Positions 1-64,000 of a stretch of 64,000 bases of DNA are shown piece by piece. Origin of the DNA: Streptomyces sp. 11x1 (GTDB taxonomy: Bacteria > Actinomycetota > Actinomycetes > Streptomycetales > Streptomycetaceae); NCBI RefSeq assembly GCF_032598905.1, contig NZ_CP122458.1, forward strand, positions 2,170,001 to 2,234,000, read 5' to 3'. A program made the position numbers and the translations under genes. The number at the start of each line of letters is the position of its first letter. Position 1 is the first letter of the stretch. The notes under the pieces are model-generated. The model saw only the letters and a list, made by a program, of their open reading frames with translations, did no database searches and was not told where the DNA came from.

Positions 1-1126
1 CGGCGGAGCGGCTCATCGCGTCCAGCGCGGTGGCGCTGTGCACGGCGTCGGCGAGGGTGGTGCCGTGCGGGGTGCCGTCGGCGATGGAGCTCAGGAAGTT
101 GTACGCCTCGATCACCTTGAGGTCGTCGTAGCCCATGGCGTTGGCGGAGCCCGGCTGGAACGCGGCGTACGTGCCGTGGCCGGGACCGACGTAGAGGGTG
201 TGGACGGACTGGTCCTGGTAGGCGTCGCCCTTGCTGACGCCCAGCTCGCCCATGCGGCGGAAGTCCCAGAAGAGGGCGCCCTCGGTGCCGTGGATCTCGA
301 AACCGTAGTTGTTCTGCTCGCCGACGGAGACCCGGCAGGCCTCCAGCACCCCCCGGGCGCCGGAGGTGAAACGGAGCAGGCAGTTGACGTAGTCCTCGTT
401 CTCGACGGGGCCGAGTTCGCCGCCCGAGGCACGGGTGTGGCCGGCGGTGGCACCGGCGGGCCGGGCCCGCTCGGGGACGAAGATCGCCGTGTCGGCGGTC
501 AGCGAGGCGATGTCGCCGAGCAGGAAGCGCGCCAGGTCCACCCCGTGCGAGGCGAGGTCGCCGAGGACCCCGCTGCCCCCGCGCTGCCGCTCGTACCGCC
601 AGGTCAGGGCCCCCTCCGGGTGGGCCGCGTAGTCGCTGAAGAGGCGGACGCGGACATGGGTGACGGTGCCGATCTCCCCGGCGACGATCAGTTCGCGGGC
701 GGCTTCCACGGCGGGCGCGTTGCGGTAGTTGAAGCCGACGGTGCCCTGGACGCCGGCCTTCGCGACCGCGTCGGCGACGGCGCGGGCGTCGGCGGCGGTG
801 AGCCCGACCGGCTTCTCGATCCAGATGTGCTTGCCCGCCTCGGCCATGGCGACGCCGATCTCGCGGTGCAGGAAGTTCGGCGCGGTGATGCTGACCGCCT
901 GGATCCGCGGGTCGTCGAGCACCTCCCGCCAGTCCCGGGCAGTGCCGGCGAACCCGAACTGCCGGGCCGCCTCCTCGGCGCGCCCGGGGACCTCCTCGAC
1001 GACGGTGACCAGCTCGGGCCGCAGGTCCAGCTGTGGGAAGTGGTGGGCCACCCGTGCGTAGGCCTGGGTGTGCACCCGTCCCATCCAGCCGAACCCCACG
1101 ACGGCGACACCGAGCCCACGCACCAT
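1..1126 (-). CDS. Gfo/Idh/MocA family oxidoreductase (partial, 3' end outside window)
   Basis: This gene encodes a predicted NAD(P)-dependent sugar or polyol oxidoreductase of the cytosolic Gfo/Idh/MocA family. The ATG at 1124-1126 opens a protein beginning MVRGLGVAVVGFGWMGRVHT, with the Rossmann glycine motif GFGWMG. About 95 residues later comes the family signature IEKPVG, with the active-site lysine, and then the C-terminal substrate domain (GVDLARFLLGD, TEGALFWDF). The reading frame is open to base 1, so the C-terminus is missing. It is transcribed away from the LacI-type regulator at 1238, and the spacer carries two inverted copies of one operator-like sequence, so control by that regulator is likely. 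The substrate cannot be read from the sequence. Confidence 0.9.
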   Translation of the reverse strand, partial: MVRGLGVAVVGFGWMGRVHTQAYARVAHHFPQLDLRPELVTVVEEVPGRAEEAARQFGFAGTARDWREVLDDPRIQAVSITAPNFLHREIGVAMAEAGKHIWIEKPVGLTAADARAVADAVAKAGVQGTVGFNYRNAPAVEAARELIVAGEIGTVTHVRVRLFSDYAAHPEGALTWRYERQRGGSGVLGDLASHGVDLARFLLGDIASLTADTAIFVPERARPAGATAGHTRASGGELGPVENEDYVNCLLRFTSGARGVLEACRVSVGEQNNYGFEIHGTEGALFWDFRRMGELGVSKGDAYQDQSVHTLYVGPGHGTYAAFQPGSANAMGYDDLKVIEAYNFLSSIADGTPHGTTLADAVHSATALDAMSRSA

Positions 1127-1137
1127 GACTGCCCTTC

Positions 1138-1153
1138 TTTGGACCGTTCCAAA
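1138..1153. promoter_or_regulatory. LacI-type operator, copy 1
   Basis: TTTGGACCGTTCCAAA is a dyad with six-base arms, 12 bp upstream of the oxidoreductase ATG. Its core TGGACCGTTCCA (1140-1151) is the exact reverse complement of the core at 1222-1233. The near-palindrome around a central CG is typical of LacI-family operators. Confidence 0.7.
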
Positions 1154-1221
1154 AGCGTACGCCGCTCACACTGCGGGCATGCTCGGGCACTGTCAAGCCC
1201 TTTGACACGGACACCCCGCTG

Positions 1222-1233
1222 TGGAACGGTCCA
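1222..1233. promoter_or_regulatory. LacI-type operator, copy 2
   Basis: TGGAACGGTCCA ends five bases before the ATG of the LacI-type regulator. It is the inverted copy of 1140-1151. Its position over the ribosome-binding region suggests autoregulation. The centre-to-centre distance is about 82 bp. Confidence 0.7.
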
Positions 1234-1237
1234 GGCC

Positions 1238-2254
1238 ATGAGACCTGGACCCGCGAGCCCGACGATCCGCGACGTCGCCGAGCGGGCCGGCGTGTCCAAG
1301 TCGCTGGTCTCGCTGGTGCTGCGCGGCTCGCAGCAGGTGCGCGAGGAGAAGCGGCAGGCGGTGCTGGCCGCCGTGGACGAGCTGGGGTACCGGCCGAACG
1401 CCGCCGCGCGCAGCCTGAGCGAGCGCCGGACCCGCACGGTCGGCGTCCTCCTCAACGACATGCGCAACCCCTGGTTCGTGGAGCTGCTCGACGGCCTCAA
1501 CTCCCGGCTGCACGACAACGGTCTGCGCATGCTGCTGGCCGACGGCCATCTCAACCGGCGGCTCGGGGAGGACCTCACCCGCACCTTCACCGAGCTGCGG
1601 GTCGACGGGCTGATCGCGGTCGGCACCCTGCCGCCCTCCGAGGCGCTGCGCACGGCGGCCGGGCTCGTCCCGACGGTGGTGGCGGGTGCCCGCGAGCCGG
1701 CGCTCCCCCAGGTGGATGTCGTCGCGGGCGACGACCAGCAAGGCGCCCGTCTCGCCACCGAGCACCTCATCGGCCTCGGCCACCGGCGCATCGCGCACAT
1801 CGCGGGGGACGGTGTGGTCGGGGCGCTGCGCCGTCGCAGTTTCGAGACGGTGATGCGCGAGCACGGGCTGGGCGATCTGGCGGCCGTCGAACGGGGCGAC
1901 CTGACCGAGGAGGGCGGCTACCGCGCCACGGTCCGGCTGCTGAACCGCCCCGAACGCCCCACCGCCGTCGTGGCGTTCAACGACATGGCCTGTGTGGGCG
2001 CGCTCTCCGCCGCCGAGGAACTGGGCCTGAGGGTGCCGCGCGACCTCTCCCTCGTCGGCTACGACAACACGTACGTCTCCCGGCTGCGCCACCTCTGGCT
2101 CACCACCGTGGACAACGCCAGCCACGACGTGGGCCGCACCGCCGCGCAGTGCCTGCTGGACCGCATCGCCGATCCGACACGCCCCGCCAAGGTCGTCCTC
2201 ACCACGCCGACGCTGGAGGTCCGGGGGACCACGGGCCCGCCGGGCGGCCGCTGA
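1238..2254 (+). CDS. LacI family transcriptional regulator
   Basis: The 338-residue product has a normal LacI/GalR length. Residues about 9-30 (TIRDVAERAGVSKSLVSLVL) form the helix-turn-helix, followed by the hinge helix region (GYRPNAAARSLSERRT). A periplasmic-binding-protein-like sensor domain follows (GVLLNDMRNPWFVELLDGL; VAFNDMACVGALSAAEELG; LVGYDNTYVSRL). The ATG at 1238 is chosen because the HTH begins right after it; a longer frame exists upstream but runs through the divergent gene. It probably represses the oxidoreductase and itself through the two inverted operators in the spacer. The ligand is unknown, probably a sugar. Confidence 0.93.
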   Translation: MRPGPASPTIRDVAERAGVSKSLVSLVLRGSQQVREEKRQAVLAAVDELGYRPNAAARSLSERRTRTVGVLLNDMRNPWFVELLDGLNSRLHDNGLRMLLADGHLNRRLGEDLTRTFTELRVDGLIAVGTLPPSEALRTAAGLVPTVVAGAREPALPQVDVVAGDDQQGARLATEHLIGLGHRRIAHIAGDGVVGALRRRSFETVMREHGLGDLAAVERGDLTEEGGYRATVRLLNRPERPTAVVAFNDMACVGALSAAEELGLRVPRDLSLVGYDNTYVSRLRHLWLTTVDNASHDVGRTAAQCLLDRIADPTRPAKVVLTTPTLEVRGTTGPPGGR

Positions 2255-2310
2255 AAGGCCGTCCGGGCTCGTCGGTGTCGAGCGCGCGCCCGGGGCAGGG
2301 TGACGAGCCG

Positions 2311-2802
2311 TCAGCTGGGTGGCGGCAGGCAGTGGTCGTCGGGCGCGACGGTCTGCCAGATGCGCCGGCCGATGTCCCTCAGCTGCCGCTGCTGGGCCCG
2401 GGTGAGCGCGTCGAACACATAGCGGCGTACGGCGGCGGCGTGGCCCGGCGCGCTCGCGACGAGCTTGGCGTGTCCGGCATCCGTGAGGACGGCCAGGGTG
2501 TAGCGCCCGTCGGAGGGATCCGGAACGCGGCGCACCCAGTCGCTCTTCTCCAGCCGCTTCACGAGGTGGGAGAGCCGGGACAGCGACGAACCGACGTACC
2601 CGGCCAGGTCACTCATCCGCAGCGTGCGCCCCTCGGTCTGGGACAGCATCGCCATCACCACGTACTCGACGTGACTGACACCCGCGTCCCGCTGCAGCTC
2701 CGCGTCCAGCGCGCTCGGCAGCCTGACCATCACGCCCGCCAGCGCGTGCCAGGTCTCCATCTCCTCGTCGGTCAGCCAACGCGACTGCTGCGGTGTCTCC
2801 AT
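2311..2802 (-). CDS. MarR family transcriptional regulator
   Basis: This is a winged-helix regulator of 163 residues. Residues about 55-100 hold the DNA-binding part (RTLRMSDLAGYVGSSLSRLSHL) with the wing motif DPSDGRYTLAVLTDAG, which is diagnostic for MarR. The preceding helix (VSHVEYVVMAML) belongs to the dimer domain. An alternative ATG at 2829 adds nine residues; neither has a strong Shine-Dalgarno. It is divergent from the DoxX gene, whose promoter is overlapped by a 16-bp dyad, so it is the likely repressor there. The inducer is unknown. Confidence 0.9.
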   Translation of the reverse strand: METPQQSRWLTDEEMETWHALAGVMVRLPSALDAELQRDAGVSHVEYVVMAMLSQTEGRTLRMSDLAGYVGSSLSRLSHLVKRLEKSDWVRRVPDPSDGRYTLAVLTDAGHAKLVASAPGHAAAVRRYVFDALTRAQQRQLRDIGRRIWQTVAPDDHCLPPPS

Positions 2803-2858
2803 GGCGCCCACTCTACGTGCGGCCACCATCGACCAGGCCCGTTCCGGCCCGCCGAATG

Positions 2859-2889
2859 ACTTGACGCTTCAAGTCGATCAGCCTACGTT
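2859..2889 (+). promoter_or_regulatory. doxX promoter overlapped by a MarR-type operator
   Basis: TTGACG at 2861-2866 and TACGTT at 2884-2889 are separated by exactly 17 bp and point at the DoxX gene. The dyad ACTTGACGCTTCAAGT (2859-2874, six-base arms) covers the -35 box. A repressor bound there would block RNA polymerase. Confidence 0.7.
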
Positions 2890-2955
2890 TTGAGCCTCCA
2901 CTTCTCTTGAACATTCAACCCACCCGTTCTCGTCCCTCCTGAGGAAGAACCTGCC

Positions 2956-3330
2956 ATGAACGTCACTCTCTGGATCATCGCGGGCCTGCTCGCGGCCGCC
3001 TTCCTCGCCGCCGGCCTGATGAAGACCGCCCAGTCCAAGGAGAAGCTGTCGGCCTCCGGCATGACGTGGGTCGACTCCTTCTCCCCGGGCATGGTGAAGA
3101 CCATCGGCGCGCTGGAGGCCCTGGGCGCCATCGGACTGATCCTTCCGGCGCTCCTCGACATGGCCACGGTGTTCGTCCCGCTCGCGGCGACCGGTCTCGC
3201 CGTCACGATGCTCGGCGCGGTCGTCTTCCACCTCCGCCGGGGCGAGACCAAGGAGACGGCACCGAGCCTGGTGCTGCTGGTCCTGGCGATCGTGGTGGCC
3301 TGGGGCCGGTTCGGGCCGTACGCGTTCTGA
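2956..3330 (+). CDS. DoxX family membrane protein
   Basis: The 124-residue protein has about four membrane helices (for example WIIAGLLAAAFLAAGLMK at the N-terminus and LVLLVLAIVVAWGRF at the C-terminus) and the DoxX-like pattern of a lysine/glutamine loop followed by GALEALGAIGLILP. GAGGAAG lies at a good distance before the ATG. DoxX-like proteins are inner-membrane proteins often tied to thiol or quinone stress, but no biochemical role is firmly known for this branch. Pairing with a divergent MarR regulator suggests induction by a small reactive or aromatic molecule. Confidence 0.88.
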   Translation: MNVTLWIIAGLLAAAFLAAGLMKTAQSKEKLSASGMTWVDSFSPGMVKTIGALEALGAIGLILPALLDMATVFVPLAATGLAVTMLGAVVFHLRRGETKETAPSLVLLVLAIVVAWGRFGPYAF

Positions 3331-3333
3331 GTC

Positions 3334-3759
3334 CTACTCCGCCTCAGGAACGGCCCCCGCCGTGAGCAACACGGCCGCCGTCTCGGTGTGGAAGCCGGCG
3401 GCCGCCCAGTCGAGCGGGGAGCGGCCCGTGCCGTGGTCCTCGCGGAGGTCGGGATCGGCGCCGTGGGCGAGGAGTTCGCGCACCGCCTCGATGTGCCCCC
3501 AGCACGCGGCGCCGCACAGCGGGGTGCCCTCCGCGCCGTGTCCGCTCTCGGTGTCGGGCGAGGCCCCGGCTGCGAGCAGCAGGCGCACGGTGTCGGCGGC
3601 CCCGTGGACGGCGGCCGCGTACAGGGGCGTCGTCCCCTCGGCGTCCGTCGTCTCGGCGGGGGCTCCGGCGCGCAGCAACGCGGCGACACCGGCGGTGTCA
3701 CCGATCGATGCGGCCCCCACCAGCCGGTGCGACAGTTTCTTCCGCCGCCGTCTGTTCAC
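3334..3759 (-). CDS. ankyrin repeat protein
   Basis: The 141-residue protein begins with a basic stretch (NRRRRKKL) and then has about four ankyrin repeats: AASIGDTAGVAALLRAGA, TTPLYAAAVHGAADTVRLLL, GTPLCGAACWGHIEAVRELL and RSPLDWAAAGFHTETAAVLL. The start is GTG. It is probably a cytosolic protein-binding scaffold. It converges with the DoxX gene, with only three bases between the stops. No partner is evident. Confidence 0.9.
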   Translation of the reverse strand: MNRRRRKKLSHRLVGAASIGDTAGVAALLRAGAPAETTDAEGTTPLYAAAVHGAADTVRLLLAAGASPDTESGHGAEGTPLCGAACWGHIEAVRELLAHGADPDLREDHGTGRSPLDWAAAGFHTETAAVLLTAGAVPEAE

Positions 3760-3836
3760 CCTCGCCCTGTCCCTTCGCGATACGCCCGGAGCGTCGACAC
3801 GTCACACGGCGTCGGCCCGTCAAGGGGGTCAGCCCA

Positions 3837-4499
3837 TCACACGCCCTCCCGTGTGGCGACCGATTTTTCGCACACGTCGACTGGTCCGTGCACCTCTCCT
3901 CGTACCTCTCCTCGTACGTCGACGGCCGTGAGCGCCAGCGCCAGCAGTCCCGGTACGAGGAACACGAGCGGCAGCAGCATCCAGGCGCTCGCCACCGCCG
4001 TGGCCACGGCGAGGACGACCAGGGCGCTGCCGCCCGGATCGCGCACCGCGTCGCGGGCCGCGCCCCGTACCGCCCCGGGCCAGTCGTCGACCGACTCGGA
4101 ACGGGCGCAGGCCCGCAGACCGATCACGGCGGCGCCGGTGCCGAGCGCGGCGGCGAGGAGGGCGAAGGCCCGGCCACCGGGGAGCCCGGCACCGGCCAGG
4201 GCCAGGTCGACCAGGGCGAGGGCCAGGCCCGCGAGGGCGAGGAACCCGGCGGCCAGGTCGCCCGGCCGCAGCCGCCGGCACAGCGCCCCGAGGAACCGGG
4301 CGGCCGTGACCGGGCGGTCCTCCCGTACGCCCCGCAGGACCGCGCAGGCGGTGGAGAGCGCGGCCGGCAGGGTCACCAGCGGGAGGCTCACCACCGCCAC
4401 CGCGACGCCCAGGCTCAGTACGTCCGCGAACAGCGTCATCCGGGGGCCGAAGATCTCGCCCGGCTCCCTCTTCGTCCGCACGGGGCGCACCCTCGTCAC
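3837..4499 (-). CDS. YesL-like (DUF624) membrane protein of a sugar ABC operon
   Basis: This 220-residue protein has four to five membrane segments (FADVLSLGVAVAVVSLPLVT near residue 25, then Leu/Ala-rich helices to the C-terminus) and resembles the YesL/DUF624 proteins that accompany carbohydrate ABC transporters. The GTG at 4497-4499 overlaps the stop of the upstream permease (GTGA), so translation is probably coupled. It is the last gene of the four-gene operon. The family's function is not established; an accessory role in uptake is inferred only from context. Confidence 0.75.
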   Translation of the reverse strand: MTRVRPVRTKREPGEIFGPRMTLFADVLSLGVAVAVVSLPLVTLPAALSTACAVLRGVREDRPVTAARFLGALCRRLRPGDLAAGFLALAGLALALVDLALAGAGLPGGRAFALLAAALGTGAAVIGLRACARSESVDDWPGAVRGAARDAVRDPGGSALVVLAVATAVASAWMLLPLVFLVPGLLALALTAVDVRGEVRGEVHGPVDVCEKSVATREGV

Positions 4500-5368
4500 C
4501 CCTTGATCCCGGAGTTGGCCATGCCCTCCACCAGGAACCGCTGGAAGGCGAGGAAGAACAGCACGATCGGGAGGAGGGCGATGACGGACATGGCGAACAT
4601 CGGGCCGAACGCGGAGGTGCTGGACGCGTCCACGAAGGACCTCAGGGCCAGGGTCAGGGTGAACTTCTCGGGCGAGAAGAGATAGATCAGCTGGGTGAAG
4701 AAGTCGTTCCAGGTCCAGATGAAGGTGAAGATCGCGGTGGTGATCAGGGCGGGCCGGGTGAGGGGCAGGATCACCGAGAGGAAACTCCGGAACGGGCCGC
4801 ATCCGTCGATACGGGCCGCCTCCTCCAGCTCCCTCGGCAGTCCGCGCATGAACTGCACGATGAGGAAGACGAAGAAGGCCTCCGTGGCGAGGAACTTCGG
4901 CAGGATCAGCGGCCAGTAGGTGTTCACCATGCCGAGCTGGTTGAAGATGATGTACTGCGGGATCAGCACGGCGTGGTGCGGCAGCATGATCGTCGCGATC
5001 ATGAAGGCGAAGAGCGGCCCCCGGAAGCGGAAGCGCAGCCGGGCGAAGGCGTACGCGGCCAGGGAGCACGACAGGACGTTCCCGACGACCGCGCCACCGG
5101 CGATCAGCAGGGAGTTGCCGAGCAGTCGGCCCACCGACACGTCGTTGACGCCGTCGAGCGCGGTCTCGTAGTTGGACCACTGAAGTCGGCTCGGGAGCAG
5201 GTCGAGACTGGCGATGACCTCGTCGGCGGGCTTCACGGAGGTCGCCAGCAGCCAGGCCAGCGGGTAGAGCATGACGAGGAGCGCGGCCAGACAGCCGGCG
5301 TGCAGCGCCACCCGCCGCCAGGCAACGGGCTTGCGCAGCAGGGGCGTTGCGGATGTGGTGCTGGTCAT
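4496..5368 (-). CDS. carbohydrate ABC transporter permease (MalG type)
   Basis: The 290-residue protein has six predicted membrane helices and the binding-protein-dependent transport EAA loop near residue 190 (ELEEAARIDGCGPFRSFL), which contacts the ATPase. The C-terminal AFQRFLVEGMANSGIKG is typical of MalG/LacG permeases. Its ATG overlaps the stop of the first permease (ATGA). No ATPase gene lies nearby; in Streptomyces the shared ATPase MsiK usually energises such systems. Confidence 0.93.
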   Translation of the reverse strand: MTSTTSATPLLRKPVAWRRVALHAGCLAALLVMLYPLAWLLATSVKPADEVIASLDLLPSRLQWSNYETALDGVNDVSVGRLLGNSLLIAGGAVVGNVLSCSLAAYAFARLRFRFRGPLFAFMIATIMLPHHAVLIPQYIIFNQLGMVNTYWPLILPKFLATEAFFVFLIVQFMRGLPRELEEAARIDGCGPFRSFLSVILPLTRPALITTAIFTFIWTWNDFFTQLIYLFSPEKFTLTLALRSFVDASSTSAFGPMFAMSVIALLPIVLFFLAFQRFLVEGMANSGIKG

Positions 5369-6306
5369 CGGTCCCCCTCGGAGGCGTAGAAGACCCAGGA
5401 GCGGGAGGTGCGGAAGAGGATCGCGGTGACCGCGCCGATGGCGAACAGCAGCACCCAGGCCATGGCGGAGGCGTAGCCCATGTGGGAGGCGACGAAGCCT
5501 CGGTCGTAGAGGTAGAGCGTGTAGAAGAGGGTGGAGTCGGCGGGGCCGCCCTTGCCCGCACTGATCGCGAAGGCCGGCGTGAAGACCTGGAAGGCCTGGA
5601 TGGTCTGGAGGACCAGGTTGAAGAAGATCACGGGCGACAGCATCGGGACCGTGATCGACAGGAAGCGGCGCCAGACACTCGCGCCGTCCACCTCGGCCGC
5701 CTCGTACAACTCCCCCGGGATCTGCTGGAGTCCGGCGAGGAAGATGACCATGGGGGCGCCGAACTGCCACACCGTCAGCAGGGCCACCGCGAACAGCGCC
5801 CAGCCCGGCCGGTTGACCCAGCCGCCGGTGCCGAGGAGGTTGTCGACGGTGCCGCCGTCGTTGAAGATCGCCCGCCAGACCAGGGCGATGGACATGGAGG
5901 CGCCGAGCAGGGAGGGGGCGTAGAAGGCGGAGCGGTAGAAGCCCCGCCCGCGTTTCATGTTCCTCAGGGCCAGGGCGACCAGGAGGGCGAGGGCCAGTTG
6001 GAGCGGGACGGCGATGACGACGTACATCAGGGTCGTCGCCACCGAGCGCCAATAACGCGGGTCCTCGGTGAACATCTGGGTGTAGTTGCGCAGGCCCACC
6101 CAGTTCGGGGCGCTGAAGAGGTCGTAGTCGGTGAAGGAGAGGTAGAGCGAGACGGCCATCGGGAGCAGGGTCAGGACACAGGCCCCGAGCACCCAGGGGG
6201 ACAGGAAGACCCAGGCCGCGCCCTCGCGCCGACGGGGGCGTCCGGGCCGGTCCGGCGGGCGAACTCCCTTCTTCCGTACGGTCGTCGGCAGTTGTGTGGT
6301 GGTCAT
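5365..6306 (-). CDS. carbohydrate ABC transporter permease (MalF type)
   Basis: The 313-residue protein has a charged N-terminal tail, six membrane helices (first about FLSPWVLGACVLTLLPMAVS) and the EAA loop LYEAAEVDGASVWRRFLSIT near residue 200. It is the second gene of the operon; its ATG overlaps the stop of the solute-binding protein gene (ATGA). It forms the channel with the MalG-type partner. Confidence 0.93.
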   Translation of the reverse strand: MTTTQLPTTVRKKGVRPPDRPGRPRRREGAAWVFLSPWVLGACVLTLLPMAVSLYLSFTDYDLFSAPNWVGLRNYTQMFTEDPRYWRSVATTLMYVVIAVPLQLALALLVALALRNMKRGRGFYRSAFYAPSLLGASMSIALVWRAIFNDGGTVDNLLGTGGWVNRPGWALFAVALLTVWQFGAPMVIFLAGLQQIPGELYEAAEVDGASVWRRFLSITVPMLSPVIFFNLVLQTIQAFQVFTPAFAISAGKGGPADSTLFYTLYLYDRGFVASHMGYASAMAWVLLFAIGAVTAILFRTSRSWVFYASEGDR

Positions 6307-7598
6307 GACCTCAGCTCCGCCTTCGCCTCGATGAGGTAGTTCTCGGCGGCCTCACGGGGGGACATCCGCTCGTAGGACACCTGGTCGTAGTCGCGCTGGA
6401 ACGTGGTCTGCAGGGCGCTGTCGCCCGACGGGGGCGCCTGGGGCGGCGGGGCGAGCCTTCCTTCGACCGTGGCCTGGTACTCGTAGATGGTCCTGTCGAA
6501 GTCCTTGAGGTCGGCCGCGATGTCCTCGCGGATCGACTCGTTGACGGGGATGCCCCGGGTGGCGCCGAGGATCTGCGCGGCCTCGTCGTCGTTGAGGAGG
6601 AAGTCGACGAGCCGGGCGGACTCCTCCGGGTGGCCGGAGTCGGCGGCGACCCCCATGAACATGGAGGGCTTGAAGTACTGGCCCGCAGTGCCGTCCTCGC
6701 CCGCCGGCATGGGGGCGAGGGAGATCCCGGTGGGGACGAGCGCCAGGTATCCGCTGGCCGGGGCGTCCCAGTTGACGTCGGAGGCGGCCTTGCCCCGGCC
6801 GAGCGGGGTGTTCTCGACCGAGCCGTCGAGCTGGGTCGTCTGCTCGGCCGGCGAGACGGCGCCCTCTCTGCGCAGCCGGTCGGTGAAGGTCCACCAGCGG
6901 GTCAAGTCATCGACGTCGAAACCCAGTCGGCGGTCCTCGGTGTACAGGGCCCTGCCCTGGCCGCGCAGCCAGATCTCGAAGGCGTCCTCGCTCTGGCCAG
7001 GGTCGGTGCCGCCCGGCTCCCCCGTCTTCTCGGCCACCGTCCGCATGGCGTCGGCCCATTCGCTCCAGGTCCAGCCGACCCGGGGCGGTGCGAGTCCGGC
7101 CGCCCGCCATTTCTCGGTGTCGTAGACCATGGTCTCGGTGCCGCGGCCCTGCGGTACGGCGTACTGCCTGCCGTTCACCCTGCCGGTGGCGAGCAGTCCC
7201 GGTTCGAACTCGGCGGTGTCCAGGGCGCGTCGCTGTTCTGCGAGGTCGAGGAGGACGCCACCGGACGCGTACTGGTCGATCATCCGGTAGTCGAGCTGCA
7301 TCACGTCCGGGGCGTCGCCGCCGGCCGCCTGGGTGGCGAGTTTCTGCTTGTACGCCTCGTAGCCGGCGAAGGAGGTCTGGACGTCGATCCCCGGGTTCTT
7401 CTTCTCGAAGAGCTCGACGGCCGCCTGGGTTCTGGCGGCCCGGTCGGGGTTGCCCCACCAGGTGTAGCGCAGGACGACCTCGCCGCCGGCACCGCCCGAC
7501 CCGTCCGGTCCGGAGCAGCCGGTGAGCAGCGCGCAGAGCGCCAGCACGGTGGCCGCCGCACGGGGTTTCCAGGACTCCTTCGTCCTGATTCGGGGCAT
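6303..7598 (-). CDS. extracellular sugar-binding lipoprotein of an ABC transporter
   Basis: The 431-residue protein starts with a lipoprotein signal peptide (TVLALCALLTGCSG; lipid-anchored Cys28), followed by the family 1 solute-binding fold (YTWWGNPDRAARTQAAVELF, then MQLDYRMIDQYASGG). AGAGGTGA precedes the ATG. It heads the operon binding protein, permease, permease, YesL-like. Near-palindromic GAAAGCGCTTCC lies just upstream. The sugar is unknown. The divergent Gfo/Idh/MocA gene suggests the imported sugar is oxidised or epimerised inside the cell. Confidence 0.93.
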   Translation of the reverse strand: MPRIRTKESWKPRAAATVLALCALLTGCSGPDGSGGAGGEVVLRYTWWGNPDRAARTQAAVELFEKKNPGIDVQTSFAGYEAYKQKLATQAAGGDAPDVMQLDYRMIDQYASGGVLLDLAEQRRALDTAEFEPGLLATGRVNGRQYAVPQGRGTETMVYDTEKWRAAGLAPPRVGWTWSEWADAMRTVAEKTGEPGGTDPGQSEDAFEIWLRGQGRALYTEDRRLGFDVDDLTRWWTFTDRLRREGAVSPAEQTTQLDGSVENTPLGRGKAASDVNWDAPASGYLALVPTGISLAPMPAGEDGTAGQYFKPSMFMGVAADSGHPEESARLVDFLLNDDEAAQILGATRGIPVNESIREDIAADLKDFDRTIYEYQATVEGRLAPPPQAPPSGDSALQTTFQRDYDQVSYERMSPREAAENYLIEAKAELRS

Positions 7599-7620
7599 GA
7601 GTGGGTCACCTCTTTCACTA

Positions 7621-7632
7621 GAAAGCGCTTCC
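7621..7632. promoter_or_regulatory. LacI-type operator in the divergent ABC/oxidoreductase spacer
   Basis: GAAAGCGCTTCC contains the perfect 8-bp palindrome AAGCGCTT with outer G and C also matching. This resembles CcpA/LacI-class operators with a central CG. It does not match the TGGAACGGTCCA elements at 1.1-1.2 kb, so another LacI-type protein probably acts here. It lies between the two divergent starts. Confidence 0.55.
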
Positions 7633-7663
7633 ACCCCCCGTAGTGACCCTAGGGAAGGTCCGG

Positions 7664-9013
7664 ATGTCACAACAAGACCCCTGCACCACCTCCCTACAAC
7701 CCCGCCGTGCGGCCGTGGTGGGTCTCGGTGCCCGGGCACGGATGTTCACCGAGGCCCTGACGGGTCGCTTCGCGGAGCGGATCGAACTGGTCGGCCTCTG
7801 CGACCCGAACGCGCACCGGATGGCCGTCCACAACGCCTGGATCGCCGCCGACCACCCGGGCCGCGCACCCGTACCCGCCTACGCCGCCGGGGAGTTCGAG
7901 GAGATGCTGCGGCGCGAGCGGGTCGACCTGGTGGTGGTGTGCGGGGTGGACCGGACCCACGACCACTACATCGTGCGGGCCCTGGAGGCAGGCTGCGACG
8001 TCGTCACGGAGAAGCCGATGACGACCGACGCCGAGCGCGCCCGCCGCGTCCTGGACGCGTGTCGCCGGACGGGCCGCGAGGTGCGGGTGGCCTTCAACTA
8101 CCGCTACAACCCCCTCCACTGCGCCGTGCGGGAGCTGCTCGCGAGTGGGGAGATCGGCGAGGTCGGCTCGGTGCACTTCGAGTGGCTGCTGGATCTACGG
8201 CACGGCGCGGACTACTTCCGCCGCTGGCACCGCGCCAAGGCCAACTCCGGTGGGCTGCTGGTCCACAAGTCGAGCCACCACTTCGACCTGGTCAACTGGT
8301 GGCTCGGCACCCGCCCCGAGAGCGTGTTCGCCCAGGGCGGCCTCTTCTTCTACGGCGACGAGGCGGGCCGGCGCCGGGGCCTCGCCCGCGACTACGCCCG
8401 CGCCCACGGCTCCCCCGCCGCCGAGGACGACCCCTTCGCGTTGCGTCTGGCGGACTCCCCCGTCCTCAGCGCGCTCTACCTGGACGCCGAGGAGGCGGAC
8501 GGCTATCACCGCGACCAGAACGTCTTCGGCCCCGGCGTGACCATCGAGGACGACATGGCCGTCCTGGTGCGCTACGCGTCCGGCGCCACCCTGACCTACC
8601 ACCTGACGGCCTACTCCCCCTGGGAGGGCTACCGCATCGCCTTCAACGGCAGCGAGGGGCGCGTGGAGCTGCTGGTGGAGGAGTCGACGTGGACCCGGCC
8701 GCACGTCCCCGTGACCGGGGCGAGCCCGGTGCTGCACGGCGCCGAGGCGGGCGAGGAGCCGGGCAGGACACAGCTGCTCGTACGCCGGTTCTGGGAGCCG
8801 CCTCGTGAAGTGAAGGTCGAGACGGCCGAGGGAGGGCACGGCGGTGGCGATGTCCGCATGCTGGCCGACCTGTTCGGGGAGCGGGTGCCGGACGCACTGG
8901 GGCGGGCGGCCGACGCGGCGGACGGGGCACGGTCCCTGGTGACGGGCCTGGCGGCGAACCGGTCGCTGGAGACGGGGGTGCCGGTGACGGCGCGGGATCT
9001 GCTGGACGTGTGA
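7664..9013 (+). CDS. Gfo/Idh/MocA family oxidoreductase
   Basis: The 449-residue protein has an N-terminal Rossmann domain (AAVVGLGARARMFTEAL), the signature VTEKPMTTDAERARRVLDACR with the conserved lysine, and a long C-terminal domain (GLLVHKSSHHFDLVNWWLG, YHLTAYSPWEGYRIAFNGSEG). AGGGAAGG five bases before the ATG at 7664 decides the start. It is divergent from the sugar ABC operon and probably acts on the imported sugar. It is longer than the usual 350 residues, as in the larger glycosidase-associated members of this family. Confidence 0.92.
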   Translation: MSQQDPCTTSLQPRRAAVVGLGARARMFTEALTGRFAERIELVGLCDPNAHRMAVHNAWIAADHPGRAPVPAYAAGEFEEMLRRERVDLVVVCGVDRTHDHYIVRALEAGCDVVTEKPMTTDAERARRVLDACRRTGREVRVAFNYRYNPLHCAVRELLASGEIGEVGSVHFEWLLDLRHGADYFRRWHRAKANSGGLLVHKSSHHFDLVNWWLGTRPESVFAQGGLFFYGDEAGRRRGLARDYARAHGSPAAEDDPFALRLADSPVLSALYLDAEEADGYHRDQNVFGPGVTIEDDMAVLVRYASGATLTYHLTAYSPWEGYRIAFNGSEGRVELLVEESTWTRPHVPVTGASPVLHGAEAGEEPGRTQLLVRRFWEPPREVKVETAEGGHGGGDVRMLADLFGERVPDALGRAADAADGARSLVTGLAANRSLETGVPVTARDLLDV

Positions 9014-9102
9014 GCCCGCGCCGGGGCGGTCGGCGCGGGGCGGCACGAGTGTCTCGCCCTCGACCGGCCGGGCGTGGCGAGCCGTTCAGAAGGCGCAGCG
9101 GG

Positions 9103-9312
9103 TCACCAGAGGAGTTGGAGGCGCTCCGGGGAGCGGTGGATCAAGGTCGGCCGCATGGTGATCCGTTGGCCGTCCGCCAGGCGCAGGCCCGGCAGGCGGC
9201 TGGTCAACACCTCCCAAGTCAGGCGGAGTTGTTCGCGGGCGACTGGCGAGCCGGCGCAGGTGTGGGTGCCGAAGCCGAAGGCGCCGGGAGAACCGGGTGG
9301 GCGTCGGGGCAT
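9103..9312 (-). pseudogene. cytochrome P450 C-terminal remnant
   Basis: On the minus strand this frame gives FGFGTHTCAGSPVAREQLRL, the haem-binding loop of a cytochrome P450 with its axial cysteine. It continues about 40 residues to a natural C-terminus ending LQLLW. All upstream P450 domains (I-helix, ExxR) are absent: the sequence beyond 9312 is low-complexity and then opposes the start of the next gene. It is a truncated relic, probably of a CYP105/107-like gene. It fills most of the 370-base gap between 9013 and 9384. Confidence 0.8.
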
Positions 9313-9383
9313 CCGGGCGCGACGCGACCCTCCGCGTGCCCCGGCACCCGCCTCCGCCTCGGCTGTTCGCTTACGCTCGCCCC

Positions 9384-9839
9384 GTGGTTCTCTTCCTCCT
9401 GGAACGCCTCACTCCGCTTCCCGTGGACCGCGCCTGGCGGCTCCTGACCGACTGGCCCCGGCACGCGGACGTCGTACCGCTGACCCGCGTCACCGTGCGC
9501 ACGCCTCCGCCGACCGGAGAGGGCACGGTCTTCGTGGCCCGCAGCGGTGTGGGGCCGCTCGCCTTCGACGACTCGATGGAGGTCGCTCTCTGGCAGCCAC
9601 CGGAGGCCGGAGCTCCCGGTAAGTGCCGTCTGGTCAAGCGTGGTTCGTTCGTCACCGGCTGGGCCGAGATCGAGGTCCATCCGTACGGTGACGGCGCCTC
9701 CCGCACGGTCTGGCGCGAGGACCTGCGGGTGCGATGGCTGCCGGGTCTCTTCGACGGCCCGCTGGCGTGGACGGCGAGACGAATGTTCGGCCGCGCCATG
9801 GACGGACTGCTCGGGGACGACGGCCGACGGCCGCACTGA
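9384..9839 (+). CDS. SRPBCC (polyketide cyclase/START-fold) family protein
   Basis: The 151-residue product matches small SRPBCC proteins: an N-terminal strand (VLFLLERLTPLPVDRAWRLL), DWPRHADVVPLTRVTV, a central antiparallel sheet (GTVFVARSGVGPLAFDDSMEV) and a long C-terminal helix (FDGPLAWTARRMFGRAMDGL). The GTG at 9384 is chosen because the conserved fold starts there; TACGCT ends six bases upstream, which would place transcription start on the GTG and make the mRNA leaderless. Such proteins bind small hydrophobic ligands. The specific role is unknown. Confidence 0.82.
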   Translation: MVLFLLERLTPLPVDRAWRLLTDWPRHADVVPLTRVTVRTPPPTGEGTVFVARSGVGPLAFDDSMEVALWQPPEAGAPGKCRLVKRGSFVTGWAEIEVHPYGDGASRTVWREDLRVRWLPGLFDGPLAWTARRMFGRAMDGLLGDDGRRPH

Positions 9840-9914
9840 GCCACTCGTTCCGACGAGCCCTTCGTGGCCCGCCGTTGGGCATCGTTGTCAGACCTTCCGT
9901 CTAATGTCCGAAGC

Positions 9915-10568
9915 ATGAGCACACACCGCCACACCACCACCCGGGAGTCCTACGACACGGTTGCCACCGACTACGAGAAGCTGCTGAGAGACGAGTTGGC
10001 GCAGAGCCCGTTCGAGCGAGCCATGCTCGGAGTGTTCGCCGAACGGGTGCTGGGTGCCGGGGGCGGACGCGTCGCGGATCTGGGATGCGGGCCGGGGCGG
10101 ATCACCGGGCATCTGGCCTCGCTGGGGCTCGACATCTGTGGCATGGACCTCTCGCCGCAGATGGTCGCCGTGGCCCGCTGGGCCCATCCGCGACTCCGGT
10201 TCGACGTGGGCACGATGACCGCGCTCGACTTCGAGGACGGCTGCCTGGCGGGAGCACTCGCCTGGTACTCCACGGTGCACACCCCGCCCGACGAACTCCC
10301 GCTTGTGTTCCGCGAGTTACATCGCGTCCTCGCCCCCGGCGGGCTCCTCGCGATGGCGTACAAGGTGGGCGACGGGTCCGCCCACCTGACTCATGCCTAC
10401 GGGCACCCCCTCGACCTCGACGTCTACCGTTTCCCGCCCGAACGGATCGCCGGGATGCTGGGGGACGCCGGGTTCGTGGAGTCGGCCCGGCTCGTGCGGG
10501 AGGCCGACGGGCCGGGCACCACGGCGAACACCCCTCAGGCGTACGTGCTGGCGCGCAAGCCGGGGTGA
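9915..10568 (+). CDS. class I SAM-dependent methyltransferase
   Basis: The 217-residue protein has the SAM-binding motif I VADLGCGPGRIT near residue 55, followed by GMDLSPQMVAVARWAHP (motif II) and HRVLAPGGLLAMAYK. This is the pattern of UbiE/Methyltransf_11 enzymes. The ATG at 9915 lies seven bases after TAATGT, with no Shine-Dalgarno, so it may be leaderless like the preceding gene. The substrate is unknown. Confidence 0.9.
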   Translation: MSTHRHTTTRESYDTVATDYEKLLRDELAQSPFERAMLGVFAERVLGAGGGRVADLGCGPGRITGHLASLGLDICGMDLSPQMVAVARWAHPRLRFDVGTMTALDFEDGCLAGALAWYSTVHTPPDELPLVFRELHRVLAPGGLLAMAYKVGDGSAHLTHAYGHPLDLDVYRFPPERIAGMLGDAGFVESARLVREADGPGTTANTPQAYVLARKPG

Positions 10569-10602
10569 GCCCCTGGGGCCGGGTACCTGACGCGGAACGT
10601 AG

Positions 10603-11559
10603 TCAGGACGGGCCCGGGTCGCCGTTGTGGGACGTGGACAGGCCGTCGCGGCGGTCGCGGTCGCCGTCGCCCGTCGTGCTGAGGAGGGTGTCGCAGATCT
10701 CGCGGAGCTTGTCGGTGGCCTGTTTGGAGAAGAGTCCGCAGAGCCCGGCGATGCCGGAGAAGCCGTACGGGTTGGGCGCCCCGGCTCCGGAGCTGCCGGC
10801 GAACAATCCGCCGCGCAGCAGGAGATAGACCAGGAGCGCCAGGGCCACCCCGATGCCGGCCCGCAGGAGGTACCACCACAGCCAGCTCGCGTAGAGCCGC
10901 CGGTTGCCGACGTACGTCGCGAACGACGTGGCCGCGTGGACGAAGCTGCCGAGCGCGCTGCACACGACCACGGCCAGCAGCATCGCGGTGTCGGCGGTCA
11001 GCGACCAGTCCCCCAGCCCGAACGGCGACCAGCGCGCGGTGGCCGTGGGCTCCGCCCCGGGCTCCACCGTCGCCAGCACCGCCGGCCAGAGGGTCACCAG
11101 GGCTCCGCAGACGAAGACGACGTCGGTGAGGAGGAAGAGGCCCAGGAGCGCCGTCGAGACGGTCGAGAGTCGGCGGTCGTCAGCGGTGCCGTCGCTGCCG
11201 GGGGCGGCGGCGTCGGCGTCGCCACCCGAGCCGTCGTCGCCCTCCGAGCCTCCGCCAGCCCCGTCGCGCTCAGCGGTGCGAGGCTCGTCACCGCTGAGGG
11301 CGTCACCATTCGTGCTCGGGGCATCGCCGCCATCGGCGTCACGGTCCGAGGGCGCGTCGCCGTCGTCGCCGTCCCCGGCGGTCCTGGTGCCGGCGTTCCC
11401 GGCCGTGCTGCCGCCCGACCGCGTGCCGTCATCCGCGGCGGGCCCGGTGGCGGCGCCCCGCCTCCGCTCGTCCGCCTCCGCCTCCGTCTCCGCGCCCGTC
11501 GCGAGCCCGCCGTCCTGCCCCTCGGCCCCGCCCCCGTGCGGGCGCCCCCCACCGGTCAT
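10603..11559 (-). CDS. hypothetical membrane protein with long disordered acidic N-terminus
   Basis: The protein (about 318 residues from the ATG at 11559; TTG starts upstream are possible) begins with about 140 residues rich in Gly, Asp, Glu, Ala and Thr, probably disordered. Four membrane helices follow (LLGLFLLTDVVFVCGALVTL; TAMLLAVVVCSALGSFVHAA; WWYLLRAGIGVALALLVYLL). The C-terminal PYGFSGIAGLCGLFSKQATD looks conserved and cytosolic. Codon use matches real genes. No function is known. It converges with the methyltransferase gene. Confidence 0.7.
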   Translation of the reverse strand: MTGGGRPHGGGAEGQDGGLATGAETEAEADERRRGAATGPAADDGTRSGGSTAGNAGTRTAGDGDDGDAPSDRDADGGDAPSTNGDALSGDEPRTAERDGAGGGSEGDDGSGGDADAAAPGSDGTADDRRLSTVSTALLGLFLLTDVVFVCGALVTLWPAVLATVEPGAEPTATARWSPFGLGDWSLTADTAMLLAVVVCSALGSFVHAATSFATYVGNRRLYASWLWWYLLRAGIGVALALLVYLLLRGGLFAGSSGAGAPNPYGFSGIAGLCGLFSKQATDKLREICDTLLSTTGDGDRDRRDGLSTSHNGDPGPS

Positions 11560-11671
11560 CGTGGTCAACTGTCCGCCCCCGTCGTGCTGTTGTCCCTTCG
11601 CAACGGTCGGGCCTGTCGTCCCGGGGGTCAAGTCGGCGGCACGGGTCGGAGTCAGGAGACGCCGGCCGGGG

Positions 11672-12826
11672 TCAGGAGACGCGGAGGCTCGGCAGTTCCG
11701 TGAGGGCGCGTGGGGTGTCGTGGTGGATCGGGGTGTGCGCGCCGGTCAGGGAGACGCCGCTGCCGCCCCGCCGGTCGGCGACGATCTCGGCGGCGATCGA
11801 CAGGGCCGTCTCCTCCGGCGTGCGTGCGCCGAGGTCGAGCCCGATCGGGGACCTGAGCCGGGCCAACTCCAGCTCGGTGACGCCGACTTCGCGGAGGCGT
11901 TGGTTGCGGTCGAGGTGGGTGCGGCGGGAGCCCATGGCGCCGACGTAGGCGACGGGGAGCCGCAGGGCGAGGCGCAGGAGCGGGACGTCGAACTTGGCGT
12001 CGTGGGTGAGGACGCAGAGGACCGTGCGGGCGTCGACGGAGGTGCGCTCCAGGTACCTGTGGGGCCAGTCGACGACGATCTCGTCCGCCTCGGGGAAGCG
12101 GGTGTGGGTGGCGAAGACGGGCCGGGCGTCGCAGACGGTCACGTGGCAGCCGAGGAACTTGCCGATCCGGACGAGCGCCGACGCGAAGTCGATCGCACCG
12201 AAGACGATCATCCGGGGCGGCGGGACCGAGGACTCGACCAGGATCGTGAGCGGCGCTCCGCAGCGTGAGCCCTGCTCTCCGATCTCCAGGGTGCCGGTGC
12301 GGCCGGCATCCAGGAGGGCGCGGGCCTCGGCGGCGACCGTACGGTCCAGTTCGGGGTGGGCCCCGTACCCGCCGTCGTACGAGCCGTCCGGGCGGACCAG
12401 CAGCGCCCGGCCCCGCAGTTCCGCCGGGCCGGAGACGATCCGGGCGAGGGCCGCCGCCTCCCCGCCCGCCGCCGAGGCGAGCGCGGCGCCGGCCACCGGG
12501 CGGACGGGGTCGCCGGCCCGCACCGGTGTCACCAGGATGTCGATGATCCCGCCACAGGTGAGACCGACGGCGAAGGCGTCCTCGTCGCTGTAGCCGAAGC
12601 GTTCGAGGACGGGTTCGCCGTCCTCCAGCGCCTGGCGGCACAGGTCGTAGACGGCGCCCTCGACGCAGCCGCCGGAGACCGAGCCGATCGCCGTGCCGTC
12701 GGCGTCCACCGCGAGGGCGGCGCCCGGCTGCCGGGGGGCGCTGCCGCCGACGGCCACCACGGTGGCCACGGCGAAGTCACGCCCCTGCCCGACCCACCGG
12801 TACAGCTCTTCGGCGATGTCCAGCAT
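11672..12826 (-). CDS. xdhC: XdhC/CoxI family molybdenum cofactor maturation protein
   Basis: The 384-residue protein has the N-terminal XdhC/CoxI domain (GSAPRQPGAALAVDADG, IGSVSGGCVEGAVYDLCRQA) and a C-terminal Rossmann domain (MIVFGAIDFASALVRIGKFL; YVGAMGSRRTHLDRNQRLRE). XdhC proteins bind the molybdenum cofactor, aid its sulfuration and insert it into xanthine dehydrogenase. GAGGAGA precedes the ATG. It is the last gene downstream of the dehydrogenase subunits and permease, consistent with co-expression. Confidence 0.92.
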   Translation of the reverse strand: MLDIAEELYRWVGQGRDFAVATVVAVGGSAPRQPGAALAVDADGTAIGSVSGGCVEGAVYDLCRQALEDGEPVLERFGYSDEDAFAVGLTCGGIIDILVTPVRAGDPVRPVAGAALASAAGGEAAALARIVSGPAELRGRALLVRPDGSYDGGYGAHPELDRTVAAEARALLDAGRTGTLEIGEQGSRCGAPLTILVESSVPPPRMIVFGAIDFASALVRIGKFLGCHVTVCDARPVFATHTRFPEADEIVVDWPHRYLERTSVDARTVLCVLTHDAKFDVPLLRLALRLPVAYVGAMGSRRTHLDRNQRLREVGVTELELARLRSPIGLDLGARTPEETALSIAAEIVADRRGGSGVSLTGAHTPIHHDTPRALTELPSLRVS

Positions 12827-12894
12827 CTCTCGGTCTCCTCACAGGCAACGGTTGCGCGGACGGTACTCGGCGGGGGGCCGCGAGGCCCGGCCCC

Positions 12895-14340
12895 CTAGTG
12901 CACGCCCAGCCAGCTCTCGATCGGGTCGAGGGCGAAGAAGACGACGAACACCGCCGTCAGGCCCCACATGAACGCGCCGATCTCCCTCGCCCGGCCCTGG
13001 GCGAGCTTGATGGCGACGTAGGAGACGACGCCGGCGGCGACGCCCGCGGTGATGGAGTACGTGAACGGCATGATCACGACGGTCAGGAAGACCGGGATCG
13101 CGGTGGCGCGGTCGGACCAGTCGACGTGCCGGGCGTTCGTCATCATCATGGCGCCGATGACGACGAGCGCGGCCGCGGCGACCTCGCCGGGCACGATCGC
13201 CGTGAGCGGGGTGAAGAACAGACAGGCCGCGAAGAACAGGCCGGTGACGACGGAGGAGAGGCCCGTGCGGGCGCCCTCGCCGACCCCGGTCGCCGACTCG
13301 ACGAACACCGTCTGACCGGAGCCGCCGGCCACACCGCCGATCGCGCCGCCCGCACCGTCGATGAACAGCGCCTTGGACAGTCCGGGCATCCGGCCCTTGT
13401 CGTCGGCGAGCCCCGCCTCCGTGCCGACGCCGATGATGGTGGCCATCGCGTCGAAGAACCCGGCGAGGACGAGCGTGAAGACGATCATGCCGACCGTCAT
13501 CGCGCCGACGTCGCCCCAGCCGCCGAACTCGACGTGCCCGAAGAGCGAGAAGTCCGGCATCGAGACCGCGCTGCCGTGCAACTCGGGTGCGCCGCCCGCC
13601 CATTGCTTCGGGTCGATGACGTCGAGGGCGTTGAGGAGCACGGCTACGACCGTCCCGCCGACGATCCCGAGCAGGATCGCGCCGGGGACGCCCCGGGCCT
13701 GGAGCATGAAGATCGTGAGAAGGGTGACCGCGAAGAGGAGGACGGGCCAGCCGGCGAGTTCGCCGGTGGGGCCGAGGCTGACCGGGGTCGCCTTGCCCTG
13801 GTGCACGAATCCGGCCTTGTAGAACCCGATCAGCGCGACGAACAGACCGATCCCCATGGTGATCGCGTGCTTCAGGGCCAGCGGGATGGCGTTCATGATC
13901 ATCTCGCGGAGGCCGGTGACGACCAGAAGCATGATGACCACTCCGTACATCACACACATGCCCATCGCCTGCGGCCAGGTCATCTGCGGGGCGACCTGCG
14001 AGGCGATGACGCCGGAGACGGAGAGGCCGGCGGCGAGCGCGAGCGGGACCCGGCCGACGACGCCCATGAGGAGCGTGCTGACGGCCGCGGCGAGCGCGGT
14101 CGCCGTGATCAGGGCCTTCTGGCCGAGGGTGGCGCCGGCGGCGTCCGGGCCGGAGAGGATGAGCGGGTTGAGCAGGAGGATGTACGCCATCGCCATGAAG
14201 GTGGTGACGCCGCCGCGGACCTCTCGGGCGAGCGTGGATCCTCGGTGGGTGATGTGGAAGTACCGGTCGAGGCGGGACCGGCCGGGCGGGTCGGGGGTGC
14301 CGTCGGGGGCCGTCCTCGGCTTGAGCGACTGCTGGGTCAT
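12895..14340 (-). CDS. NCS2 family purine permease (AzgA-like)
   Basis: The 481-residue integral membrane protein has 12-14 predicted helices. Residues about 25-60 (LDRYFHITHRGSTLAREVRG, then TTFMAMAYILLLNPLIL) are the signature N-terminus of the AzgA subfamily, which transports adenine, guanine and hypoxanthine by proton symport. GGSGQTVFVESATGVGEGAR lies near residue 330. Its position between the xanthine dehydrogenase subunits and xdhC supports purine uptake. A structured repeat element separates it from the molybdenum subunit gene. Confidence 0.9.
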   Translation of the reverse strand: MTQQSLKPRTAPDGTPDPPGRSRLDRYFHITHRGSTLAREVRGGVTTFMAMAYILLLNPLILSGPDAAGATLGQKALITATALAAAVSTLLMGVVGRVPLALAAGLSVSGVIASQVAPQMTWPQAMGMCVMYGVVIMLLVVTGLREMIMNAIPLALKHAITMGIGLFVALIGFYKAGFVHQGKATPVSLGPTGELAGWPVLLFAVTLLTIFMLQARGVPGAILLGIVGGTVVAVLLNALDVIDPKQWAGGAPELHGSAVSMPDFSLFGHVEFGGWGDVGAMTVGMIVFTLVLAGFFDAMATIIGVGTEAGLADDKGRMPGLSKALFIDGAGGAIGGVAGGSGQTVFVESATGVGEGARTGLSSVVTGLFFAACLFFTPLTAIVPGEVAAAALVVIGAMMMTNARHVDWSDRATAIPVFLTVVIMPFTYSITAGVAAGVVSYVAIKLAQGRAREIGAFMWGLTAVFVVFFALDPIESWLGVH

Positions 14341-14476
14341 GGGGGCGTTCTCCCAAGGTTCACAGGGACACCCGGCCGTTGCACTGGGCTTCGGCGGGAT
14401 TTGGGAAGGTGCGCCCGACGCGGGGGACGGCCCGAGACGAACGTGGTGGGTGTGCTTGTGGGGTGCGTTGTCGGGT

Positions 14477-14617
14477 GCTGGTCCGGTGGGGGCTTCTCGC
14501 GCAGTTCCCCGCGCCCCTAAGAGCAACGGCCCCTGCGGGCCGTTGAAAAAGCACGGGCGCAGCCCCTGCTTTTTCAGGGGCGCGGGGAACTGCGCGACCA
14601 GCCCCCACCGGACCAGC
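14477..14617. repeat. long interspersed inverted repeat, copy 1
   Basis: The left arm starts GCTGGTCCGGTGGGGGCT (14477-14494) and runs through the core CAGTTCCCCGCGCCCCT. The right arm mirrors it to 14617, giving about 44 bp of stem with only a few mismatches. Two smaller hairpins sit inside: CAACGGCCC/GGGCCGTTG (14524-14545) and AAAAAGCA/TGCTTTTT (14546-14574). It lies in the 325-base gap between two same-strand genes. Related elements occur at 21.5, 32.4 and 43.6 kb. Confidence 0.9.
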
Positions 14618-14665
14618 GGTCGCCAAAGATCCCGCACCCCCGAGCTCGTAGGCGCCCGGCGGCCC

Positions 14666-17053
14666 CTACGCCGTGCCGGTCAGATGCTCCGGCCGTACCG
14701 GCGTCCTGTTCAGCTCCAGCCCCGTCGCGGAGCGAATCGCCGCGAGCACGGCCGGAGTCGACGACAGGGTCGGCGCCTCGCCCACCCCACGCAGCCCGTA
14801 CGGCGCGTGGTCGTCGGCGAGTTCGAGCACGTCGACGGGGATGGTCGGCGTGTCGAGGATCGTGGGGATGAGGTAGTCCGTGAAGGAGGGGTTGCGCACC
14901 TTCGCGGTCTTCGGGTCGACGACGATCTCCTCCATGACCGCGATGCCCAGCCCCTGGGTCGTGCCGCCCTGGATCTGGCCCACCACGGAGAGCGGGTTGA
15001 GCGCCTTGCCGACGTCCTGCGCGCAGGCCAGTTCGACGACCTTGACCATGCCCAGCTCGGTGTCGACCTCGACGACGGCGCGGTGCGCGGCGAAGGAGTA
15101 CTGGACGTGCCCGAAGCCCTCCCCGGTGCGCAGGTCGAACGGTTCGGTCGGCCGGTGCCGCCACTCCGCCTCGACCTCGACGGCCTCGTCCCCGAGGACG
15201 TCCACCAGGTCGGCCAGGACCTCGCCTGCATCGGTGACGACCTTGCCGCCCTCCAGCAGCAACTCGGCCGTCGCCCACGCGGGGTGGTACGTACCGAACT
15301 TGCGGCGCCCCAGCTCCAATACCTTCTCCCGCACCAGCTCGCAGCTGTTCCGGACGGCGCCGCCCGTGACGTACGTCTGGCGGGACGCGGAGGTCGATCC
15401 GGCCGAACCCACCTGGGTGTCCGCCGGGTTGATCGTCACCTGGGTGACGCCCAGCTCCGTGCGGGCGATCTGCGCGTGTACGGTGATGCCGCCCTGGCCG
15501 ACCTCCGCCATGGCCGTGTGGACGGTGGCGACGGGTTCACCGCCGACGACCTCCATCCGGACCCGCGCGGTCGAGTAGTCGTCGAAGCCCTCGGAGAAGC
15601 CGACGTTCTTGATGCCGACCGCGTAGCCGACGCCCCGGACGACGCCCTCGCCGTGCGTGGTGTTGGACAGGCCGCCCGGCAGCTGTCGTACGTCCGCCGC
15701 CTCGCCCGCCGTGAGCCACTGCTGCTCGGGCGGCAGGGGCATCGCCTTGACGCGGCGCAGGAGTTCGGCGACCGGGGCCGGGGAGTCGACGACCTGGCCG
15801 GTCGGCAGGGCGGTGCCCTGCTCCATGGCGTTGATCTGCCGGAACTCCACCGGGTCCATGCCGAGCTCCGCCGCCAGCTTGTCCATCTGTGCCTCGTAGG
15901 CGAAGCACGCCTGGACCGCGCCGAAGCCGCGCATCGCGCCGCAGGGCGGGTTGTTGGTGTAGAGGGCGAGGGCCTCGATGTCGACGTCCTCGATGACGTA
16001 CGGGCCGGCGCCGAGGGAGGCCGCGTTGCCGACGACGGCCGGGGAGGCGGAGGCGTAGGCGCCGCCGTCGAGGACGATGCGGGCCTTGAGGTGGGTGAGC
16101 CTGCCGTCGCGCGTGGCCCCGTGCTCGTAGTGCAGCTTCGCGGGGTGGCGGTGGACGTGCCCGAAGAAGGACTCGAAGCGGTTGTAGACGATCTTGACCG
16201 GTTTGCCGGTGCGCAGGGCCAGCAGGCAGGCGTGGATCTGCATCGACAGGTCCTCGCGGCCGCCGAAGGCGCCGCCGACGCCGGCCAGGGTCATGCGGAC
16301 CTTGTCCTCGGGCAGGCCGAGCACGGGCGCGATCTGGCGCAGGTCGGAGTGGAGCCACTGGGTGGCGATGTAGAGGTCGACACCGCCGTCCTCGGCGGGC
16401 ACGGCGAGGCCTGACTCGGGGCCGAGGAATGCCTGGTCCTGCATGCCGAAGACGTACTCGCCCTCGACGATCACGTCGGCGCGCTCGCGGGCCGCCGCCA
16501 CGTCGCCGCGGATGATCGGCTGGCGGTGGACGATGTTCGGGTGCGCGACATGCGCGACGTGGTGGTCGTCGCGGCCCTCGTGGACGAGGACGGCGTCCGG
16601 CGCGGTTGCGGAGGCCTCGTCGGTGATGACCGGCAGTTCGCGGTACTCCACCTTGATCTTGGCGGCGGCGCGGCGCGCGGTCTCCGGGTGGTCGGCGGCG
16701 ACGATCGCGACGGGCTCGCCGTGGTGGCGGACCTTGCCGTGGGCGAGGACCGGGGTGTCCTGGATCTCCAGGCCGTAGTTCCTGACGTCGGTGGGAAGGT
16801 CGTCGTAGGTCATCACGGCGTGGACGCCGGGGGTGGCCAGCGCCTCGGCCGTGTCGATGGAGAGGATCTCGGCGTGGGCGACCGTGGAGCGCAGGATCTG
16901 GCCCCAGAGCATGTCCTCGTGCCACATGTCGGAGGAGTACGCGAACTCGCCGGTGACCTTGAGGGTGCCGTCCGGGCGGAGCGTGGACTCGCCGATGCCG
17001 CCCCTGGTGCGGGAGCCCTGGGTGAGGTGGGTGGGCAGGCCGGTGGTTCCCAT
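14666..17053 (-). CDS. xdhA: xanthine dehydrogenase, molybdenum-binding subunit
   Basis: The 795-residue protein is a full-length molybdopterin subunit of the xanthine oxidase family. Motifs in order: GGAFGGREDLSMQIHACLLA, NPPCGAMRGFGAVQACFAYE, MAEVGQGGITVHAQIARTEL, and near the C-terminus LRGVGEAPTLSSTPAVLAAI with the catalytic glutamate of GVGEAP. It oxidises hypoxanthine and xanthine to urate with the FAD and iron-sulfur subunits. The ATG at 17053 lies just below the stop of the iron-sulfur subunit gene. XdhC and a purine permease follow on the same strand. Confidence 0.93.
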   Translation of the reverse strand: MGTTGLPTHLTQGSRTRGGIGESTLRPDGTLKVTGEFAYSSDMWHEDMLWGQILRSTVAHAEILSIDTAEALATPGVHAVMTYDDLPTDVRNYGLEIQDTPVLAHGKVRHHGEPVAIVAADHPETARRAAAKIKVEYRELPVITDEASATAPDAVLVHEGRDDHHVAHVAHPNIVHRQPIIRGDVAAARERADVIVEGEYVFGMQDQAFLGPESGLAVPAEDGGVDLYIATQWLHSDLRQIAPVLGLPEDKVRMTLAGVGGAFGGREDLSMQIHACLLALRTGKPVKIVYNRFESFFGHVHRHPAKLHYEHGATRDGRLTHLKARIVLDGGAYASASPAVVGNAASLGAGPYVIEDVDIEALALYTNNPPCGAMRGFGAVQACFAYEAQMDKLAAELGMDPVEFRQINAMEQGTALPTGQVVDSPAPVAELLRRVKAMPLPPEQQWLTAGEAADVRQLPGGLSNTTHGEGVVRGVGYAVGIKNVGFSEGFDDYSTARVRMEVVGGEPVATVHTAMAEVGQGGITVHAQIARTELGVTQVTINPADTQVGSAGSTSASRQTYVTGGAVRNSCELVREKVLELGRRKFGTYHPAWATAELLLEGGKVVTDAGEVLADLVDVLGDEAVEVEAEWRHRPTEPFDLRTGEGFGHVQYSFAAHRAVVEVDTELGMVKVVELACAQDVGKALNPLSVVGQIQGGTTQGLGIAVMEEIVVDPKTAKVRNPSFTDYLIPTILDTPTIPVDVLELADDHAPYGLRGVGEAPTLSSTPAVLAAIRSATGLELNRTPVRPEHLTGTA

Positions 17054-17055
17054 GA

Positions 17056-17676
17056 TCAGACCCCTTCGGACTGCCGGGCGGCCGCGAGGCGGACCGCGTC
17101 CATGATCTTCTCGTAGCCGGTGCAACGGCACAGGTTGCCCGAGAGCGCCTCGCGGATGTCCGCGTCGCTCGGGTTCGGGTGGCGTTCCAGCATCTCGTCG
17201 GCCGCGACCAGCAGACCCGGTGTGCAGAAGCCGCACTGGACGGCTCCGGCGTCGATGAACGCCTGCTGGATCGGAGAGAGCGTCACACGCGGGGATTCGC
17301 CGGTGCCTTCTCCGGTGTGCGAGTCCTGCCCCTGGGCCGCCCACCGCTTGGCCTCGTCGAGCGGGGTCCCTCCCGTGGCGGGCGTACCGCACGCGCCGGA
17401 CGCGCAACCACCGTGCGCGGCCCGCTGCTTGGCGAAGTCCGCGAGCCCCTCGACCGTGACGACCTCGCGGCCCTCGACCTGTCCGGCGGCCACCAGGCAC
17501 GAACACACCGGGACGCCGTCGAGGCGGACCGTGCAGGACCCGCACTCGCCCTGCTCACAGGCGTTCTTGGAGCCCGGCAGCCCCATCCGCTCCCGCAGCA
17601 CGTACAGCAGGGACTCGCCCTCCCACACGTCGTCGGCTTCCTGCGGACGGCCGTTGACCGTGAAACTGACGCGCAT
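17056..17676 (-). CDS. xdhC-like small subunit: xanthine dehydrogenase, 2Fe-2S subunit
   Basis: The 206-residue protein has the plant-type cluster cysteines C40, C45, C48 and C60 (CEQGECGSC) and the second cluster ligands C148, C151, C183 and C185 (CGFC and CRC). It passes electrons from molybdenum to FAD. Unusually, about 45 residues (88-132) separate the two domains and include two extra cysteines (CASGAC); most homologues are about 160 residues. Its ATG shares a base with the stop of the FAD subunit gene (TAATG). The symbol varies between annotations, so treat it only as the small-subunit label. Confidence 0.9.
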   Translation of the reverse strand: MRVSFTVNGRPQEADDVWEGESLLYVLRERMGLPGSKNACEQGECGSCTVRLDGVPVCSCLVAAGQVEGREVVTVEGLADFAKQRAAHGGCASGACGTPATGGTPLDEAKRWAAQGQDSHTGEGTGESPRVTLSPIQQAFIDAGAVQCGFCTPGLLVAADEMLERHPNPSDADIREALSGNLCRCTGYEKIMDAVRLAAARQSEGV

Positions 17677-18566
17677 TACGCGACTCCCTCCGTGGCGCGG
17701 GCGGTGCCGCGGTACGACTCCCAGGTCCACATGAGCGTGCGGCGGGCCATGACACCGACCGCGTGGCGGCGGTAGCTCGCGGTGCCGCGTACGTCGTCGA
17801 TCGGGTTGCAGGCGCCGGCGCACAGGTCCGCGAACTGCTTGGCGACCGACGGGGTGATGATCCGGCCGTTGTCCCAGAAACCGCCCTCGTCGAGGGCCGC
17901 GTTCAGGAACTCCTCGGCGGCCCGGGCCCGGACGGGGGTCGGCGCGGCCGAGCCGATGCCGGTACGGACGGTGCGCGACGACGGATGCAGGGCGAGCCCG
18001 AAGGCGCACACGGCGATGACCATGGCGTTGCGGGTGCCGACCTTCGAGTACTGCTGGGGCCCGTCCGCCTTGTCGATGTGCACCGCGCGGATCAGCTCGT
18101 CCGGCGCGAGGGCGTTGCGCTTGACGCCGGTGTAGAAGTCGTCGATGGGGATGAGCCGTGTGCCCCGTACGGACTCGGCCTCTACCTGGGCTCCCGCCGC
18201 GAGGAGGGCCGGGTGGGCGTCGCCGGCCGGGGAGGCGGTGCCGAGGTTGCCGCCGACGCCGCCGCGGTTGCGGATCTGCGGGGAGGCGACCGTGTGCGAG
18301 GCCAGGGCGAGGCCGGGCAGCTCGGTACGGAGGTCCTCCATGATCCGGGTGTACGGGACGGACGCGCCGAGGCGCACCGTCCCCTCGCCGACCTCCCATT
18401 CGGAGAGTTCGCCGATGCGGTTCAGGTCGAGCAGATACTCGGGCCGACGGTGGTCGAAGTTGATCTCGACCATGACGTCGGTGCCGCCGGCGATCGGCAC
18501 AGCCGTGGGGTGCTCGGCCTTCGCGGCGAGCGCCTCCTCCCAGCTGGCGGGGCGAAGGAAGTCCAT
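17676..18566 (-). CDS. xdhB: xanthine dehydrogenase, FAD-binding subunit
   Basis: The 296-residue protein carries the FAD-binding motifs of the CO dehydrogenase/xanthine oxidase flavoprotein: VPIAGGTDVMVEI near residue 23 and QIRNRGGVGGNLGTASPAGD near residue 97, followed by the C-terminal domain (PVRARAAEEFLNAAL). It is the first gene of the dehydrogenase operon and is divergent from pucR. It transfers electrons from the iron-sulfur clusters to NAD+. Confidence 0.93.
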   Translation of the reverse strand: MDFLRPASWEEALAAKAEHPTAVPIAGGTDVMVEINFDHRRPEYLLDLNRIGELSEWEVGEGTVRLGASVPYTRIMEDLRTELPGLALASHTVASPQIRNRGGVGGNLGTASPAGDAHPALLAAGAQVEAESVRGTRLIPIDDFYTGVKRNALAPDELIRAVHIDKADGPQQYSKVGTRNAMVIAVCAFGLALHPSSRTVRTGIGSAAPTPVRARAAEEFLNAALDEGGFWDNGRIITPSVAKQFADLCAGACNPIDDVRGTASYRRHAVGVMARRTLMWTWESYRGTARATEGVA

Positions 18567-18634
18567 CTGACCGGCTCTCTTCTTCGTCTCGAGTCGTTCT
18601 GTTTGAGCCAGATCGTGTGCGGCGGGCCCGGCTC

Positions 18635-18656
18635 GTTCATGTGCTGTTCATGTGTT
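18635..18656 (+). promoter_or_regulatory. PHO-box-like 11-bp direct repeat
   Basis: GTTCATGTGCT (18635-18645) is followed directly by GTTCATGTGTT (18646-18656). Streptomyces PhoP binds tandem 11-bp units beginning GTTCA(C/T), so sequence and period both fit. It sits in the spacer between the xanthine dehydrogenase operon and pucR. Confidence 0.6.
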
Positions 18657-18840
18657 CTGGAACTCAGTACACAGCGCCCTCCTCCACCCCGGTCAGTCAC
18701 GGAATCTCTGAAGGAGTTGGCTGGCCAGGGCCCACATCTTGTAGATTCGTATGAACAGAGGCCCTCTGCAACCTCTTGGTATTCCCCCGGAAACATCCTT
18801 GTTCCCGACAGGTCTCGACACAGGAACGGCGGCGACGAGA

Positions 18841-20517
18841 ATGCGCCTGCGCGCACTGCTGGACACCGACGCGCTGGGCCTCAGGCTGCTCGGCGGCGAG
18901 GACGAGCTGGACCGCGCCGTGCGCGGTGTGATGACCACCGACCTCAGAGATCCCAGCCGCTATCTCTCCGGCGGCGAGCTGGTGCTCACGGGCCTCGCCT
19001 GGCGCCGCGACGCCGCCGACTCCGAGCCCTTCGTCCGGATCCTGGTCGGCGCCGGGGTCGCCGCGCTGGCCGCCGGGGAGGCCGAGCTGGGCAACGTCCC
19101 CGAGGACCTCGTCGTGGCCTGCGCTCGCCACCGGCTGCCGCTCTTCGCGGTCAACGAGTCGGTCGCCTTCGCGACCATCACCGAACACGTCGTACGGCAG
19201 GTCTCCGGCGAGCGCGCCGGGGACCTCGCGGCCGTGGTGGACCGGCACCGCCGGATGATGACCTCGGGCCCGGCGGGCGGCGGCCCGGACGTGGTCCTGG
19301 ACCTGCTCGGCTCCGACCTGGACCTGCGCGCCTGGGTACTCTCCCCCGCCGGGCGGCTCGTGGCGGGCCCCGAGGACGCCGGGGGCACCCTCCCCGCCGA
19401 GCTGCGGGCGCGGCTGTCCGCCGAGCATCTGGCGGCGACGCGTTCCGGGCGGCGCGGACCGCACCGCGTGGCCGTCGGCACCACCACGTACTCGCTCTTC
19501 CCGATCAGCGGCACGGGCCGGGGCACGGGCTCCGGCGCCCACGACGTGCGCGAGACCCTGCTGTCGGACTGGCTCCTCGCGGTCGAGGCCGACGCCGGGG
19601 ACTGGCCCGCCGAACGGCTCGACCTGCTGCACGGCGTCACCCAGCTGATCGCGGTCGAGCGCGATCGCCGCGACGCGGCCCGTACGGTACGGCGCCGGCT
19701 CGCCCAGGAGGTCCTGGAGCTGGTGCAGGCGGGGGCGGCCCCGGCCGAGATCGCGGCCCGGCTGCGGGTGGCCGCGCCGGTACTGCTGCCCGGTCTCGGG
19801 GCGGCGCCGCACTGGCAGGTCGTCGTGGCCCGGGTGGAGTGGGAGGGCGCCGAGGTCGACAGCGGCCCGGTCACCCAGGCGCTCCTGGAGGAGATCCTCG
19901 TCGACCCGCTGTCCACGGGCCCCGAGCCCTCCGACCGCATCGCGGTCGCCCATACGGGTGAGGAGGCCATCGCCCTCGTCCCCCTCCCGGCGGTCTCCTC
20001 CGAGCACGACGGTTCCGAGTCCGGCATCCACGCCGACGCCCTCCTCGCGGCCGTACGGAACCCGCTGGGCGCCGGCCTCGACGACGACGGACGGCTCACC
20101 CTCGGCGTCAGTGCGGCCGTGCACTCCGCCGAGGGGCTGCGCGGCGCCCTGGAGGAGGCCCGGCACGCCCGCCGGGTGGCGGCGGCCCGCTCCGGCCGGG
20201 TGTGCGCGGCCGGCCACCAGGAACTGGCCTCGCACGTGTTGCTGCTCCCCTTCGTCCCCGACGACGTGCGACGCGCCTTCACGGCCCGGCTCCTCGACCC
20301 GCTGCGCGACTACGACCGGCGGCACCGCGCCGAGCTGATCCCCACCCTGGAGGCGTTCCTGGAGTGCGACGGCTCCTGGACGCGCTGCGCCACGCGCCTC
20401 CATCTGCACGTCAACACGCTGCGGTACCGGGTGGGCCGCATCGAGCAGTTGACGGGCCGGGACCTCTCCCGCCTGGAGGACAAACTGGACTTCTTCCTGG
20501 CCTTGCGCATGAGTTGA
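18841..20517 (+). CDS. pucR: PucR family transcriptional regulator
   Basis: The product (558 residues) has an N-terminal PucR domain (MRLRALLDTDALGLRLLGGE; LSGGELVLTGLAW), a central GGDEF-like regulatory region and a C-terminal PucR helix-turn-helix (ECDGSWTRCATRLHLHVNTL; RYRVGRIEQLTGRDLSRLED). The start at 18841 begins the conserved domain; an ATG at 18751 is in frame but lies only three bases after a possible -10 (TAGATT). PucR proteins control purine catabolism, and this one is divergent from the xanthine dehydrogenase operon. The effector is probably a purine breakdown product. Confidence 0.9.
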   Translation: MRLRALLDTDALGLRLLGGEDELDRAVRGVMTTDLRDPSRYLSGGELVLTGLAWRRDAADSEPFVRILVGAGVAALAAGEAELGNVPEDLVVACARHRLPLFAVNESVAFATITEHVVRQVSGERAGDLAAVVDRHRRMMTSGPAGGGPDVVLDLLGSDLDLRAWVLSPAGRLVAGPEDAGGTLPAELRARLSAEHLAATRSGRRGPHRVAVGTTTYSLFPISGTGRGTGSGAHDVRETLLSDWLLAVEADAGDWPAERLDLLHGVTQLIAVERDRRDAARTVRRRLAQEVLELVQAGAAPAEIAARLRVAAPVLLPGLGAAPHWQVVVARVEWEGAEVDSGPVTQALLEEILVDPLSTGPEPSDRIAVAHTGEEAIALVPLPAVSSEHDGSESGIHADALLAAVRNPLGAGLDDDGRLTLGVSAAVHSAEGLRGALEEARHARRVAAARSGRVCAAGHQELASHVLLLPFVPDDVRRAFTARLLDPLRDYDRRHRAELIPTLEAFLECDGSWTRCATRLHLHVNTLRYRVGRIEQLTGRDLSRLEDKLDFFLALRMS

Positions 20518-20571
20518 GGCCAGGGGGTGGTGGACGAAGATCGAAGTGCGCCGTCCGCGCCCCATGACTTT

Positions 20572-20585
20572 GTGAATTCCTTCAC
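20572..20585. promoter_or_regulatory. small dyad upstream of the TPR gene
   Basis: GTGAATTCCTTCAC is a perfect dyad with five-base arms and a four-base centre. It lies in the 150-base spacer before the GTG at 20668. It may be an operator, but no cognate regulator can be assigned. Confidence 0.35.
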
Positions 20586-20667
20586 CCACCCCCTTGGCCG
20601 GGCCCCGGGATTCGTGCTGAGATGCCGCCACCACTCAAAGCTCAAGGGCGTGCTCGGGGAGGGCAAC

Positions 20668-21444
20668 GTGGCGCATACCGCCATGTCTGGTGACGGAACG
20701 ACAGCCGGTGACGATCCACTCCAGACCGCGGTATGGCGGCTGCGCTCACGCGCCTGCTGGGCCGACGCCGCCGCCCTGATCGAACCCGACGGCCCACGGG
20801 CGTCCCTGCAGCGGACCGCGCTGCTCGTCGAGCGCTGCCTCTACACCGAGCAGGGCTGGGAGGACGCCGAGGACGCGCTGCGCACGGCGGAGGCGCAGGC
20901 CCGCACCGGCGACGAGCGCGGCGCGGCGGCCTGCGAACGCGGCCAACTGGCGTACGCGGCCACGCTGCTCGGGATCCGGGACCGCTCCGACGAGGCGCGG
21001 GCCGCACTCGGCCGGGCGGCGGCCCTGATCGCCCCCGGCGCGCCCGGCCGGGCGCTGCTCGACTTCCGGCGGGGTCTCATCGCCGAGAACCTCGCCCGCT
21101 CGCCGCAGGCCGCGCGCGCCGCCTATCGCCGGGCCCATGCGGGTGCCACCGCCCATGACGACCTGCTCCTGCAGTCCTTCACCTGGCGGCATCTCGCCGG
21201 ACTCGCGCTGCGGGAGGGGGAGTTGGCCGAGGCGCGGCACGGTTTCGCCGAATCGCTGCGCATCCGGGAGGAGTTGGGTTACCTCGTGGGTACGGCCCCG
21301 GCGCTCGTCTCCCTCGCCGAGACCGAGACGGAGCCGGAGGCGTCACGGCTGCGGGAGGAGGCGGGACGGTTGTTCCGGCTGCTGGGGGGTGTACCGACGT
21401 GGCTGGCACGGCAGTTGGCCCCACCACCGGCGGCGACGGCGTGA
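20668..21444 (+). CDS. tetratricopeptide-repeat-like protein
   Basis: The 258-residue protein is almost wholly helical, with TPR-like alternation (ASLQRTALLVERCLYTEQGW, EDAEDALRTAEAQARTGDER, LLQSFTWRHLAGLALREGEL, EARHGFAESLRIREELGY). GGGGAGGG lies four to five bases before the GTG at 20668, which decides the start against a longer frame opening at 20527. It has no signal peptide or membrane segment, so it is probably cytosolic. Such proteins usually act as protein-interaction scaffolds. The partner is unknown. Confidence 0.75.
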   Translation: MAHTAMSGDGTTAGDDPLQTAVWRLRSRACWADAAALIEPDGPRASLQRTALLVERCLYTEQGWEDAEDALRTAEAQARTGDERGAAACERGQLAYAATLLGIRDRSDEARAALGRAAALIAPGAPGRALLDFRRGLIAENLARSPQAARAAYRRAHAGATAHDDLLLQSFTWRHLAGLALREGELAEARHGFAESLRIREELGYLVGTAPALVSLAETETEPEASRLREEAGRLFRLLGGVPTWLARQLAPPPAATA

Positions 21445-21472
21445 CGGGCCGTGACCGGCATGGGGTGTGTGT

Positions 21473-21630
21473 GGGTGCGTTGTCGGGTGCGGTCCGTCGT
21501 GGTTGCTCGCGCAGTTCCCCGCGCCCCTGAAAAGCAGGCGCTGCGCCCCGTGCTCTTCGGCCCGAAGGGCCGTAGGCCCTTAGGGGCGCGGGGAACTGCG
21601 CGAGAAGCCCCCCACTCACCCGCACCCGCC
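21473..21630. repeat. long interspersed inverted repeat, copy 2
   Basis: The element starts with GGGTGCGTTGTCGGGTGC, identical to the bases before copy 1 (14461-14478). It continues with CGCGCAGTTCCCCGCGCCCC and its mirror image AGGGGCGCGGGGAACTGCGC (21582-21601). An inner hairpin CTTCGGCCCGAAG lies in the loop. It fills the space between two convergent genes, so here it could also end transcription from both sides. Confidence 0.9.
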
Positions 21631-21639
21631 GGCGTCCCC

Positions 21640-22530
21640 TCAGCCCCCCACCCCGAAATGCCTCTCCACCAGACAGCACGCCGCTTCCAGGTCCTGTGCC
21701 ACCAACGCGTCCAGCAACGCGATGTGCTCCGCCGCGTCCGCCATCAGCTCCACCCGGCCACCGCCCCCGGCGACCCCCACGTGACCGCCGCCCAACGGCA
21801 GCTGCGTACGCCGGTGGAGGTCGTCCGTGATCTGCAGCAGCTGCTCGTTGCCGGACAGCCCCAGGACCCCCCGGTGGAAGGCCCGGTCCGCCTCGCCGTA
21901 CGTCGCGCGGCACCCGGAGGACGCCGCTCGGGCCGTCTCGTCGGCGAGGGGCCGTAGTTCACCCCAGCGGTCCGCCGGCACGGTGCGCGCGAGCCGCATG
22001 ATCACCGGCACTTGGAGCAGCGCGCGCACCTCCGCCAGTTCGGCCAGCTCCCGGGCGCCCCGCCGTACGACCCGGAAGCCCCGGTTGGGCACGACCTCGA
22101 CCGCGCCCTCGATGGCCAGTTGCTGCATCGCCTCGCGCACGGGGGTCGCGGAGACCCCGAACCGCTCGCCCAGTGCGGGCGCGGAGTAGACCTCACCCGG
22201 CCTCAGCTCCCCGCCGGCGAGCGCGGCCCGCAGCGCGTCGAGGATCTGCCCCCGTACGGAGGCCCGCTGGACAACCGGACGCCCCTGGCCGCGCGGCAGC
22301 GGGATCGGGACCTCGCTGTGCGTGTGCTCTCCCCGGGCGGCGTCGGCGCCGGGCCCGCTGTCGCCGCGCACCGCGGCCGCCGTGCCGTCCGCCGCGATGC
22401 CCCGCTCCCGGTCGACGTCCGCGACTCCGGGCTGCGCGGGCACGCGATAGGCCGACGCCGGACGAGCGGCGGCGGGGTCCGGCGCACTCACGGCCGTGGC
22501 CTCGCGCGGGCGCGGTCCGGCCTGCTCCAC
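21640..22530 (-). CDS. GntR family regulator (FCD/FadR class)
   Basis: The 296-residue protein has an N-terminal extension of about 85 poorly conserved residues. A GntR winged helix follows (RASVRGQILDALRAALAGGE; SAPALGERFGVSATPVREAM; GAVEVVPNRGFRVV), and then an FCD ligand domain with metal-site histidines (ADRAFHRGVLGLSGNEQLLQ; AEHIALLDALVAQDLEAACC). GGAGGAGGA sits about five bases before the GTG at 22530, which settles the start. FCD regulators sense carboxylic acids; the target is not evident. Confidence 0.9.
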   Translation of the reverse strand: MEQAGPRPREATAVSAPDPAAARPASAYRVPAQPGVADVDRERGIAADGTAAAVRGDSGPGADAARGEHTHSEVPIPLPRGQGRPVVQRASVRGQILDALRAALAGGELRPGEVYSAPALGERFGVSATPVREAMQQLAIEGAVEVVPNRGFRVVRRGARELAELAEVRALLQVPVIMRLARTVPADRWGELRPLADETARAASSGCRATYGEADRAFHRGVLGLSGNEQLLQITDDLHRRTQLPLGGGHVGVAGGGGRVELMADAAEHIALLDALVAQDLEAACCLVERHFGVGG

Positions 22531-22682
22531 GGGTCCTCCTCCGAGCCGAGTCGAGTGTCGGGTGGGCCGAACAGTGCGGCCGACGGGGTACATGGGGGCG
22601 GTTAGGTCACTACTCGGGTTGTTACCGGTCGTAAAGCACCATAGGCGCACATGCCCTCAGTTCAAACCTCGACCACCTCGGG

Positions 22683-22701
22683 TAAGGTAAGCCTTACTTG
22701 G
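22683..22701. promoter_or_regulatory. iron box (DmdR/IdeR-type operator)
   Basis: TAAGGTAAGCCTTACTTGG is a 19-bp near-palindrome centred on 22692. It follows the DtxR/IdeR consensus of half-sites resembling TTAGGTTAG. It lies just upstream of the FhuF-like gene, so iron-loaded DmdR1 probably represses that gene when iron is plentiful. Confidence 0.8.
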
Positions 22702-22728
22702 CAGCGATGGTGAAACGGCGGTCCCCGT

Positions 22729-23595
22729 ATGCCCCAGTCAGCACCGGCACCGGCACCCACTTCACGCAGGTCGCCCGTGGCGGCGGCGTACGCACGTCTC
22801 GCCGAGGTCCTGCCCATGATCAGCGTGACAGAACTCTCCCTCGCCGATCCATTGCCCGAGGGCGAGGGGTGGGTCTCCGCCGCCGGACTCGCGGCGGCGG
22901 GAGCCGAGCTGGACGCGTTCCTGGCGTGGGACGAGGCCCAGATACTCCGGGACCACGGCCGAAAGGGCCGCCCGGACGTGGTGGCGGCCTTCGGACTGCA
23001 CCGCTATTCCTGGTACGCATGCCTGCTCTTCACGGTCCCCTGGTTCCTCCAGCGCCGGGTGCCGCGCTTCCCCGCCGAGCACGTGGCGTTCCAGCGCGAG
23101 CAGAGCCGGCTGGTGGTGCGCGGTGAAACGTTCAGCTGCCTGCCGGACGATCCGGCGGCCGGTGACCCCGGCGCCCGGGTGGTCGCGGACGAGGAGGCAC
23201 TGCGGGCCGAGGTGCGCGCCGCGTTCGCCGCGCACATAGAACCGGTCCTCGGCGGCTTCGGTCCACGGATGCGGCGGCGCGGGCGCGCGCTGTGGGGCAT
23301 GGCGACCGACGAGGTCGTCGAGGGCATCTGGTACGTCGCCGAACTCCTCGGCCCCGGCGAGCAGGAGCGCTGCCGCCGCGAGCTGGAACTGCTGCTCCCC
23401 GGCGCGACCCGGCCGTACGTGGGCGCCGCGGGCTTCCGTGAACTGACCGGTCCGGGCGGCGAGTCGCTGCCCACCCGGGACCGGGCGAGCTGCTGCATGT
23501 TCTACACGCTGGCCCCGGAGGACACCTGCGTCACCTGCCCGCGCACCTGCGAGTCGGAGCGGACCTCCAAACTGGCGGCCGCCGTCACCGGTTGA
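22729..23595 (+). CDS. FhuF-like siderophore-iron reductase (2Fe-2S)
   Basis: The 288-residue protein ends with the cysteine motif of FhuF ferric reductases: CCMFYTLAPEDTCVTCPRTC near residue 258, where CC and CxxC bind a 2Fe-2S cluster. The preceding region (AFGLHRYSWYACLLFTVPWF) fits the family. FhuF-type enzymes reduce Fe(III) from imported siderophores in the cytosol. The iron box upstream supports that role. The ATG at 22729 has no clear Shine-Dalgarno; a downstream ATG at 22816 is possible. Confidence 0.88.
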   Translation: MPQSAPAPAPTSRRSPVAAAYARLAEVLPMISVTELSLADPLPEGEGWVSAAGLAAAGAELDAFLAWDEAQILRDHGRKGRPDVVAAFGLHRYSWYACLLFTVPWFLQRRVPRFPAEHVAFQREQSRLVVRGETFSCLPDDPAAGDPGARVVADEEALRAEVRAAFAAHIEPVLGGFGPRMRRRGRALWGMATDEVVEGIWYVAELLGPGEQERCRRELELLLPGATRPYVGAAGFRELTGPGGESLPTRDRASCCMFYTLAPEDTCVTCPRTCESERTSKLAAAVTG

Positions 23596-23931
23596 CGGCC
23601 CCTCACCGCCGCCGGGCGGCGCCCCGTCGGGCACCCCCCGGCGATCGCCCGCGGCATGTGTCGTAAGATTCACTGCGGGTGGGAGCCTCGTTGGGTTACA
23701 GGTGGTTCACAAATTCCTCACTTGTCGCAGGAACTTTCCGTGGAACCACTCGAACGGGTAACCTCACTCGCACTCAACTCCCGTCCCTCGCGCGGTAGTT
23801 CGAGCAGAATGCCGCCTTGCGTCACTCATTGCACTTCTTTGGCGGTCTCTTGCCCCGAAACCCCCTGAGGGCCGCGAGGATTGGGCCACTATGGCGGGCG
23901 TTACGCCCTATCCCAATGCAAGGGACCCCTG
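23596..23931. other. intergenic region without a gene
   Basis: This 336-base gap holds a short GC hairpin directly after the FhuF-like stop (23607-23621), which may end transcription. A weak 11-bp-spaced pair GTTCACA/CCTCACT occurs at 23705-23722. No convincing ORF or RNA gene was seen. AAGGGA lies six bases before the next ATG. Confidence 0.6.
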
Positions 23932-24993
23932 ATGAGATTGACCGACATATCGCTGAACTGGCTGCTTCCGGGCGCCGTACTGCTCCTGGGCATGCTGGCG
24001 GCGGTTGCGGTGCTCGCGCGCGGCAAGCGCTCCGGGGAGCACGCCAAGACAGAGGATTCGTGGGAACGCAGCGAGGAGCGCCGCCGGCGCAAGGAGGCCC
24101 TCTACGGCACCGCCTCCTACATCCTCCTCTTCTGCTGTGCCGCGGTCGCCGCCGCGCTCTCCTTCCGCGGCCTGGTCGGCTTCGGTGAGCAGAACCTGGG
24201 CCTGACCGACGGGTGGCAGTACCTGGTTCCGTTCGGCCTGGACGGTGCCGCCATGTTCTGCTCGGTCCTCGCGGTGCGCGAGGCCAGCCACGGTGACGCC
24301 GCCCTCGGTTCCCGCATACTCGTGTGGACGTTCGCCGGTGCGGCCGCCTGGTTCAACTGGGTGCACGCGCCCAGGGGTCTCGGCCACGACGGCGCCCCGC
24401 AGTTCTTCGCCGGCATGTCCCTGTCTGCCGCGGTGCTCTTCGACCGCGCGCTGAAGCAGACCCGCCGTGCCGCGCTGCGCGAGCAGGGCCTCGTACCGCG
24501 TCCGCTGCCCCAGATCCGTGTCGTGCGCTGGCTGCGGGCCCCGCGTGAGACGTACAGGGCGTGGTCGCTGATGCTCCTGGAGGGCGTGCGCAGCCTCGAC
24601 GAGGCCGTGGACGAGGTGCGCGAGGACAAGCGGATCAAGGAAGAGACCAGGACGCGCAAGCGCGAGCAGGAGCGTCTGGAGCGCGCCCACCTCAAGGCGA
24701 TCAGCCGGGGCCACCGGGGTCTGCCCGGTCGTGGCGGCGGCGGTGGCGGCGGTGGCGGACGCCAGGTCGACACCACGGTGGAGCGTGTCCCGGCGGCCCA
24801 GGTGGCCTCGGACTCCGCCATATCCACGCCCGAGCAACTGCCCGTGCGTACGCGTCCCTCCCTCCAGCCGGTCCGCAACGGCGCTGACAAGTCGATCACG
24901 GTCGACCTCACCGCGGAGGACGACACCATGGCCCTGCCGCGGCTCGACTCCCTGGAGCGCAAGCTCAAGGACCTGGAGCAGCAGTTCGGCTGA
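23932..24993 (+). CDS. DUF2637 membrane protein
   Basis: The 353-residue protein has an isolated N-terminal helix (LNWLLPGAVLLLGMLAAVAV) and then the DUF2637 core of three to four helices (TASYILLFCCAAVAAALSFR; LVPFGLDGAAMFCSVLAVRE; FAGAAAWFNWVHA). A cytosolic coiled-coil-like segment follows (about 215-265, rich in Arg, Lys and Glu), then a run of nine glycines and a disordered tail. DUF2637 occurs in SpdB-type plasmid transfer proteins and in chromosomal Streptomyces proteins of unknown role. No other transfer gene is nearby. Confidence 0.88.
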   Translation: MRLTDISLNWLLPGAVLLLGMLAAVAVLARGKRSGEHAKTEDSWERSEERRRRKEALYGTASYILLFCCAAVAAALSFRGLVGFGEQNLGLTDGWQYLVPFGLDGAAMFCSVLAVREASHGDAALGSRILVWTFAGAAAWFNWVHAPRGLGHDGAPQFFAGMSLSAAVLFDRALKQTRRAALREQGLVPRPLPQIRVVRWLRAPRETYRAWSLMLLEGVRSLDEAVDEVREDKRIKEETRTRKREQERLERAHLKAISRGHRGLPGRGGGGGGGGGRQVDTTVERVPAAQVASDSAISTPEQLPVRTRPSLQPVRNGADKSITVDLTAEDDTMALPRLDSLERKLKDLEQQFG

Positions 24994-25016
24994 GCCGGAT
25001 GCGCGGTACGAGCGAC

Positions 25017-25061
25017 ACATCGGACAGGGGCGCGGCATCGAGCCGCGCCCCTGTCCGATGT
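25017..25061. terminator. bidirectional intrinsic terminator
   Basis: ACATCGGACAGGGGCGCGGC (25017-25036) pairs perfectly with 25042-25061 across a five-base loop, giving a 20-bp stem. It lies between the convergent DUF2637 gene and the ATP-binding protein gene, so it probably serves both. Confidence 0.9.
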
Positions 25062-25071
25062 CGAGGTCGGG

Positions 25072-25551
25072 TCAGGTCAGCCCGCCGTCGAGGTCGAACC
25101 ACACCGCCTTGCCCACCCCGTGCGCCCGGACGCCCCAGGCGTCGGCGAGGGACTGGACGAGAAGAAGGCCGCGGCCGTTCGTGCTGTCGTCGGCGGGCGG
25201 CACCCTCGGCCTAGGCCTGCGTCCCACGAAGTCCCGTACCTCCACGTGCAGTCCGTCGGACGAGACGGTCGCGGTCAGCACCGCGTCATGGTCGGTGTGG
25301 ATGATCGCGTTGGTGACCAGCTCGCTCGTCAGCAGCTCCGCTATCTCCGATTTTCCCGGCCGCCCCCATTGCCGCAGCAGTTCCCGCAGTGCCCTGCGGG
25401 CCTCGGGCACCGCCCTCAGGTCGGCCCGCCCGAGTCTGTGCCTGAGCTGTTCGGCGCCGGCCTTGTCCGCCGCGTCGCCGACCGTCTCCTCCACCTCTGC
25501 CGAGAAGGCCCCTGCCGCCGTGGGACCGCCCCCTCGCGCCTGCCTCTTCAT
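25072..25551 (-). CDS. RsbW-like ATP-binding protein (HATPase_c)
   Basis: The product (159 residues from the ATG at 25551) carries a GHKL ATPase fold: the N box ELLTSELVTNAIIHTDHDAV, the G1 box VEVRDFVGRRPRP and the G2 box NGRGLLLVQSLADAWGV. These are features of the anti-sigma/serine kinase RsbW family, very abundant in Streptomyces, whose members act in partner-switching or phosphorylate anti-sigma antagonists. An ATG at 25638 would lengthen it by 29 residues. No sigma factor or antagonist is adjacent. Confidence 0.88.
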   Translation of the reverse strand: MKRQARGGGPTAAGAFSAEVEETVGDAADKAGAEQLRHRLGRADLRAVPEARRALRELLRQWGRPGKSEIAELLTSELVTNAIIHTDHDAVLTATVSSDGLHVEVRDFVGRRPRPRVPPADDSTNGRGLLLVQSLADAWGVRAHGVGKAVWFDLDGGLT

Positions 25552-25997
25552 GACCCCCGCCCACGCCCCGATGACTGATCCCCTCCTGCTCGAACACGTA
25601 CACGGGGATCCATGCCCCGTCCGGATCGCGGCACTCATGTCGAATCGTCAACGACCGTCCGTACGCTTTCAAACGCACAGAGTCAAGCCAGCTGCCGGTA
25701 CCGTGTGACAGCGCTTCCCGTCTCGTGAAACCACCGCACAGCCCTACGAACCCGTCGCCCCGCCCTTCTCCGGGCAACCCGGCGCGACCCCGCCCATGGA
25801 CCCCAACTGCCCATGCGGGACTGCCGATCCAGCCGGATGCCAGCGGGACACGACTGGCGTGGGAGCGCCGCATACCCCGGCCGGGCCGGACCATTCCCTT
25901 CGATGATGTTGATTGGCCGGAATCGAGCGCTGGTACAGGCCAACTCGCGGCCCGGCACGGCTGATTGACGCCCCTCCCGGCCCGCCGGTGGACACCG
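25552..25997. other. intergenic region with an out-of-frame coding-like stretch
   Basis: No complete gene was seen. On the minus strand, in a frame different from the ATP-binding protein, about 45 codons between roughly 25545 and 25695 read like protein (WLDSVRLKAYGRSLTIRHEC, then RDPDGAWIPVYVFEQEG) and run into the neighbouring gene without a stop. The remainder, 25700-25997, shows nothing identifiable. Confidence 0.5.
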
Positions 25998-28355
25998 TCA
26001 GGTCTCCCACACGGCGGCGGCCGTACGGTCGTCCGTGTACCCCTTGACCCTGACCTGGGCGTCGGCGAGGAAGGCGGCGAGTCCGGGCGGCTCGGCGGCT
26101 GTCCAGCGGGCCGCCAGATGCTCGGCGAGCGGTGGCTCCCCGCGCAACGGTTCGGCCAGACCGCCGGTGCACAGCAGCAGGACGTCGTCCTCGCGGGCCA
26201 CGGAGGCGCGGAAGCGGAAGGGTTCGCGGGGCGGGGCGGGAGCGGGTTCGTACGGGCTCGGGGGTGTCGTGATGCCGAGGTCCATGGTGAGGCGGTCGCC
26301 GTCGGGGGTCTCGTGCGGCAGCGAGCCGAAGCCGACCACCGGGGCCCCGGGCGTGTCGGCGACCCGGGGCTCTATGTCCTGCCACTCGCCGCCCCGCAGC
26401 CGGAACAGGCCACCCGCGCCCACCCCGAAGAACACGCGTGTACGGCACCCCGGGTCGGCCGGAAGCAGCAGACAGCGCAGGCTCGCCGTGTACTCGTCCG
26501 GGTCGAGCCCCTGTTCCACGGCGCTGGCGCGGAGCTTGCCGAGGCTGCGGTCGGTGAGGCGGTGCAGCCCCGACTTCAGATCGCCTCGCCGGGCGGCCCG
26601 GATGTCCTCCACCAGCCGCACATGGCTCAGCCCGACGGCCCGGCCGATCCAACGGCACGCCTCGGCCGCCGCGCGGTGGGCTCCCGGGGTGGCCCGGGCA
26701 CCGGTGGCCATGGCGACCAGGACGAGCGCCTGTTCGCCGAGGCCGAAGCGGGCGGTGAGAAGCGCGTCGCGGCGCGGCTCGCCCCGGTAGCGGGCGGAGT
26801 CCCCGCGCAGCGACGCGGCGCGCAGCGTGCACGCCCCGTAGCGCGCGCCGTCCAGCACCGTGTCCGCCACCAGGTCCCCCAGGTCCTCCGGGTCCGCGGG
26901 TGGCAACGCGGTCGGCTCCGCGTCGTAGGTGGGCGGGCCGGACCCCACGTACTCGACCCGCACCCGCCCGCTCTCCCCGACGAGCGACACCTCGTCCGCC
27001 TGGGGGGTGGGGAGGTCGAGCTGGGTGGAGGGCCGGGCGTCGGCCGGTTCGGGAGCCGGGGAGAGCCTTTCGCCGGGGCCGGAGGGTGGCTGCGCAGGGA
27101 TGGGCGGCTGAGGCTGTGGCTGCTGGGGGCTCCGGGCGGGCGGCCGGCGCCATGGCATGGCCGCGCGGAAGCCCGGTGGTGTGGGCCTGGCTGGGAAGGT
27201 CAGGGGACCCGAGGGCTGGACCGACGGCGGCTCCCAGGGCGCGGGCTGCGGAGTGAGCCCACCGAGCCGGGGGTCCCGCACGGGCACGGAGGCCGACGGG
27301 TCGAGGGGCTGACGCGGGACGGAGGGGAAGGACGCCCGCAAAAGGGGCTCCGCGGACGAGGCGGAGCGGGGTCCCACAGAGGAAGCGGAGCCGGTGCCGG
27401 ACGGCCGGCGAGGCCCGGCATCGGCAGCACCGTCGGGACCGGAAACCGACGCAGGTCGCGGCGGAACATCGGACGGCCCGGCACCGGGACCGGCCGGCCC
27501 ACGTGAGCCGCCATCGTCCACAGACGACGCGCCCCCAGAACCGGACGGCGGACGCGGAGGTTCTGTGGGCGGCACGGCATCGGCCCCGGACGAGCCGCGG
27601 GAGCCGGCATCCATCGGCGATGCGGCAGCAGGGCTCGACGAAGGGCGCGGAGGGACTGCGGGCGGTGCGGGTACGGGGTCGGGAGGGGTGACCGGTCCGA
27701 AGGCCGGGGCGTCCCGACCGCTCAGGTCACGCCCGCCTCGGCCGTCACGCCCGCCCGGGGCATCGCGTCGGCCTTGGCCTTCGCGCCCGTCGAGGCCGCC
27801 CGGCGACTCCTGGGGCGGCACCCGGTGCGACGGCGCGCCGGGGGAGCCTTGAGGCGGCACCCGGTCCGAGAGGACGCCCGGGGGGCGGTTCGAGCCGTAC
27901 GTGTCGGTGCGAGGGACGCCCGGCGGGGCCGTCCCGGTGTCCGAGGCGCCCTCCCTGCCCGGCCGGCCTTCGGAACCGCCCCCGCTCGGCCCACTCCCCG
28001 AGCCGGCCGTCCGGCTCGGCCCTCCTCCCGGCTCCCCTCTGGCAGCCGCCGTGCCCGGCACAGCCGCCCAGGCTCCCGACGTCCCCGGGACCGCTCCCCA
28101 GGCTCCCCGCGCATTCGGCGGCGCACCCGAGGCGCTCGACGCGTCCGCCGGACCCGTCGGCGTCGACGCACCCGGTTCACCCGGTTCACCCGGTTCACCC
28201 GGCATCCCGTCCCCGACCGTGTTCGCCGCGGAGGCGAAGCGGTCGTCGAGGGAATCGGCCGCCACCGAGGGGCCCGTGTCCCCGCTCGCGTCGTCGTACA
28301 ACTGCCGCCACCAGTCGTCCTCGTGACCGGTCGGCCTCTCCCCCTGCTGGCTCAT
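25998..28355 (-). CDS. PP2C-like protein with a very long disordered N-terminus
   Basis: The 785-residue protein starts at the ATG at 28355 (MSQQGERPTGHEDDWWRQLY). Residues about 40-490 are Pro/Gly/Ser/Ala-rich and low in complexity, including the tandem GEPGEPGEPG. The last 270 residues resemble a PP2C-type serine/threonine phosphatase (TLRAASLRGDSARYRGEPRR; ALVLVAMATGARATPGAHRA; DDVLLLCTGGLAEPL; YTDDRTAAAVWET). The canonical metal-binding DG of motif 2 appears as ATG residues in VAMATG, so activity is doubtful. It may act as a binding protein in Ser/Thr kinase signalling. Confidence 0.82.
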   Translation of the reverse strand: MSQQGERPTGHEDDWWRQLYDDASGDTGPSVAADSLDDRFASAANTVGDGMPGEPGEPGEPGASTPTGPADASSASGAPPNARGAWGAVPGTSGAWAAVPGTAAARGEPGGGPSRTAGSGSGPSGGGSEGRPGREGASDTGTAPPGVPRTDTYGSNRPPGVLSDRVPPQGSPGAPSHRVPPQESPGGLDGREGQGRRDAPGGRDGRGGRDLSGRDAPAFGPVTPPDPVPAPPAVPPRPSSSPAAASPMDAGSRGSSGADAVPPTEPPRPPSGSGGASSVDDGGSRGPAGPGAGPSDVPPRPASVSGPDGAADAGPRRPSGTGSASSVGPRSASSAEPLLRASFPSVPRQPLDPSASVPVRDPRLGGLTPQPAPWEPPSVQPSGPLTFPARPTPPGFRAAMPWRRPPARSPQQPQPQPPIPAQPPSGPGERLSPAPEPADARPSTQLDLPTPQADEVSLVGESGRVRVEYVGSGPPTYDAEPTALPPADPEDLGDLVADTVLDGARYGACTLRAASLRGDSARYRGEPRRDALLTARFGLGEQALVLVAMATGARATPGAHRAAAEACRWIGRAVGLSHVRLVEDIRAARRGDLKSGLHRLTDRSLGKLRASAVEQGLDPDEYTASLRCLLLPADPGCRTRVFFGVGAGGLFRLRGGEWQDIEPRVADTPGAPVVGFGSLPHETPDGDRLTMDLGITTPPSPYEPAPAPPREPFRFRASVAREDDVLLLCTGGLAEPLRGEPPLAEHLAARWTAAEPPGLAAFLADAQVRVKGYTDDRTAAAVWET

Positions 28356-28847
28356 GCCCCTAATTGTCCACCTCGGGAGCCGTATGAAAACGGGGCATCC
28401 GGAAAATCGGGCCGCGCAGCCGACGGCCCGTCGGCGTGTCGGACTACATGCCGAACTCCGGTGCGAGACAAGGGAGCCGGGAGGAGTGCGGGAGACAGGG
28501 GACATTAGGGGGATAGGGGAAACGGAAATGCGGGGGATGCCGGAACCGGAGGGGAGTGCGGCGTCCAGGAGCGCGCCGCGGACCATTTCACGCGCGCTTC
28601 GGAGCACTTCGCGTTCGGGACCGCCGGGCGGTGCCACCCCCCACAGGAGAAACCGCCCGGCGGCGCCGGGTGGACCGGGGCGCGGTGCGGGCGCGTCGGC
28701 CGGTCGGCCGGTCGGCCCGAGTGTGCGGCACGTTGTTGGGATTCCGCTGTGGGACCCCGCCTGCCGACGGGACGCGCGGTGCGGTGATGATGGGCCGACG
28801 CGGAAGTGTGCCCAAGGGGCGCGGCGAGTGAGGGGCGGGGTCGCCGG
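28356..28847. other. 492-base intergenic region
   Basis: No gene is supported. The left part (28430-28530) is purine-rich on the plus strand. A strong 12-bp inverted repeat occurs at 28621-28663, and GGTCGGCC-type 8-bp units repeat near 28700-28725. GAGGGGCGGGG lies before the next ATG. Confidence 0.6.
28621..28663. repeat. perfect 12-bp inverted repeat
   Basis: CCGCCGGGCGGT (28621-28632) pairs perfectly with ACCGCCCGGCGG (28652-28663) across a 19-base loop containing CACAGGAGA. It lies midway between the divergent PP2C-like and LuxR-type genes and could be a leader hairpin or an operator. Confidence 0.75.
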
Positions 28848-29831
28848 ATGCTGGGAGCGATCGGTCTCGACGAGACCCACGAGTCGGCGTACCGGGCCCT
28901 GGTGTCCGTGGGCGCCGCCGACGTACCGGACCTGGCGCGCCGGCTCACGCTCGGGGAGCACGACACCGAGCGCGCGCTGCGCCGACTGGAGCGGCACGGT
29001 CTCGCCGCCCAGTCGTCCGCGCGCCCAGGCCGGTGGGTCGCCGCGCCCCCTGGTGTGGCCCTGGGCGCCCTGCTCACCCAGCGGCGGCACGAGCTGGAGA
29101 AGGCCGAACTGACGGCGGCCCTGCTCGCCGAGGAGTACCGGGCGAGCGCGGCCGAGCCCGCGGCGCACGACCTGGTCGAGGTGGTGATCGGCTCGGCGGC
29201 CATAGCGCAGCGCTTCCTGCAACTCCAGCTCGGGGCCACGGAGGAGGTCTGCGCGATGGTCACCGGCGCTCCCATCGCGGTCTCGGGGCCGGAGAACAAC
29301 CCCGCCGAGGAACAGACGACCGGTCGCGGCGTCGGTTACCGCGTGGTGGTGGAGCGGGCCGTCCTGGACGAGGACGCCGGCCTCACCGAGCTGTCGGCCG
29401 CGCTGGACCGGGAGGAGCGGGTGCGGGTCATGGACGAGGTGCCCACGAAGCTCGTCATCGCCGACCGGACGCTCGCCATGGTCCCGCTCACCACGCACAC
29501 CGCCGAGCCCGCCGCGCTCGTCGTCCACGCGAGCGGTCTGCTGGAGCTGCTGTCGGGCCTGTTCGAGTCGGTCTGGCGGCAGGCACTCCCCCTGCGCCTG
29601 GGCTCCGGCCGGGTCACCGAGGACGTCCCGGACGCTCCCGACGACACCGATCTGGAGATCCTCTCCCTGCTGCTGGCCGGCATGACCGACGCGAGCGTCG
29701 CCAAACAGCTGGAGCTGGGCCTGCGGACGGTACAGCGCCGGGTGAAGCGCCTGATGGAGCTCGCCGGGGTGACGACCCGGCTGCAGCTGGGCTGGCACGC
29801 GTACGAGCGGGCCTGGGTGACCCGGGACTGA
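28848..29831 (+). CDS. TrmB/LuxR-type transcriptional regulator
   Basis: The 327-residue protein has an N-terminal TrmB-like winged helix (LDETHESAYRALVSVGAADV; LTLGEHDTERALRRLERHG). A central sensor region is followed by a C-terminal LuxR/GerE helix-turn-helix (LEILSLLLAGMTDASVAKQL; ELGLRTVQRRVKRLMELAGV). This two-HTH architecture is common and poorly characterised in Streptomyces. The ATG at 28848 follows a purine-rich Shine-Dalgarno. No target is obvious. Confidence 0.87.
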   Translation: MLGAIGLDETHESAYRALVSVGAADVPDLARRLTLGEHDTERALRRLERHGLAAQSSARPGRWVAAPPGVALGALLTQRRHELEKAELTAALLAEEYRASAAEPAAHDLVEVVIGSAAIAQRFLQLQLGATEEVCAMVTGAPIAVSGPENNPAEEQTTGRGVGYRVVVERAVLDEDAGLTELSAALDREERVRVMDEVPTKLVIADRTLAMVPLTTHTAEPAALVVHASGLLELLSGLFESVWRQALPLRLGSGRVTEDVPDAPDDTDLEILSLLLAGMTDASVAKQLELGLRTVQRRVKRLMELAGVTTRLQLGWHAYERAWVTRD

Positions 29832-29876
29832 CAGCACTGGCCTGCGCCTTCTCCCGCGGTCCGGCACTCTGGGCAG

Positions 29877-30359
29877 ATGGGAGCGTGGGAACTCCTGCTG
29901 GTCGGGGTCGTACTGCTGCTCGGCCTGTGCGGAGTGCTGGTGCCCGGGATTCCGGGGTCCTGGCTCGTCTGGGCCGGGGTCATGTGGTGGGCGCTGGAGG
30001 ACCCGCGGCCCATCGCGTGGTGGGTGCTGGTGGGCGCGACCACCGTGCTGCTCCTGTCCCGGGCGGTCCGCTGGAGCCTGCCGCCCCGGCGCCTGGCGGA
30101 GAGCGGCGCGACCCCCCGGATGGGCGTGTACGCGGGGGCCGGGGCCTTCCTCGGTTTCGTCCTGGTCCCCGTGCTCGGCGCGATCCCCGGTTTCGTCGGC
30201 GGCATCTACCTCTCCGAACGGCTCCGCCTGGGTCACCCCGGCGCGGCGCGGGCCGCGACCCGTACGGCGATGCGCTCGGGCGGTTCGAGCGTCCTGGCGG
30301 AGCTCTTCGCCTGCCTGGTGGTGACGGGGGCGTGGGTGGGCACGGTGTTCGGCGGCTGA
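29877..30359 (+). CDS. DUF456 membrane protein
   Basis: The 160-residue protein has four to five membrane segments and the DUF456 pattern: LLGLCGVLVPGIPGSWLVWA at the N-terminus, a central YAGAGAFLGFVLVPVLGAIP and a final helix (LFACLVVTGAWVGTVFGG). It starts 46 bases after the regulator gene. The function is unknown for the family. Confidence 0.88.
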   Translation: MGAWELLLVGVVLLLGLCGVLVPGIPGSWLVWAGVMWWALEDPRPIAWWVLVGATTVLLLSRAVRWSLPPRRLAESGATPRMGVYAGAGAFLGFVLVPVLGAIPGFVGGIYLSERLRLGHPGAARAATRTAMRSGGSSVLAELFACLVVTGAWVGTVFGG

Positions 30360-30411
30360 ACCGGCTGATCCTGGCAGCGACGGGTCGGGCCGCCGCGGCC
30401 AGGGCCTGTCG

Positions 30412-30930
30412 TCACATTCCCGTCCGCCCCGCGACGCCCGGCACGCCCTCCAGACCGAGGAGGAGACGCTTGCGGTCGAGGCCGCCGGCGTAGCCGGTGA
30501 GGGTGCCGTCCGAGCCGATCACCCGGTGGCAGGGGCGGACGATGAGGAGGGGGTTCGCGCCGATCGCGCCGCCCACGGCCCGCACGGCCGCGCGGGGTGC
30601 GCCGATCCGGGCGGCGACGGCCCCGTACGTGATGGTCGCGCCGTAGGGGACGTCGTCGAGCGCGGCCCAGACCCGGCGCCGGAACTCGGTGCCTTCCCCG
30701 CGCAACTCCAGCTGGAATTCCTTCCGCTCACCGGCGAAGTAGGCGGCGAGCTGTTCCTCGGCCGCCCGGAAGGGGGCCGGGTCGCGCAGCCAGCCCGGCA
30801 GCGGGACCCTGCCGCCCTTCTGCTCCGGTACGGAGAGGGAGGTGAGGGCGCCGGACTCGTCGGCGGTGAGGAGGAGTCGCCCGACGGGACTGTCGACGAC
30901 GGTGTAGTAGGTCCGCTGCTCGGTGCTCAC
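30412..30930 (-). CDS. ogt: methylated-DNA-[protein]-cysteine S-methyltransferase
   Basis: The 172-residue protein is an O6-alkylguanine-DNA alkyltransferase. The acceptor cysteine lies in IVRPCHRVIGSDGTLTGYAG near residue 140, and the DNA-binding helix (TITYGAVAARIGAPRAAVRA) precedes it. It transfers alkyl groups from guanine O6 to itself. Its GTG overlaps the stop of the upstream ada-alkA gene (GTGA), so the two form an adaptive-response operon. Confidence 0.95.
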   Translation of the reverse strand: MSTEQRTYYTVVDSPVGRLLLTADESGALTSLSVPEQKGGRVPLPGWLRDPAPFRAAEEQLAAYFAGERKEFQLELRGEGTEFRRRVWAALDDVPYGATITYGAVAARIGAPRAAVRAVGGAIGANPLLIVRPCHRVIGSDGTLTGYAGGLDRKRLLLGLEGVPGVAGRTGM

Positions 30931-32303
30931 GACTGATCTCCCGGTTCCTGTGTCCGAAGATGTCTGAGGGCGTACGACCGCCAGGGCCGCCAGGTGTCCG
31001 GCACGGTCTCGCCCGGGGGTCCCACGTCGGGGTCGCCGAGCGCGCGGGTGCGGATCACGGCGGCGGTACGGGCGTCCAGGCCCGGCAGCGCGAGCAGGGC
31101 CGTCGCGGCGGCGTCCCGGTCGGCGCCGACGTCGAGGCGGCAGGTGCCGTCGGTGAGGGCGGTGGCGAGGGCGCCGAGCGGACCGCCCGCGTCGGCCAGT
31201 GCCGCGGGTTCGGGGAACAGGTGCGTCAGCGTCCCCTGCGGGGCGTCCAGCCGCTTGCCGTACGCCTGTACGAGCGGTGCCGCATCGGCGTGGCCCACGA
31301 GCGCGCGTACGGCGTACTCCTCCGGGTCGGCCGTGCCCGGCGAGCGCAGCCCCGGTCTGGCGGCGACGAGCGGGGCGAGGCGGGGGTCCTCGCCGAGGCG
31401 CTCGTCCACGGCGTACGGGTCGGCGTCCAGGTCGAACAGCCGCCGCAGCCGCTGCACGGCGGTGGTGAGGTCGCGGGGGTCGGTGAGATGGAGCCGGGCG
31501 TCGAGCCAGCCGCCGGAACGGCCGGTGGGGCGGCCCCCCGGTCGTTCGTCGACCTCGGCGATCCCGGTGCCGTACGGGAGACGGAGGGTGCGCCGGTACG
31601 TGCGGTGGCCTGGTTCGCCGGTCGTCTCCTCGACGCCGGTGACGGCTTCGGCGGCCAGGACGTCAAAGAGGGCGGTGGACTGGTACGGGCCCCGGTACGC
31701 GAGCCGGAGCGGTATTCCGGCCGTCCGCGGGCCGGCGGGCCTCCGGGGTGCGCCGGCGCGCAGGGCGCTGGGTGTCATGGCGTAGACCGCCCTGATCGTG
31801 TCGTTGAACTGGCGCACGCTGGCGAAGCCGGACGCGAAGGCGATCTCGGTGACCGGGAGGGTGGTGGTCCGCAGCAGGACGCGGGCGGTGTGCGCCCGCT
31901 GGGCGCGGGCCAGGGCGACGGGCCCGGCGCCGACCTCGGCGGTGAGCTGCCGCTGGACCTGCCGTGCGCTGTAGCCCAGCCGCACGGCCAGCCCGGCGAC
32001 GCCCTCCCGGTCCACGACGCCGTCCCCGATGAGCCGCATGGCGCGGCCCACCGAGTCCGCGCGCACGTTCCACTCGGCCGAACCGGGCACGGCGTCCGGC
32101 CGGCAGCGTCGGCAGGCACGGAATCCGGCGGCCTGCGCGGCGGCCGCGGTCGCGTAGAAGCGGACGTTCTCCCGTTTCGGCGTCACCGCCGGGCAGCTCG
32201 GCCGGCAGTAGATCCCGGTCGTCCCGACGGCGAAGAAGAACTCCCCGTCGAACCGGCCGTCCCTGCTCCGCACGGCCTCGTACCTGGTGTCTTCGTCCTT
32301 CAT
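30927..32303 (-). CDS. Ada-AlkA fusion (methyl-sensing AraC regulator with divergent glycosylase domain)
   Basis: The 458-residue protein has an Ada zinc domain (residues 10-85: TGIYCRPSCPAVTPKRENV and ACRRCRPDAVPG, whose cysteines include the methyl-phosphotriester acceptor). An AraC-type HTH follows (about 100-185: RLGYSARQVQRQLTAEVGA; EIAFASGFASVRQFNDTIRA), then an AlkA-like region (200-458). In the last part the stretch between RALGDPD and WRPWRSYALRHL is very short, and the usual helix-hairpin-helix glycine motif reads LPGLDARTA. The catalytic aspartate segment therefore seems missing. It is probably the methylation-sensing activator of itself and ogt. Confidence 0.88.
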   Translation of the reverse strand: MKDEDTRYEAVRSRDGRFDGEFFFAVGTTGIYCRPSCPAVTPKRENVRFYATAAAAQAAGFRACRRCRPDAVPGSAEWNVRADSVGRAMRLIGDGVVDREGVAGLAVRLGYSARQVQRQLTAEVGAGPVALARAQRAHTARVLLRTTTLPVTEIAFASGFASVRQFNDTIRAVYAMTPSALRAGAPRRPAGPRTAGIPLRLAYRGPYQSTALFDVLAAEAVTGVEETTGEPGHRTYRRTLRLPYGTGIAEVDERPGGRPTGRSGGWLDARLHLTDPRDLTTAVQRLRRLFDLDADPYAVDERLGEDPRLAPLVAARPGLRSPGTADPEEYAVRALVGHADAAPLVQAYGKRLDAPQGTLTHLFPEPAALADAGGPLGALATALTDGTCRLDVGADRDAAATALLALPGLDARTAAVIRTRALGDPDVGPPGETVPDTWRPWRSYALRHLRTQEPGDQS

Positions 32304-32355
32304 GCCCTCAAGTGTCGACGACGCGCACGCGCCGGGCTGGCGAATTTCGGACACG

Positions 32356-32395
32356 GCGCTGTTCCCCGCGCCCAAGGGGGCGCGGGGAACAGCGC
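32356..32395. repeat. perfect palindromic element, copy 3 of the interspersed repeat
   Basis: GCGCTGTTCCCCGCGCCC (32356-32373) pairs perfectly with 32378-32395 across AAGG. The following bases, GATCAGCCCCCACTCACCCG, are shared with the other copies. It lies downstream of rsgA and upstream of the ada-alkA start, so it may also terminate rsgA transcription. Confidence 0.9.
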
Positions 32396-32425
32396 GATCA
32401 GCCCCCACTCACCCGCGGCCGAAGA

Positions 32426-33544
32426 TCAGCGGTGCCCACCCCTCTTCGCCTCCATCGCCGCGCGCCCCTGCGCACCCCGCCGCTTCCACTCCTTGCGGAT
32501 CTCCGCCCGCAGCCGCGCGTCGCTCTTGGCGACGATGCGCTGATTCTCGCGGAGCAGCTTGCGGTAGCTGTCGAGCCGCCGCTCGGGCAGTTCACCGGAC
32601 TCGACGGCGCCGAGGACCGCGCAGCCGGGCTCGGCGAGGTGCGCGCAGTCGTGGAAGCGGCAGTCCGCGGCCAGTTCCTCGATCTCGGCGAAGACCTGCC
32701 CGACCCCGGTCTCGGCGTCCCAGAGGCCGACCCCGCGCAGTCCGGGGGTGTCGATGAGGACTCCGCCGCCGGGCAGGGCGAGCAGGTTGCGGGTGGTCGT
32801 GGTGTGCCGTCCCTTGCCGTCCACGTCGCGGGTGGCCTGGACGTCCATGACGTCGTCGCCGAGCAGGGCGTTGGCGAGGGTCGACTTGCCGGCGCCGGAC
32901 TGTCCGAGGAGCACGGAGGTGCCGCCGGAGATCACCGCCGCTAGGACGTCGAGGCCCTCGCCGTGGGTGGAGCTGACCGTCAGCACGGGAACGCCGGGCG
33001 CGGTGGTCTCCACGTCCTGCACGAGGTGCCCCAGTGTGACGGCGTCCGGCACGAGGTCGGCCTTGGTGAGCACGACCACGGGCTGGGCCCCGGACTCCCA
33101 GGCCAGCGCGAGGAACCGTTCGACACGGCCGAGGTCGAGTTCCACGGCGAGCGACACCGCGACGACCGCGTGGTCGACGTTGGCGGCGAGGATCTGTCCC
33201 TCGGCGCGCTTGGAGGAGGTGGAGCGGACGAAGGCGCTGCGGCGCGGCAGGTACGTGCGGACGTACCGGGGGTCGCCCGCGGGTTCCACGGCGACCCAGT
33301 CGCCCGTGCAGACGACCCGCATGGGGTCGTGGGGGGTGACGAACGCCGTGTCGGCCCGCAGCGGACCGTCCGCGGTGACGACGTCGCACTGCCCGCGGTC
33401 GACACGCACGACCCGCCCGGCGATCAGGCCCTCGGCGTCGTACGGGGCGAAGGCGTCCGCCCAGGAGGTGTCCCAGCCGTACGGGACGAGGGGGTGGGAG
33501 GAGGAGGACGACAGGGACGAGCCCGGGAAAGAGGAGAGAGACAA
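32426..33544 (-). CDS. rsgA: ribosome small-subunit-dependent GTPase A (RsgA/YjeQ) paralogue
   Basis: The 372-residue product has an OB-fold segment (RVVRVDRGQCDVVTADGPLR), the circularly permuted GTPase with VVVLTKADLV (G4), SVLLGQSGAGKSTLANALLG (G1) and VLIDTPGLRGVGL (G3), and a C-terminal zinc motif (CRFHDCAHLAEPGCAV). RsgA proteins act in late 30S subunit assembly. No ATG or GTG precedes the conserved part; TTG at 33542-33544 has GAAGGG at a suitable distance. That Shine-Dalgarno can pair with the start codon region. A short ORF with a strong ribosome-binding site lies upstream. Confidence 0.88.
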   Translation of the reverse strand: MSLSSFPGSSLSSSSSHPLVPYGWDTSWADAFAPYDAEGLIAGRVVRVDRGQCDVVTADGPLRADTAFVTPHDPMRVVCTGDWVAVEPAGDPRYVRTYLPRRSAFVRSTSSKRAEGQILAANVDHAVVAVSLAVELDLGRVERFLALAWESGAQPVVVLTKADLVPDAVTLGHLVQDVETTAPGVPVLTVSSTHGEGLDVLAAVISGGTSVLLGQSGAGKSTLANALLGDDVMDVQATRDVDGKGRHTTTTRNLLALPGGGVLIDTPGLRGVGLWDAETGVGQVFAEIEELAADCRFHDCAHLAEPGCAVLGAVESGELPERRLDSYRKLLRENQRIVAKSDARLRAEIRKEWKRRGAQGRAAMEAKRGGHR

Positions 33545-33555
33545 GGGTGACCCTT
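33543..33555 (-). promoter_or_regulatory. hairpin sequestering the rsgA Shine-Dalgarno and start codon
   Basis: AAGGGTGACCCTT (plus strand) is a perfect dyad. In the mRNA the GAAGGG ribosome-binding site pairs with CCCTT, which includes part of the TTG start. A second perfect palindrome, GCGTCCGCGGACGC (33574-33587), lies between it and the leader ORF stop. Confidence 0.55.
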
Positions 33556-33602
33556 CACAGGGGTGGCCCGGCGGCGTCCGCGGACGCGAGAGAAGAGAGA
33601 AG

Positions 33603-33674
33603 TCAGCCGGCGGCCACGGAGGTGGACTGGATGGATTCCTGGATGCGGGTAGCGCCCATCGCAGTGACAGCCAT
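33603..33674 (-). CDS. 23-residue leader peptide ORF upstream of rsgA
   Basis: The ATG at 33672-33674 opens MAVTAMGATRIQESIQ and continues seven more residues to TGA at 33603-33605. CAGGAGGTG lies seven bases before the ATG and is one of the best Shine-Dalgarno matches in the window. It ends 58 bases before the rsgA TTG. No homologue is recognised. The strong initiation signal and its place in a structured leader suggest a regulatory upstream ORF rather than a working small protein, but both remain possible. Confidence 0.6.
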   Translation of the reverse strand: MAVTAMGATRIQESIQSTSVAAG

Positions 33675-33743
33675 CGGTCGACACCTCCTGTCTCACTCGT
33701 TGTGGCGACGGCGGCCGGAACAGCCGCCGTGCTCGGTGATCTC

Positions 33744-33774
33744 ACCCTAGCGGGGGCCCGTGGGCCCCCGTCAA
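33744..33774 (-). promoter_or_regulatory. rsgA promoter with MerR-type 19-bp dyad spacer
   Basis: On the minus strand TTGACG (33769-33774) and TAGGGT (33744-33749) are 19 bp apart. The spacer is almost wholly the dyad GGGGGCCC/GGGCCCCC (33752-33769). A 19-20 bp spacer filled by a dyad is the architecture activated by MerR-family proteins. A leader hairpin with 8-bp arms follows at 33708-33730. Confidence 0.6.
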
Positions 33775-33821
33775 TCGAATTTCCGCGCCGCGTTCCGTGC
33801 CTCGTGCGTCGCGTTCCGCGC

Positions 33822-35354
33822 TCAGCCCGCCCGGTCGCACTTCTTCCCGTTGAGCGTGAAGTCCACGGGGGCGGGGTTGTCGTAGCCCTCCCAGATTCCG
33901 AGGAAGCCGACGCCGAAGGTGCCGCCGGCGGCGACGGTCTTGTTGTAGTCGGCGGAGGTGGCGGTGACCTTGGTGCCCTCCTGGTCGAAGGTGCCGTCCC
34001 ACATCTGGGTGACGCGCTGGTCGGCCGCGTAGGTCCAGGCGATGTGCCAGCCGTCGAGGGCCTCGGTGGAGGTGACGGTGACGGTGCCCTGGAAGCCGCC
34101 GGGCCATTCGTTGACGACCTGGTAGCGGACGTGGCAGGTGGCCTCGGAGGACTTGCCGGGGTCCACGGGCTGATGGGTGACCCGGGCGGGCGTCGAGGCG
34201 TCGCCCTGGGGTTCCTCGTTGCTGTTGCCGCCGCCCTTGCCCTCGCCCTTCTCGTCGTCCGTGTCGCCGGAACCGGTCTCGCCGGGCCGCGACGTGCTCT
34301 GCAGCTCCGACGACCCGCCGTCGGACGGGGCGCCGGTCACCGGGAACCTCGGGTCCTGCTGCACCACCGACGAGTCCCGGGCGGACGAGCCCTCGGCGAC
34401 GGTCTCGTCGTCGCCGAACGGCATGAGGGAGACCGCGAGCGCCAGCAAGGATACGAGGCCGGCTCCGACGAGCACCCCGTTGCGGCTGAACCGGGGCTTC
34501 GCCTCCCTGCCCGGTGAGAGTCCCCGGTCGGTGCCGGTGGAGTCCGCGCGCCCGGGGAGCAGTCCGGCATCGGCAGCGCGGCGGCGGCGCTCCAGGTAGG
34601 CGAGTCCGCTCCAGCCGATCACACCGTTGGCGAGGGCGGCGGGCAGTCCGCCGCCGTGCAGGCCGAGGCAGGCCGCGGCCTCGGCGCACTGCACGCAGGT
34701 GGCGAGGTGGCGGGAGAGGTCCTCGGGGGTGTCGGTGCCGGGCGAGCGGGTGACCGCGTCCAGCAGCCGGGCGTAGGTGCGGCAGTCGGCGTGCAGGGGC
34801 GCGTCGAGCTGACCGCGGTGGCAGCGGTCCCGGAACAGCGCCCGCACCTGGTCGAGTTCGGTGCTCGCGACCGCCGGGTCGAGGCCGAGCCGGCGGGCCA
34901 CCGAGCCCAGCGGCAGCGACTCGACCTCGGCGAGCCACAGCAGGGCCGCGTCTGGTTCCTGCATGTCCCGCAGGGCACGCAGGGCGAGAGGCCGGTACAG
35001 CGGCGGGCCGGTGTACCGGGCGGCCTTGTCCGAGTTGAGCCAGAGGCGCAGCTCGGGGTCGAGCCGGTGGCCCTGGCCGCCCGCCTCCCAGGCGGCGGCG
35101 CTGGTCCTGACCCAGGTCAGGAGGAACGGTATTCGAGGCAGGCGCAGGGCACGCCGACCGGCACCGCGGTCGGCCCCCGCCTCGTGCTCCAGGGCGTGTG
35201 CCTCGTGCATGCCGTTCGTGAAGGCCTCGGTGGCCAGTTGGGTCGCCGCGGCCGACCCGGACGTGCACAGGTCGGCGTACGACAGGACCGCGTCCCAGCA
35301 CTCCGAGAACAGCGCGGCCTCGGCGGCGTCCTGGGGCTTCGGCAGGTCGGGCAT
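33822..35354 (-). CDS. sigma-like / zinc-finger anti-sigma / CBM2 transmembrane fusion protein
   Basis: The 510-residue protein combines a sigma-like region (1-180, with the HTH-like LPLGSVARRLGLDPAVASTE), a zinc-binding anti-sigma motif HLATCVQC (H216, C220, C223), one membrane helix (292-312, VLVGAGLVSLLALAVSLMPF), an acidic Ser/Gly linker (about 315-400) and a C-terminal cellulose-binding module of family 2 (VRYQVVNEWPGGFQGTVTVT to NGKKC). The N-terminus would be cytosolic and the CBM outside, so it looks like a polysaccharide-sensing signal protein. GCAGGAGAC precedes the ATG at 35354. Confidence 0.85.
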   Translation of the reverse strand: MPDLPKPQDAAEAALFSECWDAVLSYADLCTSGSAAATQLATEAFTNGMHEAHALEHEAGADRGAGRRALRLPRIPFLLTWVRTSAAAWEAGGQGHRLDPELRLWLNSDKAARYTGPPLYRPLALRALRDMQEPDAALLWLAEVESLPLGSVARRLGLDPAVASTELDQVRALFRDRCHRGQLDAPLHADCRTYARLLDAVTRSPGTDTPEDLSRHLATCVQCAEAAACLGLHGGGLPAALANGVIGWSGLAYLERRRRAADAGLLPGRADSTGTDRGLSPGREAKPRFSRNGVLVGAGLVSLLALAVSLMPFGDDETVAEGSSARDSSVVQQDPRFPVTGAPSDGGSSELQSTSRPGETGSGDTDDEKGEGKGGGNSNEEPQGDASTPARVTHQPVDPGKSSEATCHVRYQVVNEWPGGFQGTVTVTSTEALDGWHIAWTYAADQRVTQMWDGTFDQEGTKVTATSADYNKTVAAGGTFGVGFLGIWEGYDNPAPVDFTLNGKKCDRAG

Positions 35355-35504
35355 GGGTCTCCTGCATCCAACAGAGCGAGGGGGGAAGTGGGCAAAAGTA
35401 GTCAACTGCCCTTTAAATCCAAGGGAGTTGGGGGGACCACCTTGCGATGGCCCAGAGCTTTTCACGCTTCCCACACAACTGACAAGCTACGTCTTCAAAC
35501 GTGG

Positions 35505-35583
35505 TTACCAGTGGTCACACTGTTGAGTTGTACGCACGCCGTCCCCGATCGACTCAACCGCCTCAGGAATTACCAGTAGTTAC
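35505..35583. repeat. two direct copies of TTACCAGTRGTYA
   Basis: TTACCAGTGGTCAC (35505-35518) recurs as TTACCAGTAGTTAC (35570-35583), 65 bp apart. The second copy overlaps the stop codon of the radical SAM gene. They may be regulator sites for the CBM2 fusion gene downstream on the minus strand. Confidence 0.4.
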
Positions 35584-36905
35584 TCGGCGGAAACCTCCTC
35601 GACGGCCGGGAGGCTGTCCATGAAGGAGCTGACGGAGAAGACGGCACGGCCGGGTCCGGGCGGGCCGTATCCGGGCGGCGACGACAGCCCGAACTCGTCC
35701 ATCGTGGCGCGGTAGGCCTGCAGCAGCCGGATGTGGTACTCCAGCGGCGCGCCCTGCGGGTTGGCCTTGCCGAGCGGGGTGGTGGGCTCCGGGCACCACG
35801 TGGTGAAGCGGGGCGTGATGCCCTGCGACATGAAGAAACGCAGACCCTCGGTGGTCGAGGCGATCGCCTCGTCGACCGTCTTGAACCCGAAGGGCTCGGC
35901 CATCTCCACGCCCGCCACGAAGTTGGGGATCACGTTGCGCGCGCCGAAGACACCGGCCGAGTCCAGGATCCGCTTGTGCCACTCGTCGCGGCCGACGTAC
36001 CGCTCCTTGCCGGGGCAGTACATCTTGAACAGGTACTCGTCCCACACCTCGTAGTTGGGGTGGTAGATCTTCACGCCGTAGTCGTGGAAACGCTTGACGT
36101 CGTCCAGCGGCAGCGCCTGCGCGACGACCTTCCCGATCCAGCGGTCCGGGAAGCGCTCCTCGATGGCCTTGGCGTAGTGGCCGTAGAAGTCGGCCTCGTC
36201 GCGGCCCGCGACCGTCTTGGTGATGGCGCCGCCGGTGAGCGTGTACGCGGTGGACGTCTTCGCCGTGTCGTACCGGTCGATGATCTCCAGGGCTTCGAGG
36301 ACCTCGTCGACGTCCTTCACACCCGTGTACGGCCGGCCCGCCGCCTTGTGCTGGCGCCAGTTGTGGTTGATGTCGCAGTACTGGCACTCCTCCTTGGCGC
36401 CGAAGTACTGGCAGACGCGGAAGACGGTGAGATAGATCAGGTAGCCCCACTGGATGGTGGGGGCCACCTCCATCACGGACTTTCCGTTGGAGAGGGTGTG
36501 CTTGTAGTACTCCGGCATGGGCGGGACGCCGACGTCCGCAATGCGCTTGCCGTCGAGGTACAGGCCGAGGAGGCCGTCCTCGTCGGACGCCACCCGGTAG
36601 GGCGAGGACGGGTTGACCCGTACGGAGACGACCGTGCGCCGCAGGTCGTACGGGCCGCCGGTGAGGATGATCTCCTCCGGCGGGCGGCGCAGGGCGGCCT
36701 CGCCGAGCTCGGGGAGGGTGCCGTGGTCGAAGGAGAAGATGAAGTACGACTTCGGCTTGACCTCGCCCTTCTCGTTGTCGCTCAGCGCGGAGGCGTCGAA
36801 GGCCACGCCGCCCCTGAGCAGGTCCTCCTTGAAGACGGCTTCCCGTGGCACGTGCGGGAACCTCTCCATCAGGTCCTCCACCAGTGCGGTGCGGCTGCCA
36901 TCCAT
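35580..36905 (-). CDS. radical SAM protein with CX8CX2C cluster motif
   Basis: The 441-residue protein has one cysteine cluster fitting a radical SAM 4Fe-4S site, VCQYFGAKEECQYCDINHNW near residue 178, but with eight residues between the first two cysteines instead of the usual three. TIM-barrel-like segments follow (ALEIIDRYDTAKTSTAYTLT; GVKIYHPNYEVWDEYLFKMY; RNVIPNFVAGVEMAEPFGF). GAGGAGA precedes the ATG at 36905. No substrate peptide or partner enzyme is adjacent. It is a conserved but uncharacterised enzyme. Confidence 0.85.
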   Translation of the reverse strand: MDGSRTALVEDLMERFPHVPREAVFKEDLLRGGVAFDASALSDNEKGEVKPKSYFIFSFDHGTLPELGEAALRRPPEEIILTGGPYDLRRTVVSVRVNPSSPYRVASDEDGLLGLYLDGKRIADVGVPPMPEYYKHTLSNGKSVMEVAPTIQWGYLIYLTVFRVCQYFGAKEECQYCDINHNWRQHKAAGRPYTGVKDVDEVLEALEIIDRYDTAKTSTAYTLTGGAITKTVAGRDEADFYGHYAKAIEERFPDRWIGKVVAQALPLDDVKRFHDYGVKIYHPNYEVWDEYLFKMYCPGKERYVGRDEWHKRILDSAGVFGARNVIPNFVAGVEMAEPFGFKTVDEAIASTTEGLRFFMSQGITPRFTTWCPEPTTPLGKANPQGAPLEYHIRLLQAYRATMDEFGLSSPPGYGPPGPGRAVFSVSSFMDSLPAVEEVSAE

Positions 36906-37162
36906 CCCGTTGTCTCCTCGCTCCCGACGACGCGCGGGGGTCGCCCGCGCGCATTCCCCACGGTATGCCTCCGGCGGTCGGGCGGAGGGGGTGGGGGGTG
37001 GTTCGGGGCGTGGCGCCTTCCAGCTCGGGGAGGTAGGGGTGCGTCGGCGGGTGGGGGTGGGGGTGCGAGTAGGTGAGGTACAGGAATCCCGGTGAGAACG
37101 ATCATGGTCGTCTAGCACACGCGATCGGCAGGTGCGGGGGTTCGGAGGAAGATCCTCGATCG
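36906..37162. other. intergenic region upstream of the radical SAM gene
   Basis: No gene is supported. The sequence is GC-rich with G-tracts (GGAGGGGGTGGGGGGTGG near 36987) and then a less GC-rich stretch near 37080-37120 (GAGAACGATCATGGTCGTCT) that may carry promoter elements. Confidence 0.4.
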
Positions 37163-37315
37163 CTGCCGGACGCGGCGAGCGCCGCGAACGAGTTCCTCGG
37201 CATGATCGCCAACTGCGTCCTGTGGCCCCGCATGCTGCTGACCGACTGCAACCCCGCAGCCTCCGACATCCACGACGCCGTCGAACAGACCGTCCAGACC
37301 ATGCTCGCCAGGTAC
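37163..37315 (+). pseudogene. TetR family regulator, C-terminal remnant
   Basis: This frame reads SAANEFLGMIANCVLWPRML, then LTDCNPAASDIHDAVEQTVQ and TMLARY, matching the C-terminal dimerisation helices of TetR/AcrR regulators. There is no DNA-binding N-terminus upstream, and a run of 11 C at about 37315-37325 follows instead of a stop. It is a relic of a regulator gene. Confidence 0.65.
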
Positions 37316-37388
37316 CCCCCCCCCCCGACCTGCCGGCCTGACCCGAAGCCGTTGAACGTTGGTATCGTGGCCGTACCCGCCCACCGCC

Positions 37389-38048
37389 TCAGGCCAACCG
37401 CCGCAGATCCTCCAGATACCGCAGGACGGCCGCGACACGGCGGTCCACCTGGTCCATCGGGGACAGGTCGAGTTTCGCGAAAATGCTGCGGATGTGCTTG
37501 TGGACGGCGCCGTCGGTGACGACGAGCCTCTCGGCGATGGCAGAGTTGCCCAGCCCTTCGGCCATCAGGGCGAGTACGTCCCGTTCGCGAGGGCTGAGCC
37601 GTTCCAAGCGGGTGTCCTGGCGGGAGCGGGTGAAGAGCTGGGAGACGACCTCCGGGTCGATGGCGGTGCCGCCACCGGCGACGCGGCGGAGCGCATCCAT
37701 GAACTCCTCGACGCGGCCGACACGTTCCTTGAGCAGGTAGCCGAGGCCGTTCACCCCGTTGCCGAGCAGTTCGGTGGCGAAGCTCTGCTCGACGTACGCG
37801 GACAGCACGAGCACGGCGAGGTCGGGCCGTCGGCGCCGGGCCTCGACCGCGGCGACGATCCCCTCGTCGGTATGGGTCGGCGGCATCCGTACGTCCAGGA
37901 TGGCGACGTCCGGCTTGTGTACGTCGATGGCATCCAGCGCCTCGTCGGGGTTCCCCGCAGTGGCCACCACGTCGAGCCCCTCGGCACGCAGCAGCAGGCC
38001 GAGCCCCTCGCGGAGCAGGGCGTCGTCCTCAGCTATCACAATCCGCAC
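37389..38048 (-). CDS. NarL/LuxR family response regulator
   Basis: The 219-residue protein has a receiver domain (RIVIAEDDALLREGLGLLLR; phospho-acceptor Asp in VAILDVRMPP; VLSAY) and a LuxR HTH (LSPRERDVLALMAEGLGNSA; IAERLVVTDGAVHKHIRSIF). TGGAG six bases before the GTG at 38048 sets the start. It lies 43 bases below its histidine kinase gene and probably controls the divergent ABC transporter. Confidence 0.93.
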   Translation of the reverse strand: MRIVIAEDDALLREGLGLLLRAEGLDVVATAGNPDEALDAIDVHKPDVAILDVRMPPTHTDEGIVAAVEARRRRPDLAVLVLSAYVEQSFATELLGNGVNGLGYLLKERVGRVEEFMDALRRVAGGGTAIDPEVVSQLFTRSRQDTRLERLSPRERDVLALMAEGLGNSAIAERLVVTDGAVHKHIRSIFAKLDLSPMDQVDRRVAAVLRYLEDLRRLA

Positions 38049-38091
38049 GTCAGGCTCCACAGCTCGGATTCCGCAGGTCGGGCTTCGGCCG

Positions 38092-39414
38092 TCACATTCC
38101 ACAGGGAAGATCCACAGTCAGGACGGTCGGGCCACCGGGCGGACTGGTCACGGTCAGGGCGCCGTCGTGCGCGGCAATCCGGCGACGGATGCCGGCGAGC
38201 CCGGAGCCGCCGATCCCTTCACCGGCGCCGACGGCCCGGGGGGTGACCCCGGCGCCGCCCTTTCCGTCGTCCTCGACCGAAAGCCGGAGCCGGCCCCGGC
38301 CGCCGCGTGCCGTGACGACGGCGTGCCGGGCGCCGCTGTGCTTGGCGATGTTGGTGAGGGCCTCGGCGACGACGAAGTAGGCGGTCGCCTCGACGGAGGC
38401 GGCGCAGCGCTCGGGCACGTCCACGTCGATCCGGCAGGGCACAGCGCAGTCCGCGGCGAGCCCGGAGAGCGCACCCGCGAGGCCCCGGTCGGCCAGCACC
38501 GGCGGCAGGATGCCGCGGGCGACGGTACGCAGTTCGGCCAGCGCCTGTTCGGCTGCGGACTGGGCACGTTCGAGGAGTTCGTCGGCGCCCGCCGGGTCGC
38601 GGGCCACCATGCGACGGGACGCCCCGATCAGTACGGCGACGGAGACGAGCCGGTTCTGCGCGCCGTCGTGCAACGAGCGTTCGATGCGGCGCAGTTCGGT
38701 GGCGTGGGCGTCCAGGGCGGCGGCACGAGTGGCGGTCAGTTCCGCGACACGCAGGGAGAGGTCCGCGTCAGGGCCGGCTGACAGGAGCCGCCGGCCGGGG
38801 CCCGACTGGAGCCGTGCCATACCGGGCCCCAGGCCCAGAATGATGGCGACCCAGCCCACCCCCAGGAGCATCACGGCGAAGGCATCCAGCCAGGTGCGCG
38901 CGTGCCCGATGCCCACGGAGGTGGCGGTCGCGCCGTCGGGCATGAGCGTCCAGTACAGCGGGAACCCGGTGTCCCGCACGGCGAGGACCGGCAGCACGAC
39001 GCCAAGCAGTCCGAGCAGCGTCCCTACAGTCGAGTGCCGTACCAGCCAACCCAGTTCGCGGCGGGTGGTGGGGTCGACGAGCGCGGCCCGCAGCCGCTCG
39101 GGCGGGGGCTCGGGGGCGGCGACCTCGGGCCCCCAGCGGTTGAGTCGAGCCCGTTCCCGGCCCGCCAGGGCATGCAGGGTGCGCAGGAGCGCGGGCGCCG
39201 TCACCAGGCCGACACCCACGACGCCGGTCGCTGCGGCGAGCGTCAGGCACAGCAGCAACAGCAGGGCGAGCAGCGCCGTGTTGAGCCCGGACGCGAGCTG
39301 GGCGATCGCCTGGCCGGCGGCGCTCAGGGTCCGTAGCGCGATGTCCTTGAGGCTCTCGCGGCTGTCGAGTCGCTCCACCGCTCCACCGCCTGCCCCGCTC
39401 GTGCCCGTCGTCAT
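38092..39414 (-). CDS. sensor histidine kinase (HisKA_3 class)
   Basis: The 440-residue protein has an N-terminal membrane region of about four helices (LNTALLALLLLLCLTLAAAT; LVTAPALLRTLHAL; STVGTLLGLLGVVLPVLAV; AFAVMLLGVGWVAIILGLG). The dimerisation/phospho-acceptor motif RRIERSLHDGAQNRLVSVAV contains the conserved His, and a HATPase_c domain follows (VVAEALTNIAKHSGARHAVV; GGSGLAGIRRRIAAHDGAL). The short extracytoplasmic loops suggest sensing within the membrane, typical of kinases linked to ABC exporters. It is divergent from the exporter genes. Confidence 0.93.
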   Translation of the reverse strand: MTTGTSGAGGGAVERLDSRESLKDIALRTLSAAGQAIAQLASGLNTALLALLLLLCLTLAAATGVVGVGLVTAPALLRTLHALAGRERARLNRWGPEVAAPEPPPERLRAALVDPTTRRELGWLVRHSTVGTLLGLLGVVLPVLAVRDTGFPLYWTLMPDGATATSVGIGHARTWLDAFAVMLLGVGWVAIILGLGPGMARLQSGPGRRLLSAGPDADLSLRVAELTATRAAALDAHATELRRIERSLHDGAQNRLVSVAVLIGASRRMVARDPAGADELLERAQSAAEQALAELRTVARGILPPVLADRGLAGALSGLAADCAVPCRIDVDVPERCAASVEATAYFVVAEALTNIAKHSGARHAVVTARGGRGRLRLSVEDDGKGGAGVTPRAVGAGEGIGGSGLAGIRRRIAAHDGALTVTSPPGGPTVLTVDLPCGM

Positions 39415-39428
39415 ACGAACGACCCTAT

Positions 39429-39482
39429 GCCGTCGCCGAGTTCGACGGCATCCGGGCGGCGAGGAAGTACAGCCTGCTGTAC
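39429..39482. promoter_or_regulatory. two dyads in the kinase/ABC divergent spacer
   Basis: GCCGTCG/CGACGGC (39429-39449, seven-base spacer) and GTACAGCCTGCTGTAC (39467-39482, two seven-base arms around CT) are perfect inverted repeats in the 166-base spacer. The second is the better candidate site for the LuxR-type response regulator. Confidence 0.55.
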
Positions 39483-39580
39483 CCCGAACCGGGCGGGCTG
39501 CGGGATCGGCCGCCGGGGGTGCTGATCCATAGCGTCGGTGACAACGACGGAACCACCCCACGAGACACCGGGAGCAGCCC

Positions 39581-39793
39581 ATGCAGCACACGACAACCCC
39601 CGATCCCGCCGACCGGCTCGGCTCCGGGGACATCGCCCGCGCTCTCCTGTGGACGGTGTTGGTGGCCAGTGCGCTCGCCAACATGGCGGCCTCCTTCGGT
39701 GACGCCGACACCTGGGTGCACCTGGTGTGCGGCGCGGTCACCGTCCTGTGCGTGGGCACGCTCGTCGTACGGAACCTGCGGGGCCGGCGATGA
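39581..39793 (+). CDS. small two-helix membrane protein
   Basis: The 70-residue protein has two hydrophobic segments (ALLWTVLVASALANMAASF and VHLVCGAVTVLCVGTLVV) and a basic C-terminus (RNLRGRR). CGGGAGCAG precedes the ATG, and its stop overlaps the ATPase start (ATGA). It is probably co-translated with the exporter and may be an accessory subunit. No family is recognised. Confidence 0.75.
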   Translation: MQHTTTPDPADRLGSGDIARALLWTVLVASALANMAASFGDADTWVHLVCGAVTVLCVGTLVVRNLRGRR

Positions 39794-40515
39794 ACACCGC
39801 CCCCGCCATCGCCCTGGAGGGCGTCAGCAAGGCGTATCCGGGCGGCGTACGCGCACTCAACGACGTTTCGTTGACCGTGGAACACGGCACCTTCCTGGCC
39901 GTGATGGGGCCCTCGGGCTCCGGCAAGAGCACACTGATGCACTGCGCCGCCGGGCTCGACTCCCCGACGTCGGGCAGCGTCCGCATCGACGGTCACGAGA
40001 TCGCGGGGCTGGACGAAACCCGCCGTACCCGACTCCGCCGGGATCGCGTCGGGTTCGTGTTCCAGGCGTACAACCTGATCCCCTCCCTCTCCGTCGAGGA
40101 CAACATCACGCTGCCGCTGCGGCTGGCCGGACGTAAGGCGGACGGCGACTGGCTGCGGACGCTGGTGGAGCGGGTCGGTCTGGCCGACCGGCTGAACCAC
40201 CGGCCTGCGGAGCTCTCCGGCGGCCAGCAGCAACGAGCGGCCGTGGTGCGGGCGTTGGTGGCGAGACCCGCCGTCGTGTTCGCCGACGAACCGACCGGCG
40301 CGCTCGACCTGCGCAGCGCGCACGGGGTTCTCGACCTGCTGCGCGATCTCGTCGCCGACCTGCGCCAGACGGTGGTGATGGTCACCCACGATCCGGCCGC
40401 CGCGGCCCGTGCGCATCAGGTGCTGGTGATGGCGGACGGCCGGGCGGTCGAGGCCCTGAAGGCACCGACCGCCCCCGAACTGGCGAGCCGCATGGTCGCT
40501 TTGGGAGAGGTCTGA
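39790..40515 (+). CDS. ABC transporter ATP-binding protein (LolD/MacB type)
   Basis: The 241-residue ATPase has Walker A GPSGSGKST (about 40-48), Q-loop FVFQAYNLIPSLSVEDNI, signature LSGGQQQRAAVVRALVARP and Walker B VVFADEPTG with the following D-loop ALDLRSA. This class energises FtsX-fold permeases that export lipids or peptides or sense antimicrobials. It overlaps the small membrane protein gene and ends three bases before the permease. Confidence 0.95.
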   Translation: MNTAPAIALEGVSKAYPGGVRALNDVSLTVEHGTFLAVMGPSGSGKSTLMHCAAGLDSPTSGSVRIDGHEIAGLDETRRTRLRRDRVGFVFQAYNLIPSLSVEDNITLPLRLAGRKADGDWLRTLVERVGLADRLNHRPAELSGGQQQRAAVVRALVARPAVVFADEPTGALDLRSAHGVLDLLRDLVADLRQTVVMVTHDPAAAARAHQVLVMADGRAVEALKAPTAPELASRMVALGEV

Positions 40516-40518
40516 ACC

Positions 40519-43044
40519 GTGTTGCGTCTCGCGCTACAGATGGTCGGACACCGCGTCACGGCGCTGATCGCCGTGGCCTGCGCGGTCCTCGGGGGTGCGG
40601 CACTGATCACCGCCACCGGTGTCCTGGCCGAGTCCGGCCTCCGCTCCCACCTGCCCGCCGGACGGCTGGCGGCCGCGTCCGTCGTGGTCGCGGCCGACCA
40701 GGAGTTCCACCCGGCCGGAGCCCTGCCGCTCGCGCTCCCGGAACGCCGCAGGATACCGGCCGAGCTGGTCGGCGAACTGGGCCGGCTGCCCGGCGTCACC
40801 GCGGCGGTCGGCGACATCGGTTTTCCCGCCGCCCTCCTCGACGCCCGCGGACAGGTCGTACCAGGCGACGATCCCCAGGCGGCGGGGCACGGCTGGTCCT
40901 CGACGAAGCTGCTGGCGAACGTGCGCGTCACCGGCAGCGAACCGAACGCCTCCGACGAGATCGCCGTGGGCGGTGCCCTCGCCGCGGCGGCGGGCGTCGA
41001 GCCGGGCGACACGGTCCAGGTCGCCGTCCAGGCCCGCCCGGCCACCGGCTATCGCGTCTCGGCGGTGATCGACGCGCCGGGCGCGGGCGTCTACTTCGCG
41101 GACGAGACGGCCGTAGTCGTGTCCGGTCTGTCCGGTCGCGTCGACCTGGTGGGCCTGCGCACCGCGCCCGGCGCCGAGGAGAAGGTGGCCTCCGAGGTCC
41201 GTACGAAGCTGAAGGGCACCGGACTCCTCACCGTCACAGGTGCCGAGCGGGGCGACACGGTCGCGCCCGGCGTCGGCGCGTCCCGTGCGTTGCTCGTGCT
41301 GCTCGCCGGTTCGCTCTCCGGGATCGTCGTGCTGATCACCGGGTTCGTGATGGCGAGCGCGCTGGCCGTGTCGATCGCCGGGCAGCGTCGCGACCTCGCG
41401 CTGATGCGGGCCGTCGGCGCAGCCCCGGGGCAGATACGCAGGCTGGCCGCCACGCAGTCCACCCTTGTCACCGCCGTGGCCGTGGCACCCGGCGCGGGAC
41501 TCGGCTATCTGCTCGCCGGGCAGTTCCGTGAGCTCCTCGCGGACCGCGGGGTCGTACCGGACGAACTCCCCCTCGTCTTCAGCCCGTTGCCCGCTCTCGC
41601 GGCGGTCCTCCTGCTACTCCTGACTGTCCAGGCGTCGGCCCGCTGCTCGGCCTGGCGCACCTCGCGGATGCCGGCCACCGAGGCGGTCGCGGAATCGCGC
41701 AGCGAGCCGCGTGAGCCGTCACGGACCCGGACGCGCATCGGAGTGCTCCTCATCGTCGCAGCGACGGCCATGTCGGCCCTGCCGCTGTTCCTGCGCACGG
41801 TCGTCGGCGCCGCAGCCACCTCGATCGCCGGCATCGTCGGGGCGATCGGCCTGGCCCTGGCGGGCCCGGCGCTGGTGCGGGGTGTCGGTGCCGTGGCGGC
41901 GCGGGCGACGCGCCACGGCAGATACGCGCCGACCTGGCTGGCGATGGCCAACCTCCGCGCCTACGCCCTGCGCAACGCGGGGATCGTGTCCGCCCTGGCG
42001 ATGGCGGTCGTGTTCGTGCTGACATACACCTTCACCCAGACCACCGTGCTGGCCGCCACCGACCATGACACCCGCACCGGAACCCTGGCCGAACTGCGCC
42101 TGACCGCACCGGGGTTGGGTGGACTGCATGCCGACACGCTCGCCGCTGTACAGAAGACGGCCGGTGTACGGGCCGCCGCCCCCGTCAACACGACGACCGC
42201 GGTGTGGGAGTACGAGGCATTCGGCGACAAGGTGGCCGAGGCAGGTTCAGCGACGATCCTCACCCCGGACGCGGCGGGCGTCCTCGACCTCGATGTGCGG
42301 GAGGGCGACCTGGACCGTCTGACCGGCGCGACAGTCGCCGTCAGCAGTGATGTCGCCCGTTCGCGCTCCGCGACGGTGGGCCACCGGGTGAGCCTGGTCC
42401 TCGGCGACGGGGCACGGGTCGTCGCCGAGGTAGTCGCCGTGTACGGCCGTGGGCTCGGTTTCGGGACGGTCGTGCTCTCCCACGACCTGGTCGCCGGGCA
42501 CACCACGACGGCACTCGACCAGTCCCTCCTGATTCGCACGGACGGCACGGCGACGGCCCGACAGAATGTGACGGATCTCGCCGCATCCCGTCCCGGCCTG
42601 GTTCTCGCACCCGCGAGCCTTCCTTCCACAGGCAGCCTCAAGGACGCCCCGCCCGAGGTGTGGATCAACCTCGCCACCATCGTCGTCCTGCTCGTCTACC
42701 TCCTGATGAGCATCGCCAACAAGCTGGTCGCAGCCACCGCCCAGCGCCGGGTCGAACTGGGCGCCCTCCGCCTCAACGGCACCACACCCCGGCAGATCCG
42801 CGCGATGATGCGGCGCGAGGCCGCGGTGACCGCCGCGACCGCACTCACCACCGCCCTGCTGCTCTCCGCGGTCCCCTTGGCCCTCCTGGGCCAGGGCTTC
42901 CTCGGCCGCCCCTGGCCCGCGGGCCCTGTCTGGCTGCTGCCCGCCCTCGCCGTCATGGTCACCGCCACCGCCTTCCTGACCATCGAACTCCCGACCCGCC
43001 AGGCGTTGCGGACGGCACCCGCGGAGGCGATTCGGGCCCACTGA
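40519..43044 (+). CDS. FtsX-like ABC transporter permease
   Basis: The 841-residue permease starts with GTG and has the duplicated FtsX architecture. There is an N-terminal helix (VTALIAVACAVLGGAALITA), a large extracytoplasmic domain (about 40-250), three helices with the coupling motif (about 255-370: RRDLALMRAVGAAPGQIRRL), a middle pair, a second extracytoplasmic domain (about 510-700) and three C-terminal helices (RRVELGALRLNGTTPRQIRA; LPTRQALRTAPAEAIRA). With the two-component system it resembles bacitracin- or peptide-responsive exporter modules. Confidence 0.93.
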   Translation: MLRLALQMVGHRVTALIAVACAVLGGAALITATGVLAESGLRSHLPAGRLAAASVVVAADQEFHPAGALPLALPERRRIPAELVGELGRLPGVTAAVGDIGFPAALLDARGQVVPGDDPQAAGHGWSSTKLLANVRVTGSEPNASDEIAVGGALAAAAGVEPGDTVQVAVQARPATGYRVSAVIDAPGAGVYFADETAVVVSGLSGRVDLVGLRTAPGAEEKVASEVRTKLKGTGLLTVTGAERGDTVAPGVGASRALLVLLAGSLSGIVVLITGFVMASALAVSIAGQRRDLALMRAVGAAPGQIRRLAATQSTLVTAVAVAPGAGLGYLLAGQFRELLADRGVVPDELPLVFSPLPALAAVLLLLLTVQASARCSAWRTSRMPATEAVAESRSEPREPSRTRTRIGVLLIVAATAMSALPLFLRTVVGAAATSIAGIVGAIGLALAGPALVRGVGAVAARATRHGRYAPTWLAMANLRAYALRNAGIVSALAMAVVFVLTYTFTQTTVLAATDHDTRTGTLAELRLTAPGLGGLHADTLAAVQKTAGVRAAAPVNTTTAVWEYEAFGDKVAEAGSATILTPDAAGVLDLDVREGDLDRLTGATVAVSSDVARSRSATVGHRVSLVLGDGARVVAEVVAVYGRGLGFGTVVLSHDLVAGHTTTALDQSLLIRTDGTATARQNVTDLAASRPGLVLAPASLPSTGSLKDAPPEVWINLATIVVLLVYLLMSIANKLVAATAQRRVELGALRLNGTTPRQIRAMMRREAAVTAATALTTALLLSAVPLALLGQGFLGRPWPAGPVWLLPALAVMVTATAFLTIELPTRQALRTAPAEAIRAH

Positions 43045-43066
43045 CGTCCATTCCCAGAACGAGTGC

Positions 43067-43094
43067 AGCCCGCCGGTGACCGCGTCGGCGGGCT
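43067..43094 (+). terminator. terminator-like hairpin after the ABC permease
   Basis: AGCCCGCCG (43067-43075) pairs perfectly with CGGCGGGCT (43086-43094) across ten bases. It begins 22 bases after the permease stop and probably ends the exporter operon. Confidence 0.7.
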
Positions 43095-43401
43095 CTGCCC
43101 GACCGCCGGTCCCGCAACATGCCCGGCGGCCACATGCGCACCCACCGAGTTGACCTCTCCGTACGAGGAACGGGCGCACCGCCTCGGCTCCGGATTCGTC
43201 ATGCGCATCCGGCCCGCCCATCCCGTGTGCTGTGGCTCTACGGCCAACTCGGTGTCCCCACGCAGGATTCGGGGACGAACATGCCGTGCGGTGCGAGGGC
43301 CCGAAGACACCGCCGGGTCCGACGATGCACAGGTCATCGGCCCGCGCCGTCCGGTCCGCGCCCGCATCACCGGGCCCGGCAGCGACACCGACCCGGCGCT
43401 G

Positions 43402-43617
43402 ATGGAACGGCTCACCGCGCAGGTCCTCGACGGCGACACCGTGCTGGACGACCTGGCCCGCCAGGCCGAGGACGGGTCCGACGACATGGTGGCCCAGCTG
43501 CTCGCACAGGCCCGGAACGACGACCGGCAGGAGAAGCCCAGCAAGATCAATCTCACCGGGATTTCCTGTACCTCAACTACTCACACCCGGGGTCAAGGGG
43601 CGCGCCCGGAGTCATAG
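43402..43617 (+). CDS. uncertain short ORF or gene fragment
   Basis: This frame gives an acidic, helical-looking 71-residue sequence (MERLTAQVLDGDTVLDDLAR, QAEDGSDDMVAQLLAQARND, then a Ser/Thr/Cys tail NLTGISCTSTTHTRG). The frame extends upstream without a clear start and lacks a Shine-Dalgarno. The stop TAG falls at the edge of a repeat element, so this may be a gene tail truncated by the repeat. The family is not recognised. The rest of 43095-43401 shows nothing identifiable. Confidence 0.3.
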   Translation: MERLTAQVLDGDTVLDDLARQAEDGSDDMVAQLLAQARNDDRQEKPSKINLTGISCTSTTHTRGQGARPES

Positions 43618-43651
43618 GGGCGCGGGGAACTACGCGACAAGCCCCCACTGG
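43616..43651. repeat. half copy (copy 4) of the interspersed repeat
   Basis: AGGGGCGCGGGGAACTACGC followed by GACAAGCCCCCACTGG is the right arm of the element seen at 14.6, 21.6 and 32.4 kb. Its left arm is missing here. It lies directly downstream of the minus-strand secreted protein gene. Confidence 0.85.
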
Positions 43652-43688
43652 AGCGGAGGCTCGAAGGCTCGGGTGCGCCTCGCGTGGG

Positions 43689-44060
43689 TCAGCAGTCGCG
43701 CAGCGGGTTCGTCTCGCTGTAGATGGCGGTGTCCTTCATCCAGCCGGGCTGGCCGTTGTCGGTGACGGTCCTGAGCCAGCGGGTCGGGTGCGGCCCGCCC
43801 GCCCAGGCCTGGTTGTCGAGCTTGCAGTAGAACCAGCTCGGGTTGGTGTTCATGGTCCCGACGGCCTGGTTCGGGTTGGGGTAGAGGCGGTTGCTGCCGA
43901 CCGATCCGTACACCGGGGCACCGGAGACGTTGTTGCACCACCACCTGATGCAGTCCTCGTGCCGCCGGCAGTTGGTCGCGGCGGACGCGGACGGCGCCGC
44001 GAGGGTGGTGCCGAGCGCGGCGGCCAGGCCGGCGGTGACGACCAGCCATCGAAACCTCAT
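43689..44060 (-). CDS. small secreted cysteine-containing protein
   Basis: The 123-residue protein has a Sec signal peptide (MRFRWLVVTAGLAAALGTTL, cleavage after ASA near residue 27). The mature domain of about 96 residues has five cysteines (NCRRHEDCIRWWCNN, YCKLDNQ and a final DC) and many Trp and Asn, like small SH3-like secreted proteins of Streptomyces. GGAAAGGA precedes the ATG. The frame continues upstream to 44234 but the signal peptide fixes the start. The function is unknown. Confidence 0.8.
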   Translation of the reverse strand: MRFRWLVVTAGLAAALGTTLAAPSASAATNCRRHEDCIRWWCNNVSGAPVYGSVGSNRLYPNPNQAVGTMNTNPSWFYCKLDNQAWAGGPHPTRWLRTVTDNGQPGWMKDTAIYSETNPLRDC

Positions 44061-44230
44061 GGACGTGGTCCTTTCCTCAGCACGTGCGTGTCCCGCACCG
44101 AAGCCTGCCAACTCACGAGGAACGGTCGCGCCCCCTTTCGACCAGGGTCGAAAGCCGCTGGTGAGAGCTTTGTGGCCACCAGCCGGGGCCTGGCCGCGCC
44201 ACTCAGTGACGCGGCCCCAGGGGCCGGCGC

Positions 44231-45238
44231 TCACGCCGTCCGCTCCAGCACCCCCCGGTCGAGCGCGTGCGCCAACTCCTCCCCGGCGGCCAGTCGTTCC
44301 GCCTCCTCCGTGACCGCGAGGCCGAGGCGGGCGACCTCGTTGCCCTGGGAGCCCGCCAGGTGCGGGGTGACGAAGGCGTTCGGGAGGTCGAGCAGGGGCG
44401 AGTCGGCGGGCAGCGGCTCGGGGTCGGTGACGTCGAGGATCGCGGAGAGGCGGCCGGCGCGCAGCTCGTCGACGAGGGCGTCGTGGTCGACGAGGGCGCC
44501 GCGCGCGGTGTTGATCAGGGCGGCCCCGTCGGGCATCAGGGACAGGGCGCGGCGGTCGATCAGGCGGTGGGTCTCCGGGGTGTCGGGGGCGTGCACGGTG
44601 ACGATGTCCGAGGTGCGCAGCAGGTCGTCGAGCGGGAGCAGGGGGACGCCGAGGGCGGTGGCCCCGGCCTCGTCGACGTAGGGGTCGGTGAGGCTCACCC
44701 GCAGGTCGAAGGGGCGGAGCAGTTCGATGACGCGGCGGCCGATGCGGGAGGCGCCGATGACGCCGACGCGGCGGCCGTGGTTGCCGATGCCGGGGACGAA
44801 CCCCCAGCCCGGCGAGACGCGCTCGGCGCGCAGGCGTTCGCGGCTGCCGAGGATGTCCTTGCCGGCGAGCAGGATCATGGCCAGCGTGTATTCGGCGACG
44901 GGCAGGGCGTTGGCGGTGGCGGCCGTGGAGACGGTGATGCCGCGTTCCCAGACGGCCGGGGTGACGAATCCCTTCACCGAGCCCGCCGAGTGCAGCACCG
45001 CGCGGAGCTTCGGCGCCGCGTCGAGGACCGTCGCGTCGATGCGGGGGCAGCCCCAGCCGGTGACCAGCGCCTCGGCCTCCGCCAGCGCCGACCGGACCTG
45101 GGGATCGGCGAAGTCCTCGGCGATCAGGGCCGGGTCGATGTCCACGGTCGCCCTCAGCCGGGCCAGCACGTCCGGCGGGAAGACCTGCGGAACGTTCTCG
45201 GCCGTCATGGCGAACAGTGCGCGGGGACGCTCGGGCAA
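44231..45238 (-). CDS. D-isomer-specific 2-hydroxyacid dehydrogenase family protein
   Basis: The 335-residue enzyme has the NAD-binding motif RVGVIGASRIGRRVIELLRP near residue 155, the substrate arginine in LINTARGALVDHDALVDELR, the glutamate in DVTDPEPLPADSPL and the catalytic histidine in FVTPHLAGSQGNE. It probably interconverts a 2-hydroxy acid and a 2-keto acid with NAD(H). The TTG at 45238 is favoured by GGAAGG seven bases before; an ATG at 45208 lacks a ribosome-binding site. It is divergent from the alditol oxidase gene, suggesting a linked sugar-acid pathway. Confidence 0.9.
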   Translation of the reverse strand: MPERPRALFAMTAENVPQVFPPDVLARLRATVDIDPALIAEDFADPQVRSALAEAEALVTGWGCPRIDATVLDAAPKLRAVLHSAGSVKGFVTPAVWERGITVSTAATANALPVAEYTLAMILLAGKDILGSRERLRAERVSPGWGFVPGIGNHGRRVGVIGASRIGRRVIELLRPFDLRVSLTDPYVDEAGATALGVPLLPLDDLLRTSDIVTVHAPDTPETHRLIDRRALSLMPDGAALINTARGALVDHDALVDELRAGRLSAILDVTDPEPLPADSPLLDLPNAFVTPHLAGSQGNEVARLGLAVTEEAERLAAGEELAHALDRGVLERTA

Positions 45239-45346
45239 GGAAGGACCTTCCGGCTGGGAGGGCTGGGCGGACTGGGAGGGCCGGGAGGGGCCGGGAGGCG
45301 CTGGGAGAGGGCGAGGTCAGGGGACAGTAAGCGGTCTCTACGGTAG

Positions 45347-46684
<1,338 letters not shown>

Positions 46685-46700
46685 GTCGAGCGAGTCACCG

Positions 46701-46760
46701 AGGGACTTTGTAAACCCCCTTTCTTAACCCCTTGTAGAAAGTCCCTCCTCGCCATAACCT
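46701..46760 (+). promoter_or_regulatory. promoter and nested inverted repeats upstream of the ROK gene
   Basis: TTGTAG (46732-46737) and TAACCT (46755-46760) are 17 bp apart. They are flanked by AGGGACTTT/AAAGTCCCT (46701-46709 and 46738-46746) and the inner CTTTCT/AGAAAG (46719-46741). The motif AACCCCTTGTAGAAAG (46726-46741) is nearly repeated before the solute-binding gene at 48233. This fits an autoregulating ROK protein. Confidence 0.6.
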
Positions 46761-46815
46761 TGGCGCCGCGCCGGGGCACTAGGCCTCGTCATGGCCTGGA
46801 GGGATCGAGGGGATC

Positions 46816-48117
46816 ATGTCGTCGGTGAAGCGCACCTCACGCGACATCCGCACCGCGAACCGCTACGAGGTGCTGCGCCAGATCATCGCCAAGTCTCCCA
46901 CCTCCCGGCAGGAGCTGGCGGCGGCCACCGGGCTGAGCCTGGCCACGGTCGCCACGCTCGTCGGCGAACTGCTCGACCTCCGCATGATCACCGAGGTCGG
47001 GTTCGAGGACTCGGCGGGCGGGCGCCCCCGTGGACTGGTGGCCGTCAACGCGTCGGGGGGCGCGTTGATCGGCGTCGACATCGCGGAGACCTACGTCCGT
47101 GTCGAGCTGTTCGACCTGGCGCTGAACGTGCTGGCCCGCGCCGAGGAGAACGTCCGTCCCGGTGAGAGCCTGCCCGAGCAGATGGTGGGGCACGTGGCCG
47201 CCGCCGTCGGCTCCGTGGTCGCGCAGGCCGGCACCGAGGGCGCCCGGGTGCTCGGCGTCGGGGTGAGCGTGCCGGGGCAGGTCGACCGCGCCACCGGCAT
47301 CTCGGAGTACGCGCCCAACTGGGACTGGCACGACGTGCCGCTGCTCGATCTGCTGACCGAGCACATCGCCTACCCCCTGCACCTGGACAATCCGCTGCGC
47401 GCGGTCGCGGTGGCCGAGCTGTGGTTCGGGGCCGCCCGCGGACGCGGGGACGCCGCGGTGATCACCCTCGGCACCGGCGTGGGCGCCGGGCTCGTCCTGG
47501 ACGGCGGGCTGCACCGGGGGGTGAGCAACAGCGCGGGCGAGTGGGGCCATACGACGATCGTGCTGGACGGGCGGCTGTGCCACTGCGGCAACCACGGCTG
47601 CGTGGAGACGTACGTGGGCGCCCCGGGGATCATGCTGAACCTCCGGGAGCTGAGTCCGCGCAGTACGCTGCTGCACCCCGAGGACCAGACGGCCACCATC
47701 GCGGCCCTGGCCCGCGGCGTGGCCCGGCGCGACCCGGTGGCGGTCAAGGTGGTGCGGGACACCGCCCGGTATCTCGGGGCGGGCATCGCCGACCTGGTCA
47801 ACCTCTTCAATCCCGAGGTGGTCGTGCTCAGCAGCTGGGTCGCGGCCGCCCTGGGCGAGCCGCTGGTCGCGGAGGTGCGCGAGGCCGTCGCCCGGCACGC
47901 GCTGCCGCGTCCGATGGCGGCCACCGAGATCGTGCTCTCCCCGATCCCGAGCGATCCGGCGTGCCTGGGCGCGGCGACGTTCGCGCTGGAGGGCGCGCTG
48001 CAGCCGGTCGGGCAGAAACCGGGCACCCGGGCGGCGCCGGTCGCGTCGCGGAGCAGGCCCGCCGTGCGCCGCCGAGGGCGGCCCGAAGAGCGCTCCCGCC
48101 TGCCCGAACACCCCTGA
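46816..48117 (+). CDS. ROK family transcriptional regulator
   Basis: The 433-residue protein has an N-terminal winged HTH (PTSRQELAAATGLSLATVAT), then the ROK sugar-kinase-like domain with GVGVSVPGQVDRATG, the phosphate loop ITLGTGVGAGLVLDGGLHRG and the zinc-binding CHCGNHGCVETYVG. It heads the beta-galactoside gene cluster and probably represses it, with the substrate or its phosphate as inducer. A strong terminator follows the gene directly. Confidence 0.93.
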   Translation: MSSVKRTSRDIRTANRYEVLRQIIAKSPTSRQELAAATGLSLATVATLVGELLDLRMITEVGFEDSAGGRPRGLVAVNASGGALIGVDIAETYVRVELFDLALNVLARAEENVRPGESLPEQMVGHVAAAVGSVVAQAGTEGARVLGVGVSVPGQVDRATGISEYAPNWDWHDVPLLDLLTEHIAYPLHLDNPLRAVAVAELWFGAARGRGDAAVITLGTGVGAGLVLDGGLHRGVSNSAGEWGHTTIVLDGRLCHCGNHGCVETYVGAPGIMLNLRELSPRSTLLHPEDQTATIAALARGVARRDPVAVKVVRDTARYLGAGIADLVNLFNPEVVVLSSWVAAALGEPLVAEVREAVARHALPRPMAATEIVLSPIPSDPACLGAATFALEGALQPVGQKPGTRAAPVASRSRPAVRRRGRPEERSRLPEHP

Positions 48118-48120
48118 GCC

Positions 48121-48152
48121 GAGGGCCGCCGGACCCTGACCCGGCGGCCCTC
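48121..48152 (+). terminator. intrinsic terminator after the ROK gene
   Basis: GAGGGCCGCCGG (48121-48132) pairs perfectly with CCGGCGGCCCTC (48141-48152) across eight bases. It begins three bases after the ROK stop. The downstream transporter operon therefore needs its own promoter. Confidence 0.85.
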
Positions 48153-48164
48153 TCCCCCCACGTC

Positions 48165-48248
48165 AACCCCTTTGCGTCGCATGGACGTTCGGACCACCGA
48201 ACCGAATACAACGCTTCGAACAGACTTCGTCCAACCCCTTGCCGAAGC
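48165..48248. promoter_or_regulatory. candidate ROK operators upstream of the transporter operon
   Basis: AACCCCTTGCCGAAGC (48233-48248) matches AACCCCTTGTAGAAAG of the ROK promoter in 12 of 16 positions, and AACCCCTTTGCG occurs at 48165-48176. Direct repeats GCCGAAGCCTTA and GCCGAAGGTTAA adjoin the second site (48241-48264). Confidence 0.5.
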
Positions 48249-48366
48249 CTTAGCCGAAGGTTAACGTCCCGCACCGCAAGCCTCTTTGAGCCACTGAGCC
48301 ATTCGGCACTGAGCCGCCGAGTCATGGGCGCAGAGCCGCAGCCGTACTCGAGACAAGGACGTCAGC

Positions 48367-49626
48367 ATGTCGGCATTCAGGAACAGCAACTTCGACCGCC
48401 GTACCGCTTTGCGGGCCGCGCTGGGTCTGGCCGCGGCCGGCGGACTGGCCGCGTGCGGCGGCAACACCGGTCGAAGCAGCGGCGGGGGTGCCGGTCTCAC
48501 GCAGTACTTCCACGCGTACGGCGAGGCGGGCACCGAGCAGGCCATCAAGCGGTACGCGAAGGCCTACAAGGAAACCAACGTGACCACGCAGTGGATCACC
48601 GGCTCCAACTTCGAGAGCAAGCTGTTCGCCTCGCTGCTCACGGACAAGGCCCCCGACTGCTTCGAGTTCCACCCGCAGCTGCAGATGATCGAGAGCGGGC
48701 AGGTCGCGGACCTGACCGACCTGATAGACCCGGTCAAGGACGACTTCAACCCGGCCGACATCCAGTCGCACACGGTCGACGGCAAGATCTACGGCATCCG
48801 GATGATCGACGACCCGCAGTTCTTCTTCTACCGCCCGTCGCTGTTCGAGAAGGCCGGTGTGGAGGTTCCGCAGACGCTGGAGGAGCTGGCCGAGGCCGCC
48901 GCCAAGCTGACCACGGACAAGGTCAAGGGCGCCTACCTCGGCAACACCCTGCACTCGATGATCAACCCGCTGATCTGGTCGGCCGGCGCGCAGCACCTCG
49001 ACGAGAAGAACCAGATCGCCTACCACACGGACGCGGTCGTCGACGGCTTCAAGCAGCTGCGCAAGCTGTTCACCAGCGGTGACCTGCTGCTCGACGCCCC
49101 GACCGACTTCTGGGACCCGTCCGCGCTCAACCAGGGCCTGACCGCCATGCAGTGGTGCGGCATGTGGGCGATGCCGCAGATGCAGGAGGCGCTCGGCGAC
49201 GACCTCGGCATCTTCCCGTTCCCGAAGGTCGGCAGCGCCGGCAAGCAGTCCGTCTACAACGGCGGCTGGTCGATGTTCGTCAACGCCAAGAGCAAGAACC
49301 TCGAAGCCACCAAGGAGTACGTGAAGTGGCTGTGGATCGACCAGAAGGAGTACCAGGAGGACTGGGCGCTCTCCTACGGCTTCCACATCCCGCCGCGCAC
49401 CTCGATCGCGGAGTCCGCCGACAAGCTGAAGTCGGGCCTGCCCGCTGAGGGCGTCAAGCTCTTCAACGAGTTCGGCCACTTCGACAACATCGGCTGGACC
49501 CAGGCGAGCATCACCGCCCTGGATGACGTCCTCGCCAACTGCGTGCGCAAGGGCGGCGACCCGGACAAGGAACTCACCAAGGCCGACGCGAAGGTCAACA
49601 AGGAACTGAAGAAGCTCTTCGGATAG
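48367..49626 (+). CDS. extracellular sugar-binding lipoprotein of an ABC transporter
   Basis: The 419-residue protein has a twin-arginine-like lipoprotein signal (FDRRTALRAALGLAAAGGLA, lipid Cys30) followed by a family 1 solute-binding fold (LTQYFHAYGEAGTEQAIKRY; MQWCGMWAMPQMQEAL; YNGGWSMFVNAKS). AAGGACG precedes the ATG. It is the first gene of the operon with two permeases and a beta-galactosidase, so the ligand is probably a beta-galactoside. Confidence 0.93.
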   Translation: MSAFRNSNFDRRTALRAALGLAAAGGLAACGGNTGRSSGGGAGLTQYFHAYGEAGTEQAIKRYAKAYKETNVTTQWITGSNFESKLFASLLTDKAPDCFEFHPQLQMIESGQVADLTDLIDPVKDDFNPADIQSHTVDGKIYGIRMIDDPQFFFYRPSLFEKAGVEVPQTLEELAEAAAKLTTDKVKGAYLGNTLHSMINPLIWSAGAQHLDEKNQIAYHTDAVVDGFKQLRKLFTSGDLLLDAPTDFWDPSALNQGLTAMQWCGMWAMPQMQEALGDDLGIFPFPKVGSAGKQSVYNGGWSMFVNAKSKNLEATKEYVKWLWIDQKEYQEDWALSYGFHIPPRTSIAESADKLKSGLPAEGVKLFNEFGHFDNIGWTQASITALDDVLANCVRKGGDPDKELTKADAKVNKELKKLFG

Positions 49627-49649
49627 GCCGGCGGACAGGTACTCACGAC

Positions 49650-50611
49650 ATGTCGACCATCACCAAGGACGGCGTCTCCAGCCCCGCCCCGGCGAAGGCC
49701 TCCCCGGCCAAGCCGCGGCGGGGGCTGCGGGGCTCCCCCACCTTCAACTTCTGGCTCTTCACCGGGCCGTTCCTGATCGGCCTGGCGATCTTCGTCTATC
49801 TGCCGATCCTGTGGAGCCTCTACCTGTCGTTCTTCGAGGCCCGCTTCACGGTCACGCCGAGCGAGTTCATCGGCGTCGACAACTACGTGACGATGCTGAC
49901 CGACGAGGACTTCATGGGGTCCCTCGTCACCTTCACGATCTTCGCCGCCTTCATCGTGCCGCTGACCTGGGGCACCTCGCTGGGTCTCGCGCTGATGGTG
50001 AACCGGCTGCGGTTCATGCGGGCTTTCTTCCGCTCGGTGTTCTTCCTGCCCACGGCGGTCAGCTATGTCGCCGCCTCGCTGGTCTGGAAGATGTCCATCT
50101 TCAACGGTGTCCGCTTCGGTCTCGCGAACACCTTCCTGGGTCTCTTCGGCATCGACAACACCGCGTGGCTGGCCAGCCCCGACCCGCCGTGGTACTGGCT
50201 GGTCATCCTGACCGTGCGTCTGTGGCTGCAGGCCGGCTTCTACATGATCCTCTTCATCGCGGCCCTGCAGAACATCCCGCAGGAGATGTACGAGGCCGCC
50301 GCGATCGACGGCGCCAAGCCCGGCTGGCAGACGTTCTGGTACATCACCCTGCCGCAGCTGCGGGCGACCTCCACCGCCGTGATCCTGCTGCTGCTCGTGG
50401 CGGCGTACCAGGCGTTCGACGAGTTCTTCAACCTGTTGTCGAAGACCACCTGGGGCAGACCACCACTGGTCGAGCTGTACCACAAGGCCCTCGGCGAGAG
50501 CCAGGACTACGGCGCGGGCAGCGCGGGCGCGCTGATCCTCACCGTACTGATCTGCCTCGTGACGCTGCTCCAGGGCAAGTTCATGGGATTCGGAAGGGGT
50601 GAGGAGTCCAA

Positions 50612-50615
<4 letters not shown>
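49650..50615 (+). CDS. carbohydrate ABC transporter permease (MalF type)
   Basis: The 321-residue permease has a 30-residue cytosolic tail, six membrane helices (first about FTGPFLIGLAIFVYLPILWS) and the EAA loop MYEAAAIDGAKPGWQTFWYI near residue 215. It starts 23 bases after the binding-protein gene. Its ATPase partner is not encoded here. Confidence 0.93.
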
Positions 50616-54419
<3,804 letters not shown>

Positions 54420-54458
54420 GAAGGTACAGGAAGGTGCTCGGCTGATACCGAGTTCGCC

Positions 54459-55380
54459 TCAGCTGACGCTCGGGCCCCGCCCCTGGCGCAGCTCGCGCGC
54501 TGTCTGCCCGTACTGTTCCCTGAGCCCGCGCCCCAGGTGGCGCGGGTCGTGGATGCCCCACTGGGCGGCCACGGACGCGATGGTGCTGCCGTCGTGGGCG
54601 GGGTCCAGCAGGTCCCGGCGGATGCGTGCGAACCGTTTGTGGCGGATCCAGGCCGAGAACGAGATGCCGGTGGCACGGAACAGGCGGTGGAGCCGGCGTT
54701 CCGAGATGCCATGGGCCGCGGCGACCGACCTGACGCACAAGGACGGGTCCGAGATGTTCGCCAGGGCGTAGACGCGGATACGGTCCACCAGCTTCGTGGC
54801 CGTGTCCATCAGGCCGGGCGCACGTTCGGTGAACGCGGCGATCAGCAGGGAGATCAGCGCGTCGCCCACATAGGCGTCCGCCGGACCCGTCAGTTCGTCG
54901 AGGTGGCGGCCGAGGCCCAGCAGGAATGCGGAGAGGACCGCCTGGGCACCCGTGTCGGCGGGCAGCCTCCTGGCCGCCTGCCGGGCGACGGTGTCGGAGT
55001 GGCGGCCCAGTTCCGTGCGCGGGATGCCGACGGTCATGGCGTCGCACCCGTCGACGACTTCGACCCGGTACGGACGGGTCATGTCGAAGACCACGAAGTC
55101 GCCGCTGCCCACCCGGGTCTGACGCCCGCCCTGGTCCGCCACGGCGGGCCGCGACCGGTGCAGCGTCACCTTCAGCAGCTCGGGGGTCGGAGGAGGTGAT
55201 GGCCCGGCCGGTACGCGAGACCAGATGCCCCAAGCCACGGATCCGGGCCACGGCCAGACGTCCCACCGCCGCCGCGTCGACGTCGGCCCGGAACTCATCC
55301 GCGTCCGGTGCCGTCACGGCGGGCGGGGCGAGGATCGAGGAGGCCGCGGCCTGCAACTCGGCGACATTGATGCCATGCAC
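54459..55380 (-). pseudogene. AraC family regulator broken by a one-base frameshift
   Basis: The N-terminal part (GTG at 55380, HGINVAELQAAASSILAPPA to GRAITSSDP) and the rest (ELLKVTLHRSRPAVADQGGR through the C-terminal HTH SVAAAHGISERRLHRLFRAT) are in different frames. They join perfectly if one C is removed from the five-C run at 55182-55186. The total length of 922 is one more than a multiple of three, as expected. The restored 306-residue protein is an AraC-binding-domain regulator. Either the gene is inactive or the base is a sequencing error. It converges with the beta-galactosidase gene. Confidence 0.8.
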
Positions 55381-55593
55381 ATGTACAGCACCCCCACGTA
55401 AGGAACTGTCCCTTCGCCCGTCGTGCGCCAGAACCTCATCTCCGTTGACGAGACTGGCAATCGTCCGGCTCCGTGGCGGGAATCGGCGACACCGCGGGCA
55501 GGAATCGGAGACTCGGCCGGCGTGCGCGTGCCTAACGTGGTGTGAGAGGGAGCGAGGTCGGCCGGAACCCTGCCGTGTCCGGCAGGTTCCGGT
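55381..55593. other. intergenic region upstream of the broken AraC gene
   Basis: Nothing identifiable was seen here apart from possible promoter elements around 55395-55450. The sequence is less GC-rich than the neighbouring coding regions. It lies between the AraC gene and the degenerate tail of the ion channel gene. Confidence 0.4.
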
Positions 55594-55740
55594 TCAGCGG
55601 GCGGACGCCCGATATCGGCGACGGCGGCAGCGGCTGACGTCGAACAGCGTGATGCCGAGGCCCACGAGGAGACAGGCCGCACCCAGGACTCCGGCCCGGC
55701 CCCTCTCGGCGGTGGTCGGCGCCGGCCCGTGAGCGTGGTG
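55594..55740 (-). pseudogene. in-frame continuation of the ion channel gene beyond its stop
   Basis: Reading past the TGA at 55741-55743 in the same frame gives 48 codons (HHAHGPAPTTAERGRAGVLG, then AACLLVGLGITLFDV and an Arg-rich end RCRRRRYRASAR) closed by TGA at 55594. The hydrophobic segment and basic end look like a real membrane tail. It could be a lost C-terminus or a separate small gene without a start. Confidence 0.4.
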
Positions 55741-56604
55741 TCAGGCACCGTGGTCGCGGGCGTAGGCGTCGAGGATCTCCGTTCGGGGCTTCCTCGTGTG
55801 CAGGAAGCGCTCGTCGAGCACGGTGGCGAAGTCATCGATTGCGGCGGCGAGGACGAGGGACGCGATTCGGGCACCGGGGTGCTGTGCCCGCCGGGTCCGC
55901 TCGGCGAGTTCGGCGGCGTGGCGGATGGTCAGCGCCAGCGAGGTGTCGCCGGTCCCGTCGTGGAAGTAGTACGACTCCGGGTACTGGGCGAAGTCCACGC
56001 GGACACGGGCGATCTCGGCGGCCAGCGCGTCCAGCACGGCGGCTCCCGCCTCGGAGTCGAGCTGTTCGTCGGTGATCCCGGCCCGGCACAGACGGCAGAT
56101 GCGCAGCGCCAGCGTCCGGCGCCGGGCGAGTGCGGGAAAGATGCCGAGGACCCAGGAGACGGTGGCGGTCAGCAGCGCGAATCCGACCAGCGCCTCCAGG
56201 GGTGCCACGACCCGCAGCCAGGCCTCGGCGGGGGCGATGTCGCCGAGGCCGAGGGTGCCCACGATCACCAGGGAGACGTAGAGGGCGTCCACCGGACGGG
56301 AGTGCTGGGTCGGCTCCAGGGCGTTCGAGAAGGCGAAGCCCTCCGGCATGTGCGGCCAGTACACCACCGCCCAGCCCAGGGCCACCCCGCATGTCCACAT
56401 CGCGACCACGCTCGCCACGCCGAGCGGCCCGGCGACTCCCGCGGCGCGCCGACGGGTAGTGGTGCGGGAGGACAGTCGTCACAGCACCGTCATGACGATC
56501 CGGCTCAGTCCTCCGTGGCGGGTCGGGTGCCACAGGGTGTGGAACACGTCCCGCAGGATGATCAGCACCACCGCCATGCCGACCAGCGAGATCAGGCCGT
56601 TCAC
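55741..56604 (-). pseudogene. potassium channel family protein interrupted by an in-frame TGA
   Basis: GTG at 56602-56604 follows GAGGAGGA and encodes NGLISLVGMAVVLIILRDVF, then HTLWHPTRHGGLSRIVMTVL. TGA at 56479-56481 interrupts codon 42. The same frame then continues RLSSRTTTRRRAAGVAGPLG into the pore region VIVGTLGLGDIAPAEAWLR, with the TLGLGD selectivity filter, and a cytosolic domain. A TGG to TGA change would explain it. The part from about 56418 could restart from GTG codons, but the first membrane helix would then be lost. Confidence 0.75.
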
Positions 56605-56741
56605 GCATCCTCCTCAGCCGCACCCGCACCGGTACCGGCATGCTGCCGCGCGGACATGGGTCGCGTGGCCGTGGCGGGCCCGTGTCGCCGCAGGTGTTCG
56701 AGGACGGCGAGCCGGACGGGGGCGTGGGCACCCGCACGGCG

Positions 56742-56779
56742 CGGGGCCCCGGGAACGGCGTGCCGTTCCCGGGGCCCCG
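56742..56779 (-). terminator. strong intrinsic terminator after the carboxypeptidase gene
   Basis: CGGGGCCCCGGGAACGG (56742-56758) pairs perfectly with 56763-56779 across CGTG, a 17-bp stem with a four-base loop. It lies 28 bases downstream of the minus-strand carboxypeptidase stop. Confidence 0.9.
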
Positions 56780-56806
56780 TCTGCCGTCCCGGCCGGTTCG
56801 CCCCGG

Positions 56807-57724
56807 TCAGTCCCGCTGTGCGTCCGCGGGCAGCCGGCGCAGTTGCATGGTCGGGGCGGTGCTGGTGCCGAAGCCGTAGTCCAGCATCTTCGCGGCGTCG
56901 CTGTAGCGGCTGGTGGCGTTCAGGACGACACCGATGACGGTCTTGTCACCGCGGGTGGCGGAGAAGACCAGACACGGTCCCGCGGGTGTGCTGGTGCCGG
57001 TCTTGATGCCGTTGGCGCCGGAGTAGGAGCCGAGCAGCTGGTTGGTGTTGTACCAGGTGTAGGTACGCGTGCCGCCGGTGCTCGTGGTCGCGTAGCGGAC
57101 GGTTTTCGTCGTCTTCACGACGCTGCGGAACGTCGAGTACTTCATCGCGCTGCGGGCCAGCTTCGCCAGGTCCCGCGGGGTGGTGTAGTTCGCGCCGGTC
57201 GTCGAGATGCCGTCGAACGAGTCGAAGTGGGTGTTGGTCAGCCCGAGGTCGGCGGCCTTCTTGTTCATCTTGCCGATGAACGACTTCACCCGCGCGGACC
57301 GGGTGTCACCGGTGCCGAAGGTGTCGGCGAGGGCGTACGCGGCGTCGCAGCCCGAGGGCAGCATCATCGCGTACAGCAGCTGCCGGACCGTCACGCGGTC
57401 GCCCGTCCGCAGATCGGCGGTGCTCGCGCCCTTGGCCGTGACGTAGTCGCGGTAGGCCTGCCTGATGGTGACCTTGCGGTCGAGGTCGAGACCGGTCTGG
57501 CTGAGGACCACGCGGGCCGTCATGATCTTGGTAGTGCTGGCCATCGGCCGCTCGTGGTCGGCGTACTTGCCGAACAGCTTGGTGCCGGTGGCGTTGTCCA
57601 GCAGGTAGGCGCCCTTGGCGCTGACCGTGGGCGCGGTGACCGCCTGCGCGGGCGAGGCCACGGGCGTGGCCAGCAGCACGGTGCCCGCAGTCACGGCGAT
57701 CGCCGCGGCCTTGCGCAGCGTCAT
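56807..57724 (-). CDS. D-alanyl-D-alanine carboxypeptidase (penicillin-binding protein)
   Basis: The 305-residue protein has a signal peptide (RKAAAIAVTAGTVLLATPVA, cleavage near AQA) and the serine DD-peptidase motifs: SxxK as MASTTKIMTA near residue 65, SxN-type SGC in MMLPSGCDAAYALADTFG, and KTG in GIKTGTSTPAGPCLVF. It trims D-Ala from peptidoglycan stem peptides outside the membrane. The ATG at 57724 begins the signal peptide; a longer frame upstream is not protein-like. The 224-base leader is unusually AT-rich for the region. Confidence 0.93.
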   Translation of the reverse strand: MTLRKAAAIAVTAGTVLLATPVASPAQAVTAPTVSAKGAYLLDNATGTKLFGKYADHERPMASTTKIMTARVVLSQTGLDLDRKVTIRQAYRDYVTAKGASTADLRTGDRVTVRQLLYAMMLPSGCDAAYALADTFGTGDTRSARVKSFIGKMNKKAADLGLTNTHFDSFDGISTTGANYTTPRDLAKLARSAMKYSTFRSVVKTTKTVRYATTSTGGTRTYTWYNTNQLLGSYSGANGIKTGTSTPAGPCLVFSATRGDKTVIGVVLNATSRYSDAAKMLDYGFGTSTAPTMQLRRLPADAQRD

Positions 57725-57948
57725 CGCACCGGATCTTCGTGCGCCCGCACTCCGGCGAACACGCCTGCTCTTGTCAAGGGTTATCAATTCAAACACTCCG
57801 AAAAAACACCCGAATCGGAATGAAAGCCATGGAGCCGGCACAAAGCGCCCTGTCCTCACATGGATCACAAGGGAGAGAATGGTTGCACAGTTCTCCCACC
57901 GGCCTTCGGGCACCCCTTTATACGCATTTCCCGTCCGGAGAGACGCTC

Positions 57949-58467
57949 TCAGTGGTCCGCGCAGCACGGTGTCGGGTCCGGTACCTCGAACGGGACCAGG
58001 GTGCCGCCGACGGCGGGCATGGCGGTGAGGACGAGTTCGCCGTCGTGCCAGTGCGGGCGTACGTGATCCTGTGTCACCAAGCGGGTGTCCGGGGCGGGTC
58101 GGGCCGGAGAACCCAGGACGGTCACGCGGGTGATCGCGGAGCGGGAGCGCAGTTCCGCGATCGTCAGCGTGCCGGTGAGGGAGGAGACGCCCGGGTAGAG
58201 CACCGCGCGCCCCATCGGGTCGGGGATGCCGGGTGTCACCTCGTACCCCCGGGCCGTGAGCCGCTCCTGGGCGGTGCGCAGGAGCGGCTCCGACGGGAGC
58301 GCGAGGGACAGGGCGACGCGTGGCCGGTCTCCGCGCACCAGGTGCGTGCAGCCGAACGCTTCCTCGGGGAGGCCGAGTTCGGCAGCCAGTGTGTGGAGCA
58401 GGTGGTCAGCCGCGCGCAGGTCCCTGATCCCGGCGTCCACGGTCAGGACGTCCATCGTGACGATCAT
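57949..58467 (-). CDS. hypothetical protein coupled to the PHP gene
   Basis: The 172-residue cytosolic protein starts MIVTMDVLTVDAGIRDLRAA and ends PHWHDGELVLTAMPAVGGTL to PTPCCADH. Its ATG overlaps the stop of the PHP phosphoesterase gene (ATGA), so they are co-translated. There is no signal peptide, although its partner is exported. Two adjacent cysteines and several histidines near the C-terminus could bind a metal. The family is not recognised. Confidence 0.75.
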   Translation of the reverse strand: MIVTMDVLTVDAGIRDLRAADHLLHTLAAELGLPEEAFGCTHLVRGDRPRVALSLALPSEPLLRTAQERLTARGYEVTPGIPDPMGRAVLYPGVSSLTGTLTIAELRSRSAITRVTVLGSPARPAPDTRLVTQDHVRPHWHDGELVLTAMPAVGGTLVPFEVPDPTPCCADH

Positions 58468-60182
58468 GAGGGCAGGACCCATACCGGGTTGGAGTAGAAC
58501 CACAGGTCGCGCCACGGGTCGGCGTCGCCTACGACGTCGATCGCGGGGCCCGCCGGGTCGACGGCCGCACCCATCGGGCCCACGGCCGAGCGGTTGCCGT
58601 CGCTACCGCGCAGGCGGACGTAGAGCGGGCGGTCGACCCGGCCGAGTTCGTAGGTGAGCCGGACCGTGCCGGTGGACCTGTTCACCTCGTAGGACTTCAC
58701 GACCTTCGCGGTCGGCGCTGTGAAGGTGTCCTTGTCGGCGGCCGCGCCCGTCACATCGCCCTGGATGACGTCGACGCGAGCCAGCTTGGGGACGAAACCG
58801 GCCCAGTTGGGGCCACCGGCGAGCGCCACGTCGATGCTCAGGGTGACCTTGGTGCCCTTCTTGACGTGCAGGGCGCCGCCGAGGGTGGCCCAGCGGCTGC
58901 CACCCAGGACGCGGACGTCGAGGCCGCTGATGAGCTGGCCGTGGTCGACCCAGATGCGGCCGGCGCGGATGCCCTCCATGACGGCGGCGTAGGTGAAGCC
59001 GTCGGCGCCGACGTGGGTGCGGCTGTACTGGCCGGGCCAGTAGTCGCCCTCGGTGAGGTCGATCCTGCCGCTGTAGACGGGGTCGGTGTGCTTGCCGTTG
59101 GCGGTGTAGTCGCTGTCGGGACCGCCACGCTCGGCGGTGTCCGTGTAGACGTTGTGGGAGTCGGAGTTGGCGGTGATCCACCAGGGCTTGCCCTCGGCGA
59201 GGAGGCTGTCCCACAGGCCGCCGACGGTGGCGGTCATCCAGTCGAAGCCGCCCCAGGTGCGGTAGCTCTCCAGGGGATATCCGGCGAAGGAGTTGGCGCC
59301 CGGGCTGCCGTCGTAGAGACCGCGGGCGCGGCCCATGCCGACGGACTTCTCGATGCCGGCGGCCTGGTGGCCGGGCGCGCCCTCCATGCCGACGGCGATC
59401 CGGTGGCGGGCGGACGTGGCGTCGCGCCAGGCGCGGATCTCGTGCGGTGAGTCGATGCCCTTGCGTGCGGGGTGGTTCGCGAGCATCAGGATGTCCTTGA
59501 CCTTGCGCCGCCGGACCTGCTCCGCGAGGAAGTCGAGGCCCGCGATGGCGAGGGCCTCGTTGGCGGGCGTCGAGTCGGTGGCCTTCTTCACACCGCCGTC
59601 GTAGTCGGTCTCGAACTGCTTGAGGACCGAGACCTCGTTCCTGCCGGGGTGCACGAAGACGGTGCCGTGCTCGGCGGCCGGGATGTTCCACTCCAGGCCC
59701 TGGAAGACGAGGGTGTCCTCGTACGCGGCCCGGGCCTCCTTGATGTCCGGGTTGACCTTCTCCACACCGATCTTGGCGTGCGTCTCGTTGCCGTGGTCGG
59801 TGATGACCAGCCAGTCCATGCCGTGCCTGGCGCCCTGGCGGACCTGGTCGACGACGCGGTACTTGCCGTCGTTGCTGTACTGGGTGTGGATGTGGTGGTC
59901 GCCGGCCAGCCACAGGAAGCCGCCGCGCCTGCGGCTGTTCGGGGCGGCGTACGCGGGGGCCGTCGCCGCCGGGGCGAGGACGCTCGCGGCGGTCAGGCCC
60001 GCGCCCAGCAGACCGGCACGGCGCAGCAGGGTGCGGCGCGACTGCTGCTCGGGGGTCAGCGCCTCGTCGGGCACGGAGGTGTCGAAGGCGGCGGGGAGGG
60101 CGGCCGCCGCCTCGTGCTCGTGATCGTGGTCGTGCCCGTGGTGGTGATGCCCGTGGCCGTGGTGCGCGTGCCCGTGTCCCAT
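58464..60182 (-). CDS. Tat-exported PHP-domain phosphoesterase with His-rich N-terminus
   Basis: The 572-residue protein starts with 13 histidines within the first 23 residues (MGHGHAHHGHGHHHHGHDHD). A Tat signal follows near residue 49 (RRTLLRRAGLLGAGLTAASV; cleavage near AYA), then a PHP metallophosphoesterase domain (GDHHIHTQYSNDGKYRVVDQ; LVITDHGNETH; ILMLANHPARKGID) and C-terminal beta domains. AGGAGGCG precedes the ATG at 60182. It probably hydrolyses phosphoesters outside the cell with bound metal ions. It is divergent from an exported endonuclease/phosphatase-fold enzyme. Confidence 0.9.
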   Translation of the reverse strand: MGHGHAHHGHGHHHHGHDHDHEHEAAAALPAAFDTSVPDEALTPEQQSRRTLLRRAGLLGAGLTAASVLAPAATAPAYAAPNSRRRGGFLWLAGDHHIHTQYSNDGKYRVVDQVRQGARHGMDWLVITDHGNETHAKIGVEKVNPDIKEARAAYEDTLVFQGLEWNIPAAEHGTVFVHPGRNEVSVLKQFETDYDGGVKKATDSTPANEALAIAGLDFLAEQVRRRKVKDILMLANHPARKGIDSPHEIRAWRDATSARHRIAVGMEGAPGHQAAGIEKSVGMGRARGLYDGSPGANSFAGYPLESYRTWGGFDWMTATVGGLWDSLLAEGKPWWITANSDSHNVYTDTAERGGPDSDYTANGKHTDPVYSGRIDLTEGDYWPGQYSRTHVGADGFTYAAVMEGIRAGRIWVDHGQLISGLDVRVLGGSRWATLGGALHVKKGTKVTLSIDVALAGGPNWAGFVPKLARVDVIQGDVTGAAADKDTFTAPTAKVVKSYEVNRSTGTVRLTYELGRVDRPLYVRLRGSDGNRSAVGPMGAAVDPAGPAIDVVGDADPWRDLWFYSNPVWVLPS

Positions 60183-60365
60183 GAAACGCCTCCTGGATGC
60201 CGCTGCCTTCCGCGGCCGCCTTCTGCGACGCGATCGCGCCGTCTGTGGAGGATCGAGGCGAAAAGTGAACGTTAAACGATCAGAGAGTTGCCGTCCGGTT
60301 CCCGGGATACGGCGAATCGCCACGCCCCTCACTATTTCCCCAACTTACCTTGCACGTCACACTGG

Positions 60366-60394
60366 TTGACATCGAACCTGAACACCGTTCATCT
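60366..60394 (+). promoter_or_regulatory. promoter of the exported EEP-fold enzyme gene
   Basis: TTGACA (60366-60371) and TCATCT (60389-60394) are 17 bp apart, and the -35 box is a perfect consensus. The -10 box overlaps GTTCATC, followed 11 bp later by CCTCACC, a weak PHO-box-like pair. Confidence 0.5.
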
Positions 60395-60429
60395 TCCCCT
60401 CACCCCTGCCCCGCCCTCGGAGAGTCCCC

Positions 60430-61749
60430 ATGAGAAGACTGATCGGCACCCTCGCGGCCGCCGCGCTCGCCGTCACCGGCCTCGCGACCACCGGCGCGAC
60501 CCCCGCCGCGGCCGCCACCACCGGCACGTTCAACGTGCTCACCTACAACGTCGCGGGCCTCCCGGAGGGGCTGAGCTCCGGCAAGCCGGCGACGAACACC
60601 CCGCTGATCTCCCCGCGCCTCGGGGCGTACGACATCGTCAACGTGCAGGAGGACTTCAACTACCACGCGGCGCTGTACGCGGGCGACGACCACCCGTACC
60701 GCACCGCCACGAGTGGCGGCGTGCCCTTCGGCGACGGTCTCAACACGCTGTCGGACTACGCGTTCGAGGACTTCCAGCGCGTGAAGTGGAACAACTGCAC
60801 CGGCACCAACTGCCTGACCCCGAAGGGCTTCTCGCTGGCCCGGGTCCGGCTCGCCGAAGGCGTGTTCGTCGACCTCTACAACGTGCACACCAACGCCGAC
60901 TCCGACGACGCGGCCCTCGCCGCCCGCCGCGCCAACGTCACCCAGCTCTCCGAGTTCATCAAGGCGAACTCGGCGGGCAACGCGGTGATCGTGATGGGCG
61001 ACACCAACACCCGCTACACGCGCACCGGCGACAACATCCGCTCCCTCGTGTCGGAGAACGGACTCACGGACCCGTGGGTGCAGCTGGTCAAGGGCGGTGT
61101 CGCCCCCGCTCTGGGCGCCGACGCGCTGGTCTGCCCGACGACCGCCCCCACCAACGACTGCGAGGTCGTCGACAAGGTCTTCTACCGGGACAGCAACGTG
61201 GTCGACCTGACCGCCACCCGCTACAACAACGACTGGGCCAAGTTCCTCGACTCCGCGGGCGCCAACCTCTCCGACCACTTCCCGCACGCGGTCGACTTCT
61301 CCTGGACCGTCAACTCCAGGCTCCGGGCCAGCGACTTCTTCGGCGGCCCGCACGGCACCGCGTACAACGACGCCGACAACCTCCCGTCGACCCTCTCGCC
61401 CCGCACCCTGACACTGCGCGGCGCCTCCCGCCTCGACGCGGTCTCGCTCACGCACGACGGCGGTACGACGCTGACCCACGGCGGCACCGGCGGCACGGCG
61501 ACCTCACTCACCCTGGCCTCCGGCGAGCACCTCACCTCCGTGAAGCTGACACAGGGCCAGAAGAACGGCCGCACCCGGATCTTCTCCGCCTCCTTCGGCA
61601 CCGACAAGGGCCGCACCCTCGCCGCCGGCACGGCCACCTCGGCCACGAAGACCTTCACGGCCCCGTCCGGCTGGCAGATCGTGGGCTTCACCGGCCGCGC
61701 GGGCGACGAGATCGACAAGCTGGGCGTCCTGTACGCGCCGATCGGCTGA
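60430..61749 (+). CDS. secreted endonuclease/exonuclease/phosphatase-fold enzyme with jacalin-like tail
   Basis: The 439-residue protein has a Sec signal peptide (RRLIGTLAAAALAVTGLATT, cleavage near AAA), then the EEP fold with VLTYNVAGLPEG, the metal-binding NVQEDFNYHA, MGDTNTRYT and the catalytic LSDHFPHAVDF near residue 285. The last 140 residues, ending PSGWQIVGFTGRAGDEIDKL, resemble a jacalin-like lectin domain. It resembles bacterial sphingomyelinase/phosphatase-like enzymes. The substrate is unknown, perhaps a phospholipid or nucleotide. Confidence 0.88.
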   Translation: MRRLIGTLAAAALAVTGLATTGATPAAAATTGTFNVLTYNVAGLPEGLSSGKPATNTPLISPRLGAYDIVNVQEDFNYHAALYAGDDHPYRTATSGGVPFGDGLNTLSDYAFEDFQRVKWNNCTGTNCLTPKGFSLARVRLAEGVFVDLYNVHTNADSDDAALAARRANVTQLSEFIKANSAGNAVIVMGDTNTRYTRTGDNIRSLVSENGLTDPWVQLVKGGVAPALGADALVCPTTAPTNDCEVVDKVFYRDSNVVDLTATRYNNDWAKFLDSAGANLSDHFPHAVDFSWTVNSRLRASDFFGGPHGTAYNDADNLPSTLSPRTLTLRGASRLDAVSLTHDGGTTLTHGGTGGTATSLTLASGEHLTSVKLTQGQKNGRTRIFSASFGTDKGRTLAAGTATSATKTFTAPSGWQIVGFTGRAGDEIDKLGVLYAPIG

Positions 61750-61842
61750 CCTGCGCTCCAGCCGTCGCACGGCCCTCCAGACCCTTGATCGGCGGGCGGT
61801 AGCCTTGGCGTTCCGGGTCCCCGAGGTGAAGAGGTGGTCTCC

Positions 61843-62427
61843 ATGGCCCGTGCCGGGCTCACCGTCGACCGGGTCGTGGAGGCCGCGGCCGATCTCGCGG
61901 ACGAGATCGGGTTCGAGAAGGTGACCCTGTCCGCCCTGGCGCGGCACTTCGGGGTGAAGGACGCGAGTCTGTACTCGCACGTCAAGAACCTCCAGGACCT
62001 GCGGACTCGGGTCGCCCTGCTGGCCGGCGGCGAGATGATCGACCGGATCGCCGAGGCCGTGGCCGGGCGCGCGGGCAGGGATGCGCTGGCCGCCTTCGCC
62101 GGGGCCTACCGGGAGTACGCCCTCGACCACCCCGGCCGGTACGCGGCCACACAGCTCCCCGTCGACCAGGTCCTCGTCACCGACTCCCCCGCCCTGCGCC
62201 GCACCGCCGAGATCACCTACGGCATGCTCCGCGCCTACGGCCTCGACGAACCCGACCTGACCGACGCCGTACGCCTGCTGCGCAGCACCTTCCACGGCTA
62301 CTGCGCCCTGGAGGCCGGCGGCGGTTTCGGCGCGGCACGGGACGTGGGCCTGTCCTGGGACAAGGCCGTGGAGGCGTTGCACGTGGCCCTGACCCACTGG
62401 CCCGGGGACGACCGGGAACGGGCGTAG
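61843..62427 (+). CDS. TetR family transcriptional regulator (WHG domain)
   Basis: The 194-residue protein has an N-terminal HTH (LTVDRVVEAAADLADEIGFE; LSALARHFGVKDASLYSHVK) and a C-terminal ligand domain of the WHG type (LLRSTFHGYCALEAGGGFG). AGAGGTGG precedes the ATG at 61843; a GTG nine bases upstream is less well placed. It follows the EEP-fold enzyme gene, but no target is evident. Confidence 0.92.
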   Translation: MARAGLTVDRVVEAAADLADEIGFEKVTLSALARHFGVKDASLYSHVKNLQDLRTRVALLAGGEMIDRIAEAVAGRAGRDALAAFAGAYREYALDHPGRYAATQLPVDQVLVTDSPALRRTAEITYGMLRAYGLDEPDLTDAVRLLRSTFHGYCALEAGGGFGAARDVGLSWDKAVEALHVALTHWPGDDRERA

Positions 62428-62436
62428 CCCGACCTC

Positions 62437-64000
62437 TCAACGGGGCTTCACCGACCACGAAGACTCTGAGGTTCGCCCGTCCGACGCCCCAGCCGCGCGG
62501 TCGAACCGGAACGCCGCCCGCTCGCCGTCGGCCCACGTCACGACCACGTCGTGCGGCCCCTCCACCGCCACGGACACCAGGTCCGTGAACGGCAGGGGGT
62601 CGGGGTCGGCGGTGAGCCGGGCGAGAGCGACGAGGAGGGTGGGGTCCTCCGTCGTCCGGCCGGCATGTCCGGACCCGTCCGCCTCCTCCAGGCTCAGGCC
62701 GTGCACGGGCGCGAGTTCGGCCCGTACGCCCTTCGCCGCCGCCCAGCCCGTGACCCGCACCGGGGTGCCGGGTGCCGCGCCGCTCACCAGATGGGCACGC
62801 ACCTCGACCGCGCCCCGGGCCACGACGAGGCTGGTGACCCGCACACCGCTGTCGCCGACCGCGTGCCGGGACGCGGCCCACCCCCGCCCCACGCCCAGCG
62901 GCTCGATGTCGACACGTCCGGCGTCGCCGTCGACGATCACGCTGTTGTCGTACGTCCCAGCCGGCTGCGCCGGGGGCACGGGCTCCGTCACGGTCGAGTA
63001 CGCGAGGCGGGTGTAGAAGGGGTCGTAGCGGACGTCCTCGCTGCCGTGGTTGTGGAGGCGGACCAGGCCGTCCGAACGTGTGGACTGCAGCAGCCAGTTG
63101 GGCGGGCCCACGGGGCGCAGCTCGTCCTCGCGCTCCACGGGGCCCGGTTCCTCGGTCGCCGTCCATACCTCGTGGTCCGGCGGCAGGAGCAGGCCGAGGA
63201 AGCCCTTGCTGGCCCAGTACGGGGACGCCGGTCCCGAATAGCCTTGCAGGACAGCGGGGTTAGGGCCGTGCCAGCCCAGGGACAGCAGGCCCCGGTCGTC
63301 CACGGCGCCCCGGTCGAGGAAGTACTTCAGCGCGCCCGAGGCCAGCCGCCGTGTCTCGCCGGGCGACAGGGGCGTGCGGCCGGTGAGGGCGCCCAGCCAG
63401 AGCGGGACGGTCGTCGCGAAGCGGTAGGTGAGGGAACGGCCCTGGTGGAGCGGGGCGCCGTCGCCGCCGAACAGGCGGGCGTAGTCGCCGAGATGGGCAG
63501 CGAGGCGGTCGCCGTAGCGGGCGAGGAGGTGGTCGTCGTTGGCGAGCCAGGCGTGCAGCACCGGGTAGAGGTGCATGGCCCAGCCGTTGTAGTAGTCGAA
63601 CTTGCGGCCGTCGCCGTCGGTGTACCAGCCCTCGCCGAGGTACCACTGCTCGATCCGGTCGAGGCGCTGCTCGACGACCCGGCGGGACAGCTCCGGTTCG
63701 TACCCGACCTCTTCGAGGAAACCGCCGACGGTCACCGGGAACAACTCCCAGTTGCAGGGCCAGGGTTCGGCGGTGAGCGCGTCGCCGAGCCAGGCCGCCG
63801 CGCGCCGGCGGACGCCGTCGTCGAGGCGGTCCCAGAGTTCCTCGCGTGTCACGCGCAGCGCGAAGGCGATCGACGCGGCCTCGACGAGGGGCTGGCCCCG
63901 GTCCTCGATGCGCGGCCAGACGCCCGAGACGCCCGCGGCCAGGCCGTCGGCGTAGCGGGCGAGCGCGGTCTCGTCCCGGCGGAAGGCTGCGAGCAGGAGG
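62437..64000 (-). CDS. DUF2264 family protein (partial, 5' end outside window)
   Basis: At least 520 residues of one continuous frame run from base 64000 to the stop at 62437. Helical-barrel-like sequence (GQPLVEAASIAFALRVTREE; PWPCNWELFPVTVGGFLEEV; YYNGWAMHLYPVLHAWLAND; YRFATTVPLWLGALTGRTPL) is followed by a beta-rich C-terminal part. This matches DUF2264, a family related to (alpha/alpha)6-barrel glycoside-active enzymes near sugar-uptake genes. A GTG at 63852 is not the start because homologous sequence continues beyond it. It converges with the TetR gene, nine bases apart. Confidence 0.85.
   Translation of the reverse strand, partial: LLLAAFRRDETALARYADGLAAGVSGVWPRIEDRGQPLVEAASIAFALRVTREELWDRLDDGVRRRAAAWLGDALTAEPWPCNWELFPVTVGGFLEEVGYEPELSRRVVEQRLDRIEQWYLGEGWYTDGDGRKFDYYNGWAMHLYPVLHAWLANDDHLLARYGDRLAAHLGDYARLFGGDGAPLHQGRSLTYRFATTVPLWLGALTGRTPLSPGETRRLASGALKYFLDRGAVDDRGLLSLGWHGPNPAVLQGYSGPASPYWASKGFLGLLLPPDHEVWTATEEPGPVEREDELRPVGPPNWLLQSTRSDGLVRLHNHGSEDVRYDPFYTRLAYSTVTEPVPPAQPAGTYDNSVIVDGDAGRVDIEPLGVGRGWAASRHAVGDSGVRVTSLVVARGAVEVRAHLVSGAAPGTPVRVTGWAAAKGVRAELAPVHGLSLEEADGSGHAGRTTEDPTLLVALARLTADPDPLPFTDLVSVAVEGPHDVVVTWADGERAAFRFDRAAGASDGRTSESSWSVKPR

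Follow-up and report, generated by a model that had tools for sequence, protein, structure and literature searches.

A frame-conserved upstream ORF and a covarying helix before an rsgA paralogue in Streptomyces: a candidate translational attenuator

One way to understand the leader that precedes an rsgA paralogue in Streptomyces sp. 11x1 is as a ribosome-mediated translational attenuator, in which efficient translation of a short upstream ORF (uORF) would lower expression of a WblC-induced gene. We hold this reading with slightly better than even confidence; the direction of the effect, the translation of the uORF and the inducing signal are what we infer in it. The window (the whole stretch of DNA that was analysed, 64,000 nucleotides) contains the gene and its leader on the minus strand. 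If the reading is right, the leader is a concrete, family-wide candidate for a second layer of control, laid over WblC transcription at the gene of a ribosome-assembly GTPase. It also offers a uORF that preserves its frame and RNA pairing despite a drifting peptide; because the peptide drifts, searches for regulatory uORFs that depend on peptide conservation could overlook distant relatives. The first-pass annotation of this DNA had likened the leader to the ribosome-stalling attenuators of antibiotic-resistance genes. From that comparison a selected uORF, alternative structures at the rsgA Shine-Dalgarno sequence (SD) and a link to antibiotic or ribosome stress survive; the stalling peptide does not.

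The 23-codon ORF, MAVTAMGATRIQESIQSTSVAAG, occupies 33674-33603 (minus strand) and ends 58 nt 5' of the start of the rsgA paralogue; its SD, GGAGGTG, starts 14 nt 5' of the uORF ATG. The rsgA start is most likely the TTG at 33544, served by the SD GAAGGG, and transcription would begin near 33737. The features, given in window coordinates, are these:

33778..33783, minus strand: WblC/WhiB7 box GAAATT, 3 nt 5' of the -35, matching GAAAWY at 6/6 positions
33744..33774, minus strand: putative promoter, from sequence; -35 TTGACG, spacer of 19 nt, -10 TAGGGT
33708..33730, minus strand: 5' leader hairpin of the minimum-energy fold
33682..33688, minus strand: uORF SD GGAGGTG, 5' strand of helix P0; predicted partner 33618-33626
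33603..33674, minus strand: uORF, 23 codons and TGA, from relatives and frame conservation
33618..33626, minus strand: E, TCCACCTCC, an anti-SD-like stretch within the uORF and 3' strand of P0, from SD opening cost and shuffles
33606..33617, minus strand: F, GTGGCCGCCGGC, the four sense codons that precede the uORF stop and 5' strand of helix P1, from covariation with H
33574..33587, minus strand: P3 hairpin, GCGTCCGCGGACGC, of the minimum-energy fold; variable in sequence and missing from some relatives
33563..33572, minus strand: H, the box GCCGGGCCAC, 3' strand of P1; most relatives have one extra G
33551..33562, minus strand: CCCTGTGAAGGG, the rsgA SD GAAGGG with a sequestering partner 5' of the SD
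33542..33550, minus strand: K, TCACCC and the TTG start of rsgA, which can pair alternatively with the SD and, for the majority of relatives, with H
32426..33544, minus strand: rsgA paralogue, an RsgA GTPase (Pfam PF03193, E 2.1e-49; TIGR00157 above cut-off)

The short ORF with a strong SD that the first-pass annotation had placed before the rsgA paralogue is there, and it is no chance reading, since ORFs of 10-45 codons led by GGAGGTG and ATG occur at only two places in the window on both strands together, this uORF included; the chance of finding one in a random 120-nt interval is 0.002. Three hairpins had also been proposed. Those at 33730-33708 and 33587-33574 belong to the minimum-energy fold; the one at 33555-33543 exists as an alternative only. 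Within that fold of the leader, the CCCT immediately 5' of the rsgA SD is its partner; the hairpin at 33555-33543 (AAGGG with CCCTT) forms when the upstream RNA is omitted from the folding. The 223-nt leader is more stable than its shuffled versions (z -2.12; 4 of 200 equally stable), and inverted repeats resembling the 5' hairpin are seen by eye, uncounted, in several relatives. At gathering score, Rfam has no match in the window. Three features are absent from the first-pass annotation: the helix between the uORF end and the box 5' of the rsgA SD, the pairing of the uORF SD with the internal anti-SD-like stretch, and the WblC box.

Conservation was followed through widening sets of relatives. 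The near set comes from a scan of genome contigs, and 79 of these 80 relatives (the best 80 of 557 confirmed relatives of the window RsgA) carry a uORF at the homologous place. A family search gave an RsgA match in 121/121 genomes, the best E-value belonging to a distant copy in six of them (G192, G201, G207, G219, G229, G255). The far set consists of 80 diverged upstream regions that we chose from the matches of that search; with a filter followed by hand choice, 78 of the 80 have an SD-led uORF, 72 taken from the filtered list and 6 more overlapping the rsgA start, and in the remaining two (L090, L128) an ATG uORF is led by GGGGGTG, an SD outside the filter. At class level, the search found RsgA in 58 of 60 genomes, and in 17 of 29 upstream regions read from other Actinomycete families our selection of ORFs includes an SD-led uORF, where the background for the loosest start type is 5.0% per 120 nt and about 245 nt were searched. 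Some of the 12 misses seem by eye to lie inside the gene (for example L171, L179, L182). Where several ORFs passed the filter in the far and other-family sets, the one with a strong SD was chosen; the counts for these sets are therefore partly made by hand.

The layout is not constant. In 7 of the 12 leaders fetched from genus g3 (L130, L133, L134, L135, L138, L139, L141) the uORF crosses the hairpin of the rsgA SD and has its stop beyond the rsgA start, another arrangement of the same leader; elsewhere it overlaps the rsgA start in L118, L121, L122, L124, L125 and L129, and in L109 its stop lies 5 nt before the rsgA TTG. One leader, L033 (350 nt before position 3001), has lost the uORF SD and ATG and kept the rest of the frame, which is open from a GTG shortly after the -10; this copy is perhaps leaderless, and makes a natural test case.

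Selection on the uORF can be read from what varies and what does not. The F motif, searched for regardless of frame in 152 leaders, was found in 119; its distance from the ATG takes five lengths and is a multiple of 3 in all 119, and the triplet that follows it is TGA in 117. Within the 55 distinct 72-nt uORFs among the 80 rows, mean column entropy at codon positions 1, 2 and 3 is 0.53, 0.49 and 0.30. The third position is thus the most conserved, which speaks against selection on the peptide, as that would leave the third position freest. Translation is not called into question by this reversed periodicity, since the frame survives changes of length in 119/119. Outside the near relatives, the uORF peptides share little past the first residues (by eye), and with divergent peptides and reversed entropy periodicity, no conserved arrest peptide was found among the uORFs. 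Judged by these comparisons, the uORF frame is under selection and the peptide is not; a frame that is kept over a divergent peptide points to a uORF read by ribosomes for its RNA rather than for its product. The first-pass annotation had looked to conservation and codon periodicity for support: frame and SD are indeed kept in relatives, and the periodicity runs the wrong way for peptide selection.

Products hidden in the other frames were considered and rejected. A candidate in frame +2 (D-G-C-x-C...R-C-P-H-P) meets an internal stop in 7 of the 55 distinct uORFs; one in the rsgA frame (+1) meets a stop in 23 of the 55.

The pairing of the uORF end with the box, helix P1, has the strongest comparative record. 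Pairing tests used 129 leaders, 31 of 160 (the window, 79 near and 80 far) having been dropped beforehand and L033 removed earlier. F is typically GTGGCCACCGGC and H typically GCCGGGGCCAC, with H immediately before the rsgA SD. When each leader is given its best register, the six outer pairs are complete in 106 leaders; 16 have five and 7 have at most four. With the register fixed, 120 leaders provide 720 cells, of which 695 pair; nine rows are omitted from this count, the poorly pairing L156 and L158 among them. None of 1000 partner shuffles reaches 695 (their mean is 680.9 and their maximum 691), and versions with the register shifted score 246-370. Matched against swapped partners, z is -6.2; shuffles and swaps alike leave the relatedness among leaders in place. 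The window copy has 9.8 expected F:H pairs.

Individual exchanges follow the helix. A GTC in F, in place of GCC, can be accompanied by GGGACC in the box, and a GCG in place of GTG by CGC. On a tree of 79 rsgA genes (FastTree, midpoint root, parsimony) the box changed from G to A four times, always with U in F and three times on the same branch as the F change; the one box reversal falls on a branch where F returned to C; and three changes of F from U to C, at the other position, occur where the box has G. Six of nine changes of F from C to U took place without a box change on that branch, a G-U pair remaining. Box A stands opposite C of F in 7 of the 129 rows, a diverged group with uORFs ending CCGGCC. 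Taken together, covariation supports P1. RNAalifold, applied to a MAFFT alignment of 79 leaders, gives a partial P1 and pairs the rsgA SD with K, not upstream. A small hairpin within the uORF end (CCAC:GTGG), which would compete with P1, has a swap z of -2.9. We do not keep a clean three-way covariation of F, H and K: K has U in 13 of 14 rows with box A opposite U of F, and, as U in F accompanies U in K even where the box has G, relatedness may account for the pattern.

A second predicted helix, P0, would close the uORF SD with E; its case is computational. When E is part of the folded RNA, the uORF SD becomes harder to open: the mean cost climbs from 4.2 to 12.1 kcal/mol over 79 near leaders and from 3.7 to 10.7 kcal/mol over 50 far ones. 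The cost lies above the dinucleotide-shuffle mean in 30/30 near (a random draw from the 79), 47/50 far, 15/17 other-family and 16/22 remaining leaders, with modest mean z values of 2.2, 1.6, 1.0 and 0.7, respectively. Of 129 uORFs, 93 contain CACCTC; 87 of these share a single frame for it, and six (L150-L152, L155-L157) carry it in another. When partners are exchanged between loci, pairing suffers little (z -3.4 for the whole helix, -0.7 for its ATG portion), so that P0 rests on energy and hardly on covariation.

At the rsgA SD itself there are two choices of partner: a CCCTT upstream, or a CCCTT downstream that reaches into the start codon. This weak SD is paired in every state computed. To model a ribosome that has reached the uORF stop, the RNA through that stop was removed; for the H:K folding, the ribosome edge was shifted where the linker is short, to keep H in the RNA. 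On this model, a ribosome at the stop gives H:K at least 3 expected pairs in 100 of 129 leaders; the same number of pairs is reached in 5 leaders when the ribosome is early and in 2 when there is none. For near leaders, the energy needed to open the rsgA SD averages 5.5 kcal/mol with an early ribosome, 7.2 with one at the stop and 6.3 with no ribosome; for far leaders the values are 6.0, 7.5 and 6.2 kcal/mol. The stop value exceeds the early value in 69/79 near and 44/50 far leaders, by an average of 1.5-1.7 kcal/mol, which is close to the error of the energy model. The competing lock and the size of its effect are thus computed predictions. The window copy, whose box is one G shorter, has just 0.76 expected H:K pairs and costs of 4.4 (none), 5.45 (early) and 5.64 (stop), an early-to-stop difference of 0.2 kcal/mol: with the shorter G run, P1 and P0 are predicted to be present and the computed switch is weak.

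Transcription of the gene is likely to be under WblC. An excerpt of PMC7157823 places the binding of WblC at GAAAWY, 3 nt 5' of the -35, and lists RsgA/EngC SCO6149 among the WblC-activated genes of S. coelicolor, with SCO5211 as its paralogue. The window promoter, GAAATT-CGA-TTGACG, 19 nt, TAGGGT, agrees with GAAAWY at 6/6 positions; a generic sigma-70 scan, with a spacer limit of 16-18 nt, found no promoter at 33744..33774. With a strict TTGAC, which 50 of 80 near leaders have, the box scores at least 4 in 41 of 80 near leaders against 2 of 72 far ones, and in 0.4% of base-shuffled sequences; with a relaxed -35 the same score is reached in 49/80 near and 22/80 far leaders, and the null rises to 1.8%. 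As few far leaders have the box, WblC control may not extend to all the diverged leaders. On promoter sequence, the window rsgA is likely a member of the WblC regulon, and the link to antibiotic or ribosome stress drawn by the first-pass annotation gains its footing from the WblC/WhiB7 box and from the listing of SCO6149 in that excerpt (PMC7157823).

The second RsgA of the same genome (L002), the housekeeping copy, is 32% identical to the window RsgA. It belongs to the RsgA family as the window gene does, but is located directly behind an aroA-like ORF (aroA by eye), and is therefore without a leader of this kind. SCO5211 presumably adjoins aroA, in agreement with the position of this second copy. 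On that ground we assign the window gene to the SCO6149 type and infer that it is the SCO6149 orthologue.

The attenuator we propose would work as follows: under translation stress, WblC would activate rsgA transcription; a ribosome completing the uORF would cover F and leave H free; in most relatives, free H and K would pair around the CCCTT:AAGGG stem and thereby lock both the SD and the start of rsgA; if uORF translation were blocked early or not begun, F:H (P1) would form, the outer lock would be prevented and rsgA translation would go up. E, once transcribed, would close the uORF SD (P0), so that an unused leader would settle as P0 and P1 together. One mechanism cannot hold everywhere, since in 7 of 12 g3 leaders, and in some others, the uORF reaches or passes the rsgA start.

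Those same leaders feed the chief rival, positive coupling, to which we give a minority but serious share of belief. Here uORF ribosomes would open the hairpin that covers the weak rsgA SD, or re-initiate at the nearby TTG; rsgA would be expressed only when the uORF is translated, and removal of the uORF start would have an effect opposite to that expected of the attenuator. A uORF that runs into rsgA in 7 of 12 g3 leaders and seven others, and a weak rsgA SD paired in every computed state, suit coupling well, but it gives the covarying F:H helix no role, and a ribosome at the stop is predicted to close the rsgA SD more, not less. Transcription attenuation as in wblC is a less probable account, in which the SD hairpin, or Rho acting on the pyrimidine-rich linker, would end transcription unless uORF translation is disturbed. 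It has precedents: excerpts of PMC11550727 and PMC12421871 ascribe terminators and anti-terminators to the wblC and are5sc/tiaA leaders, and one of PMC8079986 describes Streptomyces attenuators that have no clear U tract; moreover, the first 25 nt past the uORF stop average 69% pyrimidine over 129 leaders. However, a consensus scan of the window, which would miss terminators without a U tract, picked out a single site, a stem of 5 pairs at the end of the uORF, and nothing terminator-like from the box to rsgA, and the conserved hairpin contains exactly the SD and the start codon. In L093, L094, L095, L098, L104 and similar leaders, the rsgA frame after the TTG opens with a C/U-rich run (TTGTCTTTCTCTTTTC or alike); this run and the pyrimidine-rich linker could be either an unstructured spacer or a Rho site.

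A classical drug-induced stalling peptide in the uORF, of the erm or cat type, was the first-pass reading, and the strong SD, the short peptide and an antibiotic-response gene all fit it. We think it very improbable. The peptides diverge widely, third codon positions are the most conserved, the frame of CACCTC varies, and a stall near the uORF end would, by computation, favour the locked form. In erm and cat leaders a drug-stalled leader ribosome is required to open the main-gene SD; the present leader shares with them a leader ORF and a sequestered main-gene SD, but its peptide is not conserved and its predicted sign would be opposite.

A bolder perspective, which we consider unlikely though worth stating, supposes that the leader is a sensor of ribosome supply, placed in a gene whose product matures the 30S subunit. 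An internal copy of the 16S rRNA anti-SD (CACCUCC) would sequester the uORF SD; initiation at the uORF would report the speed with which free mature 30S outcompetes this copy during transcription; and the P1 readout would set RsgA output, giving feedback between 30S supply and 30S maturation. If true, the feedback loop would be old in Actinomycetes and independent of the peptide sequence.

Among known systems, the whiB7/wblC attenuator is alike in having a leader uORF before a translation-stress gene and in its sign: complete translation of that uORF lowers the downstream gene, and disturbed translation raises it, according to an excerpt of PMC11550727. There, the wblC leader carries a Rho-independent terminator, whereas in the rsgA leader the competing structure would cover SD and start; the target here, furthermore, is a likely member of the WblC regulon, not wblC itself. 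The are5sc and tiaA leaders of S. coelicolor, as an excerpt of PMC12421871 presents them, are likewise antibiotic-response leaders with uORFs and alternative structures; they differ in their very short uORFs (MLV, MVGDDDISG) and predicted terminator and anti-terminator, and toeprinting showed drug-induced stalling at the start codon. In the open-licence literature, subscription journals being mostly outside the search, we found no report of this rsgA leader; the one paper there that contains both RsgA and uORF is PMC7157823, and the uORF of its excerpt is that of wblC.

Directly 3' of rsgA, 30930-32408 (minus strand) encodes an Ada metal-binding domain and an AraC-type helix-turn-helix fused to an AlkA N-terminal domain. 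On the other side, 33825-35474 (minus strand) encodes a 550-aa protein whose sole Pfam match is a C-terminal cellulose-binding CBM_2; its long N-terminal part has no matched family, a hydrophobic segment lies between (by eye), and it is possibly a membrane protein that displays the carbohydrate-binding domain outside.
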